A stretch of DNA of 64,000 nucleotides from Brevibacillus massiliensis (GTDB lineage Bacteria; Bacillota; Bacilli; Brevibacillales; Brevibacillaceae), in contig NZ_HE978542.1 in the NCBI RefSeq assembly GCF_000311785.1, positions 140,178-204,177 of the forward strand. The letters run 5' to 3'. The position numbers were made by a program, and so were the translations under genes. Below the pieces are notes generated by a model, which worked only from the letters and a program-made list of their open reading frames with translations, did no database searches and had not been told where the DNA came from. This document shows positions 1 through 64,000 of the stretch, piece after piece; position 1 is the stretch's first letter; the number at the start of each line of letters is the position of its first letter.

Positions 1-82
1 AGTCTAAAGGCCGGGGTTTTTCTTACTGTCTACAAAATGGGGTCTTGACCAGTCCAGATGCAGGGTTGTACTCATAGATGCC

Positions 83-562
83 CTAGTCACGATCACGCTG
101 CAGGATCATAAACGTCCCCGTCGCGTGGACGATCAACTGCTCCTGATCGTCGAATACCTTTCCCTCGCAGATGACAAGTGTCCGGCCGCGATGAATGATC
201 GTCGCTTCCGAACGGAGCGCCTTTCCCTTGCCTGGGCGTATGTAGTTTACCTTCAATTCAGTCGTGACCGCATATTCCCCCTGCGGCAGCGAGAGATTGA
301 CCAGAGATCCGATTGTACAGTCGACGAGGGTCGCGGAAATCCCGCCATGGACGATTCCCAATTCATTCAACATGTAGGGTGTGATCGGAACGATAAACTG
401 GTATGTCCGCTCGTCCACAAACCTGCCGTCAAGACCGAGAAATCCCGACGGATACGCCCTGCCCGATTCGCGTCTTTGCCGGATGGCCTGCATCGCAAGC
501 CGCAGAATCTCTTGCTCCTCTTCCGTGCTGTTGGTTAAAATCTCTTGCAAATCCGCTAACAC
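83..562 (-). CDS. PaaI-type hotdog-fold thioesterase
   Basis: Small hotdog-fold acyl-CoA thioesterase of about 159 aa, probably hydrolysing aryl- or acyl-CoA esters in the cytoplasm. The core GIVHGGISATLVDCTIG is the PaaI-family segment that carries the active site, followed by the strand TTELKVNYIRPG. The longest frame starts at an ATG at 577, but no ribosome binding site precedes it. A GGAGG lies inside that extension, 8 bases before an in-frame GTG at 562, so I prefer the GTG. The gene follows the Crp/Fnr-type regulator by a short gap and probably shares its transcript. The true substrate cannot be read from sequence. Confidence 0.85.
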   Translation of the reverse strand: MLADLQEILTNSTEEEQEILRLAMQAIRQRRESGRAYPSGFLGLDGRFVDERTYQFIVPITPYMLNELGIVHGGISATLVDCTIGSLVNLSLPQGEYAVTTELKVNYIRPGKGKALRSEATIIHRGRTLVICEGKVFDDQEQLIVHATGTFMILQRDRD

Positions 563-601
563 TTTTGTTTCCTCCATTCGTTATCCATTTGCAGCATGCA
601 C

Positions 602-1135
602 TTAGCGTTTTTGCCGCATCAGCCGATTGACCGTCTCGCGGCGAACCCCAATCAATTGGCCGATCTCCTCCTGCGTCAGCAGCTGGTTGATCGACATTCC
701 CTGGAAATACTGGTCAAACCACTGCTGCAGCAGGTCCAGCCGCTTCTTGGGCGACGGAGGGGTCAATTGGTCGATCCGCCGCTGCATCATCCTCAATTTT
801 CCCTGCAGCGACAAGGCCACTTCCCGATAGCGTTCCGGATGTTCGGCCAGTTCCTGGTACCATGCTTCTGCGGGAATGACTTCTACTTCTGTCGTCATCA
901 AAGCGACAGCCGTACCGTGATACTCCTTGGGCGTAATCAGTGAATGGTGGGGAATCAACTCACCGGGAAGCAGCAGATTAAAGAGAAAGGGCATTCCGTC
1001 TTCCTGAAGCCGAACCACTTTCAATAGGCCGCTCTTCACCTCGTACAGCGGGCCGTTTTCCCCCTGACGAAACAGTACCTCACCTTTATGCAAAATCACT
1101 TGATCCACCTCTTTGCCAGACGTAACGATTCGCAT
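602..1135 (-). CDS. Crp/Fnr-family transcriptional regulator
   Basis: Cyclic-nucleotide-binding-like beta-roll (residues about 12-115) followed by a winged helix-turn-helix of Crp type near the C terminus (LLTQEEIGQLIGVRRETVNR, residues about 152-172). At 177 aa it is shorter than the usual 220-230 aa, but both modules seem present. I see no N-terminal cysteine cluster, so it is not an Fe-S Fnr-type oxygen sensor. It lies directly upstream of the thioesterase in the same direction, which suggests that gene is part of its operon. Ligand and targets are unknown. Confidence 0.85.
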   Translation of the reverse strand: MRIVTSGKEVDQVILHKGEVLFRQGENGPLYEVKSGLLKVVRLQEDGMPFLFNLLLPGELIPHHSLITPKEYHGTAVALMTTEVEVIPAEAWYQELAEHPERYREVALSLQGKLRMMQRRIDQLTPPSPKKRLDLLQQWFDQYFQGMSINQLLTQEEIGQLIGVRRETVNRLMRQKR

Positions 1136-1275
1136 GACAGGACTGCCCTGTGTTCCATAGTATCAAATATCGTGAGGTTGCAACAATGGAAACGGCACAG
1201 ACTCGATCACGTCAGGCTGTCTCATCCGCTGCAGCCAAGGGGCGAAAGCGGCGCATACCCTCTCTCCATTCGCTG

Positions 1276-1324
1276 AAAAAACAGCAACCGGGCCCCTCCA
1301 TCGAGACGGCCCGGTCTGTTTTTA
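1276..1324 (-). terminator. Intrinsic terminator after signal peptidase gene
   Basis: Reading the minus strand, the stem AGACCGGGCC / GGCCCGGTTGCT is flanked by A and T runs and ends in TTTTTT, right after the lepB stop codon. Confidence 0.75.
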
Positions 1325-1846
1325 CTACTGCAGCATTTCCATTTCGCTAAAGGGATAGTAGCGGAACACAGCCTTGCCGATAATCTCGCTCTCATCGACA
1401 AACGGTGTCGGCCACAGATGGGAATCGTAACTGTTGTTCCGGTTGTCCCCCAAGAAGAAAAATTTCCCTTCCGGCACCGTAATCGGGCCGTAATCATAGT
1501 TCATCGGTTCTTCAATGTAGGGCTCGTCTATTTTCTCGCCATTGCGGTAGAGCGCGCCGTCGCGAATTTCTATCGTGTCCCCTCCCACGCCGATCAGGCG
1601 CTTGATCAATCGATCGTATTCGCTTTTAAACGGCGGCTTGAAGACGACGATATCCCCGTCACGCAAATCGCTCGGGTCAATCATTTTTTCGATAAACAGC
1701 CGATCGTTAATCTGAAGTGTCGGGATCATCGAACCGGAGGGAATTTTTGCCGCCTCCCCGACAAACGAGCGGAAAGACAGGCTTAGCACGAAAGCAATCG
1801 CAATCGGCGGAATCCACTCCCCTATCACTTTCAACAGCCTTCTCAT
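1325..1846 (-). CDS. lepB: Signal peptidase I
   Basis: Type I signal peptidase, 173 aa, which removes signal peptides from exported proteins at the outer face of the membrane. One N-terminal transmembrane segment (residues about 10-28) is followed by the catalytic serine motif IPSGSM (Ser39) and the general-base lysine in RLIKRLIG (Lys82). The late motif GDNRNNSYDSH (box E) is also intact. Length fits the short Gram-positive SipS/SipT class. A strong AAGGAGGAG site sits before the ATG. It is followed by an intrinsic terminator, so it is probably monocistronic. Confidence 0.95.
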   Translation of the reverse strand: MRRLLKVIGEWIPPIAIAFVLSLSFRSFVGEAAKIPSGSMIPTLQINDRLFIEKMIDPSDLRDGDIVVFKPPFKSEYDRLIKRLIGVGGDTIEIRDGALYRNGEKIDEPYIEEPMNYDYGPITVPEGKFFFLGDNRNNSYDSHLWPTPFVDESEIIGKAVFRYYPFSEMEMLQ

Positions 1847-2037
1847 CGCACTCCTCCTTCTCTCTCTACTTTCTTTTACGAGCCAACGCAGGAAAAGATT
1901 TCAGGAAAAACAGACCATTCCCGTTCTTTTTTGTGACAACTCATAAAAAAACGGCTGGAAATATAATTTTCTTTGCGTTGCCGGGTGATGGAACGGTATT
2001 ATTAATAGTGTAGAATGTTTCGAAGGGAGCCAACAAT

Positions 2038-3714
2038 ATGACGAGACGAAGAAGTGACATGATCAAGAAAGGGATGGACCGGGCCCCGCACCGCAGTCTG
2101 CTGCGTGCTGCAGGTGTCAAAGAAGAGGATTTTGACAAACCGTTTATCGCCATCTGCAACTCATACATCGACATCATTCCAGGCCATGTTCACCTGCAGG
2201 AGTTTGGCAAGCTGGTGAAAGAAGCAGTACGGGCCGCCGGGGGCGTTCCTTTTGAATTCAATACAATCGGTGTTGACGACGGGATTGCCATGGGCCACAT
2301 CGGCATGCGCTACTCCCTGCCAAGCCGGGAAATTATCGCTGACAGCCTGGAAACGGTCGTGTCGGCACACTGGTTTGACGGTCTCATCTGTATTCCGAAC
2401 TGTGACAAAATTACGCCAGGGATGATGATGGGCGCTCTTCGGGTCAATATCCCGACAATTTTCATCACCGGCGGACCGATGGCTGCCGGAAAGACAAAAG
2501 ACGGCCGCAGCATTTCGCTTTCTTCCGTCTTTGAAGGGGTGGGCGCCCGCCAGGCCGGTCTCATCGACGACGATCAACTGAAAGAGTTGGAACAGTTCGG
2601 CTGCCCGACCTGCGGATCCTGCTCCGGCATGTTTACCGCCAACTCGATGAACTGCCTGGCCGAGGTACTGGGCCTCGCTCTTCCCGGAAACGGCACCATC
2701 CTTGCAACTTCGCCAGAGCGCAGGGAACTGGTAAAATCGACCGCGGCTTACCTCATGGAACTGATCGAGCGCGACATCAAACCTCGCGATATCATCACGC
2801 TTGAGGCGCTGGACGATGCCTTTGCCCTCGACATGGCGATGGGCGGATCCACCAACACCGTGCTTCATACGCTGGCGCTCGCCCATGAAGCGGGAGTGGA
2901 ATATCCGATCGAAAGAATCAACCAAATAGCGGAACGCATCCCGCACCTCTGCAAGCTGGCTCCGGCTTCCGACTACCACATCGAAGACTGCCACCGCGCC
3001 GGCGGCGTCTCCGCCATCCTGAAAGAGCTGTCCAAAAAGGAAGGGGCGCTGCACCTCGACCGAATTACGGTTACCGGCAAAACCCTCGGAGAAAATATCG
3101 CCGATGCGGAAATCACCGATGAAGCCGTGATCCGCCGTCTGGATAATCCGTACAGCGAACGGGGCGGTCTGGCCGTTCTGTTCGGCAACCTCGCTCCGCA
3201 GGGCTCGATCATTAAAGCAGGGGCAGTCGACGGGTCGATCAAAAAGCACGAGGGTCCGGCCATCTGCTTTGATTCACAAGAAGAAGCGCTGGCGGGCATC
3301 GCGAACGGCAAAGTAAAAGAAGGACATGTTGTCGTCATTCGTTACGAGGGGCCAAAAGGCGGTCCGGGCATGCCTGAAATGCTGGCTCCGACCTCCCAAA
3401 TTGTCGGGATGGGACTGGGAACCAAAGTTGCTCTGGTAACGGACGGACGATTCTCCGGCGCTTCCCGCGGCATCAGCGTGGGACACATCTCCCCGGAAGC
3501 GGCCGAAGGAGGTCCGCTGGCATTCGTGCAGGACGGCGATATCATCACCATCGACATCGAGGAGCGCAGCATCCATTTGAACGTGTCGGCGGACGAGCTG
3601 GAAAAACGCAAAGCAGCTTGGCAAGGTTTTGAGCCGAAAGTAAAAACCGGCTACCTGGCCCGCTATTCACAACTGGTCACCAATGCAAGCATGGGCGGCA
3701 TCATGAAGATTTAA
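2038..3714 (+). CDS. ilvD: Dihydroxy-acid dehydratase
   Basis: IlvD dehydrates 2,3-dihydroxy-3-methylbutanoate and its methylpentanoate homologue to the 2-keto acids in valine, isoleucine and leucine synthesis. The cluster cysteines lie in AICNSY (about residue 40), [10 protein letters not shown] (about 122) and [18 protein letters not shown] (about 195). The C-terminal substrate segment GRFSGASRG is also intact. At 558 aa it is full length. The start follows AAGGGAG by about 8 bases. It stands alone with its own terminator. The other ilv and leu genes are not in the window, so no operon is visible. Confidence 0.97.
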
Positions 3715-3729
3715 CCCTTCGGGCAAACG

Positions 3730-3768
3730 GAAACCCCAGAGAGCGAAGCACTCTCTGGGGTTTCTCTC
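3730..3768 (+). terminator. Intrinsic terminator of ilvD
   Basis: Perfect stem AAACCCCAGAGAG / CTCTCTGGGGTTT with loop CGAAGCA, just after the ilvD stop. The symmetric A-rich and T-rich flanks could let it act on both strands, protecting ilvD from the convergent small gene. Confidence 0.85.
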
Positions 3769-3779
3769 GCGGCTATCGA

Positions 3780-3959
3780 TCAGGTCGTCATAACTCCTGT
3801 TTTTTGTATGGCATGTTCCCAACTCGGATAGTAGTAGAGGGCGTTTTTCATCAATTCCGGGTGCGACTTTTTTACATACTTTTTGCTGAGTGATTCTCCG
3901 TTGCCATGCAACCGTTTAATTTGAGCAATGACTTCCTCCGAACTCATACTCATTTCCAC
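3780..3959 (-). CDS. Small hypothetical protein with one helix-turn-helix-like repeat
   Basis: A 59-aa frame starting with GTG at 3959, with AAGGAG 9 bases upstream. Its sequence contains one copy of a pattern I recognise from tandem-repeat proteins of Gram-positive bacteria: a spacer, then SKKYVKKSHPELMKNA, then a tyrosine-rich stretch and SWEHAIQKTG. Such repeats occur many times in larger, probably DNA-binding proteins; here there is only one unit. It converges on ilvD and shares the terminator region. It may be a free-standing small protein or the leftover tail of a larger gene. No function is known to me. Confidence 0.6.
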   Translation of the reverse strand: MEMSMSSEEVIAQIKRLHGNGESLSKKYVKKSHPELMKNALYYYPSWEHAIQKTGVMTT

Positions 3960-4017
3960 TTTTCATCACTCCTTTTCGAACTTATTCTTAGTTATCTCCA
4001 GCCTCGTCATATCTAAA

Positions 4018-4062
4018 CGTGAAAAAACAACTCTTCTTTGAAAGAGGAGTTGTTTTTTCATA
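4018..4062 (-). terminator. Intrinsic terminator after the beta-propeller gene
   Basis: Stem AAAAAACAACTC / GAGTTGTTTTTT, 15 bases beyond the stop of the 4073-5701 gene. The A and T runs on both sides make it potentially bidirectional. Confidence 0.85.
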
Positions 4063-4072
4063 GAGAGGTACA

Positions 4073-5701
4073 TCAATTGTTTTTTGTCCAGATCTGCACG
4101 TTTTTCGTCTTCGCGTCCCACTCCACTTTCGCTTTTCCTTCTGTAGCGAGACTGATAAAATCGTGGGCGACAAAGGTCGTCCCCGCAATCACTCTGGGCT
4201 TATCCGACAGCGTGACCGGGCGGCCATTGATTTCAGCCGACGGGGTATCTGTCGACAGCCGGACGGTTTGCTTGTCGCGCCGCATGGTAACCACTCTGGT
4301 CCCGTCATCCCACTCTACCTTCCAGCCCATCTTCTCGAAGATGGCTTTCAGCGGAACGAATACCTTATCGCCTGCGTCAATCGGCAATCGACTGAGATAC
4401 ATGCCGCGATTGTCCAGGAAGACTTGTATTTCCTTCTTGCCCAGTGATATCAACCCAAGATCTTCCGTCAAGCAGTACATATTCCCGTTATGGCCGATCA
4501 CGATGGATGAAGAAGTAAACAGATCATTATCTCTTACCAGTACGAAGCGCTCTTTCCCGTACTTGTCAAGGGAGTACAGATTGCCCGCGGTATTGCTGAA
4601 GTAGACGTTTCCCTGCCGGTCCGAGCTTACGTCATAGAGATCCAACTGATTTTTAGGACCCGTACGGTACTCCCACTTCACACGGCCGGACTTGTCTACG
4701 TCGAGAATGCCATTCGTATCAAAATTCAGGTAGATGCCGCCCTCCCCGTCATTGGGAATGCCCAGATCATCGATTTTTTGCTGGTCGAGCCAATCATTAT
4801 TGTCTTGGACGGTGCCGTCACGGCCGTCCAGCAGCCTCGCCCCCGAAGAAGAAAGCAAGACGATCATGCCCGACTTGGCCACGTAAAAATCCTGATAGTC
4901 GTTCACCAATTTTTTCTGCCACAAGAGTTTGCCCCCGCGGTCAATTCCGTAAATATGGTGGTCCTTGGTGGTGACGTAGCTGTTTCCCTGGTTGTCTCTC
5001 CTGATCTTGAGGATGTTATTCTCCGTAATAATCGAATCGCGGTACTTGGTCAGGACGGATTTGGCGATCTGCTTGTTCGTCCACCGGATCTCCCCCGCGG
5101 GTGAAATGCCGATGATCCCGCCGTCGGTCAGCGCGGTCACACTGCCGAACTCGTCCACGTCGAAGTAGACGTCGGCGATGCTGACAAGATTGGGCACCTC
5201 CAGCTTCCACTGCTGCTTTCCTTCTCGGCTCAGAGCCACGATGCCGGGCTTGTTGGCCTGCAAGCGAGAGTCCTGCTCTCTTTCGACCCCCTCGATTAAA
5301 ACGTAAAGAACGCCGTCCTTCCCCATATACAGCTCCGGGAAACCGCGCAATCCCGTAGTTTCGAGATTGTACGTCCATTTCTCTTCGCCATTTTCAAATA
5401 TAGCGTGTACTACATTGTTTATGTCGACAAAGTACATGTCTCCAGCCTGATCGGCAACCAGGTTGGACACTTGATCCATTTCTACTCTCCACTTTATTTC
5501 GAAGTGTTCAGCTCCGCGGAGCGCCGGCTGTTTGCGCTTCACACCGTCATTTCCGGGAAGCTTGATATCCAGGGGCTGATCCTTGCCGACAGGCAGGTGA
5601 ACGCCGCCCGCTTGTGCACTTTGGTCTGCTGCGTATGTAATTCCAGGCTGTACGATGAGTAACGCCGTTGCCAGAAAGCCTATCTTCCATTTCCACAACA
5701 T
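4073..5701 (-). CDS. Exported PQQ-like beta-propeller protein with C-terminal stalk (copper amine oxidase N-like) domain
   Basis: About 542 aa. A signal peptide (residues 1-24, ending ITYAADQ) is followed by many beta-propeller blades of PQQ/WD type (repeats such as GDMYFVDINN, GVLYVLIEG, GNVYFSNTAGNLYSLDKYG). The last ~110 residues form a copper-amine-oxidase N-terminal-like stalk domain (VFVPLKAIFEKMGWKVEWD, then VVTMRRDKQTVRLS). Such proteins are anchored at or outside the cell wall, but their role is usually unknown. The ATG at 5728 has no ribosome binding site; GGGAGG upstream favours the ATG at 5701 or the TTG at 5704. It is transcribed divergently from trmB. Confidence 0.8.
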   Translation of the reverse strand: MLWKWKIGFLATALLIVQPGITYAADQSAQAGGVHLPVGKDQPLDIKLPGNDGVKRKQPALRGAEHFEIKWRVEMDQVSNLVADQAGDMYFVDINNVVHAIFENGEEKWTYNLETTGLRGFPELYMGKDGVLYVLIEGVEREQDSRLQANKPGIVALSREGKQQWKLEVPNLVSIADVYFDVDEFGSVTALTDGGIIGISPAGEIRWTNKQIAKSVLTKYRDSIITENNILKIRRDNQGNSYVTTKDHHIYGIDRGGKLLWQKKLVNDYQDFYVAKSGMIVLLSSSGARLLDGRDGTVQDNNDWLDQQKIDDLGIPNDGEGGIYLNFDTNGILDVDKSGRVKWEYRTGPKNQLDLYDVSSDRQGNVYFSNTAGNLYSLDKYGKERFVLVRDNDLFTSSSIVIGHNGNMYCLTEDLGLISLGKKEIQVFLDNRGMYLSRLPIDAGDKVFVPLKAIFEKMGWKVEWDDGTRVVTMRRDKQTVRLSTDTPSAEINGRPVTLSDKPRVIAGTTFVAHDFISLATEGKAKVEWDAKTKNVQIWTKNN

Positions 5702-5879
5702 CAACTTCCCACTGGTCCTCCCTTCCATTTTTTGTGCATGACAGCGAGATCAAGTCACTATCTTTTCTATATTACTAAAAACAGGAAAAAGATTCAATTG
5801 TGATCGAGTTGAAAAAGATGAGACTTTTGATTAAAGTAGGAATGGTATTCTCTTTTTGCTCATACACAAGGAGGTTTCT

Positions 5880-6521
5880 ATGCGTTTACGCAATATACCG
5901 GGGGCGGAAGAAGCGCTTCGCCAGTACCCCACATTCGTCGAATACCCCGCTTCTTACAAAGGCCGCTGGCATGAGCGCTTCGGCAACCGCCATCCGATTC
6001 ATCTGGAGATCGGCTGCGGAAAAGGAAGATTCATCACGACGCTTGCCGAACAAAACCCGGACATCAATTACATCGCACTGGAAGTGCAGGCAGAAGTCAT
6101 CTATCGCGCTGCCCAGCGGACAGAGCAGCGAGACATCCCTAATCTGGCGCTTGTCCAGTACAACGCCAAGATGCTCACGGATTTGTTTGCGCCGGGCGAG
6201 ATCAGCCGAATCTACCTGAACTTTAGCGATCCGTGGCCCAAGAAAAGACATGCAAAACGGCGCCTGACTGCTTCGGCTTTTCTCAGGATGTACAAACAGG
6301 TGCTTCCGGAAAACGGCGAAATTCACGTAAAGACGGACAACGAAGGCTTGTTTGAATTCTCGCTCAATCAGTTTGCGGCAGAGCGCTTCCAATTGCAAAA
6401 CATCACCTTTGATCTGCATCATTCAGAATGGGCGGCCGGAAACGTGATGACGGAGTACGAGCAGCGCTTCTCCGAACGCGGACAGCGGATTTACCGGCTG
6501 GAAGCGATTGTTCAACCATAA
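5880..6521 (+). CDS. trmB: tRNA (guanine-N7-)-methyltransferase
   Basis: TrmB makes m7G46 in tRNA variable loops, using S-adenosylmethionine. The SAM-binding loop LEIGCGKGRFI (about residue 45) and the family signature NFSDPWPKKRHAKRRL (about 120) are both intact. The C-terminal GQRIYRLE is typical. Length 213 aa matches the family. A longer frame begins at 5856, but AGGAGG at 5870-5875 fixes the ATG at 5880. No partner genes are adjacent; the divergent neighbour is the beta-propeller protein. Confidence 0.96.
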   Translation: MRLRNIPGAEEALRQYPTFVEYPASYKGRWHERFGNRHPIHLEIGCGKGRFITTLAEQNPDINYIALEVQAEVIYRAAQRTEQRDIPNLALVQYNAKMLTDLFAPGEISRIYLNFSDPWPKKRHAKRRLTASAFLRMYKQVLPENGEIHVKTDNEGLFEFSLNQFAAERFQLQNITFDLHHSEWAAGNVMTEYEQRFSERGQRIYRLEAIVQP

Positions 6522-6605
6522 TCTGCCTCGATCAGACAAGCCGAGCCAGGCAGAACAGATCGTGTGATGCCACATCTGAAATCCCCGATCTCCCGGTAAA
6601 AATAT

Positions 6606-6648
6606 TGAGGCGGCTGCACCCTGCCGAAGCAGGGAAGCAGCCGCTCAT
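6606..6648 (-). terminator. Intrinsic terminator, minus strand
   Basis: GCGGCTGC and GCAGCCGC enclose a second stem CCCTGC / GCAGGG. On the minus strand it is followed by a T-rich tract (TATTTTT), so it probably ends the 6720-7052 gene and also separates it from convergent trmB. Confidence 0.7.
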
Positions 6649-6719
6649 CATCGTATGATCCCATGCATCACCGCCTGTTTGAGGACTGATCTTTTCTTCT
6701 CCAGGCTTTCTGTCATGGG

Positions 6720-7052
6720 TTATTCTTCCAATTGGCTCAACTTCTCTTCCGCGTACCAGTTATCTAAAACTTTTCCCTGCAGAACTTTCCCCTCGATAAA
6801 CTCTACCTGCCGTTCGGTGAATTGCGACTTCCAGTCGATTTCCAATTCTTTCGCCAGCTTTACAACCGTGAGCAGTTCAGACCAGGCGACATAACGCTTA
6901 TACCAGAAAAACTGGGGCTGTTCGTTCATGTAGGGGTACAGGTCATCAAAATCAGTGTGTTTACAGTCAAGGGCGCGTTCAAACAAAACTTTGGCTTGTT
7001 GTAGTTTTTCCTCAAAAAACAGTTCCAGTGATTGCCGTTCAACGTTTGTCAT
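6720..7052 (-). CDS. Conserved hypothetical acidic protein
   Basis: 110 aa, soluble, rich in Glu, Trp and Tyr, apparently all helical (LELFFEEKLQQAKVLFERAL, then ELLTVVKLAKELEIDW). I do not recognise the family. The ATG at 7052 lies about 9 bases after AGGAGGGG, a strong ribosome binding site that supports real translation; a TTG at 7055 in the same frame is less likely. It converges on trmB and has its own hairpin terminator. No signal peptide, membrane segment or metal-binding motif is visible. Confidence 0.65.
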   Translation of the reverse strand: MTNVERQSLELFFEEKLQQAKVLFERALDCKHTDFDDLYPYMNEQPQFFWYKRYVAWSELLTVVKLAKELEIDWKSQFTERQVEFIEGKVLQGKVLDNWYAEEKLSQLEE

Positions 7053-7197
7053 CAATTATCCCCTCCTGTTCCTCATGGAACCAACCGGCCCCAGCATCAA
7101 ATGAAATATCGGTCTTACCGTTCATTGTAACACGCCAGCCGCGGCTGTGGAAATAGTCCAACAATTGACAAAGCAAAAATTCCTGGGACAGCGAGAT

Positions 7198-7232
7198 TAA
7201 AATCGATCGCCACCGCACGGGGCGATGACGAT
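7198..7232 (-). terminator. Probable terminator of the class A PBP gene
   Basis: On the minus strand, CGATCGTCATCGCC pairs imperfectly with GGTGGCGATCG across CCGTGC, followed by ATTTTA. It lies about 30 bases after the PBP stop. The remaining bases up to 7052 show nothing clear. Confidence 0.5.
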
Positions 7233-7261
7233 CGACATGGCATCAATTCCAAGGATCAGCG

Positions 7262-9808
7262 CTAGGGCTGGGTGCCTTCAGGTGGCGGAGGGGGCAGTAC
7301 GATTCCGCCGGATTGGTTTCCAGGCCCGTTGGACTGGTTTCCTCCCCATTCCGGAATATCGGGCGGCGGGTTGCCATTTCCATTGTTCCCGCCAGTGCCA
7401 TCGTAACCGCCATTCCCGCCGTTTCCGGAATCCCTTCCTGTACCGGAAGAGCTGTCCCCGCTTTGAACTGGCGGGAGCTGCTGGTTGCCACCATTCTGAT
7501 CGCCCGGGAAATGATTATTTCCTTGCCCGCCGTTGTTAACTCCGTCTCCGGAATGATCCCCCTCAAGCTGATCACCGTCATTCAACAGCTGCTCAAGCTG
7601 TGACATATCCACTTCCGCGATGTTGGACGGCGGCCCTTCATTTCCGTCGGCATCGCGTGGAACCACGATGTACTTGTAAAGAACCGGCTCAATGATCGGA
7701 TCTACATAAGTGTTGTCCTTGATACCGGAGGCAATCAGTTCTTTTGCTTCCGGATTGTCCTTGAATCGGTACAGGTCATACGTCAGGTCCAGACCTTCGT
7801 TCCCGATCCAGTTGATGACCACTTTTGGCTTCTGGTTCTCCATCGCCAACACTGCGGCCAGCTTCGGCGCAGTCATTTCCACTTTCTGTTTCTCGTGCTT
7901 GATTGCGCCCTCAGGAGGCGTAAACTGACCGGCTCTCGTGCCTTTCAGCCCCTGGTCGAAAACAGCCTTAAACAGATCGGCGGTTTTGCCGCTTCCGTCG
8001 GCCATCACGTTTTGCTTGTCTTCGCGGTCAAACCCCATCCAGACAGCGGCCACGTATTGCGGTGTATAACCTACAAACCAGGCGTCCTTATTGTACTTTG
8101 TACTATTTGCAAACACTTCGGACTGGGTCGTTCCCGTCTTGCCGGCTACCGGACGGCCGCCGCTCAAGCGGGCTCTGGAGCCGATCCCGTCGGTTACGAC
8201 GCCCTCGAGCATGCTGTGCATTTCCCAGGCAGCCTGCGGCGAGATTACGTCGGTTCGCTGGGGTTCCACAGTGGCGACAGTGCTCCCCCGGTCATCGACT
8301 ATTTTGGTGATCGCGTAGGCATGTACCATCGTCCCTTTGTTCACGAAGGCCGTGTACGCCTGGGCCATCTGCAGCGGAGATACGCCGTTCGTCAAACCGC
8401 CCAGTGCAATCGCCAGGTTGCGGTCCTGCGGGTCGAGCTGAATGCCGAATTTTTTAATGTAATCCAATCCTGTTTCCACACCGATCTGGTCTAACAGCCA
8501 GACCGCCGGAATATTTAGCGACTGGTTGACGGCCGTGTACATGTCGACAGTATCGCTGTACTTGTTGTTCCAGTTCCTCGGAGAGTACCCGTTGAAGCTC
8601 TGCTTCTGGTTGCTGAGCCGCGAGTACATGTTCCATTTGCCGGTATCCAGCGCCGGCGCGTAAACCGCCAGCGGCTTAAACGTCGACCCCGGCTGGCGCC
8701 GCATGTCGGTCGCCAGGTTAAACCCTTTGGCTACGTAGTCTCGCCCGCCCATCATGCCGGCGATGCCGCCGGTGTTCGGATCGATGACGATCATGCTGGA
8801 CAGCACCTTTTGCGTTTGGCCGTCTTTCGGGAACAGCTTGTCGTTGCTGTAGGCATCTACCATCGCATCCTGCATCTTCGGATCGAGCGAGGTGTAGATC
8901 TTCCATCCTCCCCGGTACAGCATGTCTTCGCTGATGCCGTACAGCTTTTCCGCTTCCTGCATGACGTAGTCGACGTATGCCTGATATCCTTTTTTCATGC
9001 CTTGCTGCGCCGATTCATGCGGTTCTTTTGGCAGCGGTTCGGCTTGGGCCTTTTCCTTTTCTTCCGGCGTAATATAGCCTTGTTCCGCCATCAGCCGCAA
9101 AATCGTGTCCCGCCGTTCCTTGGCCCGGTCGGGATGGGCAAACGGCGAGTAATACGCCGGAGCCTTGGGGATCGCCGCCAGTGTAGCCATTTCCGCAGTC
9201 GTCAACGTGGACAAATCGTCTTTGCCGAAATAGTATTTGGCCGCGTCCTTGACTCCAAATATCCCGTGGTTGAGATAAATCTTGTTCAGGTACATTTCCA
9301 TGATCTCGTCTTTGGAAAATTTGCGTTCGAGATTAATCGCGATGCTTGCTTCCTTCGTCTTCCGCCAGAACGTCTTTTCGTGGGAGAGGAATACGTTTTT
9401 GGCGAGCTGCTGGGTAATCGTGCTGCCGCCCTCAACAGCGCCGCCTGATTTAATGTCTTTGATGATAGCTCCGGCGACCCTGACGAAGTCGATTCCATTG
9501 TGATCAAAGAAGCGTTTGTCTTCTACAGCAATAAAAGCGTCGACGAGCTTCTCCGGTATCTCATTGAACTTGACGTAATCGCGGGTTCCTTCTTTGTTCA
9601 ATTCGATGATCGGCTGCCCGTCTTTGTCCAGCAGAACTGTCGGATCCAGCTTCAAATCCTCCAGCTTCTGCATGTCTATCATCTTCTCTCCGGCGAAGAG
9701 AAGCGAGAAATACCCCCCAAATACACTTAAAATCAGAAAAACGATAAATGAAGCGGCAAACATCAGCCATCTGTTTTTCTTTACGATCTTCTTCTTGGCC
9801 TTTGCCAT
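7262..9808 (-). CDS. Class A penicillin-binding protein (PBP1a-type)
   Basis: Bifunctional peptidoglycan synthase, 848 aa. An N-terminal membrane anchor (residues about 13-35) is followed by a GT51 glycosyltransferase domain (EDKRFFDHNGID, GGSTITQQLAKN, KEASIAINLE) and a transpeptidase domain (catalytic serine in RQPGSTFKP, then SLNIPAVWLL and KTGTTQSE). A fibronectin-III-like region (about 650-760) precedes a low-complexity tail of about 90 residues very rich in Gly, Asn, Asp and Pro. That tail probably spans the cell wall and is not catalytic. The start has a GGAGGTATTGC site. It is flanked by terminators, so it is likely monocistronic. Confidence 0.95.
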   Translation of the reverse strand: MAKAKKKIVKKNRWLMFAASFIVFLILSVFGGYFSLLFAGEKMIDMQKLEDLKLDPTVLLDKDGQPIIELNKEGTRDYVKFNEIPEKLVDAFIAVEDKRFFDHNGIDFVRVAGAIIKDIKSGGAVEGGSTITQQLAKNVFLSHEKTFWRKTKEASIAINLERKFSKDEIMEMYLNKIYLNHGIFGVKDAAKYYFGKDDLSTLTTAEMATLAAIPKAPAYYSPFAHPDRAKERRDTILRLMAEQGYITPEEKEKAQAEPLPKEPHESAQQGMKKGYQAYVDYVMQEAEKLYGISEDMLYRGGWKIYTSLDPKMQDAMVDAYSNDKLFPKDGQTQKVLSSMIVIDPNTGGIAGMMGGRDYVAKGFNLATDMRRQPGSTFKPLAVYAPALDTGKWNMYSRLSNQKQSFNGYSPRNWNNKYSDTVDMYTAVNQSLNIPAVWLLDQIGVETGLDYIKKFGIQLDPQDRNLAIALGGLTNGVSPLQMAQAYTAFVNKGTMVHAYAITKIVDDRGSTVATVEPQRTDVISPQAAWEMHSMLEGVVTDGIGSRARLSGGRPVAGKTGTTQSEVFANSTKYNKDAWFVGYTPQYVAAVWMGFDREDKQNVMADGSGKTADLFKAVFDQGLKGTRAGQFTPPEGAIKHEKQKVEMTAPKLAAVLAMENQKPKVVINWIGNEGLDLTYDLYRFKDNPEAKELIASGIKDNTYVDPIIEPVLYKYIVVPRDADGNEGPPSNIAEVDMSQLEQLLNDGDQLEGDHSGDGVNNGGQGNNHFPGDQNGGNQQLPPVQSGDSSSGTGRDSGNGGNGGYDGTGGNNGNGNPPPDIPEWGGNQSNGPGNQSGGIVLPPPPPEGTQP

Positions 9809-9973
9809 GCAATACCTCCTGGTCTCTTACCTCTCCATCACTTTAGACGATTGAACCGTGAAAAAGTTTCTGCAAATAGGTCCAGGCTCCCGCCGATCAG
9901 CGATTCAAAGGGACTGAAATAGGAGCTTTTCTTATATTTTCACAGGCATCTCGAAATGTCCATGGAAAAAAGG

Positions 9974-10012
9974 CACAAAAAAGCCTATCCCTCACAGGTC
10001 TGGGACAGGCTG
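9974..10012 (-). terminator. Intrinsic terminator of transketolase gene
   Basis: On the minus strand CAGCCTGTCCC pairs with GGGATAGGCT, then TTTTTTG. It lies about 25 bases after the restored transketolase stop codon at 10036-10038, which supports the view that the gene really ends there. Bases 9809-9973 show no gene. Confidence 0.8.
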
Positions 10013-10035
10013 TCGATGAACTGGAAAATTCCCGT

Positions 10036-12046
10036 TTATTTCAGCAGCTTTTCTGCTGTTTCCACCACATTTTCCACTGTAAATCCGTATTCGCTCATGA
10101 TTTTTTCACCAGGAGCCGAGGCGCCGAATTGATTGATGGCAATCACGGAACCGCCATCGCCGGTGTAACGTTCCCAGCCAAGCGGCGACGCCATTTCCAC
10201 GGCGACACGGGCTTTTACCCCCTGGCGGAATCACTTCGTCGCGGTAGGCTTGCGGCTGGCGTTCGAACAGCTCCCAACTCGGCATGCTGACAACCCGTGC
10301 CGCCACGCCGCGCTCGGTCAAGACTTCCCACGCCTTGAGACAAAGGGATACTTCCGACCCTGTTGCCAGCAAAAGCAGTTCCGGGCTGCCATTCTTCGCA
10401 TCGGCTACCACATAGGCGCCCTTGGCCACCCCATCAGCGGCACGAGCGGCATTCTCCGCCAGTACCGGCAGGTTTTGCCGCGACAGAACCAGTGCGACCG
10501 GTTCATCCACGGAAGAAATGGCATAACGCCAAGCAGCGTTCGTTTCATAAGCATCTGCCGGGCGCAGTACCGTCAGACCTGGCATGGCCCGCAGCGAAGC
10601 CAGCTGCTCGATCGGTTCGTGGGTCGGACCGTCCTCGCCGACGGCAATCGAATCGTGCGTGAACACGTACGTCACCGGCAGCTTCATCAAGGCAGACAGG
10701 CGGACCGCCGGACGAACGTAATCGGAGAAGACGAAGAACGTGCCTCCGTACACTTTTAGACCGCCGTGCAGGGCCATTCCGTTCAGGGCAGCGCCCATGG
10801 CAAATTCGCGGACGCCAAACCAGATGTTGCGCCCTTCGTAACTGCCGGGGAGAAAATTGCCTTCCCCTTTCATCAGCGTGTTGTTGGAGCCTGCCAGGTC
10901 GGCCGATCCGCCAAACAGATTCGGCAGCTTGCCAGCCAGCGCGTTGATCACTTTTCCGGAGGCTGCCCGCGTCGCCAGTTTGCTGCCGGCCTCGTAGCCC
11001 GGCAGTTCACTGTCCCATCCTGCCGGCAGTTTTCCGTTCATCGCCAGGGTCAACTGTTCGGCCAGTTCGGGATATGCCTTGGCGTATTCGGCAAAGCGGC
11101 TCTGCCACTCGCTCTCTTGCTTGGCGCCCGCCTCAGCCACTTTCGCGTAGAAGCTGGCCACTTCTTCCGGAACGTAGAACTCGCGGTCTGCCGCCCATTG
11201 GTAAGCTTGCTTCGTCAAAGCCGCCTCTTCCTTGCCCAGCGGAGCACCGTGGGAGGCGGAGGAGCCTGCCTTGTTGGGACTGCCGTAGCCGATGGTCGTC
11301 TTCACTTCGATCAGCGTCGGCCGATCCGATTCAGCCCGCGCCTGTTCGATGGCCGCTTCGATGGCAGCCAGATCGTTGCCGTCTTCTACGCGCAGATACT
11401 GCCAGCCGTACGACTGGTAGCGCATGGCCACGTTTTCCGAAAAGGACAGGCTGAGCTCCCCGTCCAGTGAAATATCGTTGGAATCGTACAGGACGATCAA
11501 TTTCCCCAGTTTCAGATGGCCGGCGAGAGAACTAGCTTCGCCCGACACGCCTTCCATCAGGTCACCGTCGCCGCAGATGACATAGGTGTAGTGGTTGATC
11601 AGATCGTATTGCTCGCGGTTGTACACAGCAGCAAGGTGTTTTTCGGCCATCGCCATTCCGACTGCCATGGCAATTCCTTGTCCAAGGGGACCTGTCGTCG
11701 CGTCGACGCCCGGCGTGTGCCCGTACTCAGGGTGTCCAGGAGTGCGGCTTCCCCACTGCCGGAAGTTTCGCAAATCTTCTATGGATACGTCGTACTTCAT
11801 CAAGTGGAGCATCGCGTAGAGCAGCATGGAACCGTGTCCGGCGGACAGGACGAAGCGGTCCCGGTTGATCCAGCCGGGATTTTGCGGGTTTACCTTCATA
11901 AAGCGGCTCCACAGGACGTGAGCCATGGGTGCTGCGCCCATCGGCATACCCGGATGTCCCGAGTTGGCCTTTTCAATGGCGTCAATCGCAAGCGTCCGCA
12001 AAGTATTGATCGCTAATAGATCTACAGATGATTGCTGTGTAGTCAT
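10036..12046 (-). pseudogene. tkt: Transketolase, frameshifted near the 3' end
   Basis: Transketolase moves two-carbon units between sugar phosphates in the pentose phosphate pathway, using thiamine diphosphate. The TPP-binding motif [15 protein letters not shown], the catalytic HSGHPGMP region and the central domain are intact. The open frame stops at 10106 with a nonsense tail after RDEVIPPG. Shifting by one base at the C5/G5 run (10218-10222) restores [30 protein letters not shown] and a stop at 10036, giving 669 aa, the normal length. The break affects only the last ~60 residues. It may be a sequencing error in a homopolymer or a true mutation; an essential-type gene makes error likely. 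Confidence 0.9.
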
Positions 12047-12077
12047 TCCACATTTTCCCCCCTGCGAATTGTTGGCA

Positions 12078-12094
12078 GTGTGATTATATCACAG
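12078..12094 (-). promoter_or_regulatory. Extended -10 promoter within an inverted repeat, upstream of tkt
   Basis: The minus strand reads CTGTGATATAATCACAC: a TATAAT box preceded by TGA (extended -10) and centred in the inverted repeat TGTGA-N5-TCACA. It lies 30-50 bases before the transketolase start. The arms match the half-sites bound by Crp/Fnr proteins, but the spacer is 5 rather than the usual 6. Confidence 0.45.
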
Positions 12095-12123
12095 CTTGAC
12101 TGGCTTTCCTATCGCGGAGTCGC

Positions 12124-12321
12124 TCATTCTTTTTTCAACCGCTGGCGAACGGCTATCATCGCCTGCATGTACTCTTCGTTGTCGATCAGCCCAAACTGTT
12201 TCAACTCGCGAATCTCCTCCTCGATGAGCAGGCAGTCTCCCTCGGGATCTCCCGTATAGATGAAGATGCTAAAACGGCGCAGAAGCTCATCCAGGGAAAA
12301 ATCAGACTGTTTCCCGTTCAC
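12124..12321 (-). CDS. yqgQ: YqgQ-family (DUF910) protein
   Basis: About 65 aa, matching the small Bacillus YqgQ family: the segment RRFSIFIYTGDPEGD followed by LIEEEIRELKQFGLID and a C-terminal helix. YqgQ is a three-helix bundle with a proposed nucleic-acid-binding role; the function is not settled. The GTG at 12321 overlaps the TGA stop of the upstream gene (GTGA), suggesting translational coupling. An alternative GTG at 12336 is possible. Confidence 0.8.
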   Translation of the reverse strand: MNGKQSDFSLDELLRRFSIFIYTGDPEGDCLLIEEEIRELKQFGLIDNEEYMQAMIAVRQRLKKE

Positions 12322-12716
12322 GCCCGGTTCCCCCACTCTGCCTCCATCTGAGCCAAAACGGCTTCATAGTCAAAGTCGAAGCTGTACCCGCTGTTCACCA
12401 CGACCTTTGCCGTGGGATAGCGTTCCCGCCAGCCGTCCGCCTCTGTCTCCTTTACGCCTACCAGATAGAGCGGCTCGCGGGAGAGCTGCGGGTCATTGGT
12501 GACCTGCTGCAGGAATTTGTCAGTCTCCTGTGGATCAGCAGCGGGATTTACCACGAAGACCGCCTGCTCCACTTCGCCTGCCTGCCGCTGCTCCTTGATA
12601 GCCTGATATGATTTCGCAGTAGGGACCAGCGCATTCACGGCCGGAAAGTAATCGAGCAGCTCGTCCAGCCAGTTATCCTCCTGCCAGGATATGTAGTATA
12701 CCATCTGTTTTGCCAT
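12318..12716 (-). CDS. Conserved hypothetical protein upstream of yqgQ
   Basis: About 132 aa, soluble, with alternating strands and helices: YYISWQEDNWLDELLDYFP, AVFVVNPAADPQETDKF, LYLVGVKETEADGW, AKVVVNSGYSFDFD. The pattern looks like a small alpha/beta fold, but I do not recognise the family. It is cotranscribed with yqgQ by a 4-base overlap. The in-frame GTG at 12728 lies on top of the only ribosome binding site, so the ATG at 12716 is preferred. It is divergent from the MFS gene at 12887. Confidence 0.65.
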   Translation of the reverse strand: MAKQMVYYISWQEDNWLDELLDYFPAVNALVPTAKSYQAIKEQRQAGEVEQAVFVVNPAADPQETDKFLQQVTNDPQLSREPLYLVGVKETEADGWRERYPTAKVVVNSGYSFDFDYEAVLAQMEAEWGNRA

Positions 12717-12886
12717 GTATGGGTTCACTCCCGTGCCCTAAACTGCTTTCGTCCGGATTCACTTATTATACCACGCCGGGATGCTCTTTGCTCTCTCCCC
12801 CCGTACTTGACTTCACGATATTGGTAACGTAAGGTAAAACCAGACATATATACCCTGACATTTACATAGGAGAGAGGTTTTTTCAG

Positions 12887-14068
12887 GTGCACAAAAAGCA
12901 GCTCCCCCTGTTGTTTGCCATCATGTTCTTCATTATGCTCGGGTTTGGCATCATCATCCCGGTCATGCCGTTTTTTGCGGAAAAACTGGGGGCAAATTCA
13001 TTCCAGCTGGCCCTGCTTTTTTCCATTTACAATATCATGCAGTTTTTGTTCGCCCCGATCTGGGGAAGATTATCCGATCGGATCGGGCGCAAGCCGCTCA
13101 TCCTTTTTGGCTTGTTGGGCTTCGCGATTACGTTTGTCTTGTTTGGACTGTCTGCATCTTATACGGAATTGCTGATCTACCGGCTCTTGGGCGGGATCGT
13201 CTCCGCCGCGGCGATACCGACGGTCAGTGCGATCGTCGCCGACCTGTTTCCGCCGGAGGAGAGGGCGAAGGGCATGGGCGTGATCGGTGCCGGCGTCGGC
13301 CTCAGCTTCGTGTTTGGCCCGGTCATCGGCGGAGTGCTCAGCAAATGGAGCTTCTCTTACCCGTTTTACGTTTCTGCCGCCTTTTCCCTGCTCACTCTTT
13401 TGTTTGTCATCTTCGCCCTGCCCGAGAGCCTGCCGCGTGAGAAGCGCAGCAACCCCGCCCATGAGCCAAAATCAAGTCGGTTTCACTTTTTGACAGCTGT
13501 CACGGGTCCGCTTGCCCTTTTGTACAATCTGGTCTTCATCGTCTCCTTCGCCTTTTCCGGGTTGGAGACTACCTTCGGGTATTACATCCTGGATCTGTTC
13601 GGGATGGACTCGAAAGACCTCGGCTACATGTTTTTGGTCATGGGAATCATCGCTGCCGTCATCCAAGGCGGGATGATCGGCCCGATGGTAAAAAGATGGG
13701 GGGAAGCAAAGGTGCTGTCGCTCGGGCTGCTCTTGTACACCATCGGGTTCGTGTTGATCCTGTTTGCCCAAGGGTTCTGGAGCCTCGCCTTGTTCCTTTC
13801 CCTGTTCGGCGCTGGTCAGGGGATGATCCGGGCTACATCGAACGCAATGCTCACCCAGCGCACTACCGTAGGACAGGGTGTAACGGCCGGCACGATCAGT
13901 TCGATGGACACCCTCGGCCGCATTCTCGGCCCGCTGGTCGCAGGCGGCCTGTACGGATGGCATTACGCCAGCCCCTATATCCTTGGCGCCGTCCTCGTCG
14001 GCATGCTGCTGCTCTTGTTCCAGCTGCGCTACCGCAGCTTGCCCGAACCAACCGGAAGGACGAAATAA
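12887..14068 (+). CDS. MFS drug-efflux-type transporter (DHA1, TetA-like)
   Basis: 393 aa with about 12 transmembrane segments. Motif A after helix 2 reads GRLSDRIGRKP and motif C of proton antiporters is GAGVGLSFVFGPVIGG, both typical of 12-helix DHA1 drug/H+ antiporters. The closest general match is the TetA/YfmO-type group, so it may export drugs or a metabolite; the substrate cannot be inferred. The start is a GTG at 12887 after AGGAGAGAGG. It has its own terminator, and no regulator gene is adjacent on the same strand. Confidence 0.9.
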   Translation: MHKKQLPLLFAIMFFIMLGFGIIIPVMPFFAEKLGANSFQLALLFSIYNIMQFLFAPIWGRLSDRIGRKPLILFGLLGFAITFVLFGLSASYTELLIYRLLGGIVSAAAIPTVSAIVADLFPPEERAKGMGVIGAGVGLSFVFGPVIGGVLSKWSFSYPFYVSAAFSLLTLLFVIFALPESLPREKRSNPAHEPKSSRFHFLTAVTGPLALLYNLVFIVSFAFSGLETTFGYYILDLFGMDSKDLGYMFLVMGIIAAVIQGGMIGPMVKRWGEAKVLSLGLLLYTIGFVLILFAQGFWSLALFLSLFGAGQGMIRATSNAMLTQRTTVGQGVTAGTISSMDTLGRILGPLVAGGLYGWHYASPYILGAVLVGMLLLLFQLRYRSLPEPTGRTK

Positions 14069-14096
14069 AGGAGGACCGAACGTCCTCCTTTATCGC
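14064..14096 (+). terminator. Intrinsic terminator of MFS gene
   Basis: Stem AAAGGAGGAC / GTCCTCCTTT with loop CGAA, overlapping the stop codon of the 12887-14068 gene. Confidence 0.8.
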
Positions 14097-14138
14097 TCTT
14101 TTCGGCAAACATGGCCCCCGTAAAGATACCTCCGTTAA

Positions 14139-14184
14139 TCCCGGCGGTGTTGCTTTGATCATAGCCGCCTGCAAGGAAACGTTG
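14139..14184. repeat. 46-bp direct repeat, copy 1 (stray MFS gene fragment)
   Basis: These 46 bases are identical to 14573-14618 inside the split MFS gene, where they encode NVSLQAAMIKATPPG on the minus strand. Here they lie outside any gene, in the 277-base stretch 14095-14371. The rest of that stretch shows no gene and little further similarity, so this is a short duplication scar. Confidence 0.85.
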
Positions 14185-14371
14185 CTCGCTTACGGCGATT
14201 TAAAGCTCCGCTTATTCCGATACCCGATCCCGGACAAAAAGCGGCGAGTGACGGCACGGCTTTGTAACCTACCGTGCTCCTCTGTGCCCATCGAGCTAAT
14301 CATGTACTGTTTTCCGTACTATTGGGCAATCGCGATGCGAACTGTCAAACGGACACATGGAGGCTTGCAGC

Positions 14372-14896
14372 TTACGTTCGTTCCGTTTTCATTTCCGGCA
14401 TCTTCAGGATCATAAAGCAGCCTGCAGCGCTCACAACCAGCAAAATACAGCCGAGGATTCGGAAATGCGCGGCGGTGATTTCTTTTCCAAAAACCAGTCC
14501 AAGAGCGACCGCGGACAATATGGAGCCCATGTATCTTGAAGCCTGAAACAATCCTGAAGTTGTGCCGATCATTCCCGGCGGTGTTGCTTTGATCATAGCC
14601 GCCTGCAAGGAAACGTTGTTCAAACCGTAACTGATGCCTACAATGGTTAAGACCCCAGCCATGATCGGAACCGAAGCGCCGACAAAAAGCGTCGTAAGCA
14701 GACAGGCCCCCACCAGCATCAGCCCTGTCCCTGCCATCAGCGGAGGTCTAAACCCCGATCGATCAACCCATTTCCCGGCCACCGGCGAGATCAGCATTGA
14801 AAAACCGGATAAAAATAACATGAGGAGGCCGCTCGTTTTGACGTCGAGGTGCAGTTCGTGTTGGAAGTAGCTGGGCAGCCCAAAAAACAGGGAATA
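14372..14896 (-). pseudogene. 3' part of the split MFS transporter gene
   Basis: C-terminal 174 residues of a DHA2-like MFS pump, with about six transmembrane segments (YSLFFGLPSYFQHELHLDV to the terminal MPEMKTERT). It is separated from its 5' part (16273-17109) by the TnpB element. The two pieces are 525 and 837 bases, both multiples of three; joined they give one 453-aa protein with the junction reading NIYYSLFFGLP. A frame continues backwards into the element and could start at 14995, but a half transporter is unlikely to work. Confidence 0.85.
14573..14618. repeat. 46-bp direct repeat, copy 2 (in MFS coding sequence)
   Basis: Identical to 14139-14184. Here it is in frame in the transporter gene, so this is the source copy. 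Confidence 0.85.
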
Positions 14897-15000
14897 GTTT
14901 TGAAGACTCCCGCCACCTCCGCTTTGCTTAGAGGTGGGGGATTCAAATGTTTCCTGTCTTATGCGACAAGAATACGTTTCGGATGCTTCAAACACCCATT
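14897..15000 (-). ncRNA. Probable omega RNA 3' region of the TnpB element
   Basis: By analogy with characterised TnpB systems, the omega RNA overlaps the end of tnpB and runs to the element's right end, with the guide formed by the flanking DNA. Here that region has a strong hairpin (TTTGAATCCCCCACCTC against GAGGTGGCGGGAGTC) ending at 14897. The guide would then be the MFS sequence that begins TATTCCCTGTTTTTTG at 14896. The 5' limit is arbitrary. Confidence 0.5.
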
Positions 15001-16146
15001 ATCCCTTGCCGATTGGATCAGCGCAGGACTACCTTTCCCACCCAGGTACTTTCGCAAGATATTGAGACTCCCGTTTACATCTGCATTGATCTTGAACCCT
15101 GAGTTGGACACAAAAAGGCCGCGGTGAATGCGTCGCTTGGATGCATATGCTTTTTTCGAAATCTTCTCCTCATCCAGCGCAGAACAACCGCTGGTGTACG
15201 CTTCATTCTGCTTGACTACTGTGATCCCAAGGAGTTTGGCCTTATAGGTGATGAGATCCACAAAACGGGCATAGGGAATCTGTACGTGATGTTTCAGCGC
15301 CAGATCCACGATCTTCCGGCTCGCTTGATGCAGGAAGTTCTGGACATAGCGATTCCGTTTTCCTTGCAGGGAACGAATCCGGTGTGTGCGAACAAAGTCC
15401 TCACGCTTGCCGGTTTGTTTCATGGCGATGGAAGTGAGCCGCGCGATCTCTTTGTTATAGTAACTGTTTTTGCTCTTTAAAGGCCTTCCGTTGATCAAAT
15501 AGCTGTCATCACCCTCCAGGAATGTGACGGCGGCCAGATTATTGACGCCAAGATCAATGGACATCAGGTTGGTAAAGGTCGCAGGAAGTTCCTGTTCTGC
15601 TTTTTTGTAGATCATCACCATCTCCCACGTGCGGATCCTATTGCGCCATTGGAGGCGGATCTGCTGAAGAGCGCTTACGTCAATCGGCAGATTGTCAGGG
15701 TCCATGACAATCGAAAAACAGTCAACCTGATGACGTTCCTGCATCTTCTTGGACAACGAGAGCTTGAGCACATTCTCCTGGACTCGGATGGCAAGATTGG
15801 TGAAAATGATTTCGTTTTTGCGGCGGGCAACATGCTTATATCCGGGAGGTTGAGGTGTCCCTCTGTATTTCTGCGGATTCTTCTTGAAGTCTTTGGTTGC
15901 GGCAAAGTAGCTCTTCCCATTTTGTTCCACCAACTTGAGACAATGCTGATAGGTATGAGAGTGGAGGTACTCCCGGTGCCAATTGGACTTCAGTTCCTTT
16001 TCCAGTCTCACATAGGAACGAAATCCTTCTTCCCGGCACAGGTGATTGGCGATGTTGTAGAGTTTGGTCGTATGAAACGCCAAATCCTCCAGAAGCGCAA
16101 GCTGCTGTGCCGACCAACGAGGAATCCACTTGTAGACCAGTTTCAT
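14959..16146 (-). CDS. tnpB: TnpB (IS1341-type) RNA-guided nuclease homologue with incomplete RuvC
   Basis: 395 aa, starting at the ATG 8 bases after AAGGAGG. The N-terminal wedge region, RuvC-I (MSIDLGVNNLAA, Asp198) and RuvC-III (INADVNGSLN, Asp356) are intact. Between ALKHHV (288) and QIPYARFVDLI, family members I know carry about 25 more residues (an IVIG-N-WKQ segment aligned with RuvC-II). Here they are absent. The helix that usually reads YKAE reads YKAK (Lys304). So no RuvC-II glutamate is visible, and the protein may be unable to cut DNA. The zinc-finger CxxC pairs are also missing, as in this subgroup. Confidence 0.85.
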   Translation of the reverse strand: MKLVYKWIPRWSAQQLALLEDLAFHTTKLYNIANHLCREEGFRSYVRLEKELKSNWHREYLHSHTYQHCLKLVEQNGKSYFAATKDFKKNPQKYRGTPQPPGYKHVARRKNEIIFTNLAIRVQENVLKLSLSKKMQERHQVDCFSIVMDPDNLPIDVSALQQIRLQWRNRIRTWEMVMIYKKAEQELPATFTNLMSIDLGVNNLAAVTFLEGDDSYLINGRPLKSKNSYYNKEIARLTSIAMKQTGKREDFVRTHRIRSLQGKRNRYVQNFLHQASRKIVDLALKHHVQIPYARFVDLITYKAKLLGITVVKQNEAYTSGCSALDEEKISKKAYASKRRIHRGLFVSNSGFKINADVNGSLNILRKYLGGKGSPALIQSARDNGCLKHPKRILVA

Positions 16147-16272
16147 TCGTTTCACCTCCTTACCCTTATTTTACCACAGAGAGGGAAACGTATGTTCTAA
16201 AAAGTGGTGCAAAAGCAAAAAAATCGCATTCGTCTCACCACCTATAGAGGCGGGAGTCTTCTGCAAAATTAG

Positions 16273-17109
16273 ATAAATGTTCAGAGCGGTAAACTGAAGC
16301 AAGACCGATGTAAGGGCGCCGCTTGCCCTGAACATTCGGACATCGATAAACGCTTCTTCTGCTCTTGATTCCCACCAAATAAAAGCGGCCAAAAACAGAA
16401 CTCCGAGAATCCCCGAGAACGGATGTACCTTCGTTCCCAGCGAGAGCAAGAACCACAATAATGACGACATTCCAAAAGCAAACAACAAAATGCCGGGGAT
16501 ATCGAGCTTTCTCAACATGTGCTGAAACGAATGCTTCCTCTTCTTAACATCCCGGGGAAAGGAGCTCCACCCCAACAGGAAGCTGACGAGCAGGAAAGGA
16601 AAGTTGACCGTAAAGATGGCGGGCCAGTCCCCCCAAGCGATCAATAGTCCCCCGATCGTCGGCCCAAGCGCGGCCGTAGCGGAAGTAAAAAGGAAAATAA
16701 CGGCCAAGGCCGAAGCCTGTTTTTCACGGACATGCTCGTGCACCATAGAGATGGCCGAAGGGTAAATGGCACTGCTTCCGATGGATTGGAACAAACGCAT
16801 CAGAAGCAGCAAAAGGAAGGTTGGAGCCCAAAGCCCTCCGACAGCAGAAACGGCTACCAGCAGCAATCCCGCCAGAAACGTTGTCTTTCTGCCGAATTGA
16901 TCCGCCAGTTTGCCCATAATTGGCTGAGCGATTACACTGGAAAGGTAAAATGAGGATATCAGCCATGACACCGTTGAAAAAGAAAGATGAAAATGACTTT
17001 GAATTCGCGGCAAGGCGAGCGAGATGATCGACGAGTTCAAAGGGTTCAACATTGCACCGGAAGCGGCGGCGGACAAGAAAAGGAGCCGCCCGTATCTGCC
17101 TTTCTTCAT
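16273..17109 (-). pseudogene. 5' part of the split MFS transporter gene (DHA2/EmrB-like)
   Basis: N-terminal 279 residues of a proton-driven efflux pump, with motif A GKLADQFGRKT and motif C-like LGPTIGGLL. It reads on into the TnpB element and would end in a foreign tail of about 33 residues at 16171. The start codon overlaps the isochorismatase-type gene's stop (ATGA), so the pump was the last gene of a marR-hydrolase-pump operon. Such trios usually handle a toxic or signalling compound. The insertion has almost certainly destroyed the pump unless the element is lost. Confidence 0.85.
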
Positions 17110-17675
17110 GCGATTTCGTTCACTTCCGAAAGAAATTGCTGAACGGTTCTCACCTTTCCAATTCTCGGGAAAATGTATTTGCAGGTCGCTTCATGCTCCT
17201 CCCGGCTGTAGGTCATCATCGCATCCGTAATAAATATCTGATGATAACCGAGTTGAAAGGCTTCGCGCGCCGTGCTTTCAACCCCGATGTTAGTGGCAAT
17301 CCCGCACAGCACGATCGTATCGATGCCCCGGCGGCGAAGCTGCAGATCCAAATCCGTACCGAAAAAAGCTCCCCACTGACGCTTCGTGACAATATAATCT
17401 TCATCCCCCACACCAAGCTCCGGGACGAATTCGGCCCAATCGGCGGGAAGTTGAACGGCGTTAACCGGTTGGTCCGTCTTCGGATTTAGGCGATCTTGAC
17501 CGTCGTGAAAATCAACTCTCACAAAAGAGATAAACCCGGCTTTTTCACGAAAAAGCTTTACAAGTCGGGCAGCTTTCTCGGCAATCTCTTGTCCGTTCGG
17601 CTGTTTCACAATTCCTTTTTGCAAATCAATAAGGACTAGCGCTGTTTTTTGAAAATCGATGTGCAGCGAATTCAT
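17106..17675 (-). CDS. Isochorismatase-family hydrolase lacking the nucleophilic cysteine
   Basis: 189 aa with the isochorismatase alpha/beta fold. The catalytic aspartate is Asp17 (LVLIDLQKG) and the lysine is Lys98 (YIVTKRQWGAFFGT). The third residue, normally Cys in amidases of this family, is Gly131 in CGIATNIGVESTAR. True isochorismatases such as EntB also lack the Cys, so it may cleave an enol-ether rather than an amide. It sits between a MarR regulator and an MFS pump, which suggests breakdown of the compound the operon senses. GGAGGG precedes the ATG. Confidence 0.85.
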   Translation of the reverse strand: MNSLHIDFQKTALVLIDLQKGIVKQPNGQEIAEKAARLVKLFREKAGFISFVRVDFHDGQDRLNPKTDQPVNAVQLPADWAEFVPELGVGDEDYIVTKRQWGAFFGTDLDLQLRRRGIDTIVLCGIATNIGVESTAREAFQLGYHQIFITDAMMTYSREEHEATCKYIFPRIGKVRTVQQFLSEVNEIA

Positions 17676-17702
17676 TGGATTCCCTCCGTTTTGTCATGAA
17701 TG

Positions 17703-18146
17703 TTATTGCAGTCGTTTGCGTCGTTCAATGGATCGATTCAATCTGGATAACAGCTTCGAAAAGATGTGCAGTTCGTCTTCCGTCCAATCGTCCAGCAGTT
17801 CCGAATAGGCTTCCAGACGCAATGCTTTGGCGGTATTGATCGCTTCTTGTCCGGATTTCGTAATCCCGACCATGCTGACCCTTGCATCTTCCGGATGCGA
17901 ATAACGGCGAACCCACCCCTTCGCATCCAACGCGGCAATCTGTCTGCTGACAGTGGAATTATCCAATTGGAACGCTTCCGAGATGACGCCGACGGCCGAC
18001 GGGCCTTCACGATCCAGCCATTTCAGTAAGAGGTACGCCGACCGGTCCATCGTGCGGGCCGATCCGTCCAGCGTCCGTTTGTAGTCCGCCCGTCTGAGAA
18101 GCATGGTCACTTCATGTTCAATTTGTTCATAGTAAGACTTTCTCAT
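17703..18146 (-). CDS. MarR-family transcriptional regulator
   Basis: About 147 aa winged helix-turn-helix repressor. The recognition region is VGVISEAFQLDNSTVSRQIAALDAKG and the wing is RRYSHPEDARVSMVGITKSG, both characteristic of MarR. The frame is open to 18194, but AAAAGGGG 7 bases before the ATG at 18146 fixes the start. It is first in an operon with the isochorismatase-type gene (27-base gap) and the split MFS gene. Palindromes in its own promoter suggest autorepression relieved by a small-molecule ligand. Confidence 0.9.
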   Translation of the reverse strand: MRKSYYEQIEHEVTMLLRRADYKRTLDGSARTMDRSAYLLLKWLDREGPSAVGVISEAFQLDNSTVSRQIAALDAKGWVRRYSHPEDARVSMVGITKSGQEAINTAKALRLEAYSELLDDWTEDELHIFSKLLSRLNRSIERRKRLQ

Positions 18147-18198
18147 GTGTTTCCCCTTTTCCATTGTTTGATGCTCTGTACTGAGGATCATCAAATAT

Positions 18199-18236
18199 CT
18201 GTATTATACAGCTATTTATTTGTATTGTACAGATAT
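18199..18236 (-). promoter_or_regulatory. Promoter and palindromic operator of the marR operon
   Basis: On the minus strand, TGTACA (18226-18231) and TATAAT (18203-18208) are 17 bases apart. The perfect palindrome CTGTATTATACAG (18199-18211) covers the -10 box. The outer arms ATATCTGTA and TGTACAGATAT form a larger inverted repeat. This arrangement fits a MarR dimer blocking RNA polymerase. Confidence 0.65.
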
Positions 18237-18283
18237 TTATCGAAGTATGGGGCAATTCATACAATCCCTGAAAAAATCGAACG

Positions 18284-18312
18284 AAAAAAAGCGAGGGTTG
18301 ATACCCCCGCTT
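18284..18312 (-). terminator. Intrinsic terminator of the fructose operon
   Basis: Stem AGCGGGGGT / ACCCTCGCT followed by TTTTTTT on the minus strand, 8 bases beyond the HPr remnant's stop. Confidence 0.85.
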
Positions 18313-18319
18313 ACACAAT

Positions 18320-18451
18320 CTACATGACGCTTTTGCCGTTGATCTTCTTCGTGCCTTTGATCACGTTCGCTTCGCAAGGAAACGAGGCTGCCTTTTGCAC
18401 GAATACTGCGGCCGGACGGGCGTGCATCCCGGTCGGGTTTTGAATGGTGTT
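18320..18451 (-). pseudogene. Truncated HPr-like (PtsH/FPr) coding remnant after fruA
   Basis: Directly after the fruA TAA stop, and in the same frame, 43 codons encode NTIQNPTGMHARPAAVF followed by VQKAASF and ending KINGKSVM. This matches the first half of HPr, including the active histidine in GMHARPA and the region around regulatory Ser46 (GKSVM). It has no start codon of its own and stops where HPr would continue with the second half. It may be the relic of a FruA-HPr fusion (FPr-like domains occur in fructose PTS of other bacteria) or of a separate ptsH copy. It lies before the operon terminator, so it is transcribed. Confidence 0.8.
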
Positions 18452-20356
18452 TTACTCGACTGCATCTTTTTTCAACAATTTCAGCATCAGTGCCGTAATA
18501 ATAGTGCCGGCAAGAATGGAAACGATGTAAAGTCCCGCGTTGCCAACAACCGGCAGAACGAATAATCCGCCATGAGGGGCAGGCAGTGTGCACCCGAACA
18601 GCATCGACAATCCGCCGGCAACCGCAGAACCGACCATAAGGGAAGGAATGACGCGCGTTGGATCGGCCGCTGCAAACGGGATCGCCCCCTCCGTGATGAA
18701 GGATGCCCCCAGGATGTAAGCGGTCTTGCCCGCCTGACGCTCTTCCGCGGTAAATTTCTTTTTGAACAGCGTAGTCGCCAAAGCGATTCCGAGCGGCGGA
18801 GTCATTCCTGCTGCCATAATGGCTGCGTGCGGCGTATAGTTGCCCTCTGCAATCATCGCAATCCCAAACGTAAAGGCCGCTTTGTTGACAGGACCACCCA
18901 TGTCAAAGGCCATCATGGCACCCAAAATCACGCCGAGGACGACGGCGTTTCCTGTGCCCATGTGTTTCAGCCAGTTACCCAGAGCCGTATTCGCTGCCGC
19001 TACTGGATCGGAGACGACGTACACCATGACAAAGCCGGTAATCAAAATCCCAAGCAGCGGGTACAGCAGCATCGGCTTAATGCCTTCCAATGATTCCGGC
19101 AATCCCGCAAACAATTTTTTCAAACCAACCACCGTATACCCTGCCAAGAAGCCGGCGATGATCCCGCCGAGGAAACCGGATCCGGAAGCAGCCGCCAATA
19201 GGCCGCCCACCATGCCGGGAGCAAAACCAGGACGGTCGGCGATACTCAGGGCAATAAACCCTGCCAGTACCGGAATCATCAGTTTGAACGCGGTTTCTCC
19301 GCCAATGTCCATCAGGACTTTGGCCAGCGGATGGAAGGACGGATCATTGGGATCAGACGCCTTGATCCCAAACATAAAGCTCAGCGCGATGATAATCCCG
19401 CCGCCGACGACAAACGGAAGCATGTTGGACACGCCATTCATCAAGTGCTTGTAAAAAGCTGGCTGCTTCGACTTTTTCTCCGTCTTTGCTGCTTGAATCC
19501 TTTGCTGGTAACTGGTCGCGCCCCCGCCGTAGACGTTTCCCTGTTGATTTACCGCGCGCTGCAGCAGCTCTTCGGCATTGCGAATCCCTTCCGCCACCGG
19601 CACTTCAATGACGACCTTGCCGCGAAAACGCTCCATCTCCACCTGCTTGTCGGCAGCCACAATAACAGCTGCCGCTTCTTCAATGTCCTGCGAAGTAAGC
19701 TTGTTTTTCACACCCCCGGAACCGTTTGTCTCCACCTTGATGGATATCCCGAGTTCTGCTGCCTTTTTCTTCAGCGCATCTGCTGCCATGTACGTATGGG
19801 CGATGCCTGTCGGGCAAGCAGTTACCGCTACTACTTTTGTCAACGTCTGTTCCATTTCCTGCGCATCGCTTTCCTTTTCACCCTGGATTTCTTTTTCTTT
19901 ACGGGTGACGATATCCAGTACTTGTTCCTTCGTCTCTGCTTTCATCAGCTCCTGGCGAAACGATTCGTCCATGAGCATTTGGGAGAGCAGCGCCAGCGTT
20001 TCCAGATGAGCCTGATTTGCGTCTTCCGTCGCGGCAATCATGAAGAACAGATGCGCTTTTTGCTTGTCCAACGAGTCAAAATCAATGCCCTCTTTGGAAA
20101 AACCGTACGCGATGCCAGGTGTTTTGACCGCTGCTGTCTTGGCATGCGGGATGGCGATTCCTTCCCCGATACCGGTGGAGCCCTGTGCCTCGCGGGCGAG
20201 GATCGCCTGCTTCATTCCTTCCTTGCTGTTCAGTCGTCCGGCTTCGTCCAATTTGGCAATGAGTTCATCCAGTACCGCTTCTTTTGTGGAAGCTGACAAA
20301 TGAAGAACAATGGTGTCGGATTTTAGCAAATCGGCAATGCGAATCTCGTTTTTCAT
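18452..20356 (-). CDS. fruA: PTS fructose-specific transporter, IIABC
   Basis: 634 aa enzyme II that imports fructose and phosphorylates it to fructose-1-phosphate. Domain order is IIA (residues 1-150, active histidine in GEGIAIPHAKT), IIB (about 170-270, active cysteine in VVAVTACPTGIAHTYMAA), then the membrane IIC domain (about 300-630, about nine segments). This is the usual Bacillus layout. It is third in fruR-fruK-fruA, separated from fruK by 13 bases, and is followed in frame by an HPr-like remnant. Induction by fructose-1-phosphate through FruR is expected. Confidence 0.97.
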   Translation of the reverse strand: MKNEIRIADLLKSDTIVLHLSASTKEAVLDELIAKLDEAGRLNSKEGMKQAILAREAQGSTGIGEGIAIPHAKTAAVKTPGIAYGFSKEGIDFDSLDKQKAHLFFMIAATEDANQAHLETLALLSQMLMDESFRQELMKAETKEQVLDIVTRKEKEIQGEKESDAQEMEQTLTKVVAVTACPTGIAHTYMAADALKKKAAELGISIKVETNGSGGVKNKLTSQDIEEAAAVIVAADKQVEMERFRGKVVIEVPVAEGIRNAEELLQRAVNQQGNVYGGGATSYQQRIQAAKTEKKSKQPAFYKHLMNGVSNMLPFVVGGGIIIALSFMFGIKASDPNDPSFHPLAKVLMDIGGETAFKLMIPVLAGFIALSIADRPGFAPGMVGGLLAAASGSGFLGGIIAGFLAGYTVVGLKKLFAGLPESLEGIKPMLLYPLLGILITGFVMVYVVSDPVAAANTALGNWLKHMGTGNAVVLGVILGAMMAFDMGGPVNKAAFTFGIAMIAEGNYTPHAAIMAAGMTPPLGIALATTLFKKKFTAEERQAGKTAYILGASFITEGAIPFAAADPTRVIPSLMVGSAVAGGLSMLFGCTLPAPHGGLFVLPVVGNAGLYIVSILAGTIITALMLKLLKKDAVE

Positions 20357-20369
20357 CGTTGCCCCCCCT

Positions 20370-21284
20370 TTATGAAATGTCTGTTATGGTAATTTCCGAA
20401 AGAAATGCTTTTATCTTTTCATGTGTACAGAAGCCTTCCGACAGGGCGGTCGTGCTCCCTGCCGCTACGGCGAAGCGAAACGCTGTTTTTGTATCCATGC
20501 CCTGCGTATGGCCGTACAGGAATCCCGCAACCATCGAATCTCCGGCACCGATCGAGTTGACCGGTTTGCGCGGCGGAATGTGGGCGACATAGGCCGCTTC
20601 TCGGTTGACAAAAACGGCACCCTGACCTGCCATCGACACGATTACGTTCTGTGGGCCCATTTGCAGCGCCCTGCGCCCCCATTCGACCGCCTCTGCGGGG
20701 GTCGCAATCGTCACGCCGAACAGCTCACCCAACTCCTGGTGATTGGGCTTGATGAGAAACGGTTCTTCTGACAAACCGCACTCCAGCGCCGGCCCTTTCG
20801 CGTCGAGGAAGATTCGGACCCCCTTGCCGCGCAGTTGTTTCATGATCGTACGGTAAATATCGGACGGCAAGCTTTTTGGTACGCTTCCCGCCAGGACCAG
20901 ATAATCGCCGCTTTGCAATCGGCTGATCTGTTGAATTAACTGCTTGAGAGCGTCTCCCGGAATGTCCGGAGAGACTCCGCTGATATCCGTTTCGGTTTGC
21001 GCCTTTATCTTTACGTTGATTCTTGAATCCTGGCCAATTTGGATAAACTGATGGGAAATGCCGACTTGCTCGATCTGCTGCTGAATAAACGCTCCTGTAA
21101 ACCCGCCGACAAATCCTAAAGTGGTACTGTTTACCCCGAGGATGCGAAGAACCTTCGAGACATTGATGCCTTTCCCACCTGCGACCTTCCACTCTTTTTG
21201 CGCCTCGTGAATCATTCCTTGCGACAGGGCCGGGATCCAAATATGGTAGTCGATCGAGGGATTCAGGGTAACTGTGTATATCAT
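20370..21284 (-). CDS. fruK: 1-phosphofructokinase
   Basis: 304 aa PfkB-family kinase that converts fructose-1-phosphate to fructose-1,6-bisphosphate with ATP. It has the N-terminal LNPSIDYHIW, the glycine motif GGKGINVSKVL (about residue 37) and the C-terminal signature GAGDSMVAGFLYG with the catalytic aspartate (about 250). Its start overlaps the fruR stop by 4 bases (ATGA), indicating translational coupling. Together with FruA it feeds fructose into glycolysis. Confidence 0.96.
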   Translation of the reverse strand: MIYTVTLNPSIDYHIWIPALSQGMIHEAQKEWKVAGGKGINVSKVLRILGVNSTTLGFVGGFTGAFIQQQIEQVGISHQFIQIGQDSRINVKIKAQTETDISGVSPDIPGDALKQLIQQISRLQSGDYLVLAGSVPKSLPSDIYRTIMKQLRGKGVRIFLDAKGPALECGLSEEPFLIKPNHQELGELFGVTIATPAEAVEWGRRALQMGPQNVIVSMAGQGAVFVNREAAYVAHIPPRKPVNSIGAGDSMVAGFLYGHTQGMDTKTAFRFAVAAGSTTALSEGFCTHEKIKAFLSEITITDIS

Positions 21285-22036
21285 GCTTTCACCACTTTGA
21301 GAGTTGATAATCTGTCGTAAGCCTGCCTTTCCTCTTGGCTCAATCCGTCATCCGTAATGACCGTGATTCCTTGCAGGTCTCCCACTTTGGCAAAGGTGAC
21401 ACGGGAAAACTTGTCAGAGTCGCACAAGACATACCGTTCATCGGAAAACTGCAGAGCCAGCTGTTTGACGTACGCCTCATCCGGATCCGGTGTGGTCAGA
21501 CCGTGATGCATGTCAATTCCGTTCATGCCGAGAAAGCATTTATCGAACCGGTATTGGCTGAGCGAATTGATCGCATCGCGCCCCACCAGCGACAGTGTAG
21601 CCGCTTTCAATTCGCCACCCAAGAGGATCGTCCTAATGTTTCGCTTGATTAACTGAAGGGCAATGTCCACCCCGTTTGTGACGACCATGATGTTGTTATC
21701 CGGAAGATAAGGCAGCATCTGATACGTCGTGGTTCCCGCGTCGATAAAAATGGAGTCGCGTTCCTTTACCAAACCGGCGGCAAATTTGCCGATGGCGATC
21801 TTTTCGCGTTCACGTTTGACCGATTTTTCCAGAATCGTCGGCTCTTCGATCTTGCTTTGCAGCACAGACGCCCCACCGTGGACGCGTTTCAGCAATCGCT
21901 GTTCTTCCAATTCGCTTAAATCTCGGCGGATCGTCGATTCGGATGCCCCTGTCGCTTCCACAAGTTCATGAATGCGCACGAAGTCTTTTTCTTTCACCAA
22001 AGCCACGATCAGTCGATGACGTTCAGGGGTTAACAT
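21281..22036 (-). CDS. fruR: DeoR-family regulator of fructose operon
   Basis: 251 aa: N-terminal DeoR helix-turn-helix (RIHELVEATGASESTIRRDL) and a C-terminal sugar-phosphate sensor domain (FIDAGTTTYQMLPYL, LGGELKAATLSLVG, CDSDKFSRV). Family knowledge says it represses the fru operon and is released by fructose-1-phosphate or a related ligand. The frame is open to 22105, but AGGGAGGG before the ATG at 22036 sets the start. It is the first gene of fruR-fruK-fruA and has operator-like repeats just upstream. Confidence 0.94.
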   Translation of the reverse strand: MLTPERHRLIVALVKEKDFVRIHELVEATGASESTIRRDLSELEEQRLLKRVHGGASVLQSKIEEPTILEKSVKREREKIAIGKFAAGLVKERDSIFIDAGTTTYQMLPYLPDNNIMVVTNGVDIALQLIKRNIRTILLGGELKAATLSLVGRDAINSLSQYRFDKCFLGMNGIDMHHGLTTPDPDEAYVKQLALQFSDERYVLCDSDKFSRVTFAKVGDLQGITVITDDGLSQEERQAYDRLSTLKVVKA

Positions 22037-22076
22037 CGTACCCTCCCTTCTTGCAATGCCAATCGGATCGATTTTG

Positions 22077-22120
22077 ATTATACACTCATTTTCGATCAAA
22101 AACAATCATAAACGATCAAA
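22077..22120 (-). promoter_or_regulatory. Promoter and three phased FruR operator repeats
   Basis: On the minus strand, TTGTTT (22100-22105) and TATAAT (22077-22082) are 17 bases apart. Three copies of TTTGATCG or TATGATTG (22113-22120, 22103-22110, 22093-22100) are spaced exactly 10 bases, one helical turn. They cover the -35 box and its upstream side. This suits cooperative binding of a DeoR-type repressor. Confidence 0.65.
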
Positions 22121-22121
22121 T

Positions 22122-22400
22122 TCATTCAAGTTCGCTGACGGAAATTTTTCTTGGTACGAAAAAAGCCCTCCAAACAACAGGAAGGCATTCACAGTCTGCT
22201 CGCAAAATTTCATTTTCGATCTCCCACGCCGGATTCCAGGCTATTTCCCACAAATGGCCATCCGGATCCAGGAAGTGGCCGGAATATCCTCCCCAAAAGG
22301 CATCGTGCGCGGGGTCCGTTCTGATGGCTCCTGCCTTTCGGGCTTGTTCCATGATCTGATCCACTTCTGCTTTGCTCCCGACATTGTGGCCAATCGTCAT
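22122..22400 (-). pseudogene. VOC/glyoxalase-family protein, 5' end missing
   Basis: The frame encodes the C-terminal half of a vicinal-oxygen-chelate protein: GHNVGSKAEVDQIMEQARKA, then FWGGYSGHFLDPDGHLWEIA with a metal-ligand glutamate. Full-length members are about 130 aa and have an N-terminal beta-alpha-beta-beta-beta half that is absent here. The tail after NPAWE is also unlike the family. The ATG at 22400 has no good ribosome binding site. It is probably an inactive remnant left by the deletion discussed for the next gene. Confidence 0.75.
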
Positions 22401-22443
22401 TTAGTCATTGGTTTTGCTGCTTATCGTAGATGATCGCACATAA

Positions 22444-22782
22444 TCGAACCAAGAATATGCGATGATGCCAGTGGAGTTGTCGAAAGATCATTGGAGAATC
22501 AATAGCACGTATTCCAAAAACGGAAAGGAAATTCGTGTTTCGATGTCCAGAACGAGCGGTAAAGAGACATTGATCGCGAGTAAAAATGAGGACTTCAAAC
22601 GGGAAAGAATTGATGTAAAGGGAGTAGAAATGTTGTACACGGACTTCGTTACAGGGAAAAATATTCAATGGATCTACGACGTTCCGGGCAGTACGCAAAC
22701 GATCCTCTACCATATCGAAGCCGGCAACCCAATAAGCAAAGAAGAGTTGATTGAACTGGCCGAATCGTACTTGCAGCAGTAG
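22444..22782 (+). pseudogene. DUF4367-type protein, 5' end missing
   Basis: The open frame (ATG at 22462) reads like the C-terminal half of a DUF4367 domain as found on extracytoplasmic anti-sigma-like proteins: MPVELSKDHWRINSTYSKNG, a strand with GVEMLYTDF, then IQWIYDVPG and the closing PISKEELIELAESYL. No signal peptide, membrane segment or ribosome binding site precedes it. It is head-to-head with the likewise truncated VOC gene; one deletion in between would explain both losses. Confidence 0.65.
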
Positions 22783-22789
22783 CAGCACC

Positions 22790-22830
22790 GCACCTCCCCT
22801 GCTCGGGGAGGCTGCTTGCGTTTTCCTTCT
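22790..22830 (+). terminator. Probable terminator after the DUF4367 remnant
   Basis: Stem CCTCCCC / GGGGAGG with loop TGCTC, followed by CTGCTTGCGTTTTCC on the plus strand. Confidence 0.5.
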
Positions 22831-22887
22831 CATGAAGCGGGGAGTATGCGGTTACGGCGGAAGACCCTGTCCATTCCGTGAAGGAAG

Positions 22888-24165
22888 TCAAGTATAGGAC
22901 TCCACCTTCTCTTCCCTGCGAACGAGCCGTTCCAGCAAAAGGCAGGTGCCGACTCCCATCAGGAGGCCGTTGCTGATCAATGGGCTCAGGAAGGGCGGAA
23001 CCGCCAGGAAAAAGGAAGCGGGCAAAAACATGCAGCCGATTCCGATCATGAGTGAAATTCCTACGATATACACCTGCCGCTCGCCCAACCCGCCCCGGCC
23101 AATCTCGCGCAATCCCATGCCAAGCATGTTGACAAAGGAAAGAAAGACGCTGGCGTACCCGACGGATACCGGGATGGATGCAAACAGGCCAGTCACAGCG
23201 GGAAAGAAACTGATTACTACCAAGAAAACGTTCCCTAAAAGGAACGGCAGCTTTTCCTTCATTCGCGTCGTCATGATAAACCCGGCCGTATAGGACAGCG
23301 GAACGAAGCCGACGGTAGCGAATATGGCCGACAAGGCCTGACTGGCGCCCATGATCAATCCCGAGCGCTTTTCATTTCCCCCGTCTGTACGGCCGATCAC
23401 TTGGCCTACCGCCTCCATGCTGGCAATCATGTTGCTGAGCAAGAGCACGGTTACAATCGCGGATGTGAACAGAATGCCTCCATTCCACTCCGGCCAGCCA
23501 AAGGACCAGATGCCCGGCAAGGTAAACAGAGCATCCCATGCTCCGCCCGTCTGCTGATTGAGTCCGCACAGTTGAAACAGCGACCAGCCGAAAATGATCG
23601 CAACCAATACGGAGTAATTCCGCAAGAGGGGCTTGCTGCTGCGCGCCAGGCCAAGAGACAAGACAAGGGTGGCAATCGAAATGGCCGCCCCCCTCCAGTC
23701 AAAGGGGCTCGCTTTTGTACCCAGGATGCCGTTGATAAAAGGGCCGCTCATCTGTGCGACCAACAGCAAAAAATAAGTGCCGATCACCGCGGGTGTAAAC
23801 AATCGGCGGATCACGGTTGTCCATCCGCAAATACTCATCATCCCAAACAGGATGCCGCTGAATATGAGCCCCAATCCAAGTGCGGGCAGGATGGAACGGG
23901 GTTCTTGTCCCAAGGCTGGAGCCATTGTTCCGAACAGAAGGAACACTCCCCACCACAGGACGGCTGGCCCCTCCATGATCGGCAGGCGATGCCCCCACCA
24001 TGTCTGCATCAGCGCCACGATTCCCATCACAAACAGCGTGCGCTGCACAAATTCGCCGATTTCCTGGGCAGACATGCCGTATGCCTGACCGATCGCCAAC
24101 GGGGCCACGACACTTCCCGCAAGCGCAAACATGGCCCATTGCAATGCAGAGAGCGCCAATCTCAT
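22888..24165 (-). CDS. NCS2-type (xanthine/uracil-like) permease
   Basis: About 425 aa with 12-14 hydrophobic segments and the NCS2 layout (LFVMGIVALMQTWWG, GPAVLWWG, then SYTAGFIMTTR). Typical members import purines or pyrimidines with protons. Here it is the last gene of the PxpABC operon, so it might carry pyroglutamate or a related cyclic amide; that is inference. The frame is open to 24225, but that overlaps the ycsI-like gene deeply. I chose the ATG at 24165, next to the ycsI stop, with GGGG upstream. Confidence 0.8.
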   Translation of the reverse strand: MRLALSALQWAMFALAGSVVAPLAIGQAYGMSAQEIGEFVQRTLFVMGIVALMQTWWGHRLPIMEGPAVLWWGVFLLFGTMAPALGQEPRSILPALGLGLIFSGILFGMMSICGWTTVIRRLFTPAVIGTYFLLLVAQMSGPFINGILGTKASPFDWRGAAISIATLVLSLGLARSSKPLLRNYSVLVAIIFGWSLFQLCGLNQQTGGAWDALFTLPGIWSFGWPEWNGGILFTSAIVTVLLLSNMIASMEAVGQVIGRTDGGNEKRSGLIMGASQALSAIFATVGFVPLSYTAGFIMTTRMKEKLPFLLGNVFLVVISFFPAVTGLFASIPVSVGYASVFLSFVNMLGMGLREIGRGGLGERQVYIVGISLMIGIGCMFLPASFFLAVPPFLSPLISNGLLMGVGTCLLLERLVRREEKVESYT

Positions 24166-24166
24166 C

Positions 24167-24958
24167 CTAGAGAACCCCGAATTGTTCATCGCGCAGATTG
24201 GTGATGAACATGTGCCCCGGAGCATGGGTAATCATGATTTCCGGCTTGGACTGCATGGCCACGGCTTGCGGTGTCACACCACAGGCCCAAAAGACAGGAA
24301 CCTCTCCGCCCTGAATCGGCACCGGGTCGCCAAAATCAGGCCGGTCGATCGCCTGAATCCCGATTGCCCCCGGGTCTCCGATATGAACAGGAGCGCCGTG
24401 AACCGCCGGGAAACGCGAGGTCACCTGAACGGCGCGCACGACTTGTTCCTGGGGAACAGGCCGCATGCTCACCACCATCGGTCCGGCAAACCGGCCCGCG
24501 CTCTTGCATTCGATGTTGGTGACGTACATGGGGACATTGCAGTCCTGCTCGATGTGCCGCACCGGAATCCCGTTTTCCAGTAACGCCTTCTCAAAAGTGA
24601 AGCTGCAGCCGAGCAAAAAAGCAACCATGTCCTCCCGCCACAGATGCTCGATGCTGGTTACTTCCTCCGTTAATTCCCCGTGCCTGTACACGCGGTATTT
24701 TGGCAGGTCGGTGAGCAGGCTCGCATCAGGGGCAACGAGCGACGGTACGGGCGACCCGGGATCCGTTACGTCCAGGACCGGACACGGTTTGGGATTCCGC
24801 TGGCAGAACAATAAGAAGTCAAATGCGAGCGACCGGGGCAAAATGGCCAGGTTCGCCTGGGTGTATCCCTTGGCCATTCCAGCCGTCGGTTTTTGCCAGC
24901 GCTGTTCTCTCATCCATTGGCGAGCTTCTTGCGGTTTCAGTTCTGCGATGGAAGTCAT
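24167..24958 (-). CDS. ycsI: YcsI/DUF1445-family putative hydro-lyase
   Basis: 263 aa of the DUF1445 family (often annotated putative hydro-lyase, related to D-glutamate cyclase). Recognisable blocks are MAKGYTQANLAILP, EDMVAFLLGCSFTFEKAL, and GDPGAIGIQAIDRPDFGDP, ending with FWACGVTPQAVAM. D-glutamate cyclases convert D-glutamate to 5-oxo-D-proline, so a role beside 5-oxoprolinase is sensible. It is preserved next to ycsG and pxpA as in Bacillus subtilis. A GGGAGGATACC site precedes the ATG. Confidence 0.88.
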   Translation of the reverse strand: MTSIAELKPQEARQWMREQRWQKPTAGMAKGYTQANLAILPRSLAFDFLLFCQRNPKPCPVLDVTDPGSPVPSLVAPDASLLTDLPKYRVYRHGELTEEVTSIEHLWREDMVAFLLGCSFTFEKALLENGIPVRHIEQDCNVPMYVTNIECKSAGRFAGPMVVSMRPVPQEQVVRAVQVTSRFPAVHGAPVHIGDPGAIGIQAIDRPDFGDPVPIQGGEVPVFWACGVTPQAVAMQSKPEIMITHAPGHMFITNLRDEQFGVL

Positions 24959-25045
24959 ATGTGGTATCCTCCCTTTTGTTCATCGAATCGATAAGGCCGC
25001 AGGACGACTTGACGCGGCCCTGCGGCCGGTTCAAGCCATCCACCA

Positions 25046-26233
25046 TTACAGCATCAATTTGGGCAATTCATTGATCAGCGTATAGATGCTCATACAAGCC
25101 ATGGCGGCGACGACGATCCCGCCGAAAACCGCCATCCAAAGCGGGTGCTGGTAATCCCCGACAATCTTTTTCCGATAGGCGGCAATCAACATGACTCCGA
25201 GTGTAATCGGCAGAATCAGTCCATTCAGGGCACCTACCAGGACGAGGATCTTGACCGGGCGGCCGACAATGAGAAAGACAAGTGTAGAAATGGCAATAAA
25301 ACCGATGATGATCCATTTGTGAGCCTGTTCGATTTTCGGATGGAAGGTGCGAATGAATGAAACGGACGTGTAGGCACAGCCGACGACGGATGTAACGGCA
25401 GCGGCCCACATCACAATCCCGAAAATCTTGTACCCGATGCTGCCCGCAGCCAGTTGGAAAACCGAAGCCGGCGGGTTGGCCGGGTCCAGCACCAGTCCTT
25501 GCGCAACAACGCCCAAAGCAGCCAAAAACAGGAATATCCGCATCACGGAAGCGATGGCGATCCCGGAAACAGAGCTTCTGGTTACTTCCGGCAGAGAAGC
25601 GGCTCCCTTCACTCCCGCATCCAACAGGCGGTGGCCCCCCGCAAACGTAATGTATCCGCCAACCGTTCCGCCGACCAGTGTGACGATCGCCAAAATGTCG
25701 ATGGAGTCCGGCACAAACGTTTTGATCACCGCTTCCCCTACCGGCGGCCCTGATGTAATCGCGACGTATAAAGTAAGGAGAATCATGACAAAGCCCATGA
25801 GCTGCGCAAAGCGGTCCATCAGTTTCCCCGCTTCCCGAACGAGAAAAATGCAGATCGCGATAATCGCACTGGCCAGCGCACCCGTTTCCGCGGAGATGCC
25901 GAACAGCACATTGAGTCCAAGGCCGGCTCCAGCCACATTTCCAATGTTAAAGGCAAGACCGCCCATCACGACCAAAAGCGCAACCAGATAGCCCATGCCG
26001 GGCAGCACCATGTTGGCGATATCCTGGGCCCTTTTTTCCGAGACGGCGATAATGCGCCATACGTTCATTTGCGCCCCGATATCCAGCAGGATGGACATGA
26101 GGATGACAAAGCCGAAACTGGCGGCCAATTTTTCCGTAAAAACGGTCGTCTGTGTAAGAAAGCCCGGACCGATCGCTGATGTCGCCATCAGGAAGGCGGC
26201 CCCCAAAAGTATGCTCCACCGTGATTGTTTCAT
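25046..26233 (-). CDS. ycsG: Nramp-like transporter (YcsG)
   Basis: 395 aa with about 11 transmembrane segments and the Nramp start ATSAIGPGFLTQTTVFTEKL. The classical metal motif DPGN is not conserved: the first helix has AIGPGF instead. That suggests a substrate other than a divalent metal. Its constant location beside pxpA makes pyroglutamate or another operon metabolite a possible cargo (inference). It follows pxpA by 23 bases. Confidence 0.85.
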   Translation of the reverse strand: MKQSRWSILLGAAFLMATSAIGPGFLTQTTVFTEKLAASFGFVILMSILLDIGAQMNVWRIIAVSEKRAQDIANMVLPGMGYLVALLVVMGGLAFNIGNVAGAGLGLNVLFGISAETGALASAIIAICIFLVREAGKLMDRFAQLMGFVMILLTLYVAITSGPPVGEAVIKTFVPDSIDILAIVTLVGGTVGGYITFAGGHRLLDAGVKGAASLPEVTRSSVSGIAIASVMRIFLFLAALGVVAQGLVLDPANPPASVFQLAAGSIGYKIFGIVMWAAAVTSVVGCAYTSVSFIRTFHPKIEQAHKWIIIGFIAISTLVFLIVGRPVKILVLVGALNGLILPITLGVMLIAAYRKKIVGDYQHPLWMAVFGGIVVAAMACMSIYTLINELPKLML

Positions 26234-26256
26234 ATGACTTCCCCTTTGTCTTTACG

Positions 26257-27018
26257 TTAAAGTGACATGGCTCTTACTTCGATTCCGGCCGTTTCAAGAG
26301 TCTCCCGAATGCGCCGCGCAAAAGCCAAAGCGTGCACCCCGTCACCGTGTATGCAGACCGTCTCCGCTTTAATCGTAAAGTCGCTTCCCTGTCGCGTAGA
26401 CACCTTGCCTTCTTTGATCATCCGGATCACCTGCCCCGCAGCTTCCTCATCGCTGGTAATCAGCGCATCCGGCCGGCTTCGCGGCGTGAGCGTGCCGTCT
26501 TGCTGGTACGTGCGATCTGCGAATACTTCGCTTTTCGTCCTCAGTCCGATTTTTTCCGCCTGTTCGATCAGCTGACTGCCGGCGAGTCCCACCAGATACA
26601 ATTCCGGATTGACCCGGTATACCGCTTCCGCGATCGCGCGAGCCAGCTCAGCCTTGGCGGCTGCCATGTTGTACAAGGCCCCATGCGGTTTTACATGCTG
26701 CATCACCCCTCCTTCCGATTGGACAAAACCTTGCAAGGCCCCTACTTGATATACGACCAAATCGTATGCCTCCTCGGCAGAAACAGCCATGTTTCGCCTG
26801 CCAAAACCCTGCAGGTCGGGAAGGCCGGGGTGAGCGCCGATTTTCACATCGTTTGCAAGTGCCAGCTTGACAGTCTTCCGCATGGTGGCTGGATCACCTG
26901 CGTGGAAACCGCAGGCGATATTGGCGGATGTGACGTATGCCAGAATTGCCTCATCATTTCCCAGCCGATACACACCAAAGCTTTCTCCCATGTCGCAATT
27001 CAAATCGACGTGATACAT
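26257..27018 (-). CDS. pxpA: 5-oxoprolinase subunit A (LamB/YcsF family)
   Basis: 253 aa. PxpA forms, with PxpB and PxpC, the ATP-dependent bacterial 5-oxoprolinase that opens 5-oxo-L-proline to L-glutamate. The family start [17 protein letters not shown] and the blocks [29 protein letters not shown] and [12 protein letters not shown] are intact. Length matches. It is third of the three subunits in this operon, 11 bases after pxpC. The damage-repair role of this enzyme is removal of spontaneously formed pyroglutamate. Confidence 0.96.
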
Positions 27019-27029
27019 GTTTGTCCCTC

Positions 27030-28007
27030 CTATGTGTATTTGAGCAAAATGCCTGTTTTCAACTGGCGAATCTCGTTTTCCCTCGCCATCAGAAGCCGTT
27101 CCGCTTCTTCACGGCTGATTTCCGCAAAGCGGAGGGTTTCGCCCGGCTTTGTCTGCGCCATCAACGGCAAATCGACAGTGGCGACCTGGGCGATTTTCGG
27201 ATAGCCGCCCGTAGTCTGCCTGTCAGCCAAGAGCACGATCGGCTTTCCCTCAGGCGGGACTTGTACCGTGCCGAAAGCGACGGCTTCCGAGATCAACTCT
27301 TTCTGCTCGATCAGCTCCAGCAACGGACCGTCCAGCCGATAGCCCATGCGGTCGGACTGCGGTGTAACGCGATACGGTTCGGATAAAAAGGAACGGCGGC
27401 TTTCCTCCGTAAACCAGTCCCACTGATTGCCCCGCATGACGCGAACGCAGGGACTCACAGAATAAGGCGGGAGCATTTCGCCTGTCACTCCCCAATCAGC
27501 CGTTGCGAACGCAGCCCCGTGTAACCGGCCGGCCAATTGATCGGCAATAAGTCCTCCCAGCCAAGTTGGCTCCCCTGAGGCAAGCTCGTCTCCCGCCCGC
27601 AGGCCGCGCCCCTGGAAACCGCCAATGCCGGCACGCAAATAAGTAGACCGGCTGTCCATCACCCGGGGAACACTCCACCCCCCTGCGATGGCGAGGTAGG
27701 CTCTCGCACCCGATCGGCAATAGCCAAAATGAAGGATGCTCCCTTTTTTGAGGTAAATCGGCTTCCACAAGGGCACCGGGATTCCTTCGACAGACGGGGA
27801 CAAATCGCCTCCACAGATGGAGATCAGCGCAGCTTCCCGAAATTCCATGATCGCCCCTTTCAGCGTCATTTCCAAAGTGGCCTCGGTCTCTTCGTTGCCA
27901 ACGAGCAAATTGGCAGTGCGGTGGGCGAACGGATCCATCGCCCCGCTCGCAATCACTCCATACTTTTGAAATCCAAAGCGGCCACTATCCTGTACAGAAG
28001 TTAACAA
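27030..28007 (-). CDS. pxpC: 5-oxoprolinase subunit C (KipA family)
   Basis: 325 aa, biotin-dependent-carboxyltransferase-like fold of the KipA/PxpC family. It shows [22 protein letters not shown] at the start, YLAIAGGW in the middle and [16 protein letters not shown] near the C terminus. In Bacillus subtilis KipA also counteracts the KinA inhibitor KipI, so these subunits can link nitrogen status to sporulation. It lies between pxpB and pxpA with short gaps. Confidence 0.95.
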
Positions 28008-28030
28008 TCCCGGATGAATGACACGAATGC

Positions 28031-28774
28031 TTATGATGATCCCTCCTTGAAGCAGCGGAATTCCTCAATGGAAATCGGCACAAAGCGAACCCGATCTCCC
28101 GCTCGCAGCAGGCTGGGCGGATTGTCCTCAGGCCGGAACAGCCGCAGCGGGGTCCTGCCGATAATTTGCCAGCCGCCCGGCGTCTCCATGGGATAGATCC
28201 CGGTCTGGTTTCCCGCGATCCCGACAGAGCCGGCGGGAATGGACAAGCGGGGAGATTTTCGGCGCGGAGTGGCAATCCGTTCCGACATGCCGCCAATATA
28301 AGGAAAACCGGGGGCAAATCCGATCATGTAGATCAGGTAATCTCCCCCTGCATGAATCTCGATCACTTCCTGTTCGCTCAGTTGATGCAGCCGGGCCACT
28401 TCTCCCAGGTCAGGACCCAGTTCTCCGCCGTAACAAACCGGAATGTCAACGGTCCGTCCCGCTTCCTCGCTTTCAAGTACTGCCTGGTCCAGTCGATCTT
28501 GAATCAGGTGGCAGCAGACTTGATAGGGGGAGCAGGAGTCTTGTTCCAGATCCGCGGGTCCAAAACTCTTGTACCAGTCGTACAACTCCATCGGGTTATA
28601 AAAGATCGTAATGGTCGTATAGGCCGGGATGTATTCTACCATCCCTGGCAGGGACTGCCTGTCCAGCATCGCGGAAACCCGCCTTACTTGCCGGTATGCT
28701 TCCAGACTCATCGCCGTGCCGAACTGCACGACTACTGCCTGATCGCCCAATGGTTGAAACGTGGCCTCCATCAT
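28031..28774 (-). CDS. pxpB: 5-oxoprolinase subunit B (KipI family)
   Basis: 247 aa. It shows the cyclophilin-like KipI/PxpB layout: FQPLGDQAVVVQFG, EYIPAYTTITIFYNP, and MIGFAPGFPYIGGM with the conserved closing GGWQIIGRTPLRLF. The frame is open to 28873, but AAAGGAGAGGGG before ATGATG at 28774 sets the start, and the second ATG overlaps the kipR stop. In Bacillus subtilis the homologue KipI inhibits the sporulation kinase KinA; here both roles are possible. Confidence 0.95.
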   Translation of the reverse strand: MMEATFQPLGDQAVVVQFGTAMSLEAYRQVRRVSAMLDRQSLPGMVEYIPAYTTITIFYNPMELYDWYKSFGPADLEQDSCSPYQVCCHLIQDRLDQAVLESEEAGRTVDIPVCYGGELGPDLGEVARLHQLSEQEVIEIHAGGDYLIYMIGFAPGFPYIGGMSERIATPRRKSPRLSIPAGSVGIAGNQTGIYPMETPGGWQIIGRTPLRLFRPEDNPPSLLRAGDRVRFVPISIEEFRCFKEGSS

Positions 28775-29544
28775 GCCCCTCTCCTTTCTCCGCGTGACCA
28801 CCCCAGCTTCTCCGAGATTTCTTTGGCTGCGGCTACTGTTTTTTCGATGTAAAAAGGCAATTTCTCGTCGCAAAAACGATTTTCCGGTCCCACGATGCTC
28901 AGACCTGCGACAACGCGTCCGGAGTGGTCGAAAATAGGCGCCCCCACTGCCGACGTGAAGTTGTAAAGTTCAGAGTGGCTGACCGTATAGCCGTTTGCCC
29001 GATCCTCCGCGATCTTTCTGCGCAATTGCTCAAGATCCGTAATCGTATTGTCAGCAATGGGCTCCAATTTTACCTGGCTCAGGTAGGCTTTTAACTCTTC
29101 TTCCGGCATGTAGGTCAATAAAATGCGCGGGCACGCCCCTCCGTACAGGGGAGCACGCCGTCCAATGGCCGTGTAGACGCGCACCGGTTCAGTCGTATCC
29201 ACTTTCTCCACGTAGATCGCCTCATTGCCGTCTCTGACGATCAGGTTGACGGCTTCCCCGATCTCTTTTCCAAGCCGCTGCATGACAGGCAGTGATACCT
29301 TCCGAATATCCAATCGTTCGGAAAGAGCGTGTGCAAATTGTAAAAAGACCAATCCCAATTCATAGGCGCCGTCCGCAGTCCTCCGAACAAATCCTGTCTC
29401 TTCCAGGGAACAGAGCATCCGATACGCCGATGTCTTCGGTTGACCGGACAACTTGACGATCTGCGGCAAGGAAAGATTGGGATGTGAGAGAAACAGCCGC
29501 AATAATTCCGCTGCTTTCATCACCGTACTGTTTGTTTCAGACAC
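28771..29544 (-). CDS. kipR: IclR-family regulator (KipR-like)
   Basis: 257 aa. The N-terminal winged helix (LSLPQIVKLSGQPKTSAYRML) and the C-terminal GAF-like IclR effector domain (LGKEIGEAVNLIVRDG, TVSHSELYNFTSAVGAPIFD) are complete. The open frame extends to 29658, but GGAGG lies 8 bases before a GTG at 29544, which gives the family's usual length. It heads the pxpB-pxpC-pxpA-ycsG-ycsI-permease operon. In Bacillus subtilis KipR represses this cluster. Confidence 0.92.
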   Translation of the reverse strand: MSETNSTVMKAAELLRLFLSHPNLSLPQIVKLSGQPKTSAYRMLCSLEETGFVRRTADGAYELGLVFLQFAHALSERLDIRKVSLPVMQRLGKEIGEAVNLIVRDGNEAIYVEKVDTTEPVRVYTAIGRRAPLYGGACPRILLTYMPEEELKAYLSQVKLEPIADNTITDLEQLRRKIAEDRANGYTVSHSELYNFTSAVGAPIFDHSGRVVAGLSIVGPENRFCDEKLPFYIEKTVAAAKEISEKLGWSRGERRGA

Positions 29545-29682
29545 CGCACCATCCTCCGTTCCGATGTTCGGAACTACTGTTCCGTTTTGTTTGTTCTTTC
29601 CCTGATTATAAATCTCTTTCGAATAAAACGACAATACTAAATTTTCCCTCCCCCGCATAGAAGCCCCTGCCGGGCAGATGTA

Positions 29683-29726
29683 GAAAAAGGCACAGGCTGT
29701 TGAAAAAGTCGACAGCCTGTGCCTTG
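29683..29726 (-). terminator. Intrinsic terminator of fda
   Basis: Perfect 14-base stem AAGGCACAGGCTGT / ACAGCCTGTGCCTT, then TTTC on the minus strand. It sits between fda and kipR. Confidence 0.85.
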
Positions 29727-29756
29727 ATCGGCATGTTTACGTTGATTCAGCCAGGA

Positions 29757-30644
29757 TCAGGTGATGGATGCTTCATAAATGGACTTAACGGATTGGGACA
29801 GCACCGTGTTAAATTCTTCGTCTGTTTGCTGGGCAGTCAACCCCTCTGACAAGGCACGTGAAAAGCTGGCGATTAAGCCGTGATTACGGGCCAGTTTTTC
29901 GTTTGCTTCGTTTCGGTCATATCCGCCGGACAGAGCTACAACCCTTAGGACATGCGGATCGTCCATCAAATCGCGATAAAAATCATCCTCTGTGGGAATG
30001 GAAAGCTTCAGCATGATTTTTTCGTCCTGATCCAGAGTGGACAGCTGTTTGAATATCTCATCTTTTAATATTTGCTCCGATTGCTTCTTGTCCGTACTAT
30101 AAATATCGACCTCAGGCTCGATAATCGGAACGAGCCCCATCGCCAAGATTTGTTTGCCAACTTCGAACTGCTGCTCCACTACTTTCCGAATTCCTTCCGG
30201 GTTGGCTTCTTTAATCACCGAGCGCATTTTTGTCCCAAAAATATTTTTTTCAATCGCCCGCTTCAACAGGCTGTTCAAATCAGGAATCGGCTTCATGAGT
30301 TGAACGCCGTTTTCGAGCTCGGCGAGCCCTTTGTCCACCTTTAAAAAAGGCACAATGCCCTTCTTCTCCCAAAGATAATCAGCGGTAAAATGCTGATCAA
30401 TCGTGCGGTCCATGGTGTTTTCAAATAAGATGGCGCCCAAGATATACTGCGCATCAAATGCCGGACTCGTGATGATCCGCTTTCTCATTTCGTGAATCAA
30501 TTCGAACATCTCTTCGTCATTGGAGTAGCTGTCTTCCTTGATGCCGTACTGCCGAAGCGCCTTTGGCGTGCTTCCGCCGCTCTGGTCCAACGCTGCGATA
30601 AAACCCTTTCCCGTATGAATTCGATCCATTTGTTCCTTTTTCAA
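29757..30644 (-). CDS. fda: Class I fructose-bisphosphate aldolase
   Basis: 295 aa aldolase that splits fructose-1,6-bisphosphate using a Schiff-base lysine. It has [14 protein letters not shown] near the start, PFLKVDKG, and the active lysine in KIMLKLSIP (about residue 215). This matches the staphylococcal/bacillar class I type. The start is a TTG at 30644, 9 bases after AAGGAG. The coding sequence is visibly richer in A and T than its neighbours. It lies between the mannose operon and the PxpABC operon, with its own terminator. Confidence 0.94.
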
Positions 30645-30850
30645 TGATAGTTCTCCTTCCTCGTCGTGGAATGAATGATCTCAAACCCGGTACCGCTTTG
30701 AACCAACCACTTGCTTACGGATTCCAACTGAAACCATCCGTGACGCTACCTTTATTGTACAATAATGACACTGTCTAAGCACTGTTCATTCAGGAGAAAT
30801 CTCTTACTGCGCCACCTTGGCGTTCAAGACAGAAAAAACTCACGAACCAG

Positions 30851-31897
30851 TCAGATTCCCAACCTTTCGATAATTTCCTCCAGCTTAATCTCAACATAGC
30901 ACATGGACGTGTCGGCCGCCCCGTAGTAGATTTTGACCTTGTCCTCTTCATATAGCGCTCCGCAGCTAAAGATGACATTGCCAAAAAAACCTTCCACCTC
31001 ATAGTCCGCTTCCGGTTTCATAATCGGCTGCTCGCAGCGCGCTACCACACGCCAGGGCTGATCCGTATCCAGCAAAACGGCTCCCAGACAATACCGGTTT
31101 TGATGATCGGAGCCGTGATAGATTTCCAACCACCCCTGATCCAGCTTGATCGGAACACAGCTGGCCCCGATTCTTGCTTCGTCCCACATCCCTTCCCGGC
31201 ATCCCATCACGATCCGGTGGTTCCCCCAACACAACAAGTCGGGGGATTCCGCCAGCCAAATGCTCGGCTTGCCGAATGAAGAGCTTGACGGGCGATGGAG
31301 GGCGTAGTACTTTCCATGGATCTTTTGCGGGAAGATCGTGATGTTTTTACTATCCGGTTGGAAGATTACGCCTTCCCGATGAATCGATACAAAATCCTTT
31401 GTCGACGCCAAACAGGTCGTAATCCCGAGATTGGACACCGCTGAATAATTGATGTAGTACGTATCGTCTATGCGGGTGATCCGGCAGTCTTCGATCCCGT
31501 AAATTTCATATTGATTCTCTGGAAACAGTGCAGGTCGGTCATCAATCGTAAAGTGAATCCCGTCTTTGCTCCGGGCGATTCTCAGATACGAAATGGAGGT
31601 CAGAAGAGAGCCGGTAGGAGTGCCTACCCCCCTCGCATCAGAAAAGTCGTATCCGGGCAGTCCTTTTTCCAATCGATTGACATCAACTGCGTCTTTTTGC
31701 AGATTGTAGAAGGGAGTCAGACAGTATCTCGGGTCATCCTGCGGCGGCCTTTCGGCAACCCGCAGCAGCAGCAGGATCTCATCGCCGTACCGCATCACGC
31801 CTGCATTGAAAACTCCGATGACTTCGTAATCCTTAATATACGGCGGTATGTCAGACGGCTTGATAATCGGGTTCCGATCAGATCGATAAACTGCCAT
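30851..31897 (-). CDS. GH130 glycoside phosphorylase (beta-mannoside phosphorylase-like)
   Basis: 348 aa five-bladed beta-propeller of GH130, which splits beta-mannosides with phosphate to release mannose-1-phosphate. It shows NPIIKPSDIPPY, FNAGVMRYGDEILLLLRV, and EDCRITRIDDTYYINYSA with the catalytic aspartate, then GASCVPIKLDQGWLEIYHG. No signal peptide, so it works inside the cell. The exact linkage (beta-1,2 or beta-1,4) cannot be read. It is the last gene of the mannose operon and overlaps manA by a few bases. GAGAGGG precedes the ATG at 31897. Confidence 0.9.
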   Translation of the reverse strand: MAVYRSDRNPIIKPSDIPPYIKDYEVIGVFNAGVMRYGDEILLLLRVAERPPQDDPRYCLTPFYNLQKDAVDVNRLEKGLPGYDFSDARGVGTPTGSLLTSISYLRIARSKDGIHFTIDDRPALFPENQYEIYGIEDCRITRIDDTYYINYSAVSNLGITTCLASTKDFVSIHREGVIFQPDSKNITIFPQKIHGKYYALHRPSSSSFGKPSIWLAESPDLLCWGNHRIVMGCREGMWDEARIGASCVPIKLDQGWLEIYHGSDHQNRYCLGAVLLDTDQPWRVVARCEQPIMKPEADYEVEGFFGNVIFSCGALYEEDKVKIYYGAADTSMCYVEIKLEEIIERLGI

Positions 31898-31898
31898 G

Positions 31899-32954
31899 TT
31901 ACCCTCTCCATTCAATCAATGAATAGTAGGTTCTGACGATTTTCAGATGCGTCCACGCTAGGATACCGTAAGTTGGCAGGGTGCCGGGAACAAGTACCGC
32001 ATCCCCCCGTTGAACCGCAACAGCCGGCCTTCCTTGGCCGTAATCAATACATCCTTCCCCTTCCAGAATCACCAGAACATCCGGATTCCCCGCTCTTCCC
32101 AAAGAGCAGGTAAAGCGGCTGTTGTTCTCCATTTTTATTCGTTCTACGGTAAAAAAAGGACAGGATAACAAATGGTCGTGTGAAACGCCGTCTCTTCGGG
32201 AAATAGGGGTTATCCGGCAAAGCGGTTCCCTCTCCCCTGATCGATAATCGATCACATCGGCGGCTTGTCTGATATGTAGCTCCCGGCGGGTTCCGTTCTG
32301 ATCCAGACGATCCCAGTCGTACACCCGGTATGTCACATCGGACGTTTGCTGGATTTCCAGCAGCATTGTACCTTTGAGAATCGCATGAACCGTCCCTGCC
32401 GGAACATAAACAAGCTGATCCCGCTCAATTTTTTTTCGCTCCAAAAAAGGCTGAATGCTTTTTGCTTGCACGCTTTGCAAAAAATGATCTCGATCTTTGA
32501 AACGGTGGCCGTAGATGATCTCCGCCCCCGGGCCGGGATCTACGATATACCAGGCTTCCGTTTTTCCATAATCGTTTTCCGTCCGTTTGGCATAGTCGTC
32601 GTTCGGGTGCACCTGAACGGACAAATCATCCTGTGCCTCGATCATCTTGATCAGCAGCGGGAAGCGTTTCTGCGGCGAACGGCCGAGGTAGGCTTCAGGG
32701 AACAGCTCTGTCAATTCCGGCAAGCTCTTTCCCCGCAGCGCCCCGTTTTGCACCACGCTGACTCCGACCGGATGGGAGGATACCAGCCAATACTCCCCGA
32801 TTGGCTGATCATCCCGTACGGAAAACCATTCTTTTAGTTGATGCCCTCCCCATATCCTCTTCAAAGGCAGGGGGGTAAACTTCACTGGATACGCGTCTGT
32901 CGCTGCATCGAATTCTTTACTGGGAACTTTGGGTACTGTCGAATATATATTCAT
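31899..32954 (-). CDS. manA: Mannose-6-phosphate isomerase, class I
   Basis: 351 aa cupin-fold enzyme that interconverts fructose-6-phosphate and mannose-6-phosphate. The zinc-binding blocks are LSVQVHPNDDYAKRTEN and YVPAGTVHAILKGTMLLEIQ. The ATG at 32954 follows AGGGG by 9 bases; a TTG three codons earlier is overlapped by that site. In this operon it connects the pathway to glycolysis. It may also return mannose units freed by the GH130 enzyme. Confidence 0.95.
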   Translation of the reverse strand: MNIYSTVPKVPSKEFDAATDAYPVKFTPLPLKRIWGGHQLKEWFSVRDDQPIGEYWLVSSHPVGVSVVQNGALRGKSLPELTELFPEAYLGRSPQKRFPLLIKMIEAQDDLSVQVHPNDDYAKRTENDYGKTEAWYIVDPGPGAEIIYGHRFKDRDHFLQSVQAKSIQPFLERKKIERDQLVYVPAGTVHAILKGTMLLEIQQTSDVTYRVYDWDRLDQNGTRRELHIRQAADVIDYRSGEREPLCRITPISRRDGVSHDHLLSCPFFTVERIKMENNSRFTCSLGRAGNPDVLVILEGEGCIDYGQGRPAVAVQRGDAVLVPGTLPTYGILAWTHLKIVRTYYSLIEWRG

Positions 32955-33034
32955 GCGAATCAACCCCTGTAAAAGCTGATATGATCACATCAATGGATAT
33001 TCGAAGTCTCTTCAGTTCAGTTAAGAATTTCTGA

Positions 33035-34465
33035 TCACCATGCCACCCGAAGCTCTCTGGAAGCGGCTGTTAATGCACGCTCCACTTCCGATTTGATCCT
33101 CGCAAGCCCCGCTTCTGTCTCCGCTTCCGCCCGCAAGACCAGGATCGGCTGTGTATTGGAACTGCGGACCAGTCCCCACCCATCGGGGAACAGTACGCGC
33201 ACCCCGTCCACATCGACGATCTCATGGCTGCCTGCAAAATACGCCTTGACCTTGGAGATAATCTCAGCCTTCTCCCGTTCGTCGCAGGACACCCTCGTTT
33301 CCGGGGTGGAGAAATAGCGGGGCACGTCGGCAAACAGCGCAGACAATTCTTTTTCTGTCCGGCTCAATATTCGCAGCAGCCGACCGGCCGCGTACAGCGC
33401 ATCATCAAAGCCGTAGTACTCGTCACGGAAGAACAGATGTCCCGACATTTCTCCTGTAAACGGACAACCCCGACTGCGCATCGTGGCCTTGATGTAGGAG
33501 TGTCCCGTCCGGTGAAAAATCGGTCTCCCGCCTAATTTCTCGATTTCCTCGATGAGCGCTTTTGAGCATTTCACCTCTACCAATGCCTCACAGCCCGGAT
33601 ACCGGGGCAGGATTTCCCGCCAGAACAAGATCATTAACTGGTCGCCCCAGCGGATATTCCCTTGTTCGTCGACTACGCCCAATCTGTCGCCGTCTCCGTC
33701 AAAAGCGATTCCGATGTCCGCCTGCTCCGCTTTGACTTTCTCGATCAGATCCGCCACATTTTTGGGATCCACCGGATCCGGATGATGATGCGGAAAGCGC
33801 GGATCTGACTCACAGTACAGCTCCACTACCTGACAACCCCAAGCCCTCAAGGCCTTGGGAGCAAAGGAGGAGGCCGTGCCGTTTCCGCAATCTACGACCA
33901 CTTTTAGGTTTCTCGGCCCAAGCTGGATCTTCTCCTTGAGCATCTGCAAATAGGGACGTTCCACGTCTTCGCGACGAACGCTGCTTAGGCTGCCCTGGTG
34001 CTGACCGTCGGACCTGTCTTCTTCGTCCATCATGCGGTACATCCTCTCTCGCAGGTCCTGTATCTGTCTTCCGTAGATGGTCGAATAGTCGAGCGCAACC
34101 TTGAACCCGTTATCTTCACCGGGGTTATGGCTGGCCGTGATCATCACTCCCGACGGGGTTTGAAAATGCTCCAAGGCGTAATAAAACATCGGGGTTGTCA
34201 CTTCTCCGATATCAATCACATCGCACCCCGACTGCAGCAGCCCGGAAATGGCGGCCTGATGCAGCTGCGGGGATGACAAGCGATTGTCGTGGCCCACGAT
34301 CACTGTTCTTGACCCGGCTTCGGCGCTCTTCTCTCCGAAAGCCCTGCCGAGCAGGCGGGAAAACGAGGGAGTGATCTCCTCTCCCGCTCGCCCGCGAATG
34401 TCATATTCCCGGAACACGTGAGCCGGAATACTCTTTTCCTTGTTTGCAAGAAGACTCATCTCCAT
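33035..34465 (-). CDS. Phosphomannomutase/phosphoglucomutase
   Basis: 476 aa alpha-D-phosphohexomutase. The active phosphoserine is in GVMITASHNPGEDNG, the magnesium site is FDGDGDRLG, the sugar loop is GEMSGHLFF and the phosphate site is RSSNTQPILVLR. It interconverts mannose-6-phosphate and mannose-1-phosphate (and possibly glucose forms). AAAGGGGG precedes the ATG. It supplies mannose-1-phosphate to the nucleotidyltransferase, and could drain mannose-1-phosphate made by the GH130 enzyme back to manA. Confidence 0.94.
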   Translation of the reverse strand: MEMSLLANKEKSIPAHVFREYDIRGRAGEEITPSFSRLLGRAFGEKSAEAGSRTVIVGHDNRLSSPQLHQAAISGLLQSGCDVIDIGEVTTPMFYYALEHFQTPSGVMITASHNPGEDNGFKVALDYSTIYGRQIQDLRERMYRMMDEEDRSDGQHQGSLSSVRREDVERPYLQMLKEKIQLGPRNLKVVVDCGNGTASSFAPKALRAWGCQVVELYCESDPRFPHHHPDPVDPKNVADLIEKVKAEQADIGIAFDGDGDRLGVVDEQGNIRWGDQLMILFWREILPRYPGCEALVEVKCSKALIEEIEKLGGRPIFHRTGHSYIKATMRSRGCPFTGEMSGHLFFRDEYYGFDDALYAAGRLLRILSRTEKELSALFADVPRYFSTPETRVSCDEREKAEIISKVKAYFAGSHEIVDVDGVRVLFPDGWGLVRSSNTQPILVLRAEAETEAGLARIKSEVERALTAASRELRVAW

Positions 34466-34478
34466 ATTCCCCCTTTAC

Positions 34479-35516
34479 TCATCGCGTGACTTTCACGTAC
34501 ATCGCTTCCGTCAACAAAAACGAGATGGTTGATTCCGCCCCTTGATTGCCGTTCACGGAGCGCTCGCATAACGCATCGTAACAGCTGCCTTCCGCTTCGT
34601 TTACCATCGGAAGCCCCGCGTCATTTTCCCCGAAAAACCAGGCATGACATCTTTCCACAACCTGCCTGTATTCGGAAGAGCCCAGCACTTCATATGCTTT
34701 GGCCGCTGCCAGCGCAAGCTTCATCACGTCGATCGGCTGCTGGTCCCACATCGCCCGGTACTCCGCTGTGCACCATCCATGATTGCCCACAGGCCGGATC
34801 TGCTGCCGTTCATTCGTCATCACGCTGATCAAAAAGTCGAGACTCTCCTTGGCGATCGCAAGCAGATCGTCACGCTTCGTCACCTCATAGGCGCAAAACA
34901 TCCCCCAGGGCATGACCCCGTTGCCATAGGCGATGATCGGTTCAAACCAGTACCAGCCTGGCCGGCTGTGCATTCGGTACATATCCGCCATGTTCTGTGC
35001 CAATCTATTCACCACAGGCCCCAGATCCTCGCCAATTTGATGGCGGATCAGCAGGCTGCCAGCTGCCAGCGCGTACGCAAAGCCGCGGGGGTAGCGCAGC
35101 CGGCTGAGCTGTGGAAGCAATTTGTCGAGCATGCTTTTCACCGCAAGTTGGCGATCCGGATGCGGCAACTTCACCAGGCTGAGGGCACATGCCCAAAAAC
35201 AGCGGCCCAAACAGTCGTCAGAAGCGATTTCCTGCTCTTTGCTCCGGTCATAGGCGATATTATTGTGAAAATGCCCCTCGTCCGTCTGTACCCAAAGCAA
35301 AAACGCCAAATACGTATCGATCAGTGGAAGCAGCTGCTTTGCTTCCTCCTTGTCGACCAGGTCCAACCATTCGATGCACGCCCACAAAGCCCTTGCCTGA
35401 TCGTCTGTGCTGTACCCTTCTTTGCGGCGCGGGATCGATCCCACGCTGTGTTCCAAGATCCCCGTATCGTCGGTCATGCGCAGCAAATGGTGAAAGCTAA
35501 CGGAGGACGATCGCAT
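34479..35516 (-). CDS. Alpha/alpha-barrel glycosidase-like protein of the mannose operon
   Basis: 345 aa, apparently all helical, with Trp/Asp-rich motifs of six-hairpin glycosidases: EGYSTDDQARALWACIEW, ASDDCLGRCFWACA, YPRGFAYALAAGSLL, GWYWFEPIIAYGNGVMPW. Homologues are often fused to or adjacent to GT4 glycosyltransferases. Biochemical function is not known to me; a role in trimming or priming the glycan made by the GT4 is plausible. No signal peptide. It overlaps the GT4 gene by 20 bases, so their translation is probably coupled. Confidence 0.75.
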   Translation of the reverse strand: MRSSSVSFHHLLRMTDDTGILEHSVGSIPRRKEGYSTDDQARALWACIEWLDLVDKEEAKQLLPLIDTYLAFLLWVQTDEGHFHNNIAYDRSKEQEIASDDCLGRCFWACALSLVKLPHPDRQLAVKSMLDKLLPQLSRLRYPRGFAYALAAGSLLIRHQIGEDLGPVVNRLAQNMADMYRMHSRPGWYWFEPIIAYGNGVMPWGMFCAYEVTKRDDLLAIAKESLDFLISVMTNERQQIRPVGNHGWCTAEYRAMWDQQPIDVMKLALAAAKAYEVLGSSEYRQVVERCHAWFFGENDAGLPMVNEAEGSCYDALCERSVNGNQGAESTISFLLTEAMYVKVTR

Positions 35517-36654
35517 TGTCCTTTACCTCTGCAAACAGCGTAGCGTGCTGCCTGCCTACTTTTTGCCAGTGCAGTTCCCGGCCCAACTCCTCCATCCGTC
35601 CTTCCCATTTCGACAGTTCCTGTTCGTTGGCCAGCAAAGAGACAATCTTTTCGGCCCAAGCTTCATCATCACTGTAGCGAATCAGCAGTTCCGGATAACG
35701 GGAGAACAGATCTTGTGCATAGGAGTACGGAGTAGTCAGGACAGGACGACCCAGCCCTACGGCGTAAGCGAGCGTACCGCTTGTGATTTGCTGCATGCCC
35801 GGATACGGTGTAATGTACAGGTCACAGGCGGTGATGTGTTTGACAAGATTCCTTTCATCCATGTACTCATCAATCATCACGACGTGATCATCCAAATGGT
35901 TGGCGTTGATTTGAGCCAATAATTCTTCGCGGTATTTCTCTCCCTCCCATTTCCTGACTTCCGGATGGGTTTGTCCGACAATCGCGTACAGCACGTCAGG
36001 CACCCGTTTTACGATGTCGGGAAGTGTTTTGATAATCAGCTCAATCCCCTTGCCCCGATTTAACAAGCCAAACGTCATCATCACTTTCCGGCTGCTCCAC
36101 CCGAGCTCTTGTCGATACTGTTCTCTTTCCGCGTGCTGCGGCACGGGCGCGCCATGCGGGATAAAACAGATTTTTTCCACCGGAATTCCGAACGACTGGT
36201 GCAAAAAAGGAATTGCCTTCCGATTCATAACGATTATTTTTGTGCTTTTTTCGGCAATCTCCCGCTGAATCGAAGCGTACGGCGGCTGCGGATCTTCAAA
36301 GACGGTATGGAACGTCGTCACCAGAGGCTTTCTCAGATTCCTGACAAACTCCAGAATATACGCCCCGGCTTCTCCTCCAAATATCCCGAATTCGTGCTGC
36401 AGCGATACCACGTCCACCTCGGAGCGATTCAGCCTTCTCGCCATTTTGGCATACTCTTCCTTGCTGTTGCGTGCAAGCGGCAAAAGCGAGGGATCCGGGC
36501 TGCCCACATCCTCTTCACCGCTCGAGATGACAACCACTTTGTCTGTGCCGCTCCATTGATTCTCCTGGCTTAGTGCCTGCCGCAGATGAAACGTATAGGT
36601 GGCCAGGCCGCATTTCTTTGGGACATACGTACTTACATAAGCAACCCGTGTCAA
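35497..36654 (-). CDS. GT4-family glycosyltransferase
   Basis: 385 aa retaining glycosyltransferase with GT-B fold. The acceptor half starts VAYVSTYVPKKCGLATYTFH and contains VDVVSLQHEFGIFGG. The donor half contains MTFGLLNRGKGIELIIK and the family E-x7-E-like region PYPGMQQITSGTLAYAVGLG. It probably uses GDP-mannose made by the operon. The start is a TTG whose last bases overlap the upstream TGA (TTGA), so translation is coupled. No membrane segment is seen. Confidence 0.88.
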   Translation of the reverse strand: MTRVAYVSTYVPKKCGLATYTFHLRQALSQENQWSGTDKVVVISSGEEDVGSPDPSLLPLARNSKEEYAKMARRLNRSEVDVVSLQHEFGIFGGEAGAYILEFVRNLRKPLVTTFHTVFEDPQPPYASIQREIAEKSTKIIVMNRKAIPFLHQSFGIPVEKICFIPHGAPVPQHAEREQYRQELGWSSRKVMMTFGLLNRGKGIELIIKTLPDIVKRVPDVLYAIVGQTHPEVRKWEGEKYREELLAQINANHLDDHVVMIDEYMDERNLVKHITACDLYITPYPGMQQITSGTLAYAVGLGRPVLTTPYSYAQDLFSRYPELLIRYSDDEAWAEKIVSLLANEQELSKWEGRMEELGRELHWQKVGRQHATLFAEVKDNAIVLR

Positions 36655-37691
36655 GCCTGCATCACATCCGTTCGATTCACGACAGCCTCATGCAGAATCT
36701 GCTTGGAGCCGAGTTCCAAATCGTAGCCGAAAATGCAGTTTTTTAATTGCGTGGCGTCGTTCACCATGCAGCGGTTCCACATGATCGTCTCCGAGCAGCG
36801 GACACTGCTGCCGATCTTGCAGTCGTCTCCAATGACAGCGAACGGCCCGATGACAGAACGGTCTCCGATCTGTACGCCGTCGCCAATCAACACGGGAGGC
36901 ACGAACAAAACCCCTTTGCCAATGCGGCAGCGTTCCCCCATCCAGATCCCTGATCCGGTTTCTCTTCCCGGGATCCCGAGCCGCAGGTGCCGGTTCAAAA
37001 TATCCCAGTGAATCTTTCGGTATCTGTCTTTGGTTCCCATATCAGCCCAGTAACCGCTGATCACCTGTCCGTATATCCCCACTTCCTGCTCGATCAACAG
37101 CGGAAAAGTCTCCCGTTCAATCGATACCTCCCGATGATCGGGGATATAGCGCAAAACTTCTTTTTCCATCACGTAGATGCCCGCGTTGATCCTGCGCGAA
37201 GGCGCTTCTTCCAAACGGGGTTTTTCTACAAAACAAAGGATGCGGCCGCTCATATCCTGATTCACCACACCGTATTGAGTGGGATCCTCCACCTCTGTCA
37301 GGCCGATGGTCACCCCCCCGCCATGCTGCAAATGGAATTCGACCAGCTTCGGAAGGTCGATTTCATGTATGATATCGGCATTCACCACAATAAACCTGTC
37401 ATCGAGAAGCGCTTCGGCGTTTTTAATCGCCCCTGCAGTCCCCCGGGGCGTATCCTCCACGGCGTATTCGATATGGACTCCCCATTTTCGTCCATCGCCA
37501 AAATAATGTCGAATCAGTTCGGAATAGTGCTTTACGGCAATCACGAAACGATCCATTCCCTGCCGTTTCATGTGAATGATGAGATGTTCCAGCCAAGGCC
37601 GGTTGGCCACAAGAGCCATTGGTTTCGGAAGATTCTCCGTCAAAGGCCGCAATCTTGTACCTAATCCTCCAGCTAGCAACAGGGCATTCAT
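36651..37691 (-). CDS. Mannose-1-phosphate guanylyltransferase-like nucleotidyltransferase
   Basis: 346 aa. The N-terminal nucleotidyltransferase has the signature GGLGTRLRPLTENLPKPM, then VNADIIHEID, and IVMEKEVLRYIP-like segments. The C-terminal ~100 residues form a left-handed beta-helix (RCRIGKGVLFVPPVLIGDGV, IGPFAVIGDDCKIG). Context with manA and a phosphomannomutase favours GTP and mannose-1-phosphate as substrates, though glucose-1-phosphate use cannot be excluded. It opens the operon, with GGAGGAGAAGGAG upstream. Confidence 0.85.
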   Translation of the reverse strand: MNALLLAGGLGTRLRPLTENLPKPMALVANRPWLEHLIIHMKRQGMDRFVIAVKHYSELIRHYFGDGRKWGVHIEYAVEDTPRGTAGAIKNAEALLDDRFIVVNADIIHEIDLPKLVEFHLQHGGGVTIGLTEVEDPTQYGVVNQDMSGRILCFVEKPRLEEAPSRRINAGIYVMEKEVLRYIPDHREVSIERETFPLLIEQEVGIYGQVISGYWADMGTKDRYRKIHWDILNRHLRLGIPGRETGSGIWMGERCRIGKGVLFVPPVLIGDGVQIGDRSVIGPFAVIGDDCKIGSSVRCSETIMWNRCMVNDATQLKNCIFGYDLELGSKQILHEAVVNRTDVMQA

Positions 37692-38003
37692 AATTCTCCT
37701 TCTCCTCCCTTAATGCAAAATTGAATGAAAAAAAGAAGCACTGTTCCAACTTAAGACTCTCATCCAAAGTAAGTTCAATCCTTCTGTTTCATAAAATTTT
37801 CATTTTCAGGAAATAGAAAGTGAAATTAGGAATGAACCTGCCCATCACTCTCCTTCAGCCTATGTATTAGCACTCAAATATGATTGCTGCTAAAAAATAC
37901 TATAAATAAAATTGTCCCAACAATCAAGTAATAAACTGTAAACAATATAAACAAAGCCAGCATTGCACGGCGAACCCCGGCCGGCGATGGCTGGCTTCAT
38001 CAG
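37692..38003. promoter_or_regulatory. A/T-rich intergenic region upstream of mannose operon
   Basis: 312 bases without a gene, clearly richer in A and T than the surroundings. It must hold the mannose-operon promoter on the minus strand, but I see no single convincing -35/-10 pair. The end next to 38004 carries a hairpin (separate entry). Confidence 0.4.
37953..37997 (-). terminator. Probable terminator of the stalk/PrcB gene
   Basis: AGCCAGC (minus strand) pairs with GCTGGCT around a GC-rich inner stem, followed by TTGTTTAT. The T tract is interrupted, so strength is uncertain. Confidence 0.5.
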
Positions 38004-38789
38004 TTATTTGACAGCTGACGGCACTTTTTCGGCAAACAGCGGCCCTCCGGTATCCGCATCCACAAAGACTACAGTGGCGTACGGCACAAGTTCGGCTCTG
38101 CCGACCAGATAGGGGTAGCTGATCACCTGCGGGTACATCATGCCCGGCTGCGGTTTGGTCAGCCTGACGTAGACGAACAACTGCTCCCAGCTTTGGTCCT
38201 GCCTGACAATCTCCAGTCCGTACCCAGGGTGGGGAACCTCCCCGCGGGCGATTACATAGAGCCCTCCCTTTTTATGAACGCCCTTCTCCCGTTTCACCTG
38301 TTCCACGAAAGCCCGTTCTTCATCCGTGAGGGATTCGGGGGAAACGGTGAAAAAACCCTTCGACTGTGCTGGTGCGGCGATGGATATCGCAGCATTCGCG
38401 GCGTCCCATTTTACCTGATAGGCGAGCCGCTCCAGCGTCCAGCGCAGCGGCAGGTACACCAGCCCGTCCTTGGTCACGGCCCCCTGGTCAATCGGGGTCC
38501 AGTCGGAGCCGGTTCGCACCTGGCCCTCGTCCGGTTTAAACTGGATCGTCTGTCCGCCTCCCGCTGTCAGGCGAAGAATCCCCTGCTCTGTGGCAGTACT
38601 GCCATTCACCAAAACAGCCAGATCATCGGCGGCGATCATGGTCCGATCTTGCAGCATGGCAAGCTCATGTTTCACTGCGAACGGCTGGTTGTCTACCCGG
38701 ATGGTCACATTGGCTGCCTGTACGGCAGCGGCAGAAGCTGTCATCAAGCCAAGCCCGAGGATGAGCGCCATGAACGATCGTCTCTTCAT
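38004..38789 (-). CDS. Exported stalk-domain protein with PrcB-like C terminus
   Basis: 261 aa with a signal peptide (residues 1-25, ...AAAVQAANV). Residues about 27-135 resemble copper amine oxidase N-terminal stalk domains (DRTMIAADDLAVLVNGS, LVYLPLRWTLERLAYQVKWD). The C-terminal half resembles the PrcB protease-complex subunit domain (GLYVIARGEVPHPGYGLEIV, YPQVISYPYLVG). It is likely at the cell surface with an unknown role. GAAAGGGG precedes the ATG. It shares the stalk domain type with the 4073-5701 gene. Confidence 0.8.
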   Translation of the reverse strand: MKRRSFMALILGLGLMTASAAAVQAANVTIRVDNQPFAVKHELAMLQDRTMIAADDLAVLVNGSTATEQGILRLTAGGGQTIQFKPDEGQVRTGSDWTPIDQGAVTKDGLVYLPLRWTLERLAYQVKWDAANAAISIAAPAQSKGFFTVSPESLTDEERAFVEQVKREKGVHKKGGLYVIARGEVPHPGYGLEIVRQDQSWEQLFVYVRLTKPQPGMMYPQVISYPYLVGRAELVPYATVVFVDADTGGPLFAEKVPSAVK

Positions 38790-38867
38790 TTCGTCTGCCC
38801 CTTTCGCAGGTTTCGTCTGTTATCCCTATAGACTCTTCCCCTGCGAAAAATGTTTCATCCATCCGGC

Positions 38868-39833
38868 TTATTGATAGAGATGGCAGGCGGCAAAATGCTG
38901 CGGCGCCACCTCCAGCCAGTCCGGTTTCCGTTCGGAGCAGACCGGTTTGGCGACCGGACACCGCGTCCGAAATACACAGCCGCTTGGCGGAATGACCGGG
39001 CTTGGCACATCGCCCTGGATGATGATCCGCTCACGCTCCCGTTCAAGATCAGGGTCGGGAACCGGAATGGCCGACAGCAGCGCCTGGGTATACGGGTGCT
39101 TGGGGTCTTGATAGAGCCGCTCACTGGTGGTCAGCTCTACCAGATTGCCCAGATACATCACGCCGATCCGGTCGCTGATGTGTTTCACCATGGCCAAGTC
39201 GTGGGCAATGAACAAGTAGGTCAGGTTCTGTTCCCGCTGAAGTTGTTTCATCAGATTTACGACCTGTGCCTGAACCGATACGTCGAGCGCCGAGATCGGT
39301 TCGTCGGCGATGATAAATTCGGGCTCGACGGCCAGAGCGCGGGCGATCCCGATCCGCTGCCGCTGGCCGCCGCTAAATTCGTGGGGAAAGCGGTTGGCGT
39401 GCTCCTTGCGCAATCCGACCAGCTCCAGCATGTCGTAGACCCGCTGCAGCCGCTGCCTGCCCTTGTACATGTCGTTCAGATACAGCCCTTCGGCGATGAT
39501 GTCGGCCACGGTCATCCGCGGGTTTAACGAGGCATACGGGTCCTGGAAGATCATCTGCATCCTTCGCATCAAGGACTTGCCTTCCCTTGATTTGTCCGTA
39601 TGCACATTGTGGCCGTCGTAGAGCACTTCGCCCGAGGTTGGCTGATAAAGGCCGATAATCGTGCGTCCCGTCGTAGATTTGCCGCAGCCCGATTCCCCGA
39701 CAAGCCCGAATGTCTCCCCCTGGTAAATGTCAAAGGAGATGTCATTCGCTGCCCGCAAAAGAAGCCCTTTGCCGATCGTAAAGTGTTTGTGCAGCCGTTT
39801 TACCTCTACCAGCTTTTTTCTTTCCACGGGCAA
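38868..39833 (-). CDS. oppF: Oligopeptide ABC transporter ATP-binding protein F
   Basis: 321 aa. Walker A is GESGCGKSTTGR, the signature is FSGGQRQRIGIARAL, Walker B is PEFIIADEPISALD. The C-terminal oligopeptide-transporter extension has four-cysteine Fe-S-type spacing (CVFRTRCPVAKPVC...C). It is the partner of OppD and the last gene of this B-C-D-A-F operon, 13 bases after the binding protein gene. Confidence 0.93.
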   Translation of the reverse strand: MPVERKKLVEVKRLHKHFTIGKGLLLRAANDISFDIYQGETFGLVGESGCGKSTTGRTIIGLYQPTSGEVLYDGHNVHTDKSREGKSLMRRMQMIFQDPYASLNPRMTVADIIAEGLYLNDMYKGRQRLQRVYDMLELVGLRKEHANRFPHEFSGGQRQRIGIARALAVEPEFIIADEPISALDVSVQAQVVNLMKQLQREQNLTYLFIAHDLAMVKHISDRIGVMYLGNLVELTTSERLYQDPKHPYTQALLSAIPVPDPDLERERERIIIQGDVPSPVIPPSGCVFRTRCPVAKPVCSERKPDWLEVAPQHFAACHLYQ

Positions 39834-39846
39834 ATACCCCCAAACG

Positions 39847-41502
39847 TCAATTCATGTCGGCCCACTTCAGATCCATGTAGCCGAGCGGATGTCTGACCAC
39901 GCCTGTCACATTGTCCTGCTGCAGGTACGCTTTCGTATAGAAGTACAGCGGCATGAACGGCGATTCATCCAGCAGGATCTTTTCCGCCTCGTGCATCATC
40001 TGGAAGCGCTTTGCGACATCCGGTTCGTTGTAAGCATCTTTGATCAGCTTGTCGTACTGTGCGTTGCTCCAGCCAGTGCGGTTCATCCCGTTGCCGGTCT
40101 GGTAGCCGTCGAGCGCGTTGATCGGATCGCCGAAGTCAGGCAGGAACGAGGAGCGGGACATCATCAATTTGCCTGCCTTCTGATCAGCCTGCAGCACTTT
40201 CCATTCCATGTTGTGCAGCTTTACTTCAACGCCCAGGTTTTCCTTGATCATTTCCTGCAGCGCCTGTGCCACCCGTTGGTGGCTGGTGCCGTCGTTGTAG
40301 GTGATCGTCACCTCGGGCAAAGTGGTCCAGCCTTCTTCACTCATGCCTTTTTCCAGCAGTTTTTTCGCTTCCGCCGGGTCAAACTTGATCAGATCGCCGC
40401 CAACGGTGCGGAAGTCGCCGCCGGCTGGGTCGGCATAACCGTATGAGACAAACCCGTAAGCCGGCTTTTCATGTGTCTTCGTCACGTAATCGACCAGCTT
40501 TTGCCGGTCAATCGCCATGTTGAATGCCTTGCGGATGTTGGCGTTGGTAAACGGCTTCATGTTGACGTTGTAGCGGTAGTAGTAAATGCCGCCGCGGTCT
40601 TCCACCTTTATCTTCCCTTCGGCAAACAACTGTTCGCTCACGTCGGCGGGAACTTCGGATGTCGCGCTCAATTCGCCGTTTTGGTACATCTGGTACTCCG
40701 TGTTGGCGTCTTTCACCATTTTCCAGACGATACCGTCCAGCTTCACGTTGGCGGCATCCCAGTAGTTCTCGTTTTTCTCCATTTTCAGCTCGCTGTCGTG
40801 GGCCCAGGAAGTGATTTTAAACGGACCGTTGGACAGGATCGTAGCGGCTTCTCCCGCCCAATTGGGGTTGCTCTCCACAGTGGCTTTGTGCACCGGGAAA
40901 AACGCCGGATTGGCTGCCATCTGGATCAGCCAGGAGGCGGGCTGTTTCAGCTGTACAACGAGTGTTTTGTCGTCTTTGGCCGTCACCTTGACGTCTTCGA
41001 TTTTGCCCTTTCCGGAGTTGAACTCTTCGGCGCCTTCGATGACGTACGCCAATGAAGCGGCGGGCGAGGAGACGGCCGGGTCGACCAGGCGCTTCCAGGC
41101 GTACTCAAAATCATGGGCCGTTACCGGATCGCCGTTGGACCACTTGGCATCGTCGCGAATGTTGAACGTGTAAGTCTTCTGGTCATCGGAAATGGTCCAA
41201 TCCTTGGCCATGCCCGGGATGGGATTGTGATCCTGCCCGAGGCGGGTCAGGCCTTCCATCGAGTTGGTCAGAATGTTGTAGGAGTAGTCGTCAAAACCGA
41301 TCGGCGGATCAAGCGAAGTAGGTTCATCCCCGTTGTTATAGACAAAAATCTTGGGGCCCTTCTGCTCTTCCTTCGGCTGTTCCGCCGCCGGCTGCCCCGT
41401 TCCCTGGTCTTGCGGCTGCGGTTGGCTGGAGGACGTACAGCCCGCCAGCATCATGGAAACAGCCAAAGCACTGCTAAACAAGACAGACGCCATCTTTTTC
41501 AT
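39847..41502 (-). CDS. oppA: Oligopeptide-binding lipoprotein
   Basis: 551 aa extracellular solute-binding protein of family 5. The lipobox MMLAGCTSS (Cys22) anchors it to the membrane. The N-terminal lobe has YNNGDEPTSLDPPIGFD and the family signature SNGDPVTAHDFEYAWKRLVD. It feeds peptides to the OppBC channel. It sits between oppD and oppF with about 80 bases before it, which may allow separate control of its level. Confidence 0.94.
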   Translation of the reverse strand: MKKMASVLFSSALAVSMMLAGCTSSSQPQPQDQGTGQPAAEQPKEEQKGPKIFVYNNGDEPTSLDPPIGFDDYSYNILTNSMEGLTRLGQDHNPIPGMAKDWTISDDQKTYTFNIRDDAKWSNGDPVTAHDFEYAWKRLVDPAVSSPAASLAYVIEGAEEFNSGKGKIEDVKVTAKDDKTLVVQLKQPASWLIQMAANPAFFPVHKATVESNPNWAGEAATILSNGPFKITSWAHDSELKMEKNENYWDAANVKLDGIVWKMVKDANTEYQMYQNGELSATSEVPADVSEQLFAEGKIKVEDRGGIYYYRYNVNMKPFTNANIRKAFNMAIDRQKLVDYVTKTHEKPAYGFVSYGYADPAGGDFRTVGGDLIKFDPAEAKKLLEKGMSEEGWTTLPEVTITYNDGTSHQRVAQALQEMIKENLGVEVKLHNMEWKVLQADQKAGKLMMSRSSFLPDFGDPINALDGYQTGNGMNRTGWSNAQYDKLIKDAYNEPDVAKRFQMMHEAEKILLDESPFMPLYFYTKAYLQQDNVTGVVRHPLGYMDLKWADMN

Positions 41503-41582
41503 GAATATTCCCCCTTGAATGATGGTAGTAAATACTCAGACTTCCCTTTCCCTCACCACCCTCTTTCACGAACATCTCAGCC

Positions 41583-42599
41583 CTATAATCCGGTGGCCGC
41601 CCTGAGCGTGTACTTGACTGTCTTGGCTCGCGGATCTTGCAGCCAGCAGGCCACCGTGTGCTGATCGTCAAACGCACTTGCCGCAGGCTGATGATGGCGG
41701 CAAACCTCCAGCGCCCAGTCGCAGCGGGCGACGAAAGCACACCCCGCAGGCGGTGAAAACAGGTCGGGCGGCGTCCCCGGGATCGGCGTAAGCGGCATGT
41801 TGCGGTCGCTGTCCAGCCTGGGCATCGAGGCGAGCAGCCCCTTCGTGTAAGGATGCTGCGGATTGTAGAAAATCTCGCGAACCGGTGCGGATTCCACCAC
41901 TTTGCCGGCGTACATCACGCTTACCCGGTCGGCGATTTTGGCGACGACGCCGAGATCGTGCGTGATGATGATGATCGACACGCCCGTCTTTTTTTGAATC
42001 TGTTTGAACAGGTCGACGATTTGCGCCTGTATCGTCACATCCAGCGCAGTCGTCGGCTCGTCGGCAATCAGAATTGCCGGCTTGCAGACCAGGGCAATCG
42101 CAATCATGATGCGCTGCCTCATCCCGCCGCTGAATTGGTGCAGGTACTGCTTCAACCGGCTCTCCGGATTGGCGATCCCCACGAGGGTGAGGATCTCGAT
42201 CGCCTGCTCCCGCGCCTCTCTGCGGGATATTCCCTGATGTCGGATGATGCCTTCCATGATCTGCTCGCCGATCGTGATCGTCGGATTGAGTGCGGTCATG
42301 GCGTCCTGAAAGATCATCGAAATCTCTTTTCCCCTGATCTTGCGCATCTCCTGTTCGGTGAGAGTGGTCAGCTCCCGTCCCTTCAACCGGATGCTTCCCG
42401 ATTTGATCTTGCCGATGTGTTCGGGGACGAGCCGCATGATGCTCTTCGCCGTCACGCTCTTGCCGCAGCCAGACTCGCCGACGATCGCCAGCGTCTCCCC
42501 CTCGCTCAAGGCGAGGCTCACCCCCCGTACCGCCTTCACTTCGCCGCCGTGAGTCTGGAAGGTCACGTGCAGATCTTCTACCTCCAGCAGTTTCCCCAT
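41583..42599 (-). CDS. oppD: Oligopeptide ABC transporter ATP-binding protein D
   Basis: 338 aa. Walker A GESGCGKSVTAK, signature FSGGMRQRIMIAIAL, Walker B PAILIADEPTTALD, and the C-terminal extension CAFVARCDWALEVC. It energises import with OppF. Seven bases after oppC; same operon. Confidence 0.94.
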   Translation of the reverse strand: MGKLLEVEDLHVTFQTHGGEVKAVRGVSLALSEGETLAIVGESGCGKSVTAKSIMRLVPEHIGKIKSGSIRLKGRELTTLTEQEMRKIRGKEISMIFQDAMTALNPTITIGEQIMEGIIRHQGISRREAREQAIEILTLVGIANPESRLKQYLHQFSGGMRQRIMIAIALVCKPAILIADEPTTALDVTIQAQIVDLFKQIQKKTGVSIIIITHDLGVVAKIADRVSVMYAGKVVESAPVREIFYNPQHPYTKGLLASMPRLDSDRNMPLTPIPGTPPDLFSPPAGCAFVARCDWALEVCRHHQPAASAFDDQHTVACWLQDPRAKTVKYTLRAATGL

Positions 42600-42605
42600 T
42601 CTTCT

Positions 42606-43526
42606 CTACCTCCTTTGCTTCGGATCAAATGCGTCTTGGAGTCCGTCACCTAGCACGTTGAAGGCAAGCATCGTGATCGAGATAAAGAAAGCCGGGAAAA
42701 ACAGCCGCCACCAGTGTCCGGAGAGGATCGTCGGCAGCCCGTCGTTGGCCATGACTCCCCAACTGGCCAGCGGCGCCTGAACGCCGAGACCCAGAAAGCT
42801 CAAGAAGGCCTCGGCAAAAATAGCCGTAGGTACGGTAAACGTAATCTGCACGATGATGATGCTGAGCGTGTTGGGCAGCAGATGGCGCCTGATAATGTAC
42901 CCCGCCTTCGCTCCCATGATCCGCGCCGCCAGGACGTACTCGGAGTTCTTCAACTGCAGCACCTGACCGCGCACGATTCGCGCCATGCCGAGCCAGCCTG
43001 TCGCGCTGAGCGCCACGATGATCGTCAAGAGCCCCGGGCCCATCACCACCATCAACAGGATGACGACCAGCAAGTACGGAACCCCGTAGAGGATGTCGAC
43101 AATCCGCATCATGATATTGTCAGCCCGGCCGCCGAGGTAGCCGGAGAAACCGCCGTAGACGACGCCGATCCCGAAGTCGATCAACGCCGCTGTCACGCCG
43201 ATAAAGAGCGAGATGCGGGCGCCAAACCAGATCCGCGAAAACACGTCCCGGCCCAGTTCGTCGGTTCCGAACCAATGCTCCCCCGAGGGTGGCTGATTGC
43301 CGTTGATGAGCGACTGATCAGAATAGCTGTAGGGCGAGATGACGGAGCCGAGGATCGCCATGATCATCATCAGGAGAATGATGAACAGTCCCGCCATCGC
43401 CAGCTTGTTTTTGCGCAGCCGTATCCAGGCTTCCTGCCAAAAGGAGAGCCTTGGCCTGACGATCTCTTCGCTGTTTAGATTTTCTTTTTTCATCGGGATA
43501 AACAGTTCGTTCGGCACACTGCTCAT
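42606..43526 (-). CDS. oppC: Oligopeptide ABC transporter permease C
   Basis: 306 aa with six transmembrane segments. The N-terminal OppC domain (FWQEAWIRLRKNKLAMAGLF) is present, as is the EAA loop AARIMGAKAGYIIRRHLLPN that docks to the ATPases. It follows oppB by 4 bases. Confidence 0.94.
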   Translation of the reverse strand: MSSVPNELFIPMKKENLNSEEIVRPRLSFWQEAWIRLRKNKLAMAGLFIILLMMIMAILGSVISPYSYSDQSLINGNQPPSGEHWFGTDELGRDVFSRIWFGARISLFIGVTAALIDFGIGVVYGGFSGYLGGRADNIMMRIVDILYGVPYLLVVILLMVVMGPGLLTIIVALSATGWLGMARIVRGQVLQLKNSEYVLAARIMGAKAGYIIRRHLLPNTLSIIIVQITFTVPTAIFAEAFLSFLGLGVQAPLASWGVMANDGLPTILSGHWWRLFFPAFFISITMLAFNVLGDGLQDAFDPKQRR

Positions 43527-43530
43527 GCGG

Positions 43531-44463
43531 CTATCCCTCCTTGGCGTGGAACTTGATTCGCGGATCGATGATTCCGTAGACGATATCGACCAGGAACATC
43601 ATAAAAATTAAAAGTGCGCTGTAAAAGACGGTGGTTCCCATAATTACGGCGTAGTCGCGGTTGTTGATGCTGTCCACGAAGTACTTGCCCATGCCGGGGA
43701 TGGCGAAGATTTTTTCGATGACGAAGCTGCCGGTGAGCACGTTGGCCACCATCGCCCCCAAGAGCGTGACCACGGGCAGTATCGCGTTCCGAAGCGCGTG
43801 CTTGATGACGATGGCCGCGGGAGACAGCCCCTTTGCCCGCGCTGTTTCGATGTAGTCCTGATTCAGCACCTCCAGCATGTTGGAACGGGTCATCCGGGTG
43901 ATGATCGCCAGCGGTCCGGCACCCAGTGCCGCTGCAGGCAGAATCACGTGTTTCCACGTGCCCCACGTCGCCGTAGGCAAAAGTCCCCACTTCACCGCAA
44001 AGTACTTGATCAACAGCGTCGCAACGACAAAATTGGGCACGGCGATGCCGATCACGGCAAACACGGTCGCCGCGTAATCAATCAGCCTGTTGTGGCGCAG
44101 CGCCGCCACGACGCCAAGGGCGATGCCGCCGACAATCGCGAAGATCAGGGAGACGATGCCCAGCTGGAAAGAGACGGGAAAGCCGCGCGCCAATATGCTG
44201 TTGACCGTGTCTTGCGGCCGCTTGATCGACGGCCCCAGGTCAAATTCAGCCAGAGATTTCAAGTAATTGCCATACTGCACGAGCAGCGGCTTATCCAGAT
44301 TGTAGTGGGCCATCAGATTCTTCTGGACGGTTTCATTCATACCCTGTCCATCGCGGTCAAACGGCGAACCCGGGACGTAGTGCATCAGAAAGAACGTAAC
44401 GGTAATAATGAGCCAAAGAGTAACGATCATTGCAACAAAACGGCGCAGAATAAACGACAACAC
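43531..44463 (-). CDS. oppB: Oligopeptide ABC transporter permease B
   Basis: 310 aa with six transmembrane segments, starting LSFILRRFVAMIVTLW. The EAA loop is TARAKGLSPAAIVIKHALRN. The frame is open to 44568, but AAAGGGG lies 8 bases before the GTG at 44463 and this gives the family's length. It opens the operon oppB-C-D-A-F. The order, with the binding protein between the two ATPases, differs from the A-B-C-D-F order of Bacillus subtilis opp. Confidence 0.92.
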   Translation of the reverse strand: MLSFILRRFVAMIVTLWLIITVTFFLMHYVPGSPFDRDGQGMNETVQKNLMAHYNLDKPLLVQYGNYLKSLAEFDLGPSIKRPQDTVNSILARGFPVSFQLGIVSLIFAIVGGIALGVVAALRHNRLIDYAATVFAVIGIAVPNFVVATLLIKYFAVKWGLLPTATWGTWKHVILPAAALGAGPLAIITRMTRSNMLEVLNQDYIETARAKGLSPAAIVIKHALRNAILPVVTLLGAMVANVLTGSFVIEKIFAIPGMGKYFVDSINNRDYAVIMGTTVFYSALLIFMMFLVDIVYGIIDPRIKFHAKEG

Positions 44464-44540
44464 ATGACTCACCCCTTTATGATTGCGGCTTGGCGCATAT
44501 TTTTCTGCGCAACTCTTTGCAATTGCCAGAACAAAATGAT

Positions 44541-44597
44541 AAAAAAATAACCCAGAAAATGACACCAAGTTGCAATGATATCATTTGCTGGGTTTTA
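44541..44597 (-). terminator. Intrinsic terminator after the DUF3870 gene
   Basis: On the minus strand AACCCAGCAAATGA pairs with TCATTTTCTGGGTT, then ATTTTTTT. It separates the DUF3870 gene from the opp operon. Confidence 0.75.
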
Positions 44598-44634
44598 TTT
44601 ACGTGTATGTCTTCCATACGAATAAATAAAGCAG

Positions 44635-44982
44635 CTATTTTGCAGTCGAAGCGAGAAACTCCTTTCTCGTCTTCAGAGCAAGCTTATATTTTTTTTGTGC
44701 GTCCTTTAAGGCGACGATCAGCGCCTTCTGAGACGAGCCGAAGTAGCGCATGCGTATCAGTGTTTCCAATTCTTCCGTCGCCAAAATGGAGCGCCCGACA
44801 AAGATCGACTTGACGAAATCGGAAGTAAGCTGGATTGTCGCGGAACAGCCGGCGTCGACGATCTTGTCATTGGTTGGGTCGACGACCAAAGCGACAAAGA
44901 AGGCGGCAAACTGCTGTGTAATCGGATTGTTGCTCGGAGACTGTGCGTCGCCGATAATGTAAATCGTGTCCTGATCGTACAA
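44635..44982 (-). CDS. DUF3870 domain-containing protein
   Basis: 115 aa. The sequence IYIIGDAQSPSNNPITQQFA, then VVDPTNDKIVDAGCSATIQL and FVGRSI is the DUF3870 pattern, found in Firmicutes and often beside amino-acid or peptide catabolism genes. The function is unknown. The start is a TTG at 44982, about 10 bases after GGGAGAGG. It ends in its own terminator upstream of opp, so it is a separate unit. Confidence 0.8.
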   Translation of the reverse strand: MYDQDTIYIIGDAQSPSNNPITQQFAAFFVALVVDPTNDKIVDAGCSATIQLTSDFVKSIFVGRSILATEELETLIRMRYFGSSQKALIVALKDAQKKYKLALKTRKEFLASTAK

Positions 44983-45151
44983 AACGGGTAACCTCTCCCT
45001 GCCAAAGTATCATACGAAGCGGCAATCCGGTCTGTTTCGCGAGTGAGCCGCAAAACTCCCGAATCCCAGTATAACACTATACATATTACGTATGCCTATT
45101 TTAGCAGAATGATATTTATTTTGTAAATAATCCAAACGAAGAATGCCGCAT

Positions 45152-46441
45152 TTATTTTTCCTGCAGAACGGAAAATTGCTCTTCTTCTGTGGAACCCGTG
45201 AGCGCGGTCGTCGAGGAAGTGCCTCCGGATATCACCTGTGCCACTTCGTCAAAGTAGCCTGTTCCCACTTCGCGTTGATGGCGGGTGGCTGTATAGCCGT
45301 AGGCTTCGCTGGCGAATTCCGCCTGCTGCAGTTCGGAGTAGGCGGCCATCCCGCGGTCCTTGTAGCCGTGCGCCAGCGTAAACATGCTGTGATTCAGCGC
45401 GTGGAACCCTGCCAGGGTGACGAACTGGAATTTGTAGCCCATCTTCCCCAGCTCCCGCTGGAAGTTGGCGATCGTCTGTTCATCCAACTTTTTCTTCCAG
45501 TTAAAGGAAGGCGAGCAGTTGTATGCGAGCAGCTTCCCTGGATGCTTTTGATGGATGGCTTCGGCAAAGCGACGGGCTTCCTCGAGGTTGGGCTCAGCGG
45601 TTTCACACCAGATGAGATCGGCATACGGCGCGTAGGCAAGCCCCCTGGCGATAGCCGCGTCAAGGCCGCCGCGCATCCGGTAAAAGCCTTCTACTGTCCG
45701 CTCGCCCGTCAGGAATTCGCGATCCCGCTCGTCGATGTCGCTGGTGATCAGATGCGCGCCATTGGCGTCTGTACGGGCAATCAGCACGGTCGGAACGCCC
45801 ATCACGTCAGCAGCCAGCCGTGCCGCGACCAGATTGCGCACTGCCGACTGTGTGGGGATGAGCACCTTCCCGCCCATGTGGCCGCATTTTTTCTCCGAAG
45901 CCAACTGGTCTTCAAAGTGAACGCCGGCAGCCCCGGCTTCGATCATCGCCTTCATCAGCTCGAACACGTTGAGCGGTCCGCCAAACCCGGCTTCGGCATC
46001 GGCGACGATCGGGGCAAACCAGTTGATCTCCCCCTCTCCCTCCGCGTGCTGGATCTGATCGGCGCGCTGCAGTGCTTGATTGATCCGCTTCACGACATTT
46101 GGCACGCTATTGACCGGGTACAAGCTTTGGTCGGGGTACATCTGACCGGACAGGTTGGCGTCCGCCGCTACCTGCCAGCCGCTCAGATAGATCGCCTTGA
46201 GACCCGCTTTCACCTGCTGCACCGCCTGGTTGCCAGTCAAGGCGCCCAGTGCGCCTACATACGGTTCCTCATGGAGCAAATCCCACAGCCGCCGGGCCCC
46301 CATATCCGCGAGCGTATGCTCGATTTTCACGGAACCGCGCAGCCGCAGCACGTCTGCTGCCGAATACGGCCGCTCCACTCCCCGCCAGCGCTCCTCTTGC
46401 CAGCTTTGCTCCAACACTTGTTCCTCTGCCCTGTTTTTCAT
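45152..46441 (-). CDS. aceA: Isocitrate lyase
   Basis: 429 aa. It splits isocitrate to glyoxylate and succinate in the glyoxylate shunt. The catalytic loop [15 protein letters not shown] (cysteine near residue 190) is intact, as are [25 protein letters not shown] and WCETAEPN, and NCSPSFNW. Length is that of the short bacterial type. No malate synthase gene is in the window. An inverted repeat upstream may be an operator. Confidence 0.96.
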
Positions 46442-46543
46442 CCAGTACCAGTCCTCTCCATTTTAAATGATGAGATATGTTCATACCCCCGGAAGGGTAA
46501 GAAACCCGGAGAACAAACCTTCGTCAGGGTATCCTGATATAAA

Positions 46544-46570
46544 ACAATAGAAAGTATTTTTATCTATTGT
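46544..46570 (-). promoter_or_regulatory. Inverted repeat upstream of aceA, overlapping a possible -10 box
   Basis: ACAATAGA and TCTATTGT are separated by 11 bases, about 100 bases before the aceA start. On the minus strand one arm overlaps TACAAT, which could be a -10 box. No matching protein can be named. Confidence 0.4.
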
Positions 46571-46606
46571 AGTACAGCAGGTGCAAAAAAAATGAAGCCT
46601 CCCTGG

Positions 46607-46759
46607 TTAATCGACTGCGCCTCGCCCTCCGCAAGTGCTGCAGCAGACTTCTCCCCGGCCTGAGCAGCTGCGGCACGCCTGGCCGAATTCGTCGCTGCCC
46701 GCTCCCAGACACTCCGGACAGCTGTTTTCCCCGTTTCCTTCACACCGATAGCAATTCAT
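46607..46759 (-). CDS. Small DnaJ-like zinc-ribbon protein
   Basis: 50 aa, nearly all zinc-finger. Four CxxC pairs (CYRCEGNG, CPECLGAG, CRSCSGRG, CSTCGGRG) match the CxxCxGxG repeat of the DnaJ cysteine-rich domain. There is no J domain, so it is not a DnaJ. The ATG at 46759 lies 8 bases after GGAGGG; the longer frame to 46798 lacks support. Free-standing versions are common and may be zinc-binding or thiol-redox chaperones (inference). Confidence 0.7.
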   Translation of the reverse strand: MNCYRCEGNGENSCPECLGAGSDEFGQACRSCSGRGEVCCSTCGGRGAVD

Positions 46760-46892
46760 CTTCGTTTCCCTCCAGTCAGATTCTTTTCCAAAATACATGG
46801 GTTGATGATCTGTTTTAAAACAACTGTATCAGTTGAATGTTATTATATAACAGAACATTTCGAGTTTTCAATACCCCGATTTTGATTTTTCC

Positions 46893-46940
46893 GAAAAAAA
46901 GAAAAAAAGCTGCCCCCACGTAGGGAAAACAGCTTTTTCA
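46893..46940 (-). terminator. Intrinsic terminator, possibly bidirectional
   Basis: GAAAAAGCTG / CAGCTTTTTTTC stem with long T runs on the minus strand, after the AEC remnant. Confidence 0.75.
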
Positions 46941-46973
46941 ACCGGCAGCTGCCGGGCCCGACATGCGGGCACG

Positions 46974-47219
46974 CTACGGATGCTGCTGTAGAATATACGA
47001 CCCCATCATGACCACCGCCGGGATCGTCAGCATCGCAAACAGAGTGGAAAAGACAGTCGTGATCGCACCAAACTCCTCATCCGAGGCATAGCGCGCAAAC
47101 AGGATGGAAGCCAAGGTAAGCGACGGCATCGCCGACTGCACCAGGACGATTCTGGCGAGATCCGGCTGCAGTTGGACACATGTCAAAAACCCGATGGTGA
47201 CGAGCGGAACCGGTTCCAC
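46974..47219 (-). pseudogene. AEC-family transporter, C-terminal remnant
   Basis: 81 residues with two hydrophobic segments that match the end of auxin-efflux-carrier (AEC) permeases: ARIVLVQSAMPSLTLASILFARYASD, then FSTLFAMLTIPAVVMM. Full AEC proteins are about 300 aa with ten helices; the first ~220 residues are missing, and the sequence upstream is not related. It is probably a deletion remnant. Confidence 0.7.
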
Positions 47220-47274
47220 TTCGATGTACCAACCTCTCGCCTCTTACAGTATCAATAGGAGTTTGTCGCTTCGT

Positions 47275-47685
47275 CTACGACATCGGCTGTTGTTCGATTT
47301 CAAACCAGACGAGACCTTCCGGCTCCCCTCTGTCACACGTCCGCAGGATATCTCCGCAGACGGGAACGGCTTGTTCCAGCGGGACACGCCAAACGTCGGG
47401 GAGCAGCGTCTGCTCGCCTTCCACGGTCAGCGTGCCTCCGGCTGCAGAAGGGGTCAGCGTCTGCAGCACAAAATGCCGCAAAGACGGCTCGTACTCCTTC
47501 CACTGCACCAATACGAAGCCGTCGTCCCCTCCGGCTACCACAAGATCGACGTGATCTCCGTAGGCGGCGTGCACCAGTGTATGGGTCGTTCCGTTCAGGG
47601 CTGCTATTTCCCGCAGCACCTCATGCCAGGCGACATGGGTCCGCTCTTCCCCTGCCGCATCGGTGTACATGCGCCAATCGTTCAA
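47275..47685 (-). CDS. Hypothetical protein, possibly Imm1-like
   Basis: 136 aa, soluble, mixed strands and helices. Segments such as REIAALNGTTHTLVHAAYG, VDLVVAGGDDGFVLVQW and the closing EGLVWFEIEQQ resemble Imm1-type immunity proteins of polymorphic-toxin systems, but only loosely. No toxin gene is nearby. Start is a TTG at 47685, 9 bases after AAGGAG, which itself begins two bases after the queF stop, so it is cotranscribed with queF. A housekeeping role with queF is equally possible. Confidence 0.55.
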   Translation of the reverse strand: MNDWRMYTDAAGEERTHVAWHEVLREIAALNGTTHTLVHAAYGDHVDLVVAGGDDGFVLVQWKEYEPSLRHFVLQTLTPSAAGGTLTVEGEQTLLPDVWRVPLEQAVPVCGDILRTCDRGEPEGLVWFEIEQQPMS

Positions 47686-47702
47686 TGTCGTTCGCTCCTT
47701 GA

Positions 47703-48119
47703 TTACTCTTTCGTATACTCTACGACCACTTCTGTGCCCAATCCGCCGCGGGCGTTCCAGTTGGCCTCGATCCGCATGTACAGCGGGTCGCAGCAGGCCA
47801 CCAGATCGTTTAAGATGCGGTTGGTCGCGTGTTCCTGGTAGATTCCCACATTCCGGTAAGAAGTGAGGTAGTATTTTAACGACTTCATTTCAATCAGTTT
47901 TTCGTTCGGTACGAGGTAAATTTTCAGTTCGGCAAAATCGGGCAGACCCGACCACGGGCAGACCGAGGTAAACTCGTTTGTCGGCAGCATCACTTCCGTA
48001 CGTTTTCCCACGTATTCGTAAGGGATCGTCTCCAGTATGTCTACCATAATAGCCGATTCATCCTGGGTATCAAAACGGATGTTGTTATACTTGCTGTGAT
48101 TGTGCTCTACTTGCGCCAT
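47703..48119 (-). CDS. queF: preQ0 nitrile reductase (NADPH-dependent)
   Basis: 138 aa, type I (short) QueF. It reduces preQ0 to preQ1 in queuosine synthesis. The active cysteine is Cys54 in TSVCPWSGLPD and the aspartate is Asp61; the family motif MKSLKYYLTSYRN follows. The open frame extends to 48272, but AGGGGAAAGGA before the ATG at 48119 sets the start. A preQ1-type riboswitch covers the leader, so its product probably turns it off. Confidence 0.96.
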   Translation of the reverse strand: MAQVEHNHSKYNNIRFDTQDESAIMVDILETIPYEYVGKRTEVMLPTNEFTSVCPWSGLPDFAELKIYLVPNEKLIEMKSLKYYLTSYRNVGIYQEHATNRILNDLVACCDPLYMRIEANWNARGGLGTEVVVEYTKE

Positions 48120-48130
48120 CTTGCAATCTT

Positions 48131-48181
48131 CCTTTCCCCTAGTTTTGTTTTGCGAGAGGCGGGGGTTCCGAACTCTCGGCT
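48131..48181 (-). promoter_or_regulatory. preQ1-I riboswitch in queF leader
   Basis: On the minus strand, CCGAGAG and CCTCTCG form stem P1 around a short C-rich loop, followed by the A-rich tail CAAAACAAAACTA and then GGGG of the ribosome binding site. This is the layout of class I preQ1 aptamers, in which loop Cs pair with the region of the Shine-Dalgarno sequence. That suggests translational control of queF. The aptamer sequence deviates slightly from the consensus I remember. Confidence 0.7.
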
Positions 48182-48309
48182 TGATTGCTTCCCGCTTTGC
48201 CAGTTTATCAGATAGACACCCTATTGAGAAGGGAAACTTGACATCTGCTCCGCTGACAATAGGATCAAACACTTGTACAGTTCACATCGGGTTACTTAGG
48301 CATTCCACC

Positions 48310-48509
48310 ATGCGAAAACTTTTTGCCGTCACTGCCGTCGCTTCCGTGCCGGTTCTGGCTTTTGGCCGGATGCGGCACGCAAAATACCGGCAGCGGGGCC
48401 CCTTGCAGGCGAACAGGCGGCAGTACAAAAGGAACAGAAAGCGGAAAGTCCGGCAGCAGGTTCTTTTCCTGAAAAAACTGGACTTGTTCCGTATTTGGCG
48501 ATAACATAA
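48310..48509 (+). pseudogene. Decayed lipoprotein gene remnant
   Basis: Frame 1 gives a signal peptide MRKLFAVTAVASVPVLA. Dropping one T at the TTTT run (48360-48363) gives a lipobox LALAGCGTQNTGSGAP. A second shift near 48408 gives AGEQAAVQKEQKAESPAAG and a stop at 48507-48509. So the pieces of an about 65-residue lipoprotein start lie in three frames, with no further domain. It is likely a dead, truncated gene. Evidence is indirect. Confidence 0.45.
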
Positions 48510-48566
48510 ATATGTTTGCAAATTCGAATCACCGGATCAGATTGAGAAAAAGGAGCTTTATTTGAT

Positions 48567-49214
48567 ATGGACTATCAAGCTTTCAAAGAGATCGTACACG
48601 GACGGCGAAGCATTCGCAAATTTACCGAGCAAGACGTCCCGATTGAGGAAATTAACGAGATTTTCGATTGTGCACGATACGCACCGAGCGACACCAATTC
48701 CCAAACATGGGAGTTTATTGTAATCAAAAACAAAGAGACGATCAAAAAAATTGAACAGCTGACCTGGGATGCGCTGCACGAAAAAGCAGCCGAGGCAGAG
48801 AGCCGGGGATTCGGCAAAGAAGCGCGGCTGCTTACCCGTTCCTTCGGCCCATACGCTACGGCATTTTCCGATGCGCCCGTGTTGATCGTCTGCCTGGCTA
48901 CTCCTTATCAGTCCAAGTTTCGGGAAAAGATATTTGAACCGATCCAGCTGGTAGCGGAATCCGTCTGGGAGGAAGAAGGGATCAAAAGCAGTTGTCTGGC
49001 CGCCCAGAATCTGATGCTGGCGGCACATGCCAAGGGATTGGGAACCTGCCCGATGACGGGACCTGTGCTTTTGGCCGCGGACAGGCTGCGCGAACTTCTG
49101 CAGATCGAACCGGAAAAACAAATCAACATGGTCATCGCTCTCGGTTACCCGCAGGAGCAGCCGAAAAAACTGCCGCGCAAGGAAGTAAGTGAAATCGTCC
49201 GGTATGTACTTTAG
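48567..49214 (+). CDS. Nitroreductase-family protein
   Basis: 215 aa FMN-dependent oxidoreductase. It shows the family start HGRRSIRKFTEQDVP, APSDTNSQTWEFIVIK (FMN-binding), then GLGTCPMTGP and the closing VIALGYPQE. The natural substrate is unknown; quinone or nitro-compound reduction is typical. AAAAAGGAGC precedes the ATG. It has its own terminator. Confidence 0.92.
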   Translation: MDYQAFKEIVHGRRSIRKFTEQDVPIEEINEIFDCARYAPSDTNSQTWEFIVIKNKETIKKIEQLTWDALHEKAAEAESRGFGKEARLLTRSFGPYATAFSDAPVLIVCLATPYQSKFREKIFEPIQLVAESVWEEEGIKSSCLAAQNLMLAAHAKGLGTCPMTGPVLLAADRLRELLQIEPEKQINMVIALGYPQEQPKKLPRKEVSEIVRYVL

Positions 49215-49256
49215 CATAAGCAGAAAAAAGGTTGTTGATCGACTCAACAACCCCTG

Positions 49257-49286
49257 GGTTCCGCCATTCAAGGCGGAACTTTTTCG
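49257..49286 (+). terminator. Intrinsic terminator of nitroreductase gene
   Basis: Stem GTTCCGCC / GGCGGAAC with loop ATTCAA, then TTTTTC. Another stem, GGTTGTTGATCGACTCAACAACC, lies just before it. Confidence 0.85.
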
Positions 49287-49295
49287 CTCTTCCAC

Positions 49296-49376
49296 CTAGT
49301 TTTCGAAGAAGAGCAAGAATATGACGATCAGAATGATAATGATTAAAAAAGGGTTGTCATCAAAGAAGAAACCCAC
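49296..49376 (-). CDS. 26-residue hydrophobic membrane peptide
   Basis: A GTG-started frame with AAAGGGGGAAG upstream encodes MGFFFDDNPFLIIIILIV followed by IFLLFFEN. After an acidic start it is one continuous transmembrane stretch. It resembles the class of tiny sporulation-linked membrane proteins such as YjcZ, but lacks their glycine-rich start. It lies between two convergent genes. No function can be stated. Confidence 0.55.
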   Translation of the reverse strand: MGFFFDDNPFLIIIILIVIFLLFFEN

Positions 49377-49517
49377 TTCGCTTCCCCCTTTCGCGCAGAG
49401 TGGCGGCAGCCTATCGCCCTCCATCATCCTATACCGCTATCACTATTACTGTATGGAGCCAACCCGTTTGCCGCTTGGACGATGGTTTATCCCAAGGAAA
49501 ATGGGCGTTTCCTGCAA

Positions 49518-49568
49518 ACAAAAAAAGACAGCGTTCCCGCCGGCCCGTCCGGCTCGGAGAAGCTATCT
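49518..49568 (-). terminator. Intrinsic terminator of inositol-phosphatase gene
   Basis: GATAGC and GCTGTC enclose a GC-rich stem GAGCCGG / CCGGCGG, followed by TTTTTTTG on the minus strand. Bases 49386-49517 hold nothing I recognise. Confidence 0.65.
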
Positions 49569-49576
49569 TTCGCGGA

Positions 49577-50413
49577 TTACCCTTCCGCAGGTGAAGGCGG
49601 TATCTCGACGCCCTCCCGCAAATAGTGGCGAAGTTCTTCGTAAAAAGTGGGATTGCAAGCCATGACACTGCTCTTTCTGTCGAACGGCAGCGGCTCTCCG
49701 GTCATCTGCTTAACGATGCCGCCTGCTTCCTCCACAATAATCCTGCCTGCGCCAAAATCCCAGGGGTTGAGCGACAGGCTGACGTAGCCGTCGAGCCGTC
49801 CAGCCGCCACGTACGCCAGCTCCAGCGCCGCACTCCCCAACAGGCGCATGCCGCGGACTTTTCCGGCCAGCTTTTTGACGATCTGGTCGATCCCCATTTG
49901 TTCGGCCCGCTTGTTCCAAAACACACTGGTGCAAAGCAGCGCCTCCTCCAGCTTGACTTGCCGCTCCAAGCGGAGCCGACGATCGCCCAGAAAGGCGCCC
50001 CCGCCTTTTACCGCGTAAAACAGCTCGTCGCGGGACGGATCGTACACCACCCCTACTTGTCCGACTCCTTGCTGGTACACGGCTATCGAGACGGAGAAGT
50101 TAATCTGCTGGTGGACGAAATTGGTGGTGCCGTCGATCGGATCGATCACCCACAGCGTCTCATAATCTTCCGCTCTGCCCTCAAACGTGCTCTCCTCGCC
50201 GAGAATCCCGTGTTCGGGGAATTGTTCCAGGATCGTCTGCACTACTTTGCGTTCTACTTCCCTATCCACTGCCGTCACCAGGTCGGACGGCGAGGTTTTA
50301 TACTCAATCTGAAAAGGTTGTTGTAAGCGTTCCAAACTGAGCTCGCCCGCCGCCCGCGCACACTGGATCGCAAGTTGTTTTACCCTCTCTAGCGGAAACG
50401 GTTGCAATGTCAT
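49577..50413 (-). CDS. Inositol monophosphatase-family protein
   Basis: About 278 aa, Mg-dependent sugar/inositol phosphatase. The metal sites are GEESTF (Glu), WVIDPIDGTTNFVHQ and NPWDFGAGRIIVEEAGG, all complete. Possible substrates are inositol phosphate, fructose-1,6-bisphosphate or the sulfur nucleotide PAP. The frame opens at 50428, but the ATG at 50413 has the slightly better ribosome binding site; neither is strong. Monocistronic with its own terminator. Confidence 0.9.
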   Translation of the reverse strand: MTLQPFPLERVKQLAIQCARAAGELSLERLQQPFQIEYKTSPSDLVTAVDREVERKVVQTILEQFPEHGILGEESTFEGRAEDYETLWVIDPIDGTTNFVHQQINFSVSIAVYQQGVGQVGVVYDPSRDELFYAVKGGGAFLGDRRLRLERQVKLEEALLCTSVFWNKRAEQMGIDQIVKKLAGKVRGMRLLGSAALELAYVAAGRLDGYVSLSLNPWDFGAGRIIVEEAGGIVKQMTGEPLPFDRKSSVMACNPTFYEELRHYLREGVEIPPSPAEG

Positions 50414-50477
50414 CGCCACCCATCCCATTTTTTTCTTTAGTGTACCATACTTATGCAGGCTCTACACACCTGTAAAA

Positions 50478-50508
50478 TGAAAAGGAGGCTCAGAACGAGC
50501 CTCCCTCT
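50478..50508 (-). terminator. Intrinsic terminator of cstA-ybdD
   Basis: Stem GGAGGCTCG / CGAGCCTCC-type (GGAGGCTC against GAGCCTCC) with TTTTCATTTT following on the minus strand. Confidence 0.85.
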
Positions 50509-50517
50509 TCCCTCCAA

Positions 50518-50730
50518 TCAACAGCAGCGGGTGACGCCGCCCTTTTCGTAGCGATGGCGCAGTGCGTACAGGTAGTACTCCTTTTCCGTCATCGGAAAGA
50601 TTCCCGGCTTCGCGTGGTTCTCCATCCAGTGCTTCAGATAGCGATCGTAATCCGGCATTCCGAATACGGTCTTGATCGTCGATTCAACCTTGCGCAGGAA
50701 CAGACGAATCGATCGTATCCTCTGTCTCAT
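50518..50730 (-). CDS. YbdD/YjiX-family (DUF466) small protein
   Basis: 70 aa. It matches the YbdD/YjiX family: GMPDYDRYLKHWMENHAKPG, then MTEKEYYLYALRHRYE, with a cysteine pair at the end (RCC). Members nearly always follow cstA-type genes and are thought to help pyruvate or peptide uptake. It overlaps the cstA stop by 4 bases (ATGA), which indicates coupling. Confidence 0.93.
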   Translation of the reverse strand: MRQRIRSIRLFLRKVESTIKTVFGMPDYDRYLKHWMENHAKPGIFPMTEKEYYLYALRHRYEKGGVTRCC

Positions 50731-52820
50731 GCGATGACATGCCCTCCCGAGTCGTAGAGGTTATCCCCTTTGGATTGGACGTAAGGAGATTCGTGCAGTT
50801 GGTACTTCCGGCCGCGCAGGACGTTAATCCAGACGCGCAGGGCGTCGATGATAATGCCGATCGTCACCACCATGAACACAGCGCAGACGATCGTGTCGAC
50901 CTGGTCGTTGAAGATCATCTTCTGCGCGTCTTCAATCGACTTCACCCCGGCGGGCAGATTGCCGGAGGCCAGGATTTCCTTGAACTTCACTGCGTGTGAC
51001 CAGAAGCCGATGGTAATGTCCTGCGAGAAGATCTTCTGCCATCCCGCCACCAGCGTAGCGGAGGTCAGCCATGCCATCGGCACCAGCGTCACCCAGGCGT
51101 AGCGGGCTTTGCCCATCTTGAAGATAATTGTCGTACCGACGGCGAATGCGATGGCAGCCAGCATCTGATTGGCGATTCCGAACATCGGCCAGAGCGTCTT
51201 GATCCCGCCCAGCGGATCGACTACCCCCTGGTAGAGGAAGTATCCCCATCCGGCCGTAATAATCGCGGAACCGATCAGGTTGCCCGGCAGCCAGTCGACC
51301 TGCTTCATCTTGGGGAACACGTTGCCGAGCAAATCCTGCACCATGAAACGGCCAACGCGCGTCCCGGCGTCAATCGTCGTCAAAATGAAAACGGCTTCAA
51401 ACAGGATCGCGAAATGATACCAGAAGGCCATCATCGCTTTTCCGCCAAAGATATTGGCAAAAATCGTCGCCATCCCGATCGCCAGCGAAGGAGCTCCGCC
51501 GGTCCGCGACAGGATCGTCTTTTCGCCGACGTCATTGGCCATCCCGGTAATCGCGTCAGGTGTGATCACAAAGCCCCACTCCGAGATCGTCTTCGCCGCC
51601 GCAGCCGCGTCTACGCCGATGGCAGAGGCCGGCGCGTTAATGGCAAAGTACATCCCGGGCGTCAGCACGCAAGCGGCGATCATCGCCATGATCGCCACGG
51701 CCGACTCCATCAGCATGCCGCCGTATCCGATCAGCGGGGCGTGGGATTCCTTGGCGATCATCTTCGGAGTCGTGCCGGAAGAAACCAGTGCGTGGAACCC
51801 GGATATCGCCCCGCACGCGATGGTAATAAACAGGAAGGGGAACAGTTTTCCCGTAAAGACAGGTCCGGATCCGTCGACAAACCGCGTAATCGCCGGCATG
51901 TGCATCGGCGGCAGCGTCAGGATGATGCCCACCGCCAGGATGGCGATCGTCCCGATCTTTAAAAACGAACTAAGGTAGTCCCGCGGCGCCAGCAAAAGCC
52001 AGACGGGAAGCACGGAAGCGACAAACCCGTAGATGATGATCATCCAGGCCAATTGCGTTCCGGTAAAGGTAAAGGCTGGCCCCCAGGTTGGTGAAGCGGC
52101 TACGGCCTGCCCCCAGTAAAGCGAGAGCAAGAGCAGCACCAGCCCGATCAGCGACGCTTCCAGAACGCGTCCCGGACGGATGTAGCGCATGTAGATGCCC
52201 ATTAACAGCGCGATCGGCAGCGTCATGAAGATGGTGAACGTCCCCCAAGGCGAGCCTGTGAGAGCGTTTACAACAACAAGCGCGAGAACGGCGATTAAAA
52301 TAATCATGATAGCAAGTATCCCGAATAGCGCCAATACCCCGCCCACCGGGCCGATCTCCTCTTTCGCGATCTGCCCCAAGGTTTTTCCGTTTCGCCGCAT
52401 CGAGCCAAACAGGATGATGAAATCCTGCACCGCCCCGCCCAGGACGACCCCGACGATGATCCACAGCGTCCCCGGCAGGTAGCCCATCTGAGCCGCCAAG
52501 GTCGGCCCGACGAGCGGCCCCGCGCCGGCGATTGCCGCAAAATGGTGTCCAAACAGCACCCATTTATTCGTCGGAACAAAGTCCTTGCCGTCGTTGTTCA
52601 CTTCTGCCGGAGTGGCCCGCTTGTTGTCCAGTCCCATGATTTTTCGGGAGATGTAGCGGCTGTAAAAGCGATAAGCAACAGCATAAGTGCAAATCGCCGC
52701 TGTCAACAACCAGAACGAGTTAACCGACTCACCGCGGGAGAGTGCCAGCACCCCGAATCCAAGCGCCCCCAGAATCGAGACGGCTGCCCAGATCAGCACC
52801 GACCAAATGCCTCTCTTCAT
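50727..52820 (-). CDS. cstA: Carbon starvation protein A
   Basis: 697 aa, about 16-18 transmembrane segments. CstA/BtsT proteins import pyruvate or peptides when carbon is scarce. The N-terminal block GKDFVPTNKWVLFGHHFAAI is diagnostic, followed by AGAGPLVGPTLAAQ and PGTLWIIVG. GGAGGAAAATGA precedes the ATG. It forms an operon with the YbdD-type gene. In other bacteria such genes are controlled by LytTR two-component systems; one is encoded 4 kb upstream, but a link here is only inferred. Confidence 0.95.
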   Translation of the reverse strand: MKRGIWSVLIWAAVSILGALGFGVLALSRGESVNSFWLLTAAICTYAVAYRFYSRYISRKIMGLDNKRATPAEVNNDGKDFVPTNKWVLFGHHFAAIAGAGPLVGPTLAAQMGYLPGTLWIIVGVVLGGAVQDFIILFGSMRRNGKTLGQIAKEEIGPVGGVLALFGILAIMIILIAVLALVVVNALTGSPWGTFTIFMTLPIALLMGIYMRYIRPGRVLEASLIGLVLLLLSLYWGQAVAASPTWGPAFTFTGTQLAWMIIIYGFVASVLPVWLLLAPRDYLSSFLKIGTIAILAVGIILTLPPMHMPAITRFVDGSGPVFTGKLFPFLFITIACGAISGFHALVSSGTTPKMIAKESHAPLIGYGGMLMESAVAIMAMIAACVLTPGMYFAINAPASAIGVDAAAAAKTISEWGFVITPDAITGMANDVGEKTILSRTGGAPSLAIGMATIFANIFGGKAMMAFWYHFAILFEAVFILTTIDAGTRVGRFMVQDLLGNVFPKMKQVDWLPGNLIGSAIITAGWGYFLYQGVVDPLGGIKTLWPMFGIANQMLAAIAFAVGTTIIFKMGKARYAWVTLVPMAWLTSATLVAGWQKIFSQDITIGFWSHAVKFKEILASGNLPAGVKSIEDAQKMIFNDQVDTIVCAVFMVVTIGIIIDALRVWINVLRGRKYQLHESPYVQSKGDNLYDSGGHVIA

Positions 52821-52976
52821 TCATTTTCCTCCTTTGCTTCCTTATTTGAGTAAAACAAACTTACCCCTAACGATATGACAAATGGACTAGAAAGAAAATT
52901 CAAAATGTCTAAAAAGCAAAAAAACAGGCGCGAACGGCAATATGCCTGCATGAATGAAAAGTAGGCATTTCCGAAC

Positions 52977-53005
52977 TTGTTACAGTATTTTCCCTGTAAT
53001 AATAT
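52977..53005 (+). promoter_or_regulatory. Promoter with internal inverted repeat, for the tandem-barrel gene
   Basis: TTGTTA (52977-52982) and TAATAT (53000-53005) are 17 bases apart. The inverted repeat TTACAG / CTGTAA (52980-52985, 52994-52999) lies in and beside the spacer, so a repressor site is possible. The rest of the 236-base gap before cstA shows nothing clear. Confidence 0.5.
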
Positions 53006-53056
53006 GGACAAGATTGGTTTTGTTTATCAGCACTACATTGTCTTTAGGGGGAGTGT

Positions 53057-54742
53057 ATGAAATATCTTCGTTGCTACTTGTTGTTTTTCTGCTTGACGGC
53101 AGGATTTTTAGTCGGCTTTTCCTCGCCGGAGACCCCGAAGAAGGCCACATGGATCTGGCAGACGGAGTTGATCGAAACAAAGAAAGCGGAGATTCTGACG
53201 TTTGCCGAAGAAAACGGGGTGAACCTGATCTACCTGCGAATTGATCCGCAAAGAGCGTACAGCTACTATCAGCCCTTCATCCGGGAGGCCAATGCGGCGG
53301 GCATCGAGATCCACGCCCTGGGCGGCCATCCTCTCTGGGCACTTCAGGCGCATCGGGAGCGCATTCTCCATCTGCTTGACTGGGTCAAAAACTACAACAA
53401 GACTGCAGGCAGCGATGAGCAGATAATAGGCGTTCATCTGGATATCAAACCCTATCTGCTGCCGGAGTGGAACGAGGACAAGCCCTCTGTCCTGTCCCAG
53501 TGGATGGGCAACATCGAGGCCGTCACGGCAGCGGCCCGCAAGGATGCGCAGTTGGAAGTAAGCGCCGATCTTCCCGTGTGGCTCGATGATACTTTTGTCC
53601 CAGATGATCCAGATGCGACTATCAGCAAATGGATGATAAGCAAATTGGACCACATTACCTTACTGGCCTACCGGAATGCCCTTGACGGTCCCAACGGCAT
53701 CGCGGCGCTCGTAGAAAATGAGCTCCGGGAAGCAGACGAGCTGGGAAAGCCGGTGATCATCGCCGTCAATACAAAGGAAAGCCCGGGGGAGAGGCACACT
53801 TCGTTTTTTGACGCAGGCGCAGAAGAAATGGAACGTCAACTCGCCCTTTTGCCTGAGCGCCTGGGCAGCAGCCATCCTTCCTACGCGGGCAATGCCGTAC
53901 ACGACTATGTCAATTGGAAAAAACTAGCTCCTGGTAAAAAGAAACTCAAAAGAGGTACCTACATCTGGCAGGCCGAACTGGTTATTTCGGAACCGGAGAA
54001 GATTCTTGCCTTTGCCAAAAGCCATGCAATCAACCTGCTCTATGTACGGCTCGATCTGCAGCAGCCGTACGAGGCATACTCGGAGTTTGTCGGCAAGGCG
54101 GCCGCGGCGGGGATCGAAGTCCACGCTCTGGGCGGCCATCCGGGCTGGGCGCTGGAAGAAAACCGGGACCGCATGTTGAAGCTGGTCCATTACGTCCAGG
54201 CTTACAACCACAGTGTGGCGAAAAACCAGCAGTTTCGCGGCATCCATCTGGACATTGAGCCATACGTTCTGCCCGACTGGTATGAAGACACCGACTCCGT
54301 CCTGCGCCAGTGGATGGACAACATCGAGGCCTTCGTCGCCGAAGCAAAGCAAGAGGGTGATTTGGAGGTGAGCTGCGATCTTGCCTTTTGGCTGGACGGA
54401 ACCAGTGTTCCCGGCGATCCAGACATGTCCTTTTCCAAATGGATCATCAAGCAGCTGGACCATGTCACGATCATGGCCTTCAGGAATTACGCAGGGGGGC
54501 GCGGCGGCATCGTCCACCTCGTTGAAGAAGAGATCGGCTACGCCAATGAATTGGGCAAAGAACTGATCGTTGCCGTGGAGATGAAGCAGAGCCATGAAGG
54601 CGAATTCGTCTCGTTTTACGAATACGGCAAGGCGGAGATGGAGCGCCAGCTTGCGATCGTCACCGAACAGCTCAGCAAGCAGCCCTCGTACGGCGGAAAC
54701 GTGGTCCACGCCTACGACTATTGGAAAAACGCGAAGGAGTAA
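53057..54742 (+). CDS. Exported protein of two tandem barrel-like repeats, first copy degenerate
   Basis: 561 aa with an N-terminal signal segment (residues 1-24). Residues about 29-290 and 299-560 are two copies of one domain that align without gaps at an offset of 270. Each contains IWQ-EL, IHALGGHP-WAL, HLDI-PY-LP-W and WM-NIEA, a pattern like (beta/alpha)8 glycosidase-type barrels with a D-x-E pair. In copy 2 the motif is HLDIEPY (Glu401) and AVEMK (Glu508). In copy 1 these are Lys131 and Asn238. So copy 2 may be an enzyme and copy 1 a binding module. I do not recognise the family. AGGGGGAG precedes the ATG. Confidence 0.8.
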   Translation: MKYLRCYLLFFCLTAGFLVGFSSPETPKKATWIWQTELIETKKAEILTFAEENGVNLIYLRIDPQRAYSYYQPFIREANAAGIEIHALGGHPLWALQAHRERILHLLDWVKNYNKTAGSDEQIIGVHLDIKPYLLPEWNEDKPSVLSQWMGNIEAVTAAARKDAQLEVSADLPVWLDDTFVPDDPDATISKWMISKLDHITLLAYRNALDGPNGIAALVENELREADELGKPVIIAVNTKESPGERHTSFFDAGAEEMERQLALLPERLGSSHPSYAGNAVHDYVNWKKLAPGKKKLKRGTYIWQAELVISEPEKILAFAKSHAINLLYVRLDLQQPYEAYSEFVGKAAAAGIEVHALGGHPGWALEENRDRMLKLVHYVQAYNHSVAKNQQFRGIHLDIEPYVLPDWYEDTDSVLRQWMDNIEAFVAEAKQEGDLEVSCDLAFWLDGTSVPGDPDMSFSKWIIKQLDHVTIMAFRNYAGGRGGIVHLVEEEIGYANELGKELIVAVEMKQSHEGEFVSFYEYGKAEMERQLAIVTEQLSKQPSYGGNVVHAYDYWKNAKE

Positions 54743-54746
54743 GCCA

Positions 54747-54787
54747 AAAAAGCGGGCCCGCTCTTCTTCCGAGCGAGTCCGCTGACT
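54747..54787. terminator. Bidirectional terminator between convergent genes
   Basis: AGCGGGCCCGCTC pairs with GAGCGAGTCCGCT, with TTTT on the plus side and TTTTTTGG on the minus side. It ends both the 53057 gene and the 54796 gene. Confidence 0.75.
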
Positions 54788-54795
54788 GCTTTTCC

Positions 54796-57105
54796 TTAAA
54801 ACCGGGTCGAGACCTTGTATTCTGCCCGCTTTTCCAAATAGCGGTACAAGATGACGGCCGTCTCGGCCCTGTTCAGCTTCGCTTTCGGGTTATACTGCTG
54901 CCCCTCTCCGGCGATCAAACCGATGTCGCCTGCGATCGCCACAAATCCTTTATACCGGATCTCATCCCGGTCGACAAACGGCAGTTGGTAAAGCTTCTCA
55001 TGCTCCGCCAGCTTTTGGTACCCCAGCGCGGTAACGAGCAGCTTGGCCGCTTCTTCGCGAGTGATGGGACGATCCGGTTCAAAGGTCTTATCGGACGGAT
55101 CCAGCAGGTTATCCCTGACAGCCAGTTCTACTGCACTAAAATAAGGACTATCTTTGTCGACATCGTCAAAACTGGGTTTGATATCGCCAAAGCTGTCTCT
55201 GTACATAGTGGGATCGCCATACGTGCCGGCTGCGGTCAGAAACATATTCAAAAACTCGCCCCGGCTGACAATCTGGTCGGGGTGAACAAGGCCGTCCTGC
55301 GGTCGGATCGCCTTTAGTTTTACCATGTAGGATAATTCGTTTTCCGCATCGTGCCCTTTTATGTCGGACGGTTCGCTGTCAGACTCGGTCTGCTTCGGCT
55401 TTGCGTCCGCTCCCGACCAATCCTTCATCTCGCCTGTCTCGGCGTCGATGTACGCCAGTCCGGTCCAGGGCAGCTGCAGTTCGTAGACCAGCTTTGCCTC
55501 CGTCGGCTGGCTGCCGGACCGTTTTAGGTAAGGGTCGCTTGTGAGAATGTACCTCAGTTGGTACTCGGCACCTTTCAGGTACGTTTCTTTCGCCTGGAGC
55601 GCATCGATTGTCCCTTTTACCTCGGGGAATGCTGCCTCCTCATTCCAACGCAGCGCGTACTCGACTACCGTTCCGTCTTCGGCCGATACACCAACCTGAA
55701 CATATTGAGCCGACACAGGCACCCCGTTTACCCTGCGTTCAAACTGGAAGCTGTAGACAGGCTCGTCAGATCTCCGCTTGTCCAGCTGCTCGGATGACCA
55801 GAAAAGCTGATCCAGCTTGTCAGCATTTTGCTCCTTGACAAAGGCAAGGGCAGTCTCCTTCGCTTTTTCTTCGCTGACCGGAAACTTCGAAGCTTCCTTG
55901 CCTTCCTCCGCGTCTCTGCGGTATTTCTCGTACAGGTAGGGCGAAACTCTGAACTCCAACACCTTGCCCGTCTCCGCTTCGATCACGGCGCCGGGCCACC
56001 CGGTGCTGGAGTTGGCTGTGCTGTACTCCATCTGAACCTGCCAGACCGGCTTGTCCGTATTCCACCAGCCCTCTGATTTTCTGATGTTCGACAACTCGAC
56101 TTCCTCGGGGATGCGATACTCCCGCTTGAGGATGTCCAGCACTTCTTTTTCTGTCACCGGCGCATTTCGCTTAGGCGATGTGCTGGCCTGCTTCTCTCCC
56201 AAAGGCTGGTCGGACGGTTCTGGAAGCGTCACCGTTCGTCCCAGATAATCGACCGCCGTCCCCGTTTTCGCATCAAAGATGCTATTCCAAATAGCCGGAA
56301 TATATCCCAAGCGGATTTCTTCTTTTGGCTTTTCACCAGGGGCGGAGGCGATACCCGGGTTATCCGGTCTGATCGTGACATACGCCAGCTTCATCCGCAT
56401 CTGCTCGTCTACTTTTTGGTGAAAATCCCCCTGCGGAATCACACCGGAGGGGTCCTGGTACTGTATGTTTTGTCCGGAGTCACTGTTCAAGTAGACGAGC
56501 TCGCCGTTCCCGTTAATTTGGACCTGCACTCCCTGCGACATGACGGGTACCCCGTTTACCAGCCGCCGGAAAGAGACGTGATAGCTGTCACTCGGCCCCC
56601 GCACCACTTTGCCCCATTCGCCGCCATCTTCCGCGTACTCGAACGCTGCCTTGGAGCCAAACAGCTTGCCCACCTGGTCCTGGGCAATTTTGACCGCTTC
56701 TTCATACGTCACCTTAGGCGGAAAAGGGGCGGACATGTCCGATGCATCCCACCGGTTAAACTCCAACAGCTCACCTGTCATCGCATCGATTGTGACTCTA
56801 ACATTCCGAAAATCTCTCCCGCTCGACCTCCAGCTTACCTCCCAGGTAGGATGTTCATTGCCACCTCGCCAGGATCGTTGAAACGTAGCTTCCGGACCTT
56901 CGAAGCCGGACGGCGGCGTCATCACTTTTTCAGCGATGGCAATCGCTTCTTCCCGGGAGATTTTCGCATCTGCCTGTGACAACAGCTTGCTCGTCAGCAA
57001 ACCGGCAGCCGCGGCTCCCGCTGAAGGTACTGCTCCCAACACCAGCGATGCGGCAATCGCACACTGCAGCACAGCCCTGCTCTTTGAGAACTTGATCTGG
57101 TTCAT
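54796..57105 (-). CDS. YcdB/YcdC-repeat surface protein with S-layer homology motifs
   Basis: 769 aa. A signal peptide (about 1-33) is followed by YcdB/YcdC and PepSY-like units (ISREEAIAIAEKVM, VTYEEAVKIAQDQVG, VSEEKAKETALAFVKEQ, each followed by a strand with GELLEFNR-like or GKVLEFR turns). The last ~190 residues carry three S-layer homology motifs (FDDVDKDSPYFSAVELAVRD, ITREEAAKLLVTALG, LNRAETAVILYRYLEK) that bind pyruvylated cell-wall polymer. So it is anchored at the surface. The YcdB role is unknown; PepSY units often inhibit proteases. AAAGGGGGAG precedes the ATG. Confidence 0.85.
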   Translation of the reverse strand: MNQIKFSKSRAVLQCAIAASLVLGAVPSAGAAAAGLLTSKLLSQADAKISREEAIAIAEKVMTPPSGFEGPEATFQRSWRGGNEHPTWEVSWRSSGRDFRNVRVTIDAMTGELLEFNRWDASDMSAPFPPKVTYEEAVKIAQDQVGKLFGSKAAFEYAEDGGEWGKVVRGPSDSYHVSFRRLVNGVPVMSQGVQVQINGNGELVYLNSDSGQNIQYQDPSGVIPQGDFHQKVDEQMRMKLAYVTIRPDNPGIASAPGEKPKEEIRLGYIPAIWNSIFDAKTGTAVDYLGRTVTLPEPSDQPLGEKQASTSPKRNAPVTEKEVLDILKREYRIPEEVELSNIRKSEGWWNTDKPVWQVQMEYSTANSSTGWPGAVIEAETGKVLEFRVSPYLYEKYRRDAEEGKEASKFPVSEEKAKETALAFVKEQNADKLDQLFWSSEQLDKRRSDEPVYSFQFERRVNGVPVSAQYVQVGVSAEDGTVVEYALRWNEEAAFPEVKGTIDALQAKETYLKGAEYQLRYILTSDPYLKRSGSQPTEAKLVYELQLPWTGLAYIDAETGEMKDWSGADAKPKQTESDSEPSDIKGHDAENELSYMVKLKAIRPQDGLVHPDQIVSRGEFLNMFLTAAGTYGDPTMYRDSFGDIKPSFDDVDKDSPYFSAVELAVRDNLLDPSDKTFEPDRPITREEAAKLLVTALGYQKLAEHEKLYQLPFVDRDEIRYKGFVAIAGDIGLIAGEGQQYNPKAKLNRAETAVILYRYLEKRAEYKVSTRF

Positions 57106-57171
57106 TCCGCTCCCCCTTTAAAAAGGTAATCTCTTCCATCATACAAAAGAGCAGGTGAAAAAGAAAGACAC

Positions 57172-57945
57172 TTAAAAACCGAGCAGCCGTTTTACTTCCT
57201 TGACGGAGCTGCGGCTTACGGGAATCTCACTCTTCCGGCGATCCTGCATGATCAGGTGCACACAACCGTGAAACCAGGGAACCAGCTCGGCCGTTTTCGT
57301 CAAATTGACCAAATAGGCCCGATGCGTCCGGTAAAACTGCTGCCCCGGCAGTTTGCACTCCAGTTCCTGCAGGGTAAACGAGGTGGCAAAGTTGTCCGAT
57401 TCCGTGTAGATCATCGCGTATCTGCCTTCGACTGTCGCGAAGTATATCTCGTCCGGGGAAATCAGCAGAATCTTGCCGTTTCGCTCGACGGGAATTCGCT
57501 TGGGCTGCTGCAGAGGTTCGCCCAGCACATTTTGCAGCAGGGAAGCGATCCGCCGTTCAACGGCTGCAGACTCCTGTTTGTTCAACAGTTTTCTAAGCCG
57601 ATTGATGGTTTTCTCCAGTCGCTGTTCGCTAAACGGCTTGACGATGTAATCTACTGCCTCCGTCTCAAATGCCCGAACGGCATGCACCTCGTACGCGCTG
57701 GCAAAGATGACGATCGGCGGGTGCTCGCAAATCTCCAGGATCTCTTCCGCCACGTCCAATCCGTCCCGGTCGTGCAGATGAATGTCTAGAAAAACGGCAT
57801 CCGGAGAAGCTGCGGGAATGCGCTCCAATGCTTCCACGCCGTTGGCCGCTTCCCCGATCACTTCGACATCGGAAAACTGTTCCAACAGGTATCGCAGCTC
57901 GGCCCGCGCAGGCATTTCGTCGTCAACGAGAAACACTTTTAGCAT
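57172..57945 (-). CDS. lytT: LytTR-family response regulator
   Basis: 257 aa. The receiver domain has the acid pair Asp8/Asp9 (LVDDE), the phosphorylation site Asp54 (VFLDIHL) and Lys in YIVKPFSE. The LytTR DNA-binding domain follows (IPVERNGKILLISPDEIYFA, FYRTHRAYLVNL). It overlaps the LytS-type kinase gene by 23 bases, so translation is coupled. No lrgAB genes are adjacent; cstA, 4 kb away, is a conceivable target because related systems control pyruvate transporters. Confidence 0.94.
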   Translation of the reverse strand: MLKVFLVDDEMPARAELRYLLEQFSDVEVIGEAANGVEALERIPAASPDAVFLDIHLHDRDGLDVAEEILEICEHPPIVIFASAYEVHAVRAFETEAVDYIVKPFSEQRLEKTINRLRKLLNKQESAAVERRIASLLQNVLGEPLQQPKRIPVERNGKILLISPDEIYFATVEGRYAMIYTESDNFATSFTLQELECKLPGQQFYRTHRAYLVNLTKTAELVPWFHGCVHLIMQDRRKSEIPVSRSSVKEVKRLLGF

Positions 57946-59650
57946 AAGTCTTCACTCCCGATGGCAGGGTAATCGTACAGGTCGTCCCCCTGCCCGCTTC
58001 GCTCTTGATAGCGATTCCATAGGGGGAGCCGTAAATCGTCTGAATGCGTGCCCGCACATTTCCCAGCCCGATCCCGGACATCCGGCGCTTTTCCTGCGCA
58101 TTTGCCAGATGCGGAAAGAAAGGATCGCCGCTGAAGCCCACCCCGTTGTCCTTCACGGTCAGCTCCAGCGTGCCGGCTCCGTTCACGCGGGCCTGAATCG
58201 TTACCAGTCCGCCCTCACGCTTGGGCAGCAATCCGTGCTTTACCGCGTTTTCTACCAACGGCTGCAGCAGCAGCGAAGGGATCAGACACTTCTCGGCACC
58301 AGGTTCGATGACATACTCCACCTGGAGCTTCTCGTCAAAGCGGGCCCTTTCGATGGCCAGATAGGCTTCGACGTGTTCCAGTTCCTCTTCCAAGGTGACG
58401 AATTCGCCGCTGTGATGAAGGTTGCGGCGGAAGTATTCACCGAGATGAAGCAGCAGTTCCCGTGCTTTCTCCGGACGAAAGCGGATGAAAGAAACGATGG
58501 TATTCAAGGCGTTAAACAAAAAGTGCGGATTGATTTGCGCCTGCAGCGCCTTGATCTCGGCGTCGGCAAGCAGCCTGGCCTGCTGCTCCAGGGCCGCCAG
58601 TTCCAACTGCGTGGAGATCAGGGTTCCCAGGCCGCGAACCAGCTCCAGGTCGACCGCTGACAGCTTGCTGTTTCGATCCTGATACAGCTTCAACACCCCG
58701 ACCGCTTCGTGTTTCAACATCAACGGAACGAGAATTGCGCTGCGCAGTTGGCAATGCGGCTCGTTGCAGCCGATCTCCTCCTTGCTTGAAGCCAGCTTCA
58801 TCACCTTGTTCGACAGCACTTCCCGCGTCGCTTTGGTGCTGATCTCCTGCCCGGGAACGTGGTGTGTGCTGCCTTTGCCCACGTGGGCGAGGATGCGCTC
58901 TTGATCGGTAATCGCCACCGCAGCCACCCGGGTGGTGCGCATGATCTCCCTGGCCAGCTTATCCGCGGAGCCGGGGGTCAGACCTTCCCGCAAAAACGAC
59001 AGTGTCTTGTCCGCCACCTGCAGCGTCCGCTGGGCTTGCAGCGCTCCAATCCGATCTTCTTCGTTTTTGACCAGGTCGATAATGATCATGAAGACGGCGA
59101 TGCCAAGCGAGTTGACAACCGACATCGGCACGCTGATCGCCTTGACCAGTTCCAGCGCCTGGTCCCACGGCCGGGCCAGCAGCAGAATAATGCCCATTTG
59201 AATCCATTCGGCGACAAACCCCACGCCAAGCCCAATGCTCCACGACATCTCCCGTTGCTTGCGCCAACGGAAGACCAGCCCCGCCAAGATTCCTTCCACG
59301 ATCGTCGAGACGGCGCAGGCCAGATCGGTAAAACCGCCCAGACTGTAGCGGTGAGCTCCTGCGATCAGACCTGTTCCCAGACCAACCCAGGGTCCTGCCA
59401 ACAGCCCGGCGACGACTGCCCCTATCACCCGTGAATTGGCAATCGCATCCTGATAAGGGATTCCCATGTAGGTCCCCATAATCGAAATGCCGGAAAAGAT
59501 CGCAACCATCAGCGCTTTCTCTCTCAGGCTCGCCTGCCGGTGAAGCGTGCTGCGAAACGCCTTTACTCGGGTCAGCAAAAAGGCGGCAACCACCAGCACG
59601 GCTGTACGCTCAGCCATGGAAATCATCAAAGGGTCAAACAAGGGGTACAC
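57923..59650 (-). CDS. lytS: LytS-family sensor histidine kinase
   Basis: 575 aa. It has an N-terminal 5TM-Lyt membrane sensor (AVVAGLLAGPWVGLGTGLIAG), a GAF domain (about 200-340), a histidine kinase domain with the phosphorylated His in QINPHFLFNALNTIVSFIRF, and an ATPase lid GIGLGNVRARIQ. The frame is open to 59707, but AAGGAG lies 5 bases before the GTG at 59650. LytS proteins sense cell-wall state, membrane potential or extracellular pyruvate. It forms a two-gene operon with lytT. Confidence 0.94.
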   Translation of the reverse strand: MYPLFDPLMISMAERTAVLVVAAFLLTRVKAFRSTLHRQASLREKALMVAIFSGISIMGTYMGIPYQDAIANSRVIGAVVAGLLAGPWVGLGTGLIAGAHRYSLGGFTDLACAVSTIVEGILAGLVFRWRKQREMSWSIGLGVGFVAEWIQMGIILLLARPWDQALELVKAISVPMSVVNSLGIAVFMIIIDLVKNEEDRIGALQAQRTLQVADKTLSFLREGLTPGSADKLAREIMRTTRVAAVAITDQERILAHVGKGSTHHVPGQEISTKATREVLSNKVMKLASSKEEIGCNEPHCQLRSAILVPLMLKHEAVGVLKLYQDRNSKLSAVDLELVRGLGTLISTQLELAALEQQARLLADAEIKALQAQINPHFLFNALNTIVSFIRFRPEKARELLLHLGEYFRRNLHHSGEFVTLEEELEHVEAYLAIERARFDEKLQVEYVIEPGAEKCLIPSLLLQPLVENAVKHGLLPKREGGLVTIQARVNGAGTLELTVKDNGVGFSGDPFFPHLANAQEKRRMSGIGLGNVRARIQTIYGSPYGIAIKSEAGRGTTCTITLPSGVKTYAKSVSR

Positions 59651-59815
59651 GAGCACTCCTTCTTTCCGGATGAATCTTGCGAATTGTAAATTGTAGGATT
59701 TTACCACTATTATCTCTATGTGAAGCAGCCCGGGTCAAGAGACCAGATGGGACCCGCAAAGAAAGCCCCCCGGCTGTCACATGGACCAACCGGCAGGGCA
59801 TGAAAGGCGAATAGC

Positions 59816-61795
59816 TTATAGAGTGACACTCGTATCGGAAGGGACAAGCTTCTTGGCATCCTGGGGCCGGCGCGATTGAACGAAAAGGACAAAAGCGACC
59901 AGACAATACCCGATCACGTCGGAAATGATATGCGGCTCAATCAGCATCACCCCGCCGACAAACAAGACAATGCGCTCCCAGACTTGCGTGCGGCGTATGA
60001 AATACCCCATCGCAGAGCTGCTGATCCCGATCATCCCTACCAATGCGGACAGCAGCGCGAAGAAGAGGGTTACTGGCGTACTGTCCACCAGGATGAGCAC
60101 CGGATTGTACACGAACATGTACGGAATGAGAAAAGCCGCCAGGGCGAGTTTCGTGGCGATTACCCCTGTCTTGAACGGATTGGCCCTGGCAATGCCCGCC
60201 CCTGCGTACGCCGCCAAACAGACCGGCGGGGTGATATCGGCGACAATCCCGAAGTAAAAGACAAACAGGTGAGCGGCCATGGCCGGGACATCAAGGGCGA
60301 TCAGGGCGGGGGCTGCCACGGTTGCCGTAACCACGTAGTTTGCCGTGGTAGGGAGGCCCATTCCCAAAATGATGCAGGCGATCATCGTGTAAAACAGGGT
60401 GAGAATCAGCACATTGCCTGCCAGCATAATGATTCCTCCGGCGATTTTGGAACCAAGGCCCGTCAGCACGACGACCCCGACAATGATTCCGGCGCAGGCG
60501 CAGGCGGCGATGACGGGCAGTGCCGCTCTCGCTCCCTGCTCTAATGCGTCGATGAAGCTCCTTACGGAAAACCGGGTTTCTCTGGAGAAAAAGCTGACGA
60601 CAAACGCAACGGCAATCCCGATCAAGGCAGCCTTGATCGGAGTCCTGCCGCTCAGCAGCGTGTAGATGATCATCAACAGCGGCAGCAAAAGGTAGCCTTG
60701 CTTGATCAGCAATTCCTTCAGCCTGGGCAGCTCGCTTGCGGGCAAGCCCAATATCCCTTGTTTTTTGGATTCAAAATGAACGCCCAAAAAGACGCCGGTA
60801 AAGTAAAGCACAGCGGGGATCGCGGCGTAAATCATGATTTGACTGTAAGGTACGCCGGTATACTCTGCCATGATGAAAGCAGCGGCACCCATGACAGGGG
60901 GCATAATCTGGCCGCCAGTAGAGGCGGAAGCTTCCGTCGCCGCGGCGAATTCCGGCTTGTAACCTGTTTTTTTCATCATCGGGATGGTAAAGGACCCGGA
61001 GCCAACCGTGTTGGCTACGGAACTGCCCGTAATCATTCCTTGCAGGGCGCTGGCCGCTACCGCCGCTTTGGCGGGGCCGCCGGTAAACCTTCCCGTCATC
61101 GCAAAAGCCAAATCGTTAAAATACCTTCCGATGCCGGTTTTCGTCAGCATCACGCCGAAGAATAAAAAGAGGAAGATAAAGGTGGATGAGACACGGATGG
61201 GAATCCCGAAAATGCCGTCTGTTTTAAAATAGAGGTCAGAGGACAGGACAGACCAGTTGAAACCGCGATGGGAGAACAACGGGAGGTTATTTCCCCACAG
61301 GGCGTAAGCGATGGCGACGATGGCGACCACGACGATCGGCAATCCGACGCAGCGCCGCGTCGCCTCGAGCACCAGCAGCACGCCGAGCGAAGCGACGACG
61401 ATATCCATCGCTGTATAGCCGAAAGAGGTTCTTTTCAGCAAAGCTTCAAATTCAAACACGTTATAATAGCAAACGAATATCGCCAGGAAAGCGAGAATAA
61501 TGTCATACCAGGGCACACCTGTCTGTTTCCTGTGCAGACCCGTTTTGATCGGGTACAAGAGAAAGATCAAGCCCAGTGCCGTTCCAAGGTGAACGGCTCC
61601 TTGAATCTGCGACTGCAGAATGCCAAACCAGGCCGTGTACAGGTGGAAGACGGTCAAGGAAACCCCTAAAAATGTTACGACCCAAGCCCATAAACCCAGA
61701 TTTTTGCGGTACGTGCTCTCACGGTCGTACTTCTCCAAAATCTCTTCTACAGATAGTTGATTTTCCGGTTTTGCACTTTTGGCCAAGCATTTCAC
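59816..61795 (-). CDS. TRAP transporter fused permease (4TM/12TM)
   Basis: 659 aa with about 16-18 membrane segments. The small (DctQ-like) and large (DctM-like) subunits are fused, as is typical for TAXI-type TRAP systems. Diagnostic blocks are FGVMLTKTGIGRYFNDLAFA, GSVANTVGSGSFTIPMMKKTG, and GMGLPTTANYVVTAT. It uses a sodium or proton gradient and pairs with the TAXI binding protein encoded just upstream. A hairpin between the two may lower its expression. Confidence 0.94.
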   Translation of the reverse strand: MKCLAKSAKPENQLSVEEILEKYDRESTYRKNLGLWAWVVTFLGVSLTVFHLYTAWFGILQSQIQGAVHLGTALGLIFLLYPIKTGLHRKQTGVPWYDIILAFLAIFVCYYNVFEFEALLKRTSFGYTAMDIVVASLGVLLVLEATRRCVGLPIVVVAIVAIAYALWGNNLPLFSHRGFNWSVLSSDLYFKTDGIFGIPIRVSSTFIFLFLFFGVMLTKTGIGRYFNDLAFAMTGRFTGGPAKAAVAASALQGMITGSSVANTVGSGSFTIPMMKKTGYKPEFAAATEASASTGGQIMPPVMGAAAFIMAEYTGVPYSQIMIYAAIPAVLYFTGVFLGVHFESKKQGILGLPASELPRLKELLIKQGYLLLPLLMIIYTLLSGRTPIKAALIGIAVAFVVSFFSRETRFSVRSFIDALEQGARAALPVIAACACAGIIVGVVVLTGLGSKIAGGIIMLAGNVLILTLFYTMIACIILGMGLPTTANYVVTATVAAPALIALDVPAMAAHLFVFYFGIVADITPPVCLAAYAGAGIARANPFKTGVIATKLALAAFLIPYMFVYNPVLILVDSTPVTLFFALLSALVGMIGISSSAMGYFIRRTQVWERIVLFVGGVMLIEPHIISDVIGYCLVAFVLFVQSRRPQDAKKLVPSDTSVTL

Positions 61796-61813
61796 CGCCT
61801 CGTACTAATTTCA

Positions 61814-61846
61814 GAAAAAAGGCCAGACACAGAGTGTGTGGCCTGG
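61814..61846 (-). terminator. Hairpin between TAXI gene and TRAP permease gene
   Basis: AGGCCACACACT / AGTGTCTGGCCT-type stem followed by TTTTTTC on the minus strand. It sits inside the operon, so it may act as a partial terminator that keeps the binding protein in excess. Confidence 0.75.
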
Positions 61847-61869
61847 TATGCTTGCTATTTCATCGGGAT

Positions 61870-62916
61870 TTATGGCAATAAACCGATTTCCTTATAGTAT
61901 TTTTCGGCTCCCGGATGCATGGGCAGTCCCTGCGAACCGTTTAAGGCATTTTCCTTTGTCATGCTGACAGCCTGCGCGTGCGTATTTTGGTCTGCCTTTT
62001 CTATCATCACTTTCGCCAGCTGATAAGCCAGATCGTCGCTGATTTTGTCCATGCTGCCGACCAGGATGGCAAAAGCCGAAATCGTATGGATATCCTCTTT
62101 TATCCATTCATACGTTCCTGCGGGAATGGCATATTCCGTATACCCCGTTTTTTCCGTAATGGCAGCGAGCTCCGAACCAGTGATCTGCAGAAGCTTCGCA
62201 TCCTTCGTTGCGGCTTGCAGTTCGGCGATGCTAGAGGCCGGAGCGCCCAAGATGCCGAACGAAGCGTCAATGGTTCCGTCCTGCAACCGGTCCTTGGCTG
62301 CGCCGAACCCTTCGGAAAACGAGGTGTAATCCCCTTCCTTGATGCCGTAAGCTTCGAGAATCACCTTGGAAATCGTGTTTGTGGTGCTTCCTCCCGGGCC
62401 GATTGCGATACGTTTTCCCTTCAGATCGGCAATCGAGTTGATCCCGCTGTTTTCCCTGACCAGAATTTGCACCACTTCAGGGTAGATATGGCCGATAAAA
62501 CCGAAGTTGGTCACTTTATGGTCTTTAAAATCTCCTTCTCCGTTGTAAGCTTCCAGGGCTGTCTTGTGAACGGCCATTCCCAGATCCAGTTCTCCCGTGC
62601 CTATTTTAACCAGGTTCTCAACGGAAGCCCCTGTCGCCGTAGCGGTAATGTTAACGCTTTCAATATTTTTGTTCCATACATTGGCCATTTCACCGCCCAG
62701 CGGGTAATAAGTGCCGCCTGTACTCCCGGTACCGAGGACCAACTCTTGTTTGGTGCCGGAAGCTTGCGGTGTTTGGGCCGGCTGCTGCTTTTCCCCTTGC
62801 TGCCCGCCGGATTCGCCGGCTGGCTGGGAGTTCCCCGTACCCCCGCCTCCGCAAGCAGCCAAGACCAATGCCAGAGACAGCAGCAGGGCGAGCAATGTCA
62901 GGATTCTCTTGTTCAA
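61870..62916 (-). CDS. TAXI-family TRAP solute-binding lipoprotein
   Basis: 348 aa. The lipobox LVLAACGGGG (Cys22) is followed by a Gln/Gly/Pro-rich linker and the binding fold: LVLGTGSTGGTYYPLGGEMA, then MAVHKTALEAYNGEG and GKRIAIGPGGSTTNTISKVI. TAXI proteins bind small organic acids; glutamate is one known ligand type. The start is a TTG at 62916 after AAAAGGGGG. It is the first gene of the operon with the fused TRAP permease. Confidence 0.94.
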   Translation of the reverse strand: MNKRILTLLALLLSLALVLAACGGGGTGNSQPAGESGGQQGEKQQPAQTPQASGTKQELVLGTGSTGGTYYPLGGEMANVWNKNIESVNITATATGASVENLVKIGTGELDLGMAVHKTALEAYNGEGDFKDHKVTNFGFIGHIYPEVVQILVRENSGINSIADLKGKRIAIGPGGSTTNTISKVILEAYGIKEGDYTSFSEGFGAAKDRLQDGTIDASFGILGAPASSIAELQAATKDAKLLQITGSELAAITEKTGYTEYAIPAGTYEWIKEDIHTISAFAILVGSMDKISDDLAYQLAKVMIEKADQNTHAQAVSMTKENALNGSQGLPMHPGAEKYYKEIGLLP

Positions 62917-63022
62917 TGTAAAATTCCCCCTTTTGACTTTTTTTTTATGTAAATGACTGGATGCAAAGATCGATCAGACCTCCTATGTATTTGACTATTC
63001 AAATTTGATAGATATACATGAA

Positions 63023-63051
63023 ATATTACTATAAACAAAATATTCATTCAA
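63023..63051 (-). promoter_or_regulatory. Promoter of the TAXI-TRAP operon
   Basis: TTGAAT (63046-63051) and TAATAT (63023-63028) are 17 bases apart on the minus strand, in a strongly A/T-rich stretch about 110 bases before the start. The leader between them and the gene shows no riboswitch I recognise. Confidence 0.5.
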
Positions 63052-63082
63052 TATCTTCTCTGCTTTTTATCCAAAAAAACGA

Positions 63083-63124
63083 CAAAAAAGCCCGCCTCCC
63101 CTTAACCGGGAAAGCGGACTTTGC
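63083..63124 (-). terminator. Intrinsic terminator of hppD
   Basis: On the minus strand GTCCGCTTTCCC pairs with GGGGAGGCGGGC across GGTTAA, then TTTTTTG. Confidence 0.8.
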
Positions 63125-63136
63125 CATTCGCCTGCG

Positions 63137-64000
63137 TCAAAGGTTGCCGCGGCGCTCCTGTTCCCGCTCCAGCGCTTCAAACAGCGCCTTGAAATTGCCG
63201 TTGCCAAAGCCGCGCGCTCCCTTGCGCTGGATGATCTCGATGAACAGCGTGGGGCGGTCGACGATCGGCTTGCTGAACAGCTGCAGCAGGTAGCCCTCGT
63301 CGTCGCGGTCTACGAGAATCCGCAGTTTGCGCAGCTCCTCCAGGTCTTCGTCAATGCTGCCAATGCGATCCATCAAGTCTTCGTAATACGTGTCAGGTAC
63401 GTGCAGAAAGTCGACGCCGTTCTCCCGCAGTTTTGCAACGGTTCCGACGATATCCGTGGTGAGCAAAGCGATATGCTGGACACCCTGACCCCGGTAAAAT
63501 TCCAGGAACTCCTGAATTTGCGATTTGCGCTTGCCTTCAGCCGGCTCGTTGATGGGGAACTTGATCCGTCCGCCCCCGCCCTGCATCACTTTGGACATCA
63601 GGGCGGAGTACTCCGTCGAGATGTCGTCATCCTTGAAATTTTGCACGGCAGTAAATCCCATCACCTTTTCATAGTAGCCCACCCACTCATCCATCACTTC
63701 CACATTGCCGACGATGTGGTCGATCCCGATTAGGCCGGTGCTGTCAGCCTGGACGGGGGAATCGTATGAGACAAATCCCGGGAAAAAGGGGCCTGTGTAC
63801 TGCTTTCGTTCAATCAGCGAGTGCACCGTGTCGCCGTACGTGCGAATCGTCGCTTTTTTCACCGTCCCGTGCTGATCGGAATATTCAGTCGGTTCCATCA
63901 CCGGCACAGCCCCGCGTGAAACCGCTTCCCGAAAAGCCTTGTCGCAGTCCTCCACAGTTAGAGCAATATCTTTTACCCCTTCGCCATGCTCCCTGACAAA
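63137..64000 (-). CDS. hppD: 4-hydroxyphenylpyruvate dioxygenase, 3' part (gene runs off the window)
   Basis: The last 287 residues of an Fe(II) dioxygenase that turns 4-hydroxyphenylpyruvate into homogentisate in tyrosine breakdown. The iron ligands are the His in GIDHIVGNV, the His in GVQHIALLT and the Glu in [20 protein letters not shown]. The frame is open to the window edge ([19 protein letters not shown]), so the start is outside. The C-terminal motif and length from that point match bacterial HppD. Other tyrosine genes are probably beyond the edge. Confidence 0.95.

Follow-up and report, generated by a model that had tools for sequence, protein, structure and literature searches.

A duplicated TIM-barrel protein of Brevibacillus massiliensis: a candidate exopolysaccharide glycosidase whose first copy is probably non-catalytic

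In the GH18 glycosidases, the Glu of a D-x-E motif acts as the acid, and a Tyr, at a position that has its match in the proteins discussed here, holds the acetamido oxygen of the substrate (PMC12502790). The catalytic pair of TmGH191 is Asp156/Glu225 (PMC12054363), and in GH191 and GH114 the Asp is the nucleophile and the Glu the acid/base. In the insect group II chitinase OfChtII, some GH18 domains have Val, Asn or Gln in place of the catalytic Glu, and these domains are proposed to be substrate anchors (PMC5827449). The hydrolase PelA, finally, produces the secreted form of the polysaccharide Pel (PMC9894940).

We compare these systems with one gene in a stretch of 64,000 nucleotides, referred to below as the window (contig NZ_HE978542.1, positions 140,178 to 204,177, of assembly GCF_000311785.1). 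Its host, Brevibacillus massiliensis, is a soil bacterium. The gene encodes a protein that contains two copies of one domain, and its features are given below in coordinates of the window; throughout, conserved positions are numbered by copy 2 of the tandem protein.

53046..53053, + strand: ribosome-binding site AGGGGGAG, 3 bases upstream of the ATG at 53057 (sequence)
53057..54742, + strand: tandem-barrel open reading frame, 561 aa, ATG start (ORF and translation; orthologues elsewhere)
53057..53128, + strand: export signal or membrane anchor formed by the hydrophobic N-terminus, about residues 1-24 (hydropathy profile)
53138..53932, + strand: copy 1, residues 28-292, predicted TIM barrel, probably non-catalytic (BLASTP of the halves; AlphaFold2)
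53441..53449, + strand: D129-I130-K131 of copy 1, a D-x-E motif in which Lys replaces the putative catalytic Glu (residue survey, sequence)
53669..53671, + strand: Y205 of copy 1, retained Tyr after strand 6 (all 112 single-domain homologues and all 52 copies 1 have Tyr)
53768..53770, + strand: N238 of copy 1, closing strand 7 (51/52 copies 1 and 29/112 single-domain homologues have Asn)
53786..53788, + strand: G244 of copy 1, where copy 2 has the loop acid E514 (residue survey)
53948..54736, + strand: copy 2, residues 298-560, predicted TIM barrel with the acids retained (BLASTP of the halves; AlphaFold2)
54251..54259, + strand: D399-I400-E401 of copy 2, following strand 4, putative catalytic motif that aligns on the GH18 DxE (model, survey, profile alignment)
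54377..54379, + strand: D441 of copy 2, acid ending strand 5 (residue survey)
54479..54481, + strand: F475 of copy 2, Phe replacing an otherwise invariant Tyr after strand 6 (Phe in 51/52 copies 2)
54578..54580, + strand: E508 of copy 2, closing strand 7 (all 52 copies 2 have Glu)
54596..54598, + strand: E514 of copy 2, near-invariant loop acid after strand 7 (residue survey)

The internal duplication is real. By BLASTP the two copies share 51% identity across 261 residues (E = 1e-100), the alignment needing a single gap of one residue; at an offset of 270, 123 of 264 residues are identical, compared with 11-29 at neighbouring offsets. A preliminary description of this DNA had reported a gap-free repeat at offset 270 and suggested a gene duplication. 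The duplication is borne out by the identity of the halves, but the alignment is gap-free only to residue 269, after which the final ~22 residues pair at offset 269. The same description called the protein exported, in keeping with the hydrophobic stretch that follows MKYLR, whose 15-residue mean hydropathy of up to 2.1 supports export. It also drew attention to Lys131 and Asn238 of copy 1 opposite Glu401 and Glu508 of copy 2, and these differences can be read in the codons (AAA/GAG and AAT/GAG). Given a single assembly for the species, the AAA codon of Lys131 may be a sequencing error; however, Glu has given way to Lys in 12 Paenibacillus-like genomes too, on a separate branch, and the replacement is therefore tolerated in nature.

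AlphaFold2 predicts two confident TIM barrels for the tandem protein (mean pLDDT 94.4), whose relative placement is uncertain at a pTM of 0.58; copy 2 modelled alone reaches a mean pLDDT of 97.6 and a pTM of 0.93. Among the Foldseek neighbours are Cwp19, PgaB, GH18 chitinases and SleL. Structure prediction and fold search thus agree with the barrel-glycosidase fold suggested earlier. In the copy 2 model, D399/E401 (strand 4), D441 (5), F475/R476 (6), E508 (7) and H551 (8) sit at the end of a strand or just past it; judged from these strand ends, the conserved residues would line the usual active-site end of the barrel. The best structural match over all the libraries searched is a giant-virus protein (BFVD A0A3G4ZKF2, Terrestrivirus), with a TM of 0.87 over the domain and 15% identity.

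That no named family could be matched was noted at the outset, and it holds for the relatives as well: the tandem protein and 68 relatives gave only chance-level matches in Pfam and NCBIfam (Sec6, MEDS, AcuR, Erythro_esteras), and our literature searches found no paper on the family. The sole solved sequence relative is PDB 10yv (275 aa), which matches the family profile over the whole domain (positions 3-264, E = 1.8e-28) and was not among the Foldseek fold-library matches. On this full-length match and the shared D-x-E, the tandem protein appears to belong to the unnamed family of 10yv. The structure was deposited as 'Putative GH97 from Cellulomonas fimi'; we reject that label for the family, as neither the tandem protein nor any of the 68 relatives has a GH97 match in Pfam.

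The relationship to GH18 must be stated with more care. When the family profile is aligned with GH18 domains of the same bacterial family, hhalign returns a probability of 95.8% (E = 7e-9, from shallow alignments), in a register that places GIHLDIE on GLNLDFE and MAFR on MGYD; the TIM-barrel controls score lower (GH13 62%, GHL10 65%). We take this as indicating a distant, superfamily-level homology. Membership of GH18 itself, by contrast, is not what the sequences indicate. Pfam Glyco_hydro_18 (PF00704) matches 0/68 family members at E <= 0.1. After strand 4, where GH18 has DxxDxDxE, the family has G-[IV]-H-x-D-[IV]-E, which keeps the last Asp and the Glu and has His for the preceding Asp. After strand 6, where GH18 has MxYD, single-domain members and copies 1 have MxYR and copy 2 has MxFR.

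Which of the acids matter can be judged from a survey of 216 homologous domains: 112 single-domain proteins, 52 copies 1 and 52 copies 2. The E401 position is Glu in every single-domain protein and every copy 2, and in 38 of the 52 copies 1, the rest having Lys (13) or Gln (1). D399 and H551 are invariant over all 216. The E508 position is more variable, with 75 Glu, 29 Asn, 5 Asp, 2 Ser and 1 Gln among the single-domain homologues. Because 29 of those 112 proteins have Asn there, E508 is not an essential catalytic acid, and we rule it out as a catalytic residue. The preliminary description had taken D-x-E for the catalytic motif and E401 and E508 for a conserved acid pair; the motif, invariant in its Glu among single-domain homologues and in register with the DxE of GH18, is supported, and so is E401, but E508 as the second catalytic acid is not. 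A better conserved acid is E514, which is Glu or Asp in 110/112 single-domain homologues and an acid in 52/52 copies 2.

The two copies have diverged in different ways. The D441 position is Asp in 94/112 single-domain homologues and 51/52 copies 2, and Ala in 24/52 copies 1, these being from other Brevibacillaceae; at the H397 position, 23 Brevibacillaceae copies 1 have Gln. All 52 copies 1 nevertheless retain the residues at positions D399, Y403, W445, Y475, R476 and H551. In copies 2, D399, E401, E508 and E514 are present in 52/52, so that the acids are more conserved than in the single-domain relatives. Copy 2 is itself altered, not only at Tyr475 but at a near-invariant Pro and a near-invariant Trp, which have become Ala443 and Tyr302 (each in 51/52 copies 2). 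According to the tree and the survey, Tyr475 to Phe, Pro443 to Ala and Trp302 to Tyr were all fixed on the copy-2 branch.

Orthologues of the tandem protein occur in 29 other Brevibacillaceae genomes and also in Paenibacillus and Neobacillus, and the tandem lineage is spread across all three. The tree unites this lineage's copies 1 in a single clade (99/96) and its copies 2 in another (100/99), so that one duplication accounts for them. For one set of single-domain genes of Brevibacillus, two trees disagree on whether the branching came before or after that duplication. Within copy 1, E401 has been lost at least 3 independent times: to Lys here, to Lys in a Paenibacillus-like genus, and to Gln in one Brevibacillus. 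The Paenibacillus-like Lys is nested in a clade with Glu (100/99), apart from the branch of the gene studied here. The three losses are all confined to the copy-1 subtree, which holds 10.66 of 72.76 units of tree length (~15%; chance probability about 0.003). Between close species pairs, omega spans 0.035-0.33 in copy 1 and 0.04-0.25 in copy 2; copy 1 is therefore maintained by purifying selection, slightly less strictly than copy 2. Neutral decay of copy 1 is ruled out by these values.

Relatives were also found outside the tandem lineage. One genome encodes an independently arisen tandem of the family (L149:7556-9292), 27% identical, which keeps the acids in both copies and adjoins two relatives of the 740-aa operon protein described below. 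Lone family domains, about 27-32% identical, occur on three virus-collection contigs of IMG/VR (L252, L253 and L254); the domain on L252 (2983-3819) keeps its D-x-E intact and shows no obvious signal for export, and a thymidylate synthase-like gene is found nearby.

The gene neighbourhood bears upon the likely substrate. In Brevibacillus the tandem gene is usually the last of an exopolysaccharide operon, which encodes in order a 740-aa protein, a HEAT-repeat protein, a PgaC-like GT2, a response-regulator protein, a UDP-HexNAc-type dehydrogenase, GlmS, a GlmU-like protein, a single-domain member of the family, and the tandem protein. GlmS, GlmU and the dehydrogenase point to a polymer with amino sugars and uronic residues. 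In B. massiliensis the tandem gene lies away from the operon, between cstA and a YcdB/SLH gene; the genome has two GT2 operons, each adjoining a single-domain paralogue, and three single-domain paralogues with intact motifs in all. The adjoining YcdB/SLH gene (window 54796-57105, minus strand) encodes a protein that looks exported and combines PepSY, YcdB/YcdC repeats and SLH domains; beyond it lie genes for a response regulator (LytTR) and a histidine kinase (5TMR-LYT).

We surveyed co-occurrence in 301 genomes of the class, 70 of which have the family. The GT2 is present in 68 of these 70 and occurs without the family in 13 genomes; by genus, family and GT2 occur together in 19/21 (p = 2e-12, with genera treated as independent and kinship uncorrected beyond genus). 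A family gene lies within 12 kb of the GT2 or the 740-aa gene in 43 of the 70. Moreover, three genomes carry a natural fusion in which the family domain and the 740-aa operon protein share one frame of 1024-1026 residues (G006:C1:2204028-2206976, or L066:915-3992; also in G012 and G023). The 740-aa protein is present in 79/301 genomes of the class, and it (L141:6053-8275) and its homologues have no sequence match in Pfam, NCBIfam or the PDB.

On balance we favour, as somewhat more probable than all else, an exported two-domain, GH18-like TIM-barrel glycosidase of an unnamed family, acting on an amino-sugar (HexNAc/HexNAc-uronate) exopolysaccharide and carrying a non-catalytic, binding copy 1; the catalysis, the substrate and the binding role of copy 1 are what we infer. 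The general acid of the ancestral, single-domain form would be E401, which follows strand 4, aided by D399 and the Tyr after strand 6. As in GH18, cleavage would proceed through the acetamido group of the substrate itself, with no need of a second catalytic carboxylate; the GH18-like profile match suggests such a mechanism, and the roles of the Tyr and the DxE Glu in GH18 suggest that catalysis in the family was ancestrally substrate-assisted. One intragenic duplication in an ancestor of the Brevibacillus/Paenibacillus line would then have produced the tandem. Copy 1 lost acids by routes that differ between lineages while retaining aromatic and polar pocket residues, and selection maintains it, most likely as a module that holds the polymer and so feeds copy 2 or anchors it; copy 2, with its acids, would be the likely catalyst. 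The earlier proposal that copy 1 has turned non-catalytic is supported as probable, with the addition that copy 1 is still under selection. The conserved Tyr to Phe change in copy 2 suggests an altered rate, product or substrate, and copy 2 may possibly be impaired for want of the Tyr that would hold the acetamido group.

That last point bears on an alternative that we think unlikely yet worth weighing, namely that both copies are non-catalytic and the tandem is a two-site, lectin-like matrix or surface protein that binds exopolysaccharide, with the single-domain paralogues as the enzymes. Copy 1 has lost acids, copy 2 has lost Tyr475, Pro443 and Trp302, and the same genome does encode three single-domain paralogues with intact motifs; however, copies 2 keep D399, E401, E508 and E514 without exception and D441 in 51/52, and the solved relative 10yv, too, aligns a Phe at the Tyr475 position. 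We give appreciably less weight to a glycosidase that lyses peptidoglycan or spore cortex and whose first domain is inactivated; the preliminary description had named cell-wall and spore-cortex glycans for enzyme tests. Among the hosts, Paenibacillus and Neobacillus are spore-forming genera, and the fold neighbours include SleL, a cortex-lytic GH18 enzyme, and Cwp19, a peptidoglycan lytic transglycosylase. Against this, the family co-occurs with exopolysaccharide machinery and is fused to it, and Pfam finds no wall-binding or LysM domain in the tandem protein; the genomic association makes a cortex or cell-wall substrate less likely than an amino-sugar exopolysaccharide.

Strong purifying selection and the kept pocket residues of copy 1 would also suit a copy 1 that is still an enzyme but of altered chemistry, whose substrate could for instance be a charged uronate polymer, with Lys or Ala serving a new mechanism. 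The replacements vary by lineage, however (E401K, E401Q, D441A, H397Q), as would be expected of loss rather than of one new mechanism, and we regard this reading as very improbable. Returning to the favoured exopolysaccharide glycosidase, its biological role might resemble that of PelA or PgaB, in trimming an amino-sugar exopolysaccharide during synthesis (PMC9894940). More tentatively, and with doubt prevailing, one could see here a new glycosidase family on a new Bacilli amino-sugar exopolysaccharide, in which a fused duplicate was repeatedly disarmed and its partner retuned by the change of Tyr to Phe, a complementary specialisation rather than the decay of one copy.

Although Pfam and NCBIfam have no entry for the family and no function has been named for it, its genes sit inside or close to an exopolysaccharide operon that is widespread among Bacilli. 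If the favoured reading is true, it would name the likely hydrolase for that operon's polymer. It would also supply a replicated natural experiment on how an enzyme domain becomes one that binds, the same invariant Glu having been lost at least three times and always from the same copy; the independent tandem with acids in both copies offers a ready control.

Comparison with known systems places the protein as follows. It shares with GH18 (chitinases, SleL/YaaH) the fold, the profile match, the D-x-E after strand 4 and the M-x-[YF] after strand 6, but differs in lacking a PF00704 match, in having HxDxE for DxDxE and MxYR for MxYD, and in its short barrel of 265 residues. GHL10/Cwp19 (PF02638) has no Pfam match in the family, and its hhalign score is comparable to that of the GH13 control. 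The solved relative 10yv conserves the D399, E401, D441 and E508 positions in a pairwise alignment, whereas it is a single-domain, actinobacterial protein that differs at R476, E514 and H551. The GH114/GH191 alpha-galactosaminidases are likewise barrels that act on amino-sugar exopolysaccharides, and GH191 is among the structural matches of the tandem model, but the Asp/Glu pair described for TmGH191 is arranged otherwise than D-x-E, and there is no sequence match. PgaB (GH153) and PelA (GH166) are barrel hydrolases encoded alongside the synthesis of an amino-sugar polymer, PgaB being a structural neighbour; they have no sequence match to the family and a single hydrolase domain, and the tandem protein lacks a fused deacetylase domain. 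OfChtII is a eukaryotic cuticle chitinase with true GH18 domains and chitin-binding domains, but it, too, fuses several barrels of which some are without the catalytic Glu; by analogy with its proposed anchors (PMC5827449), copy 1 may serve as a binding arm.
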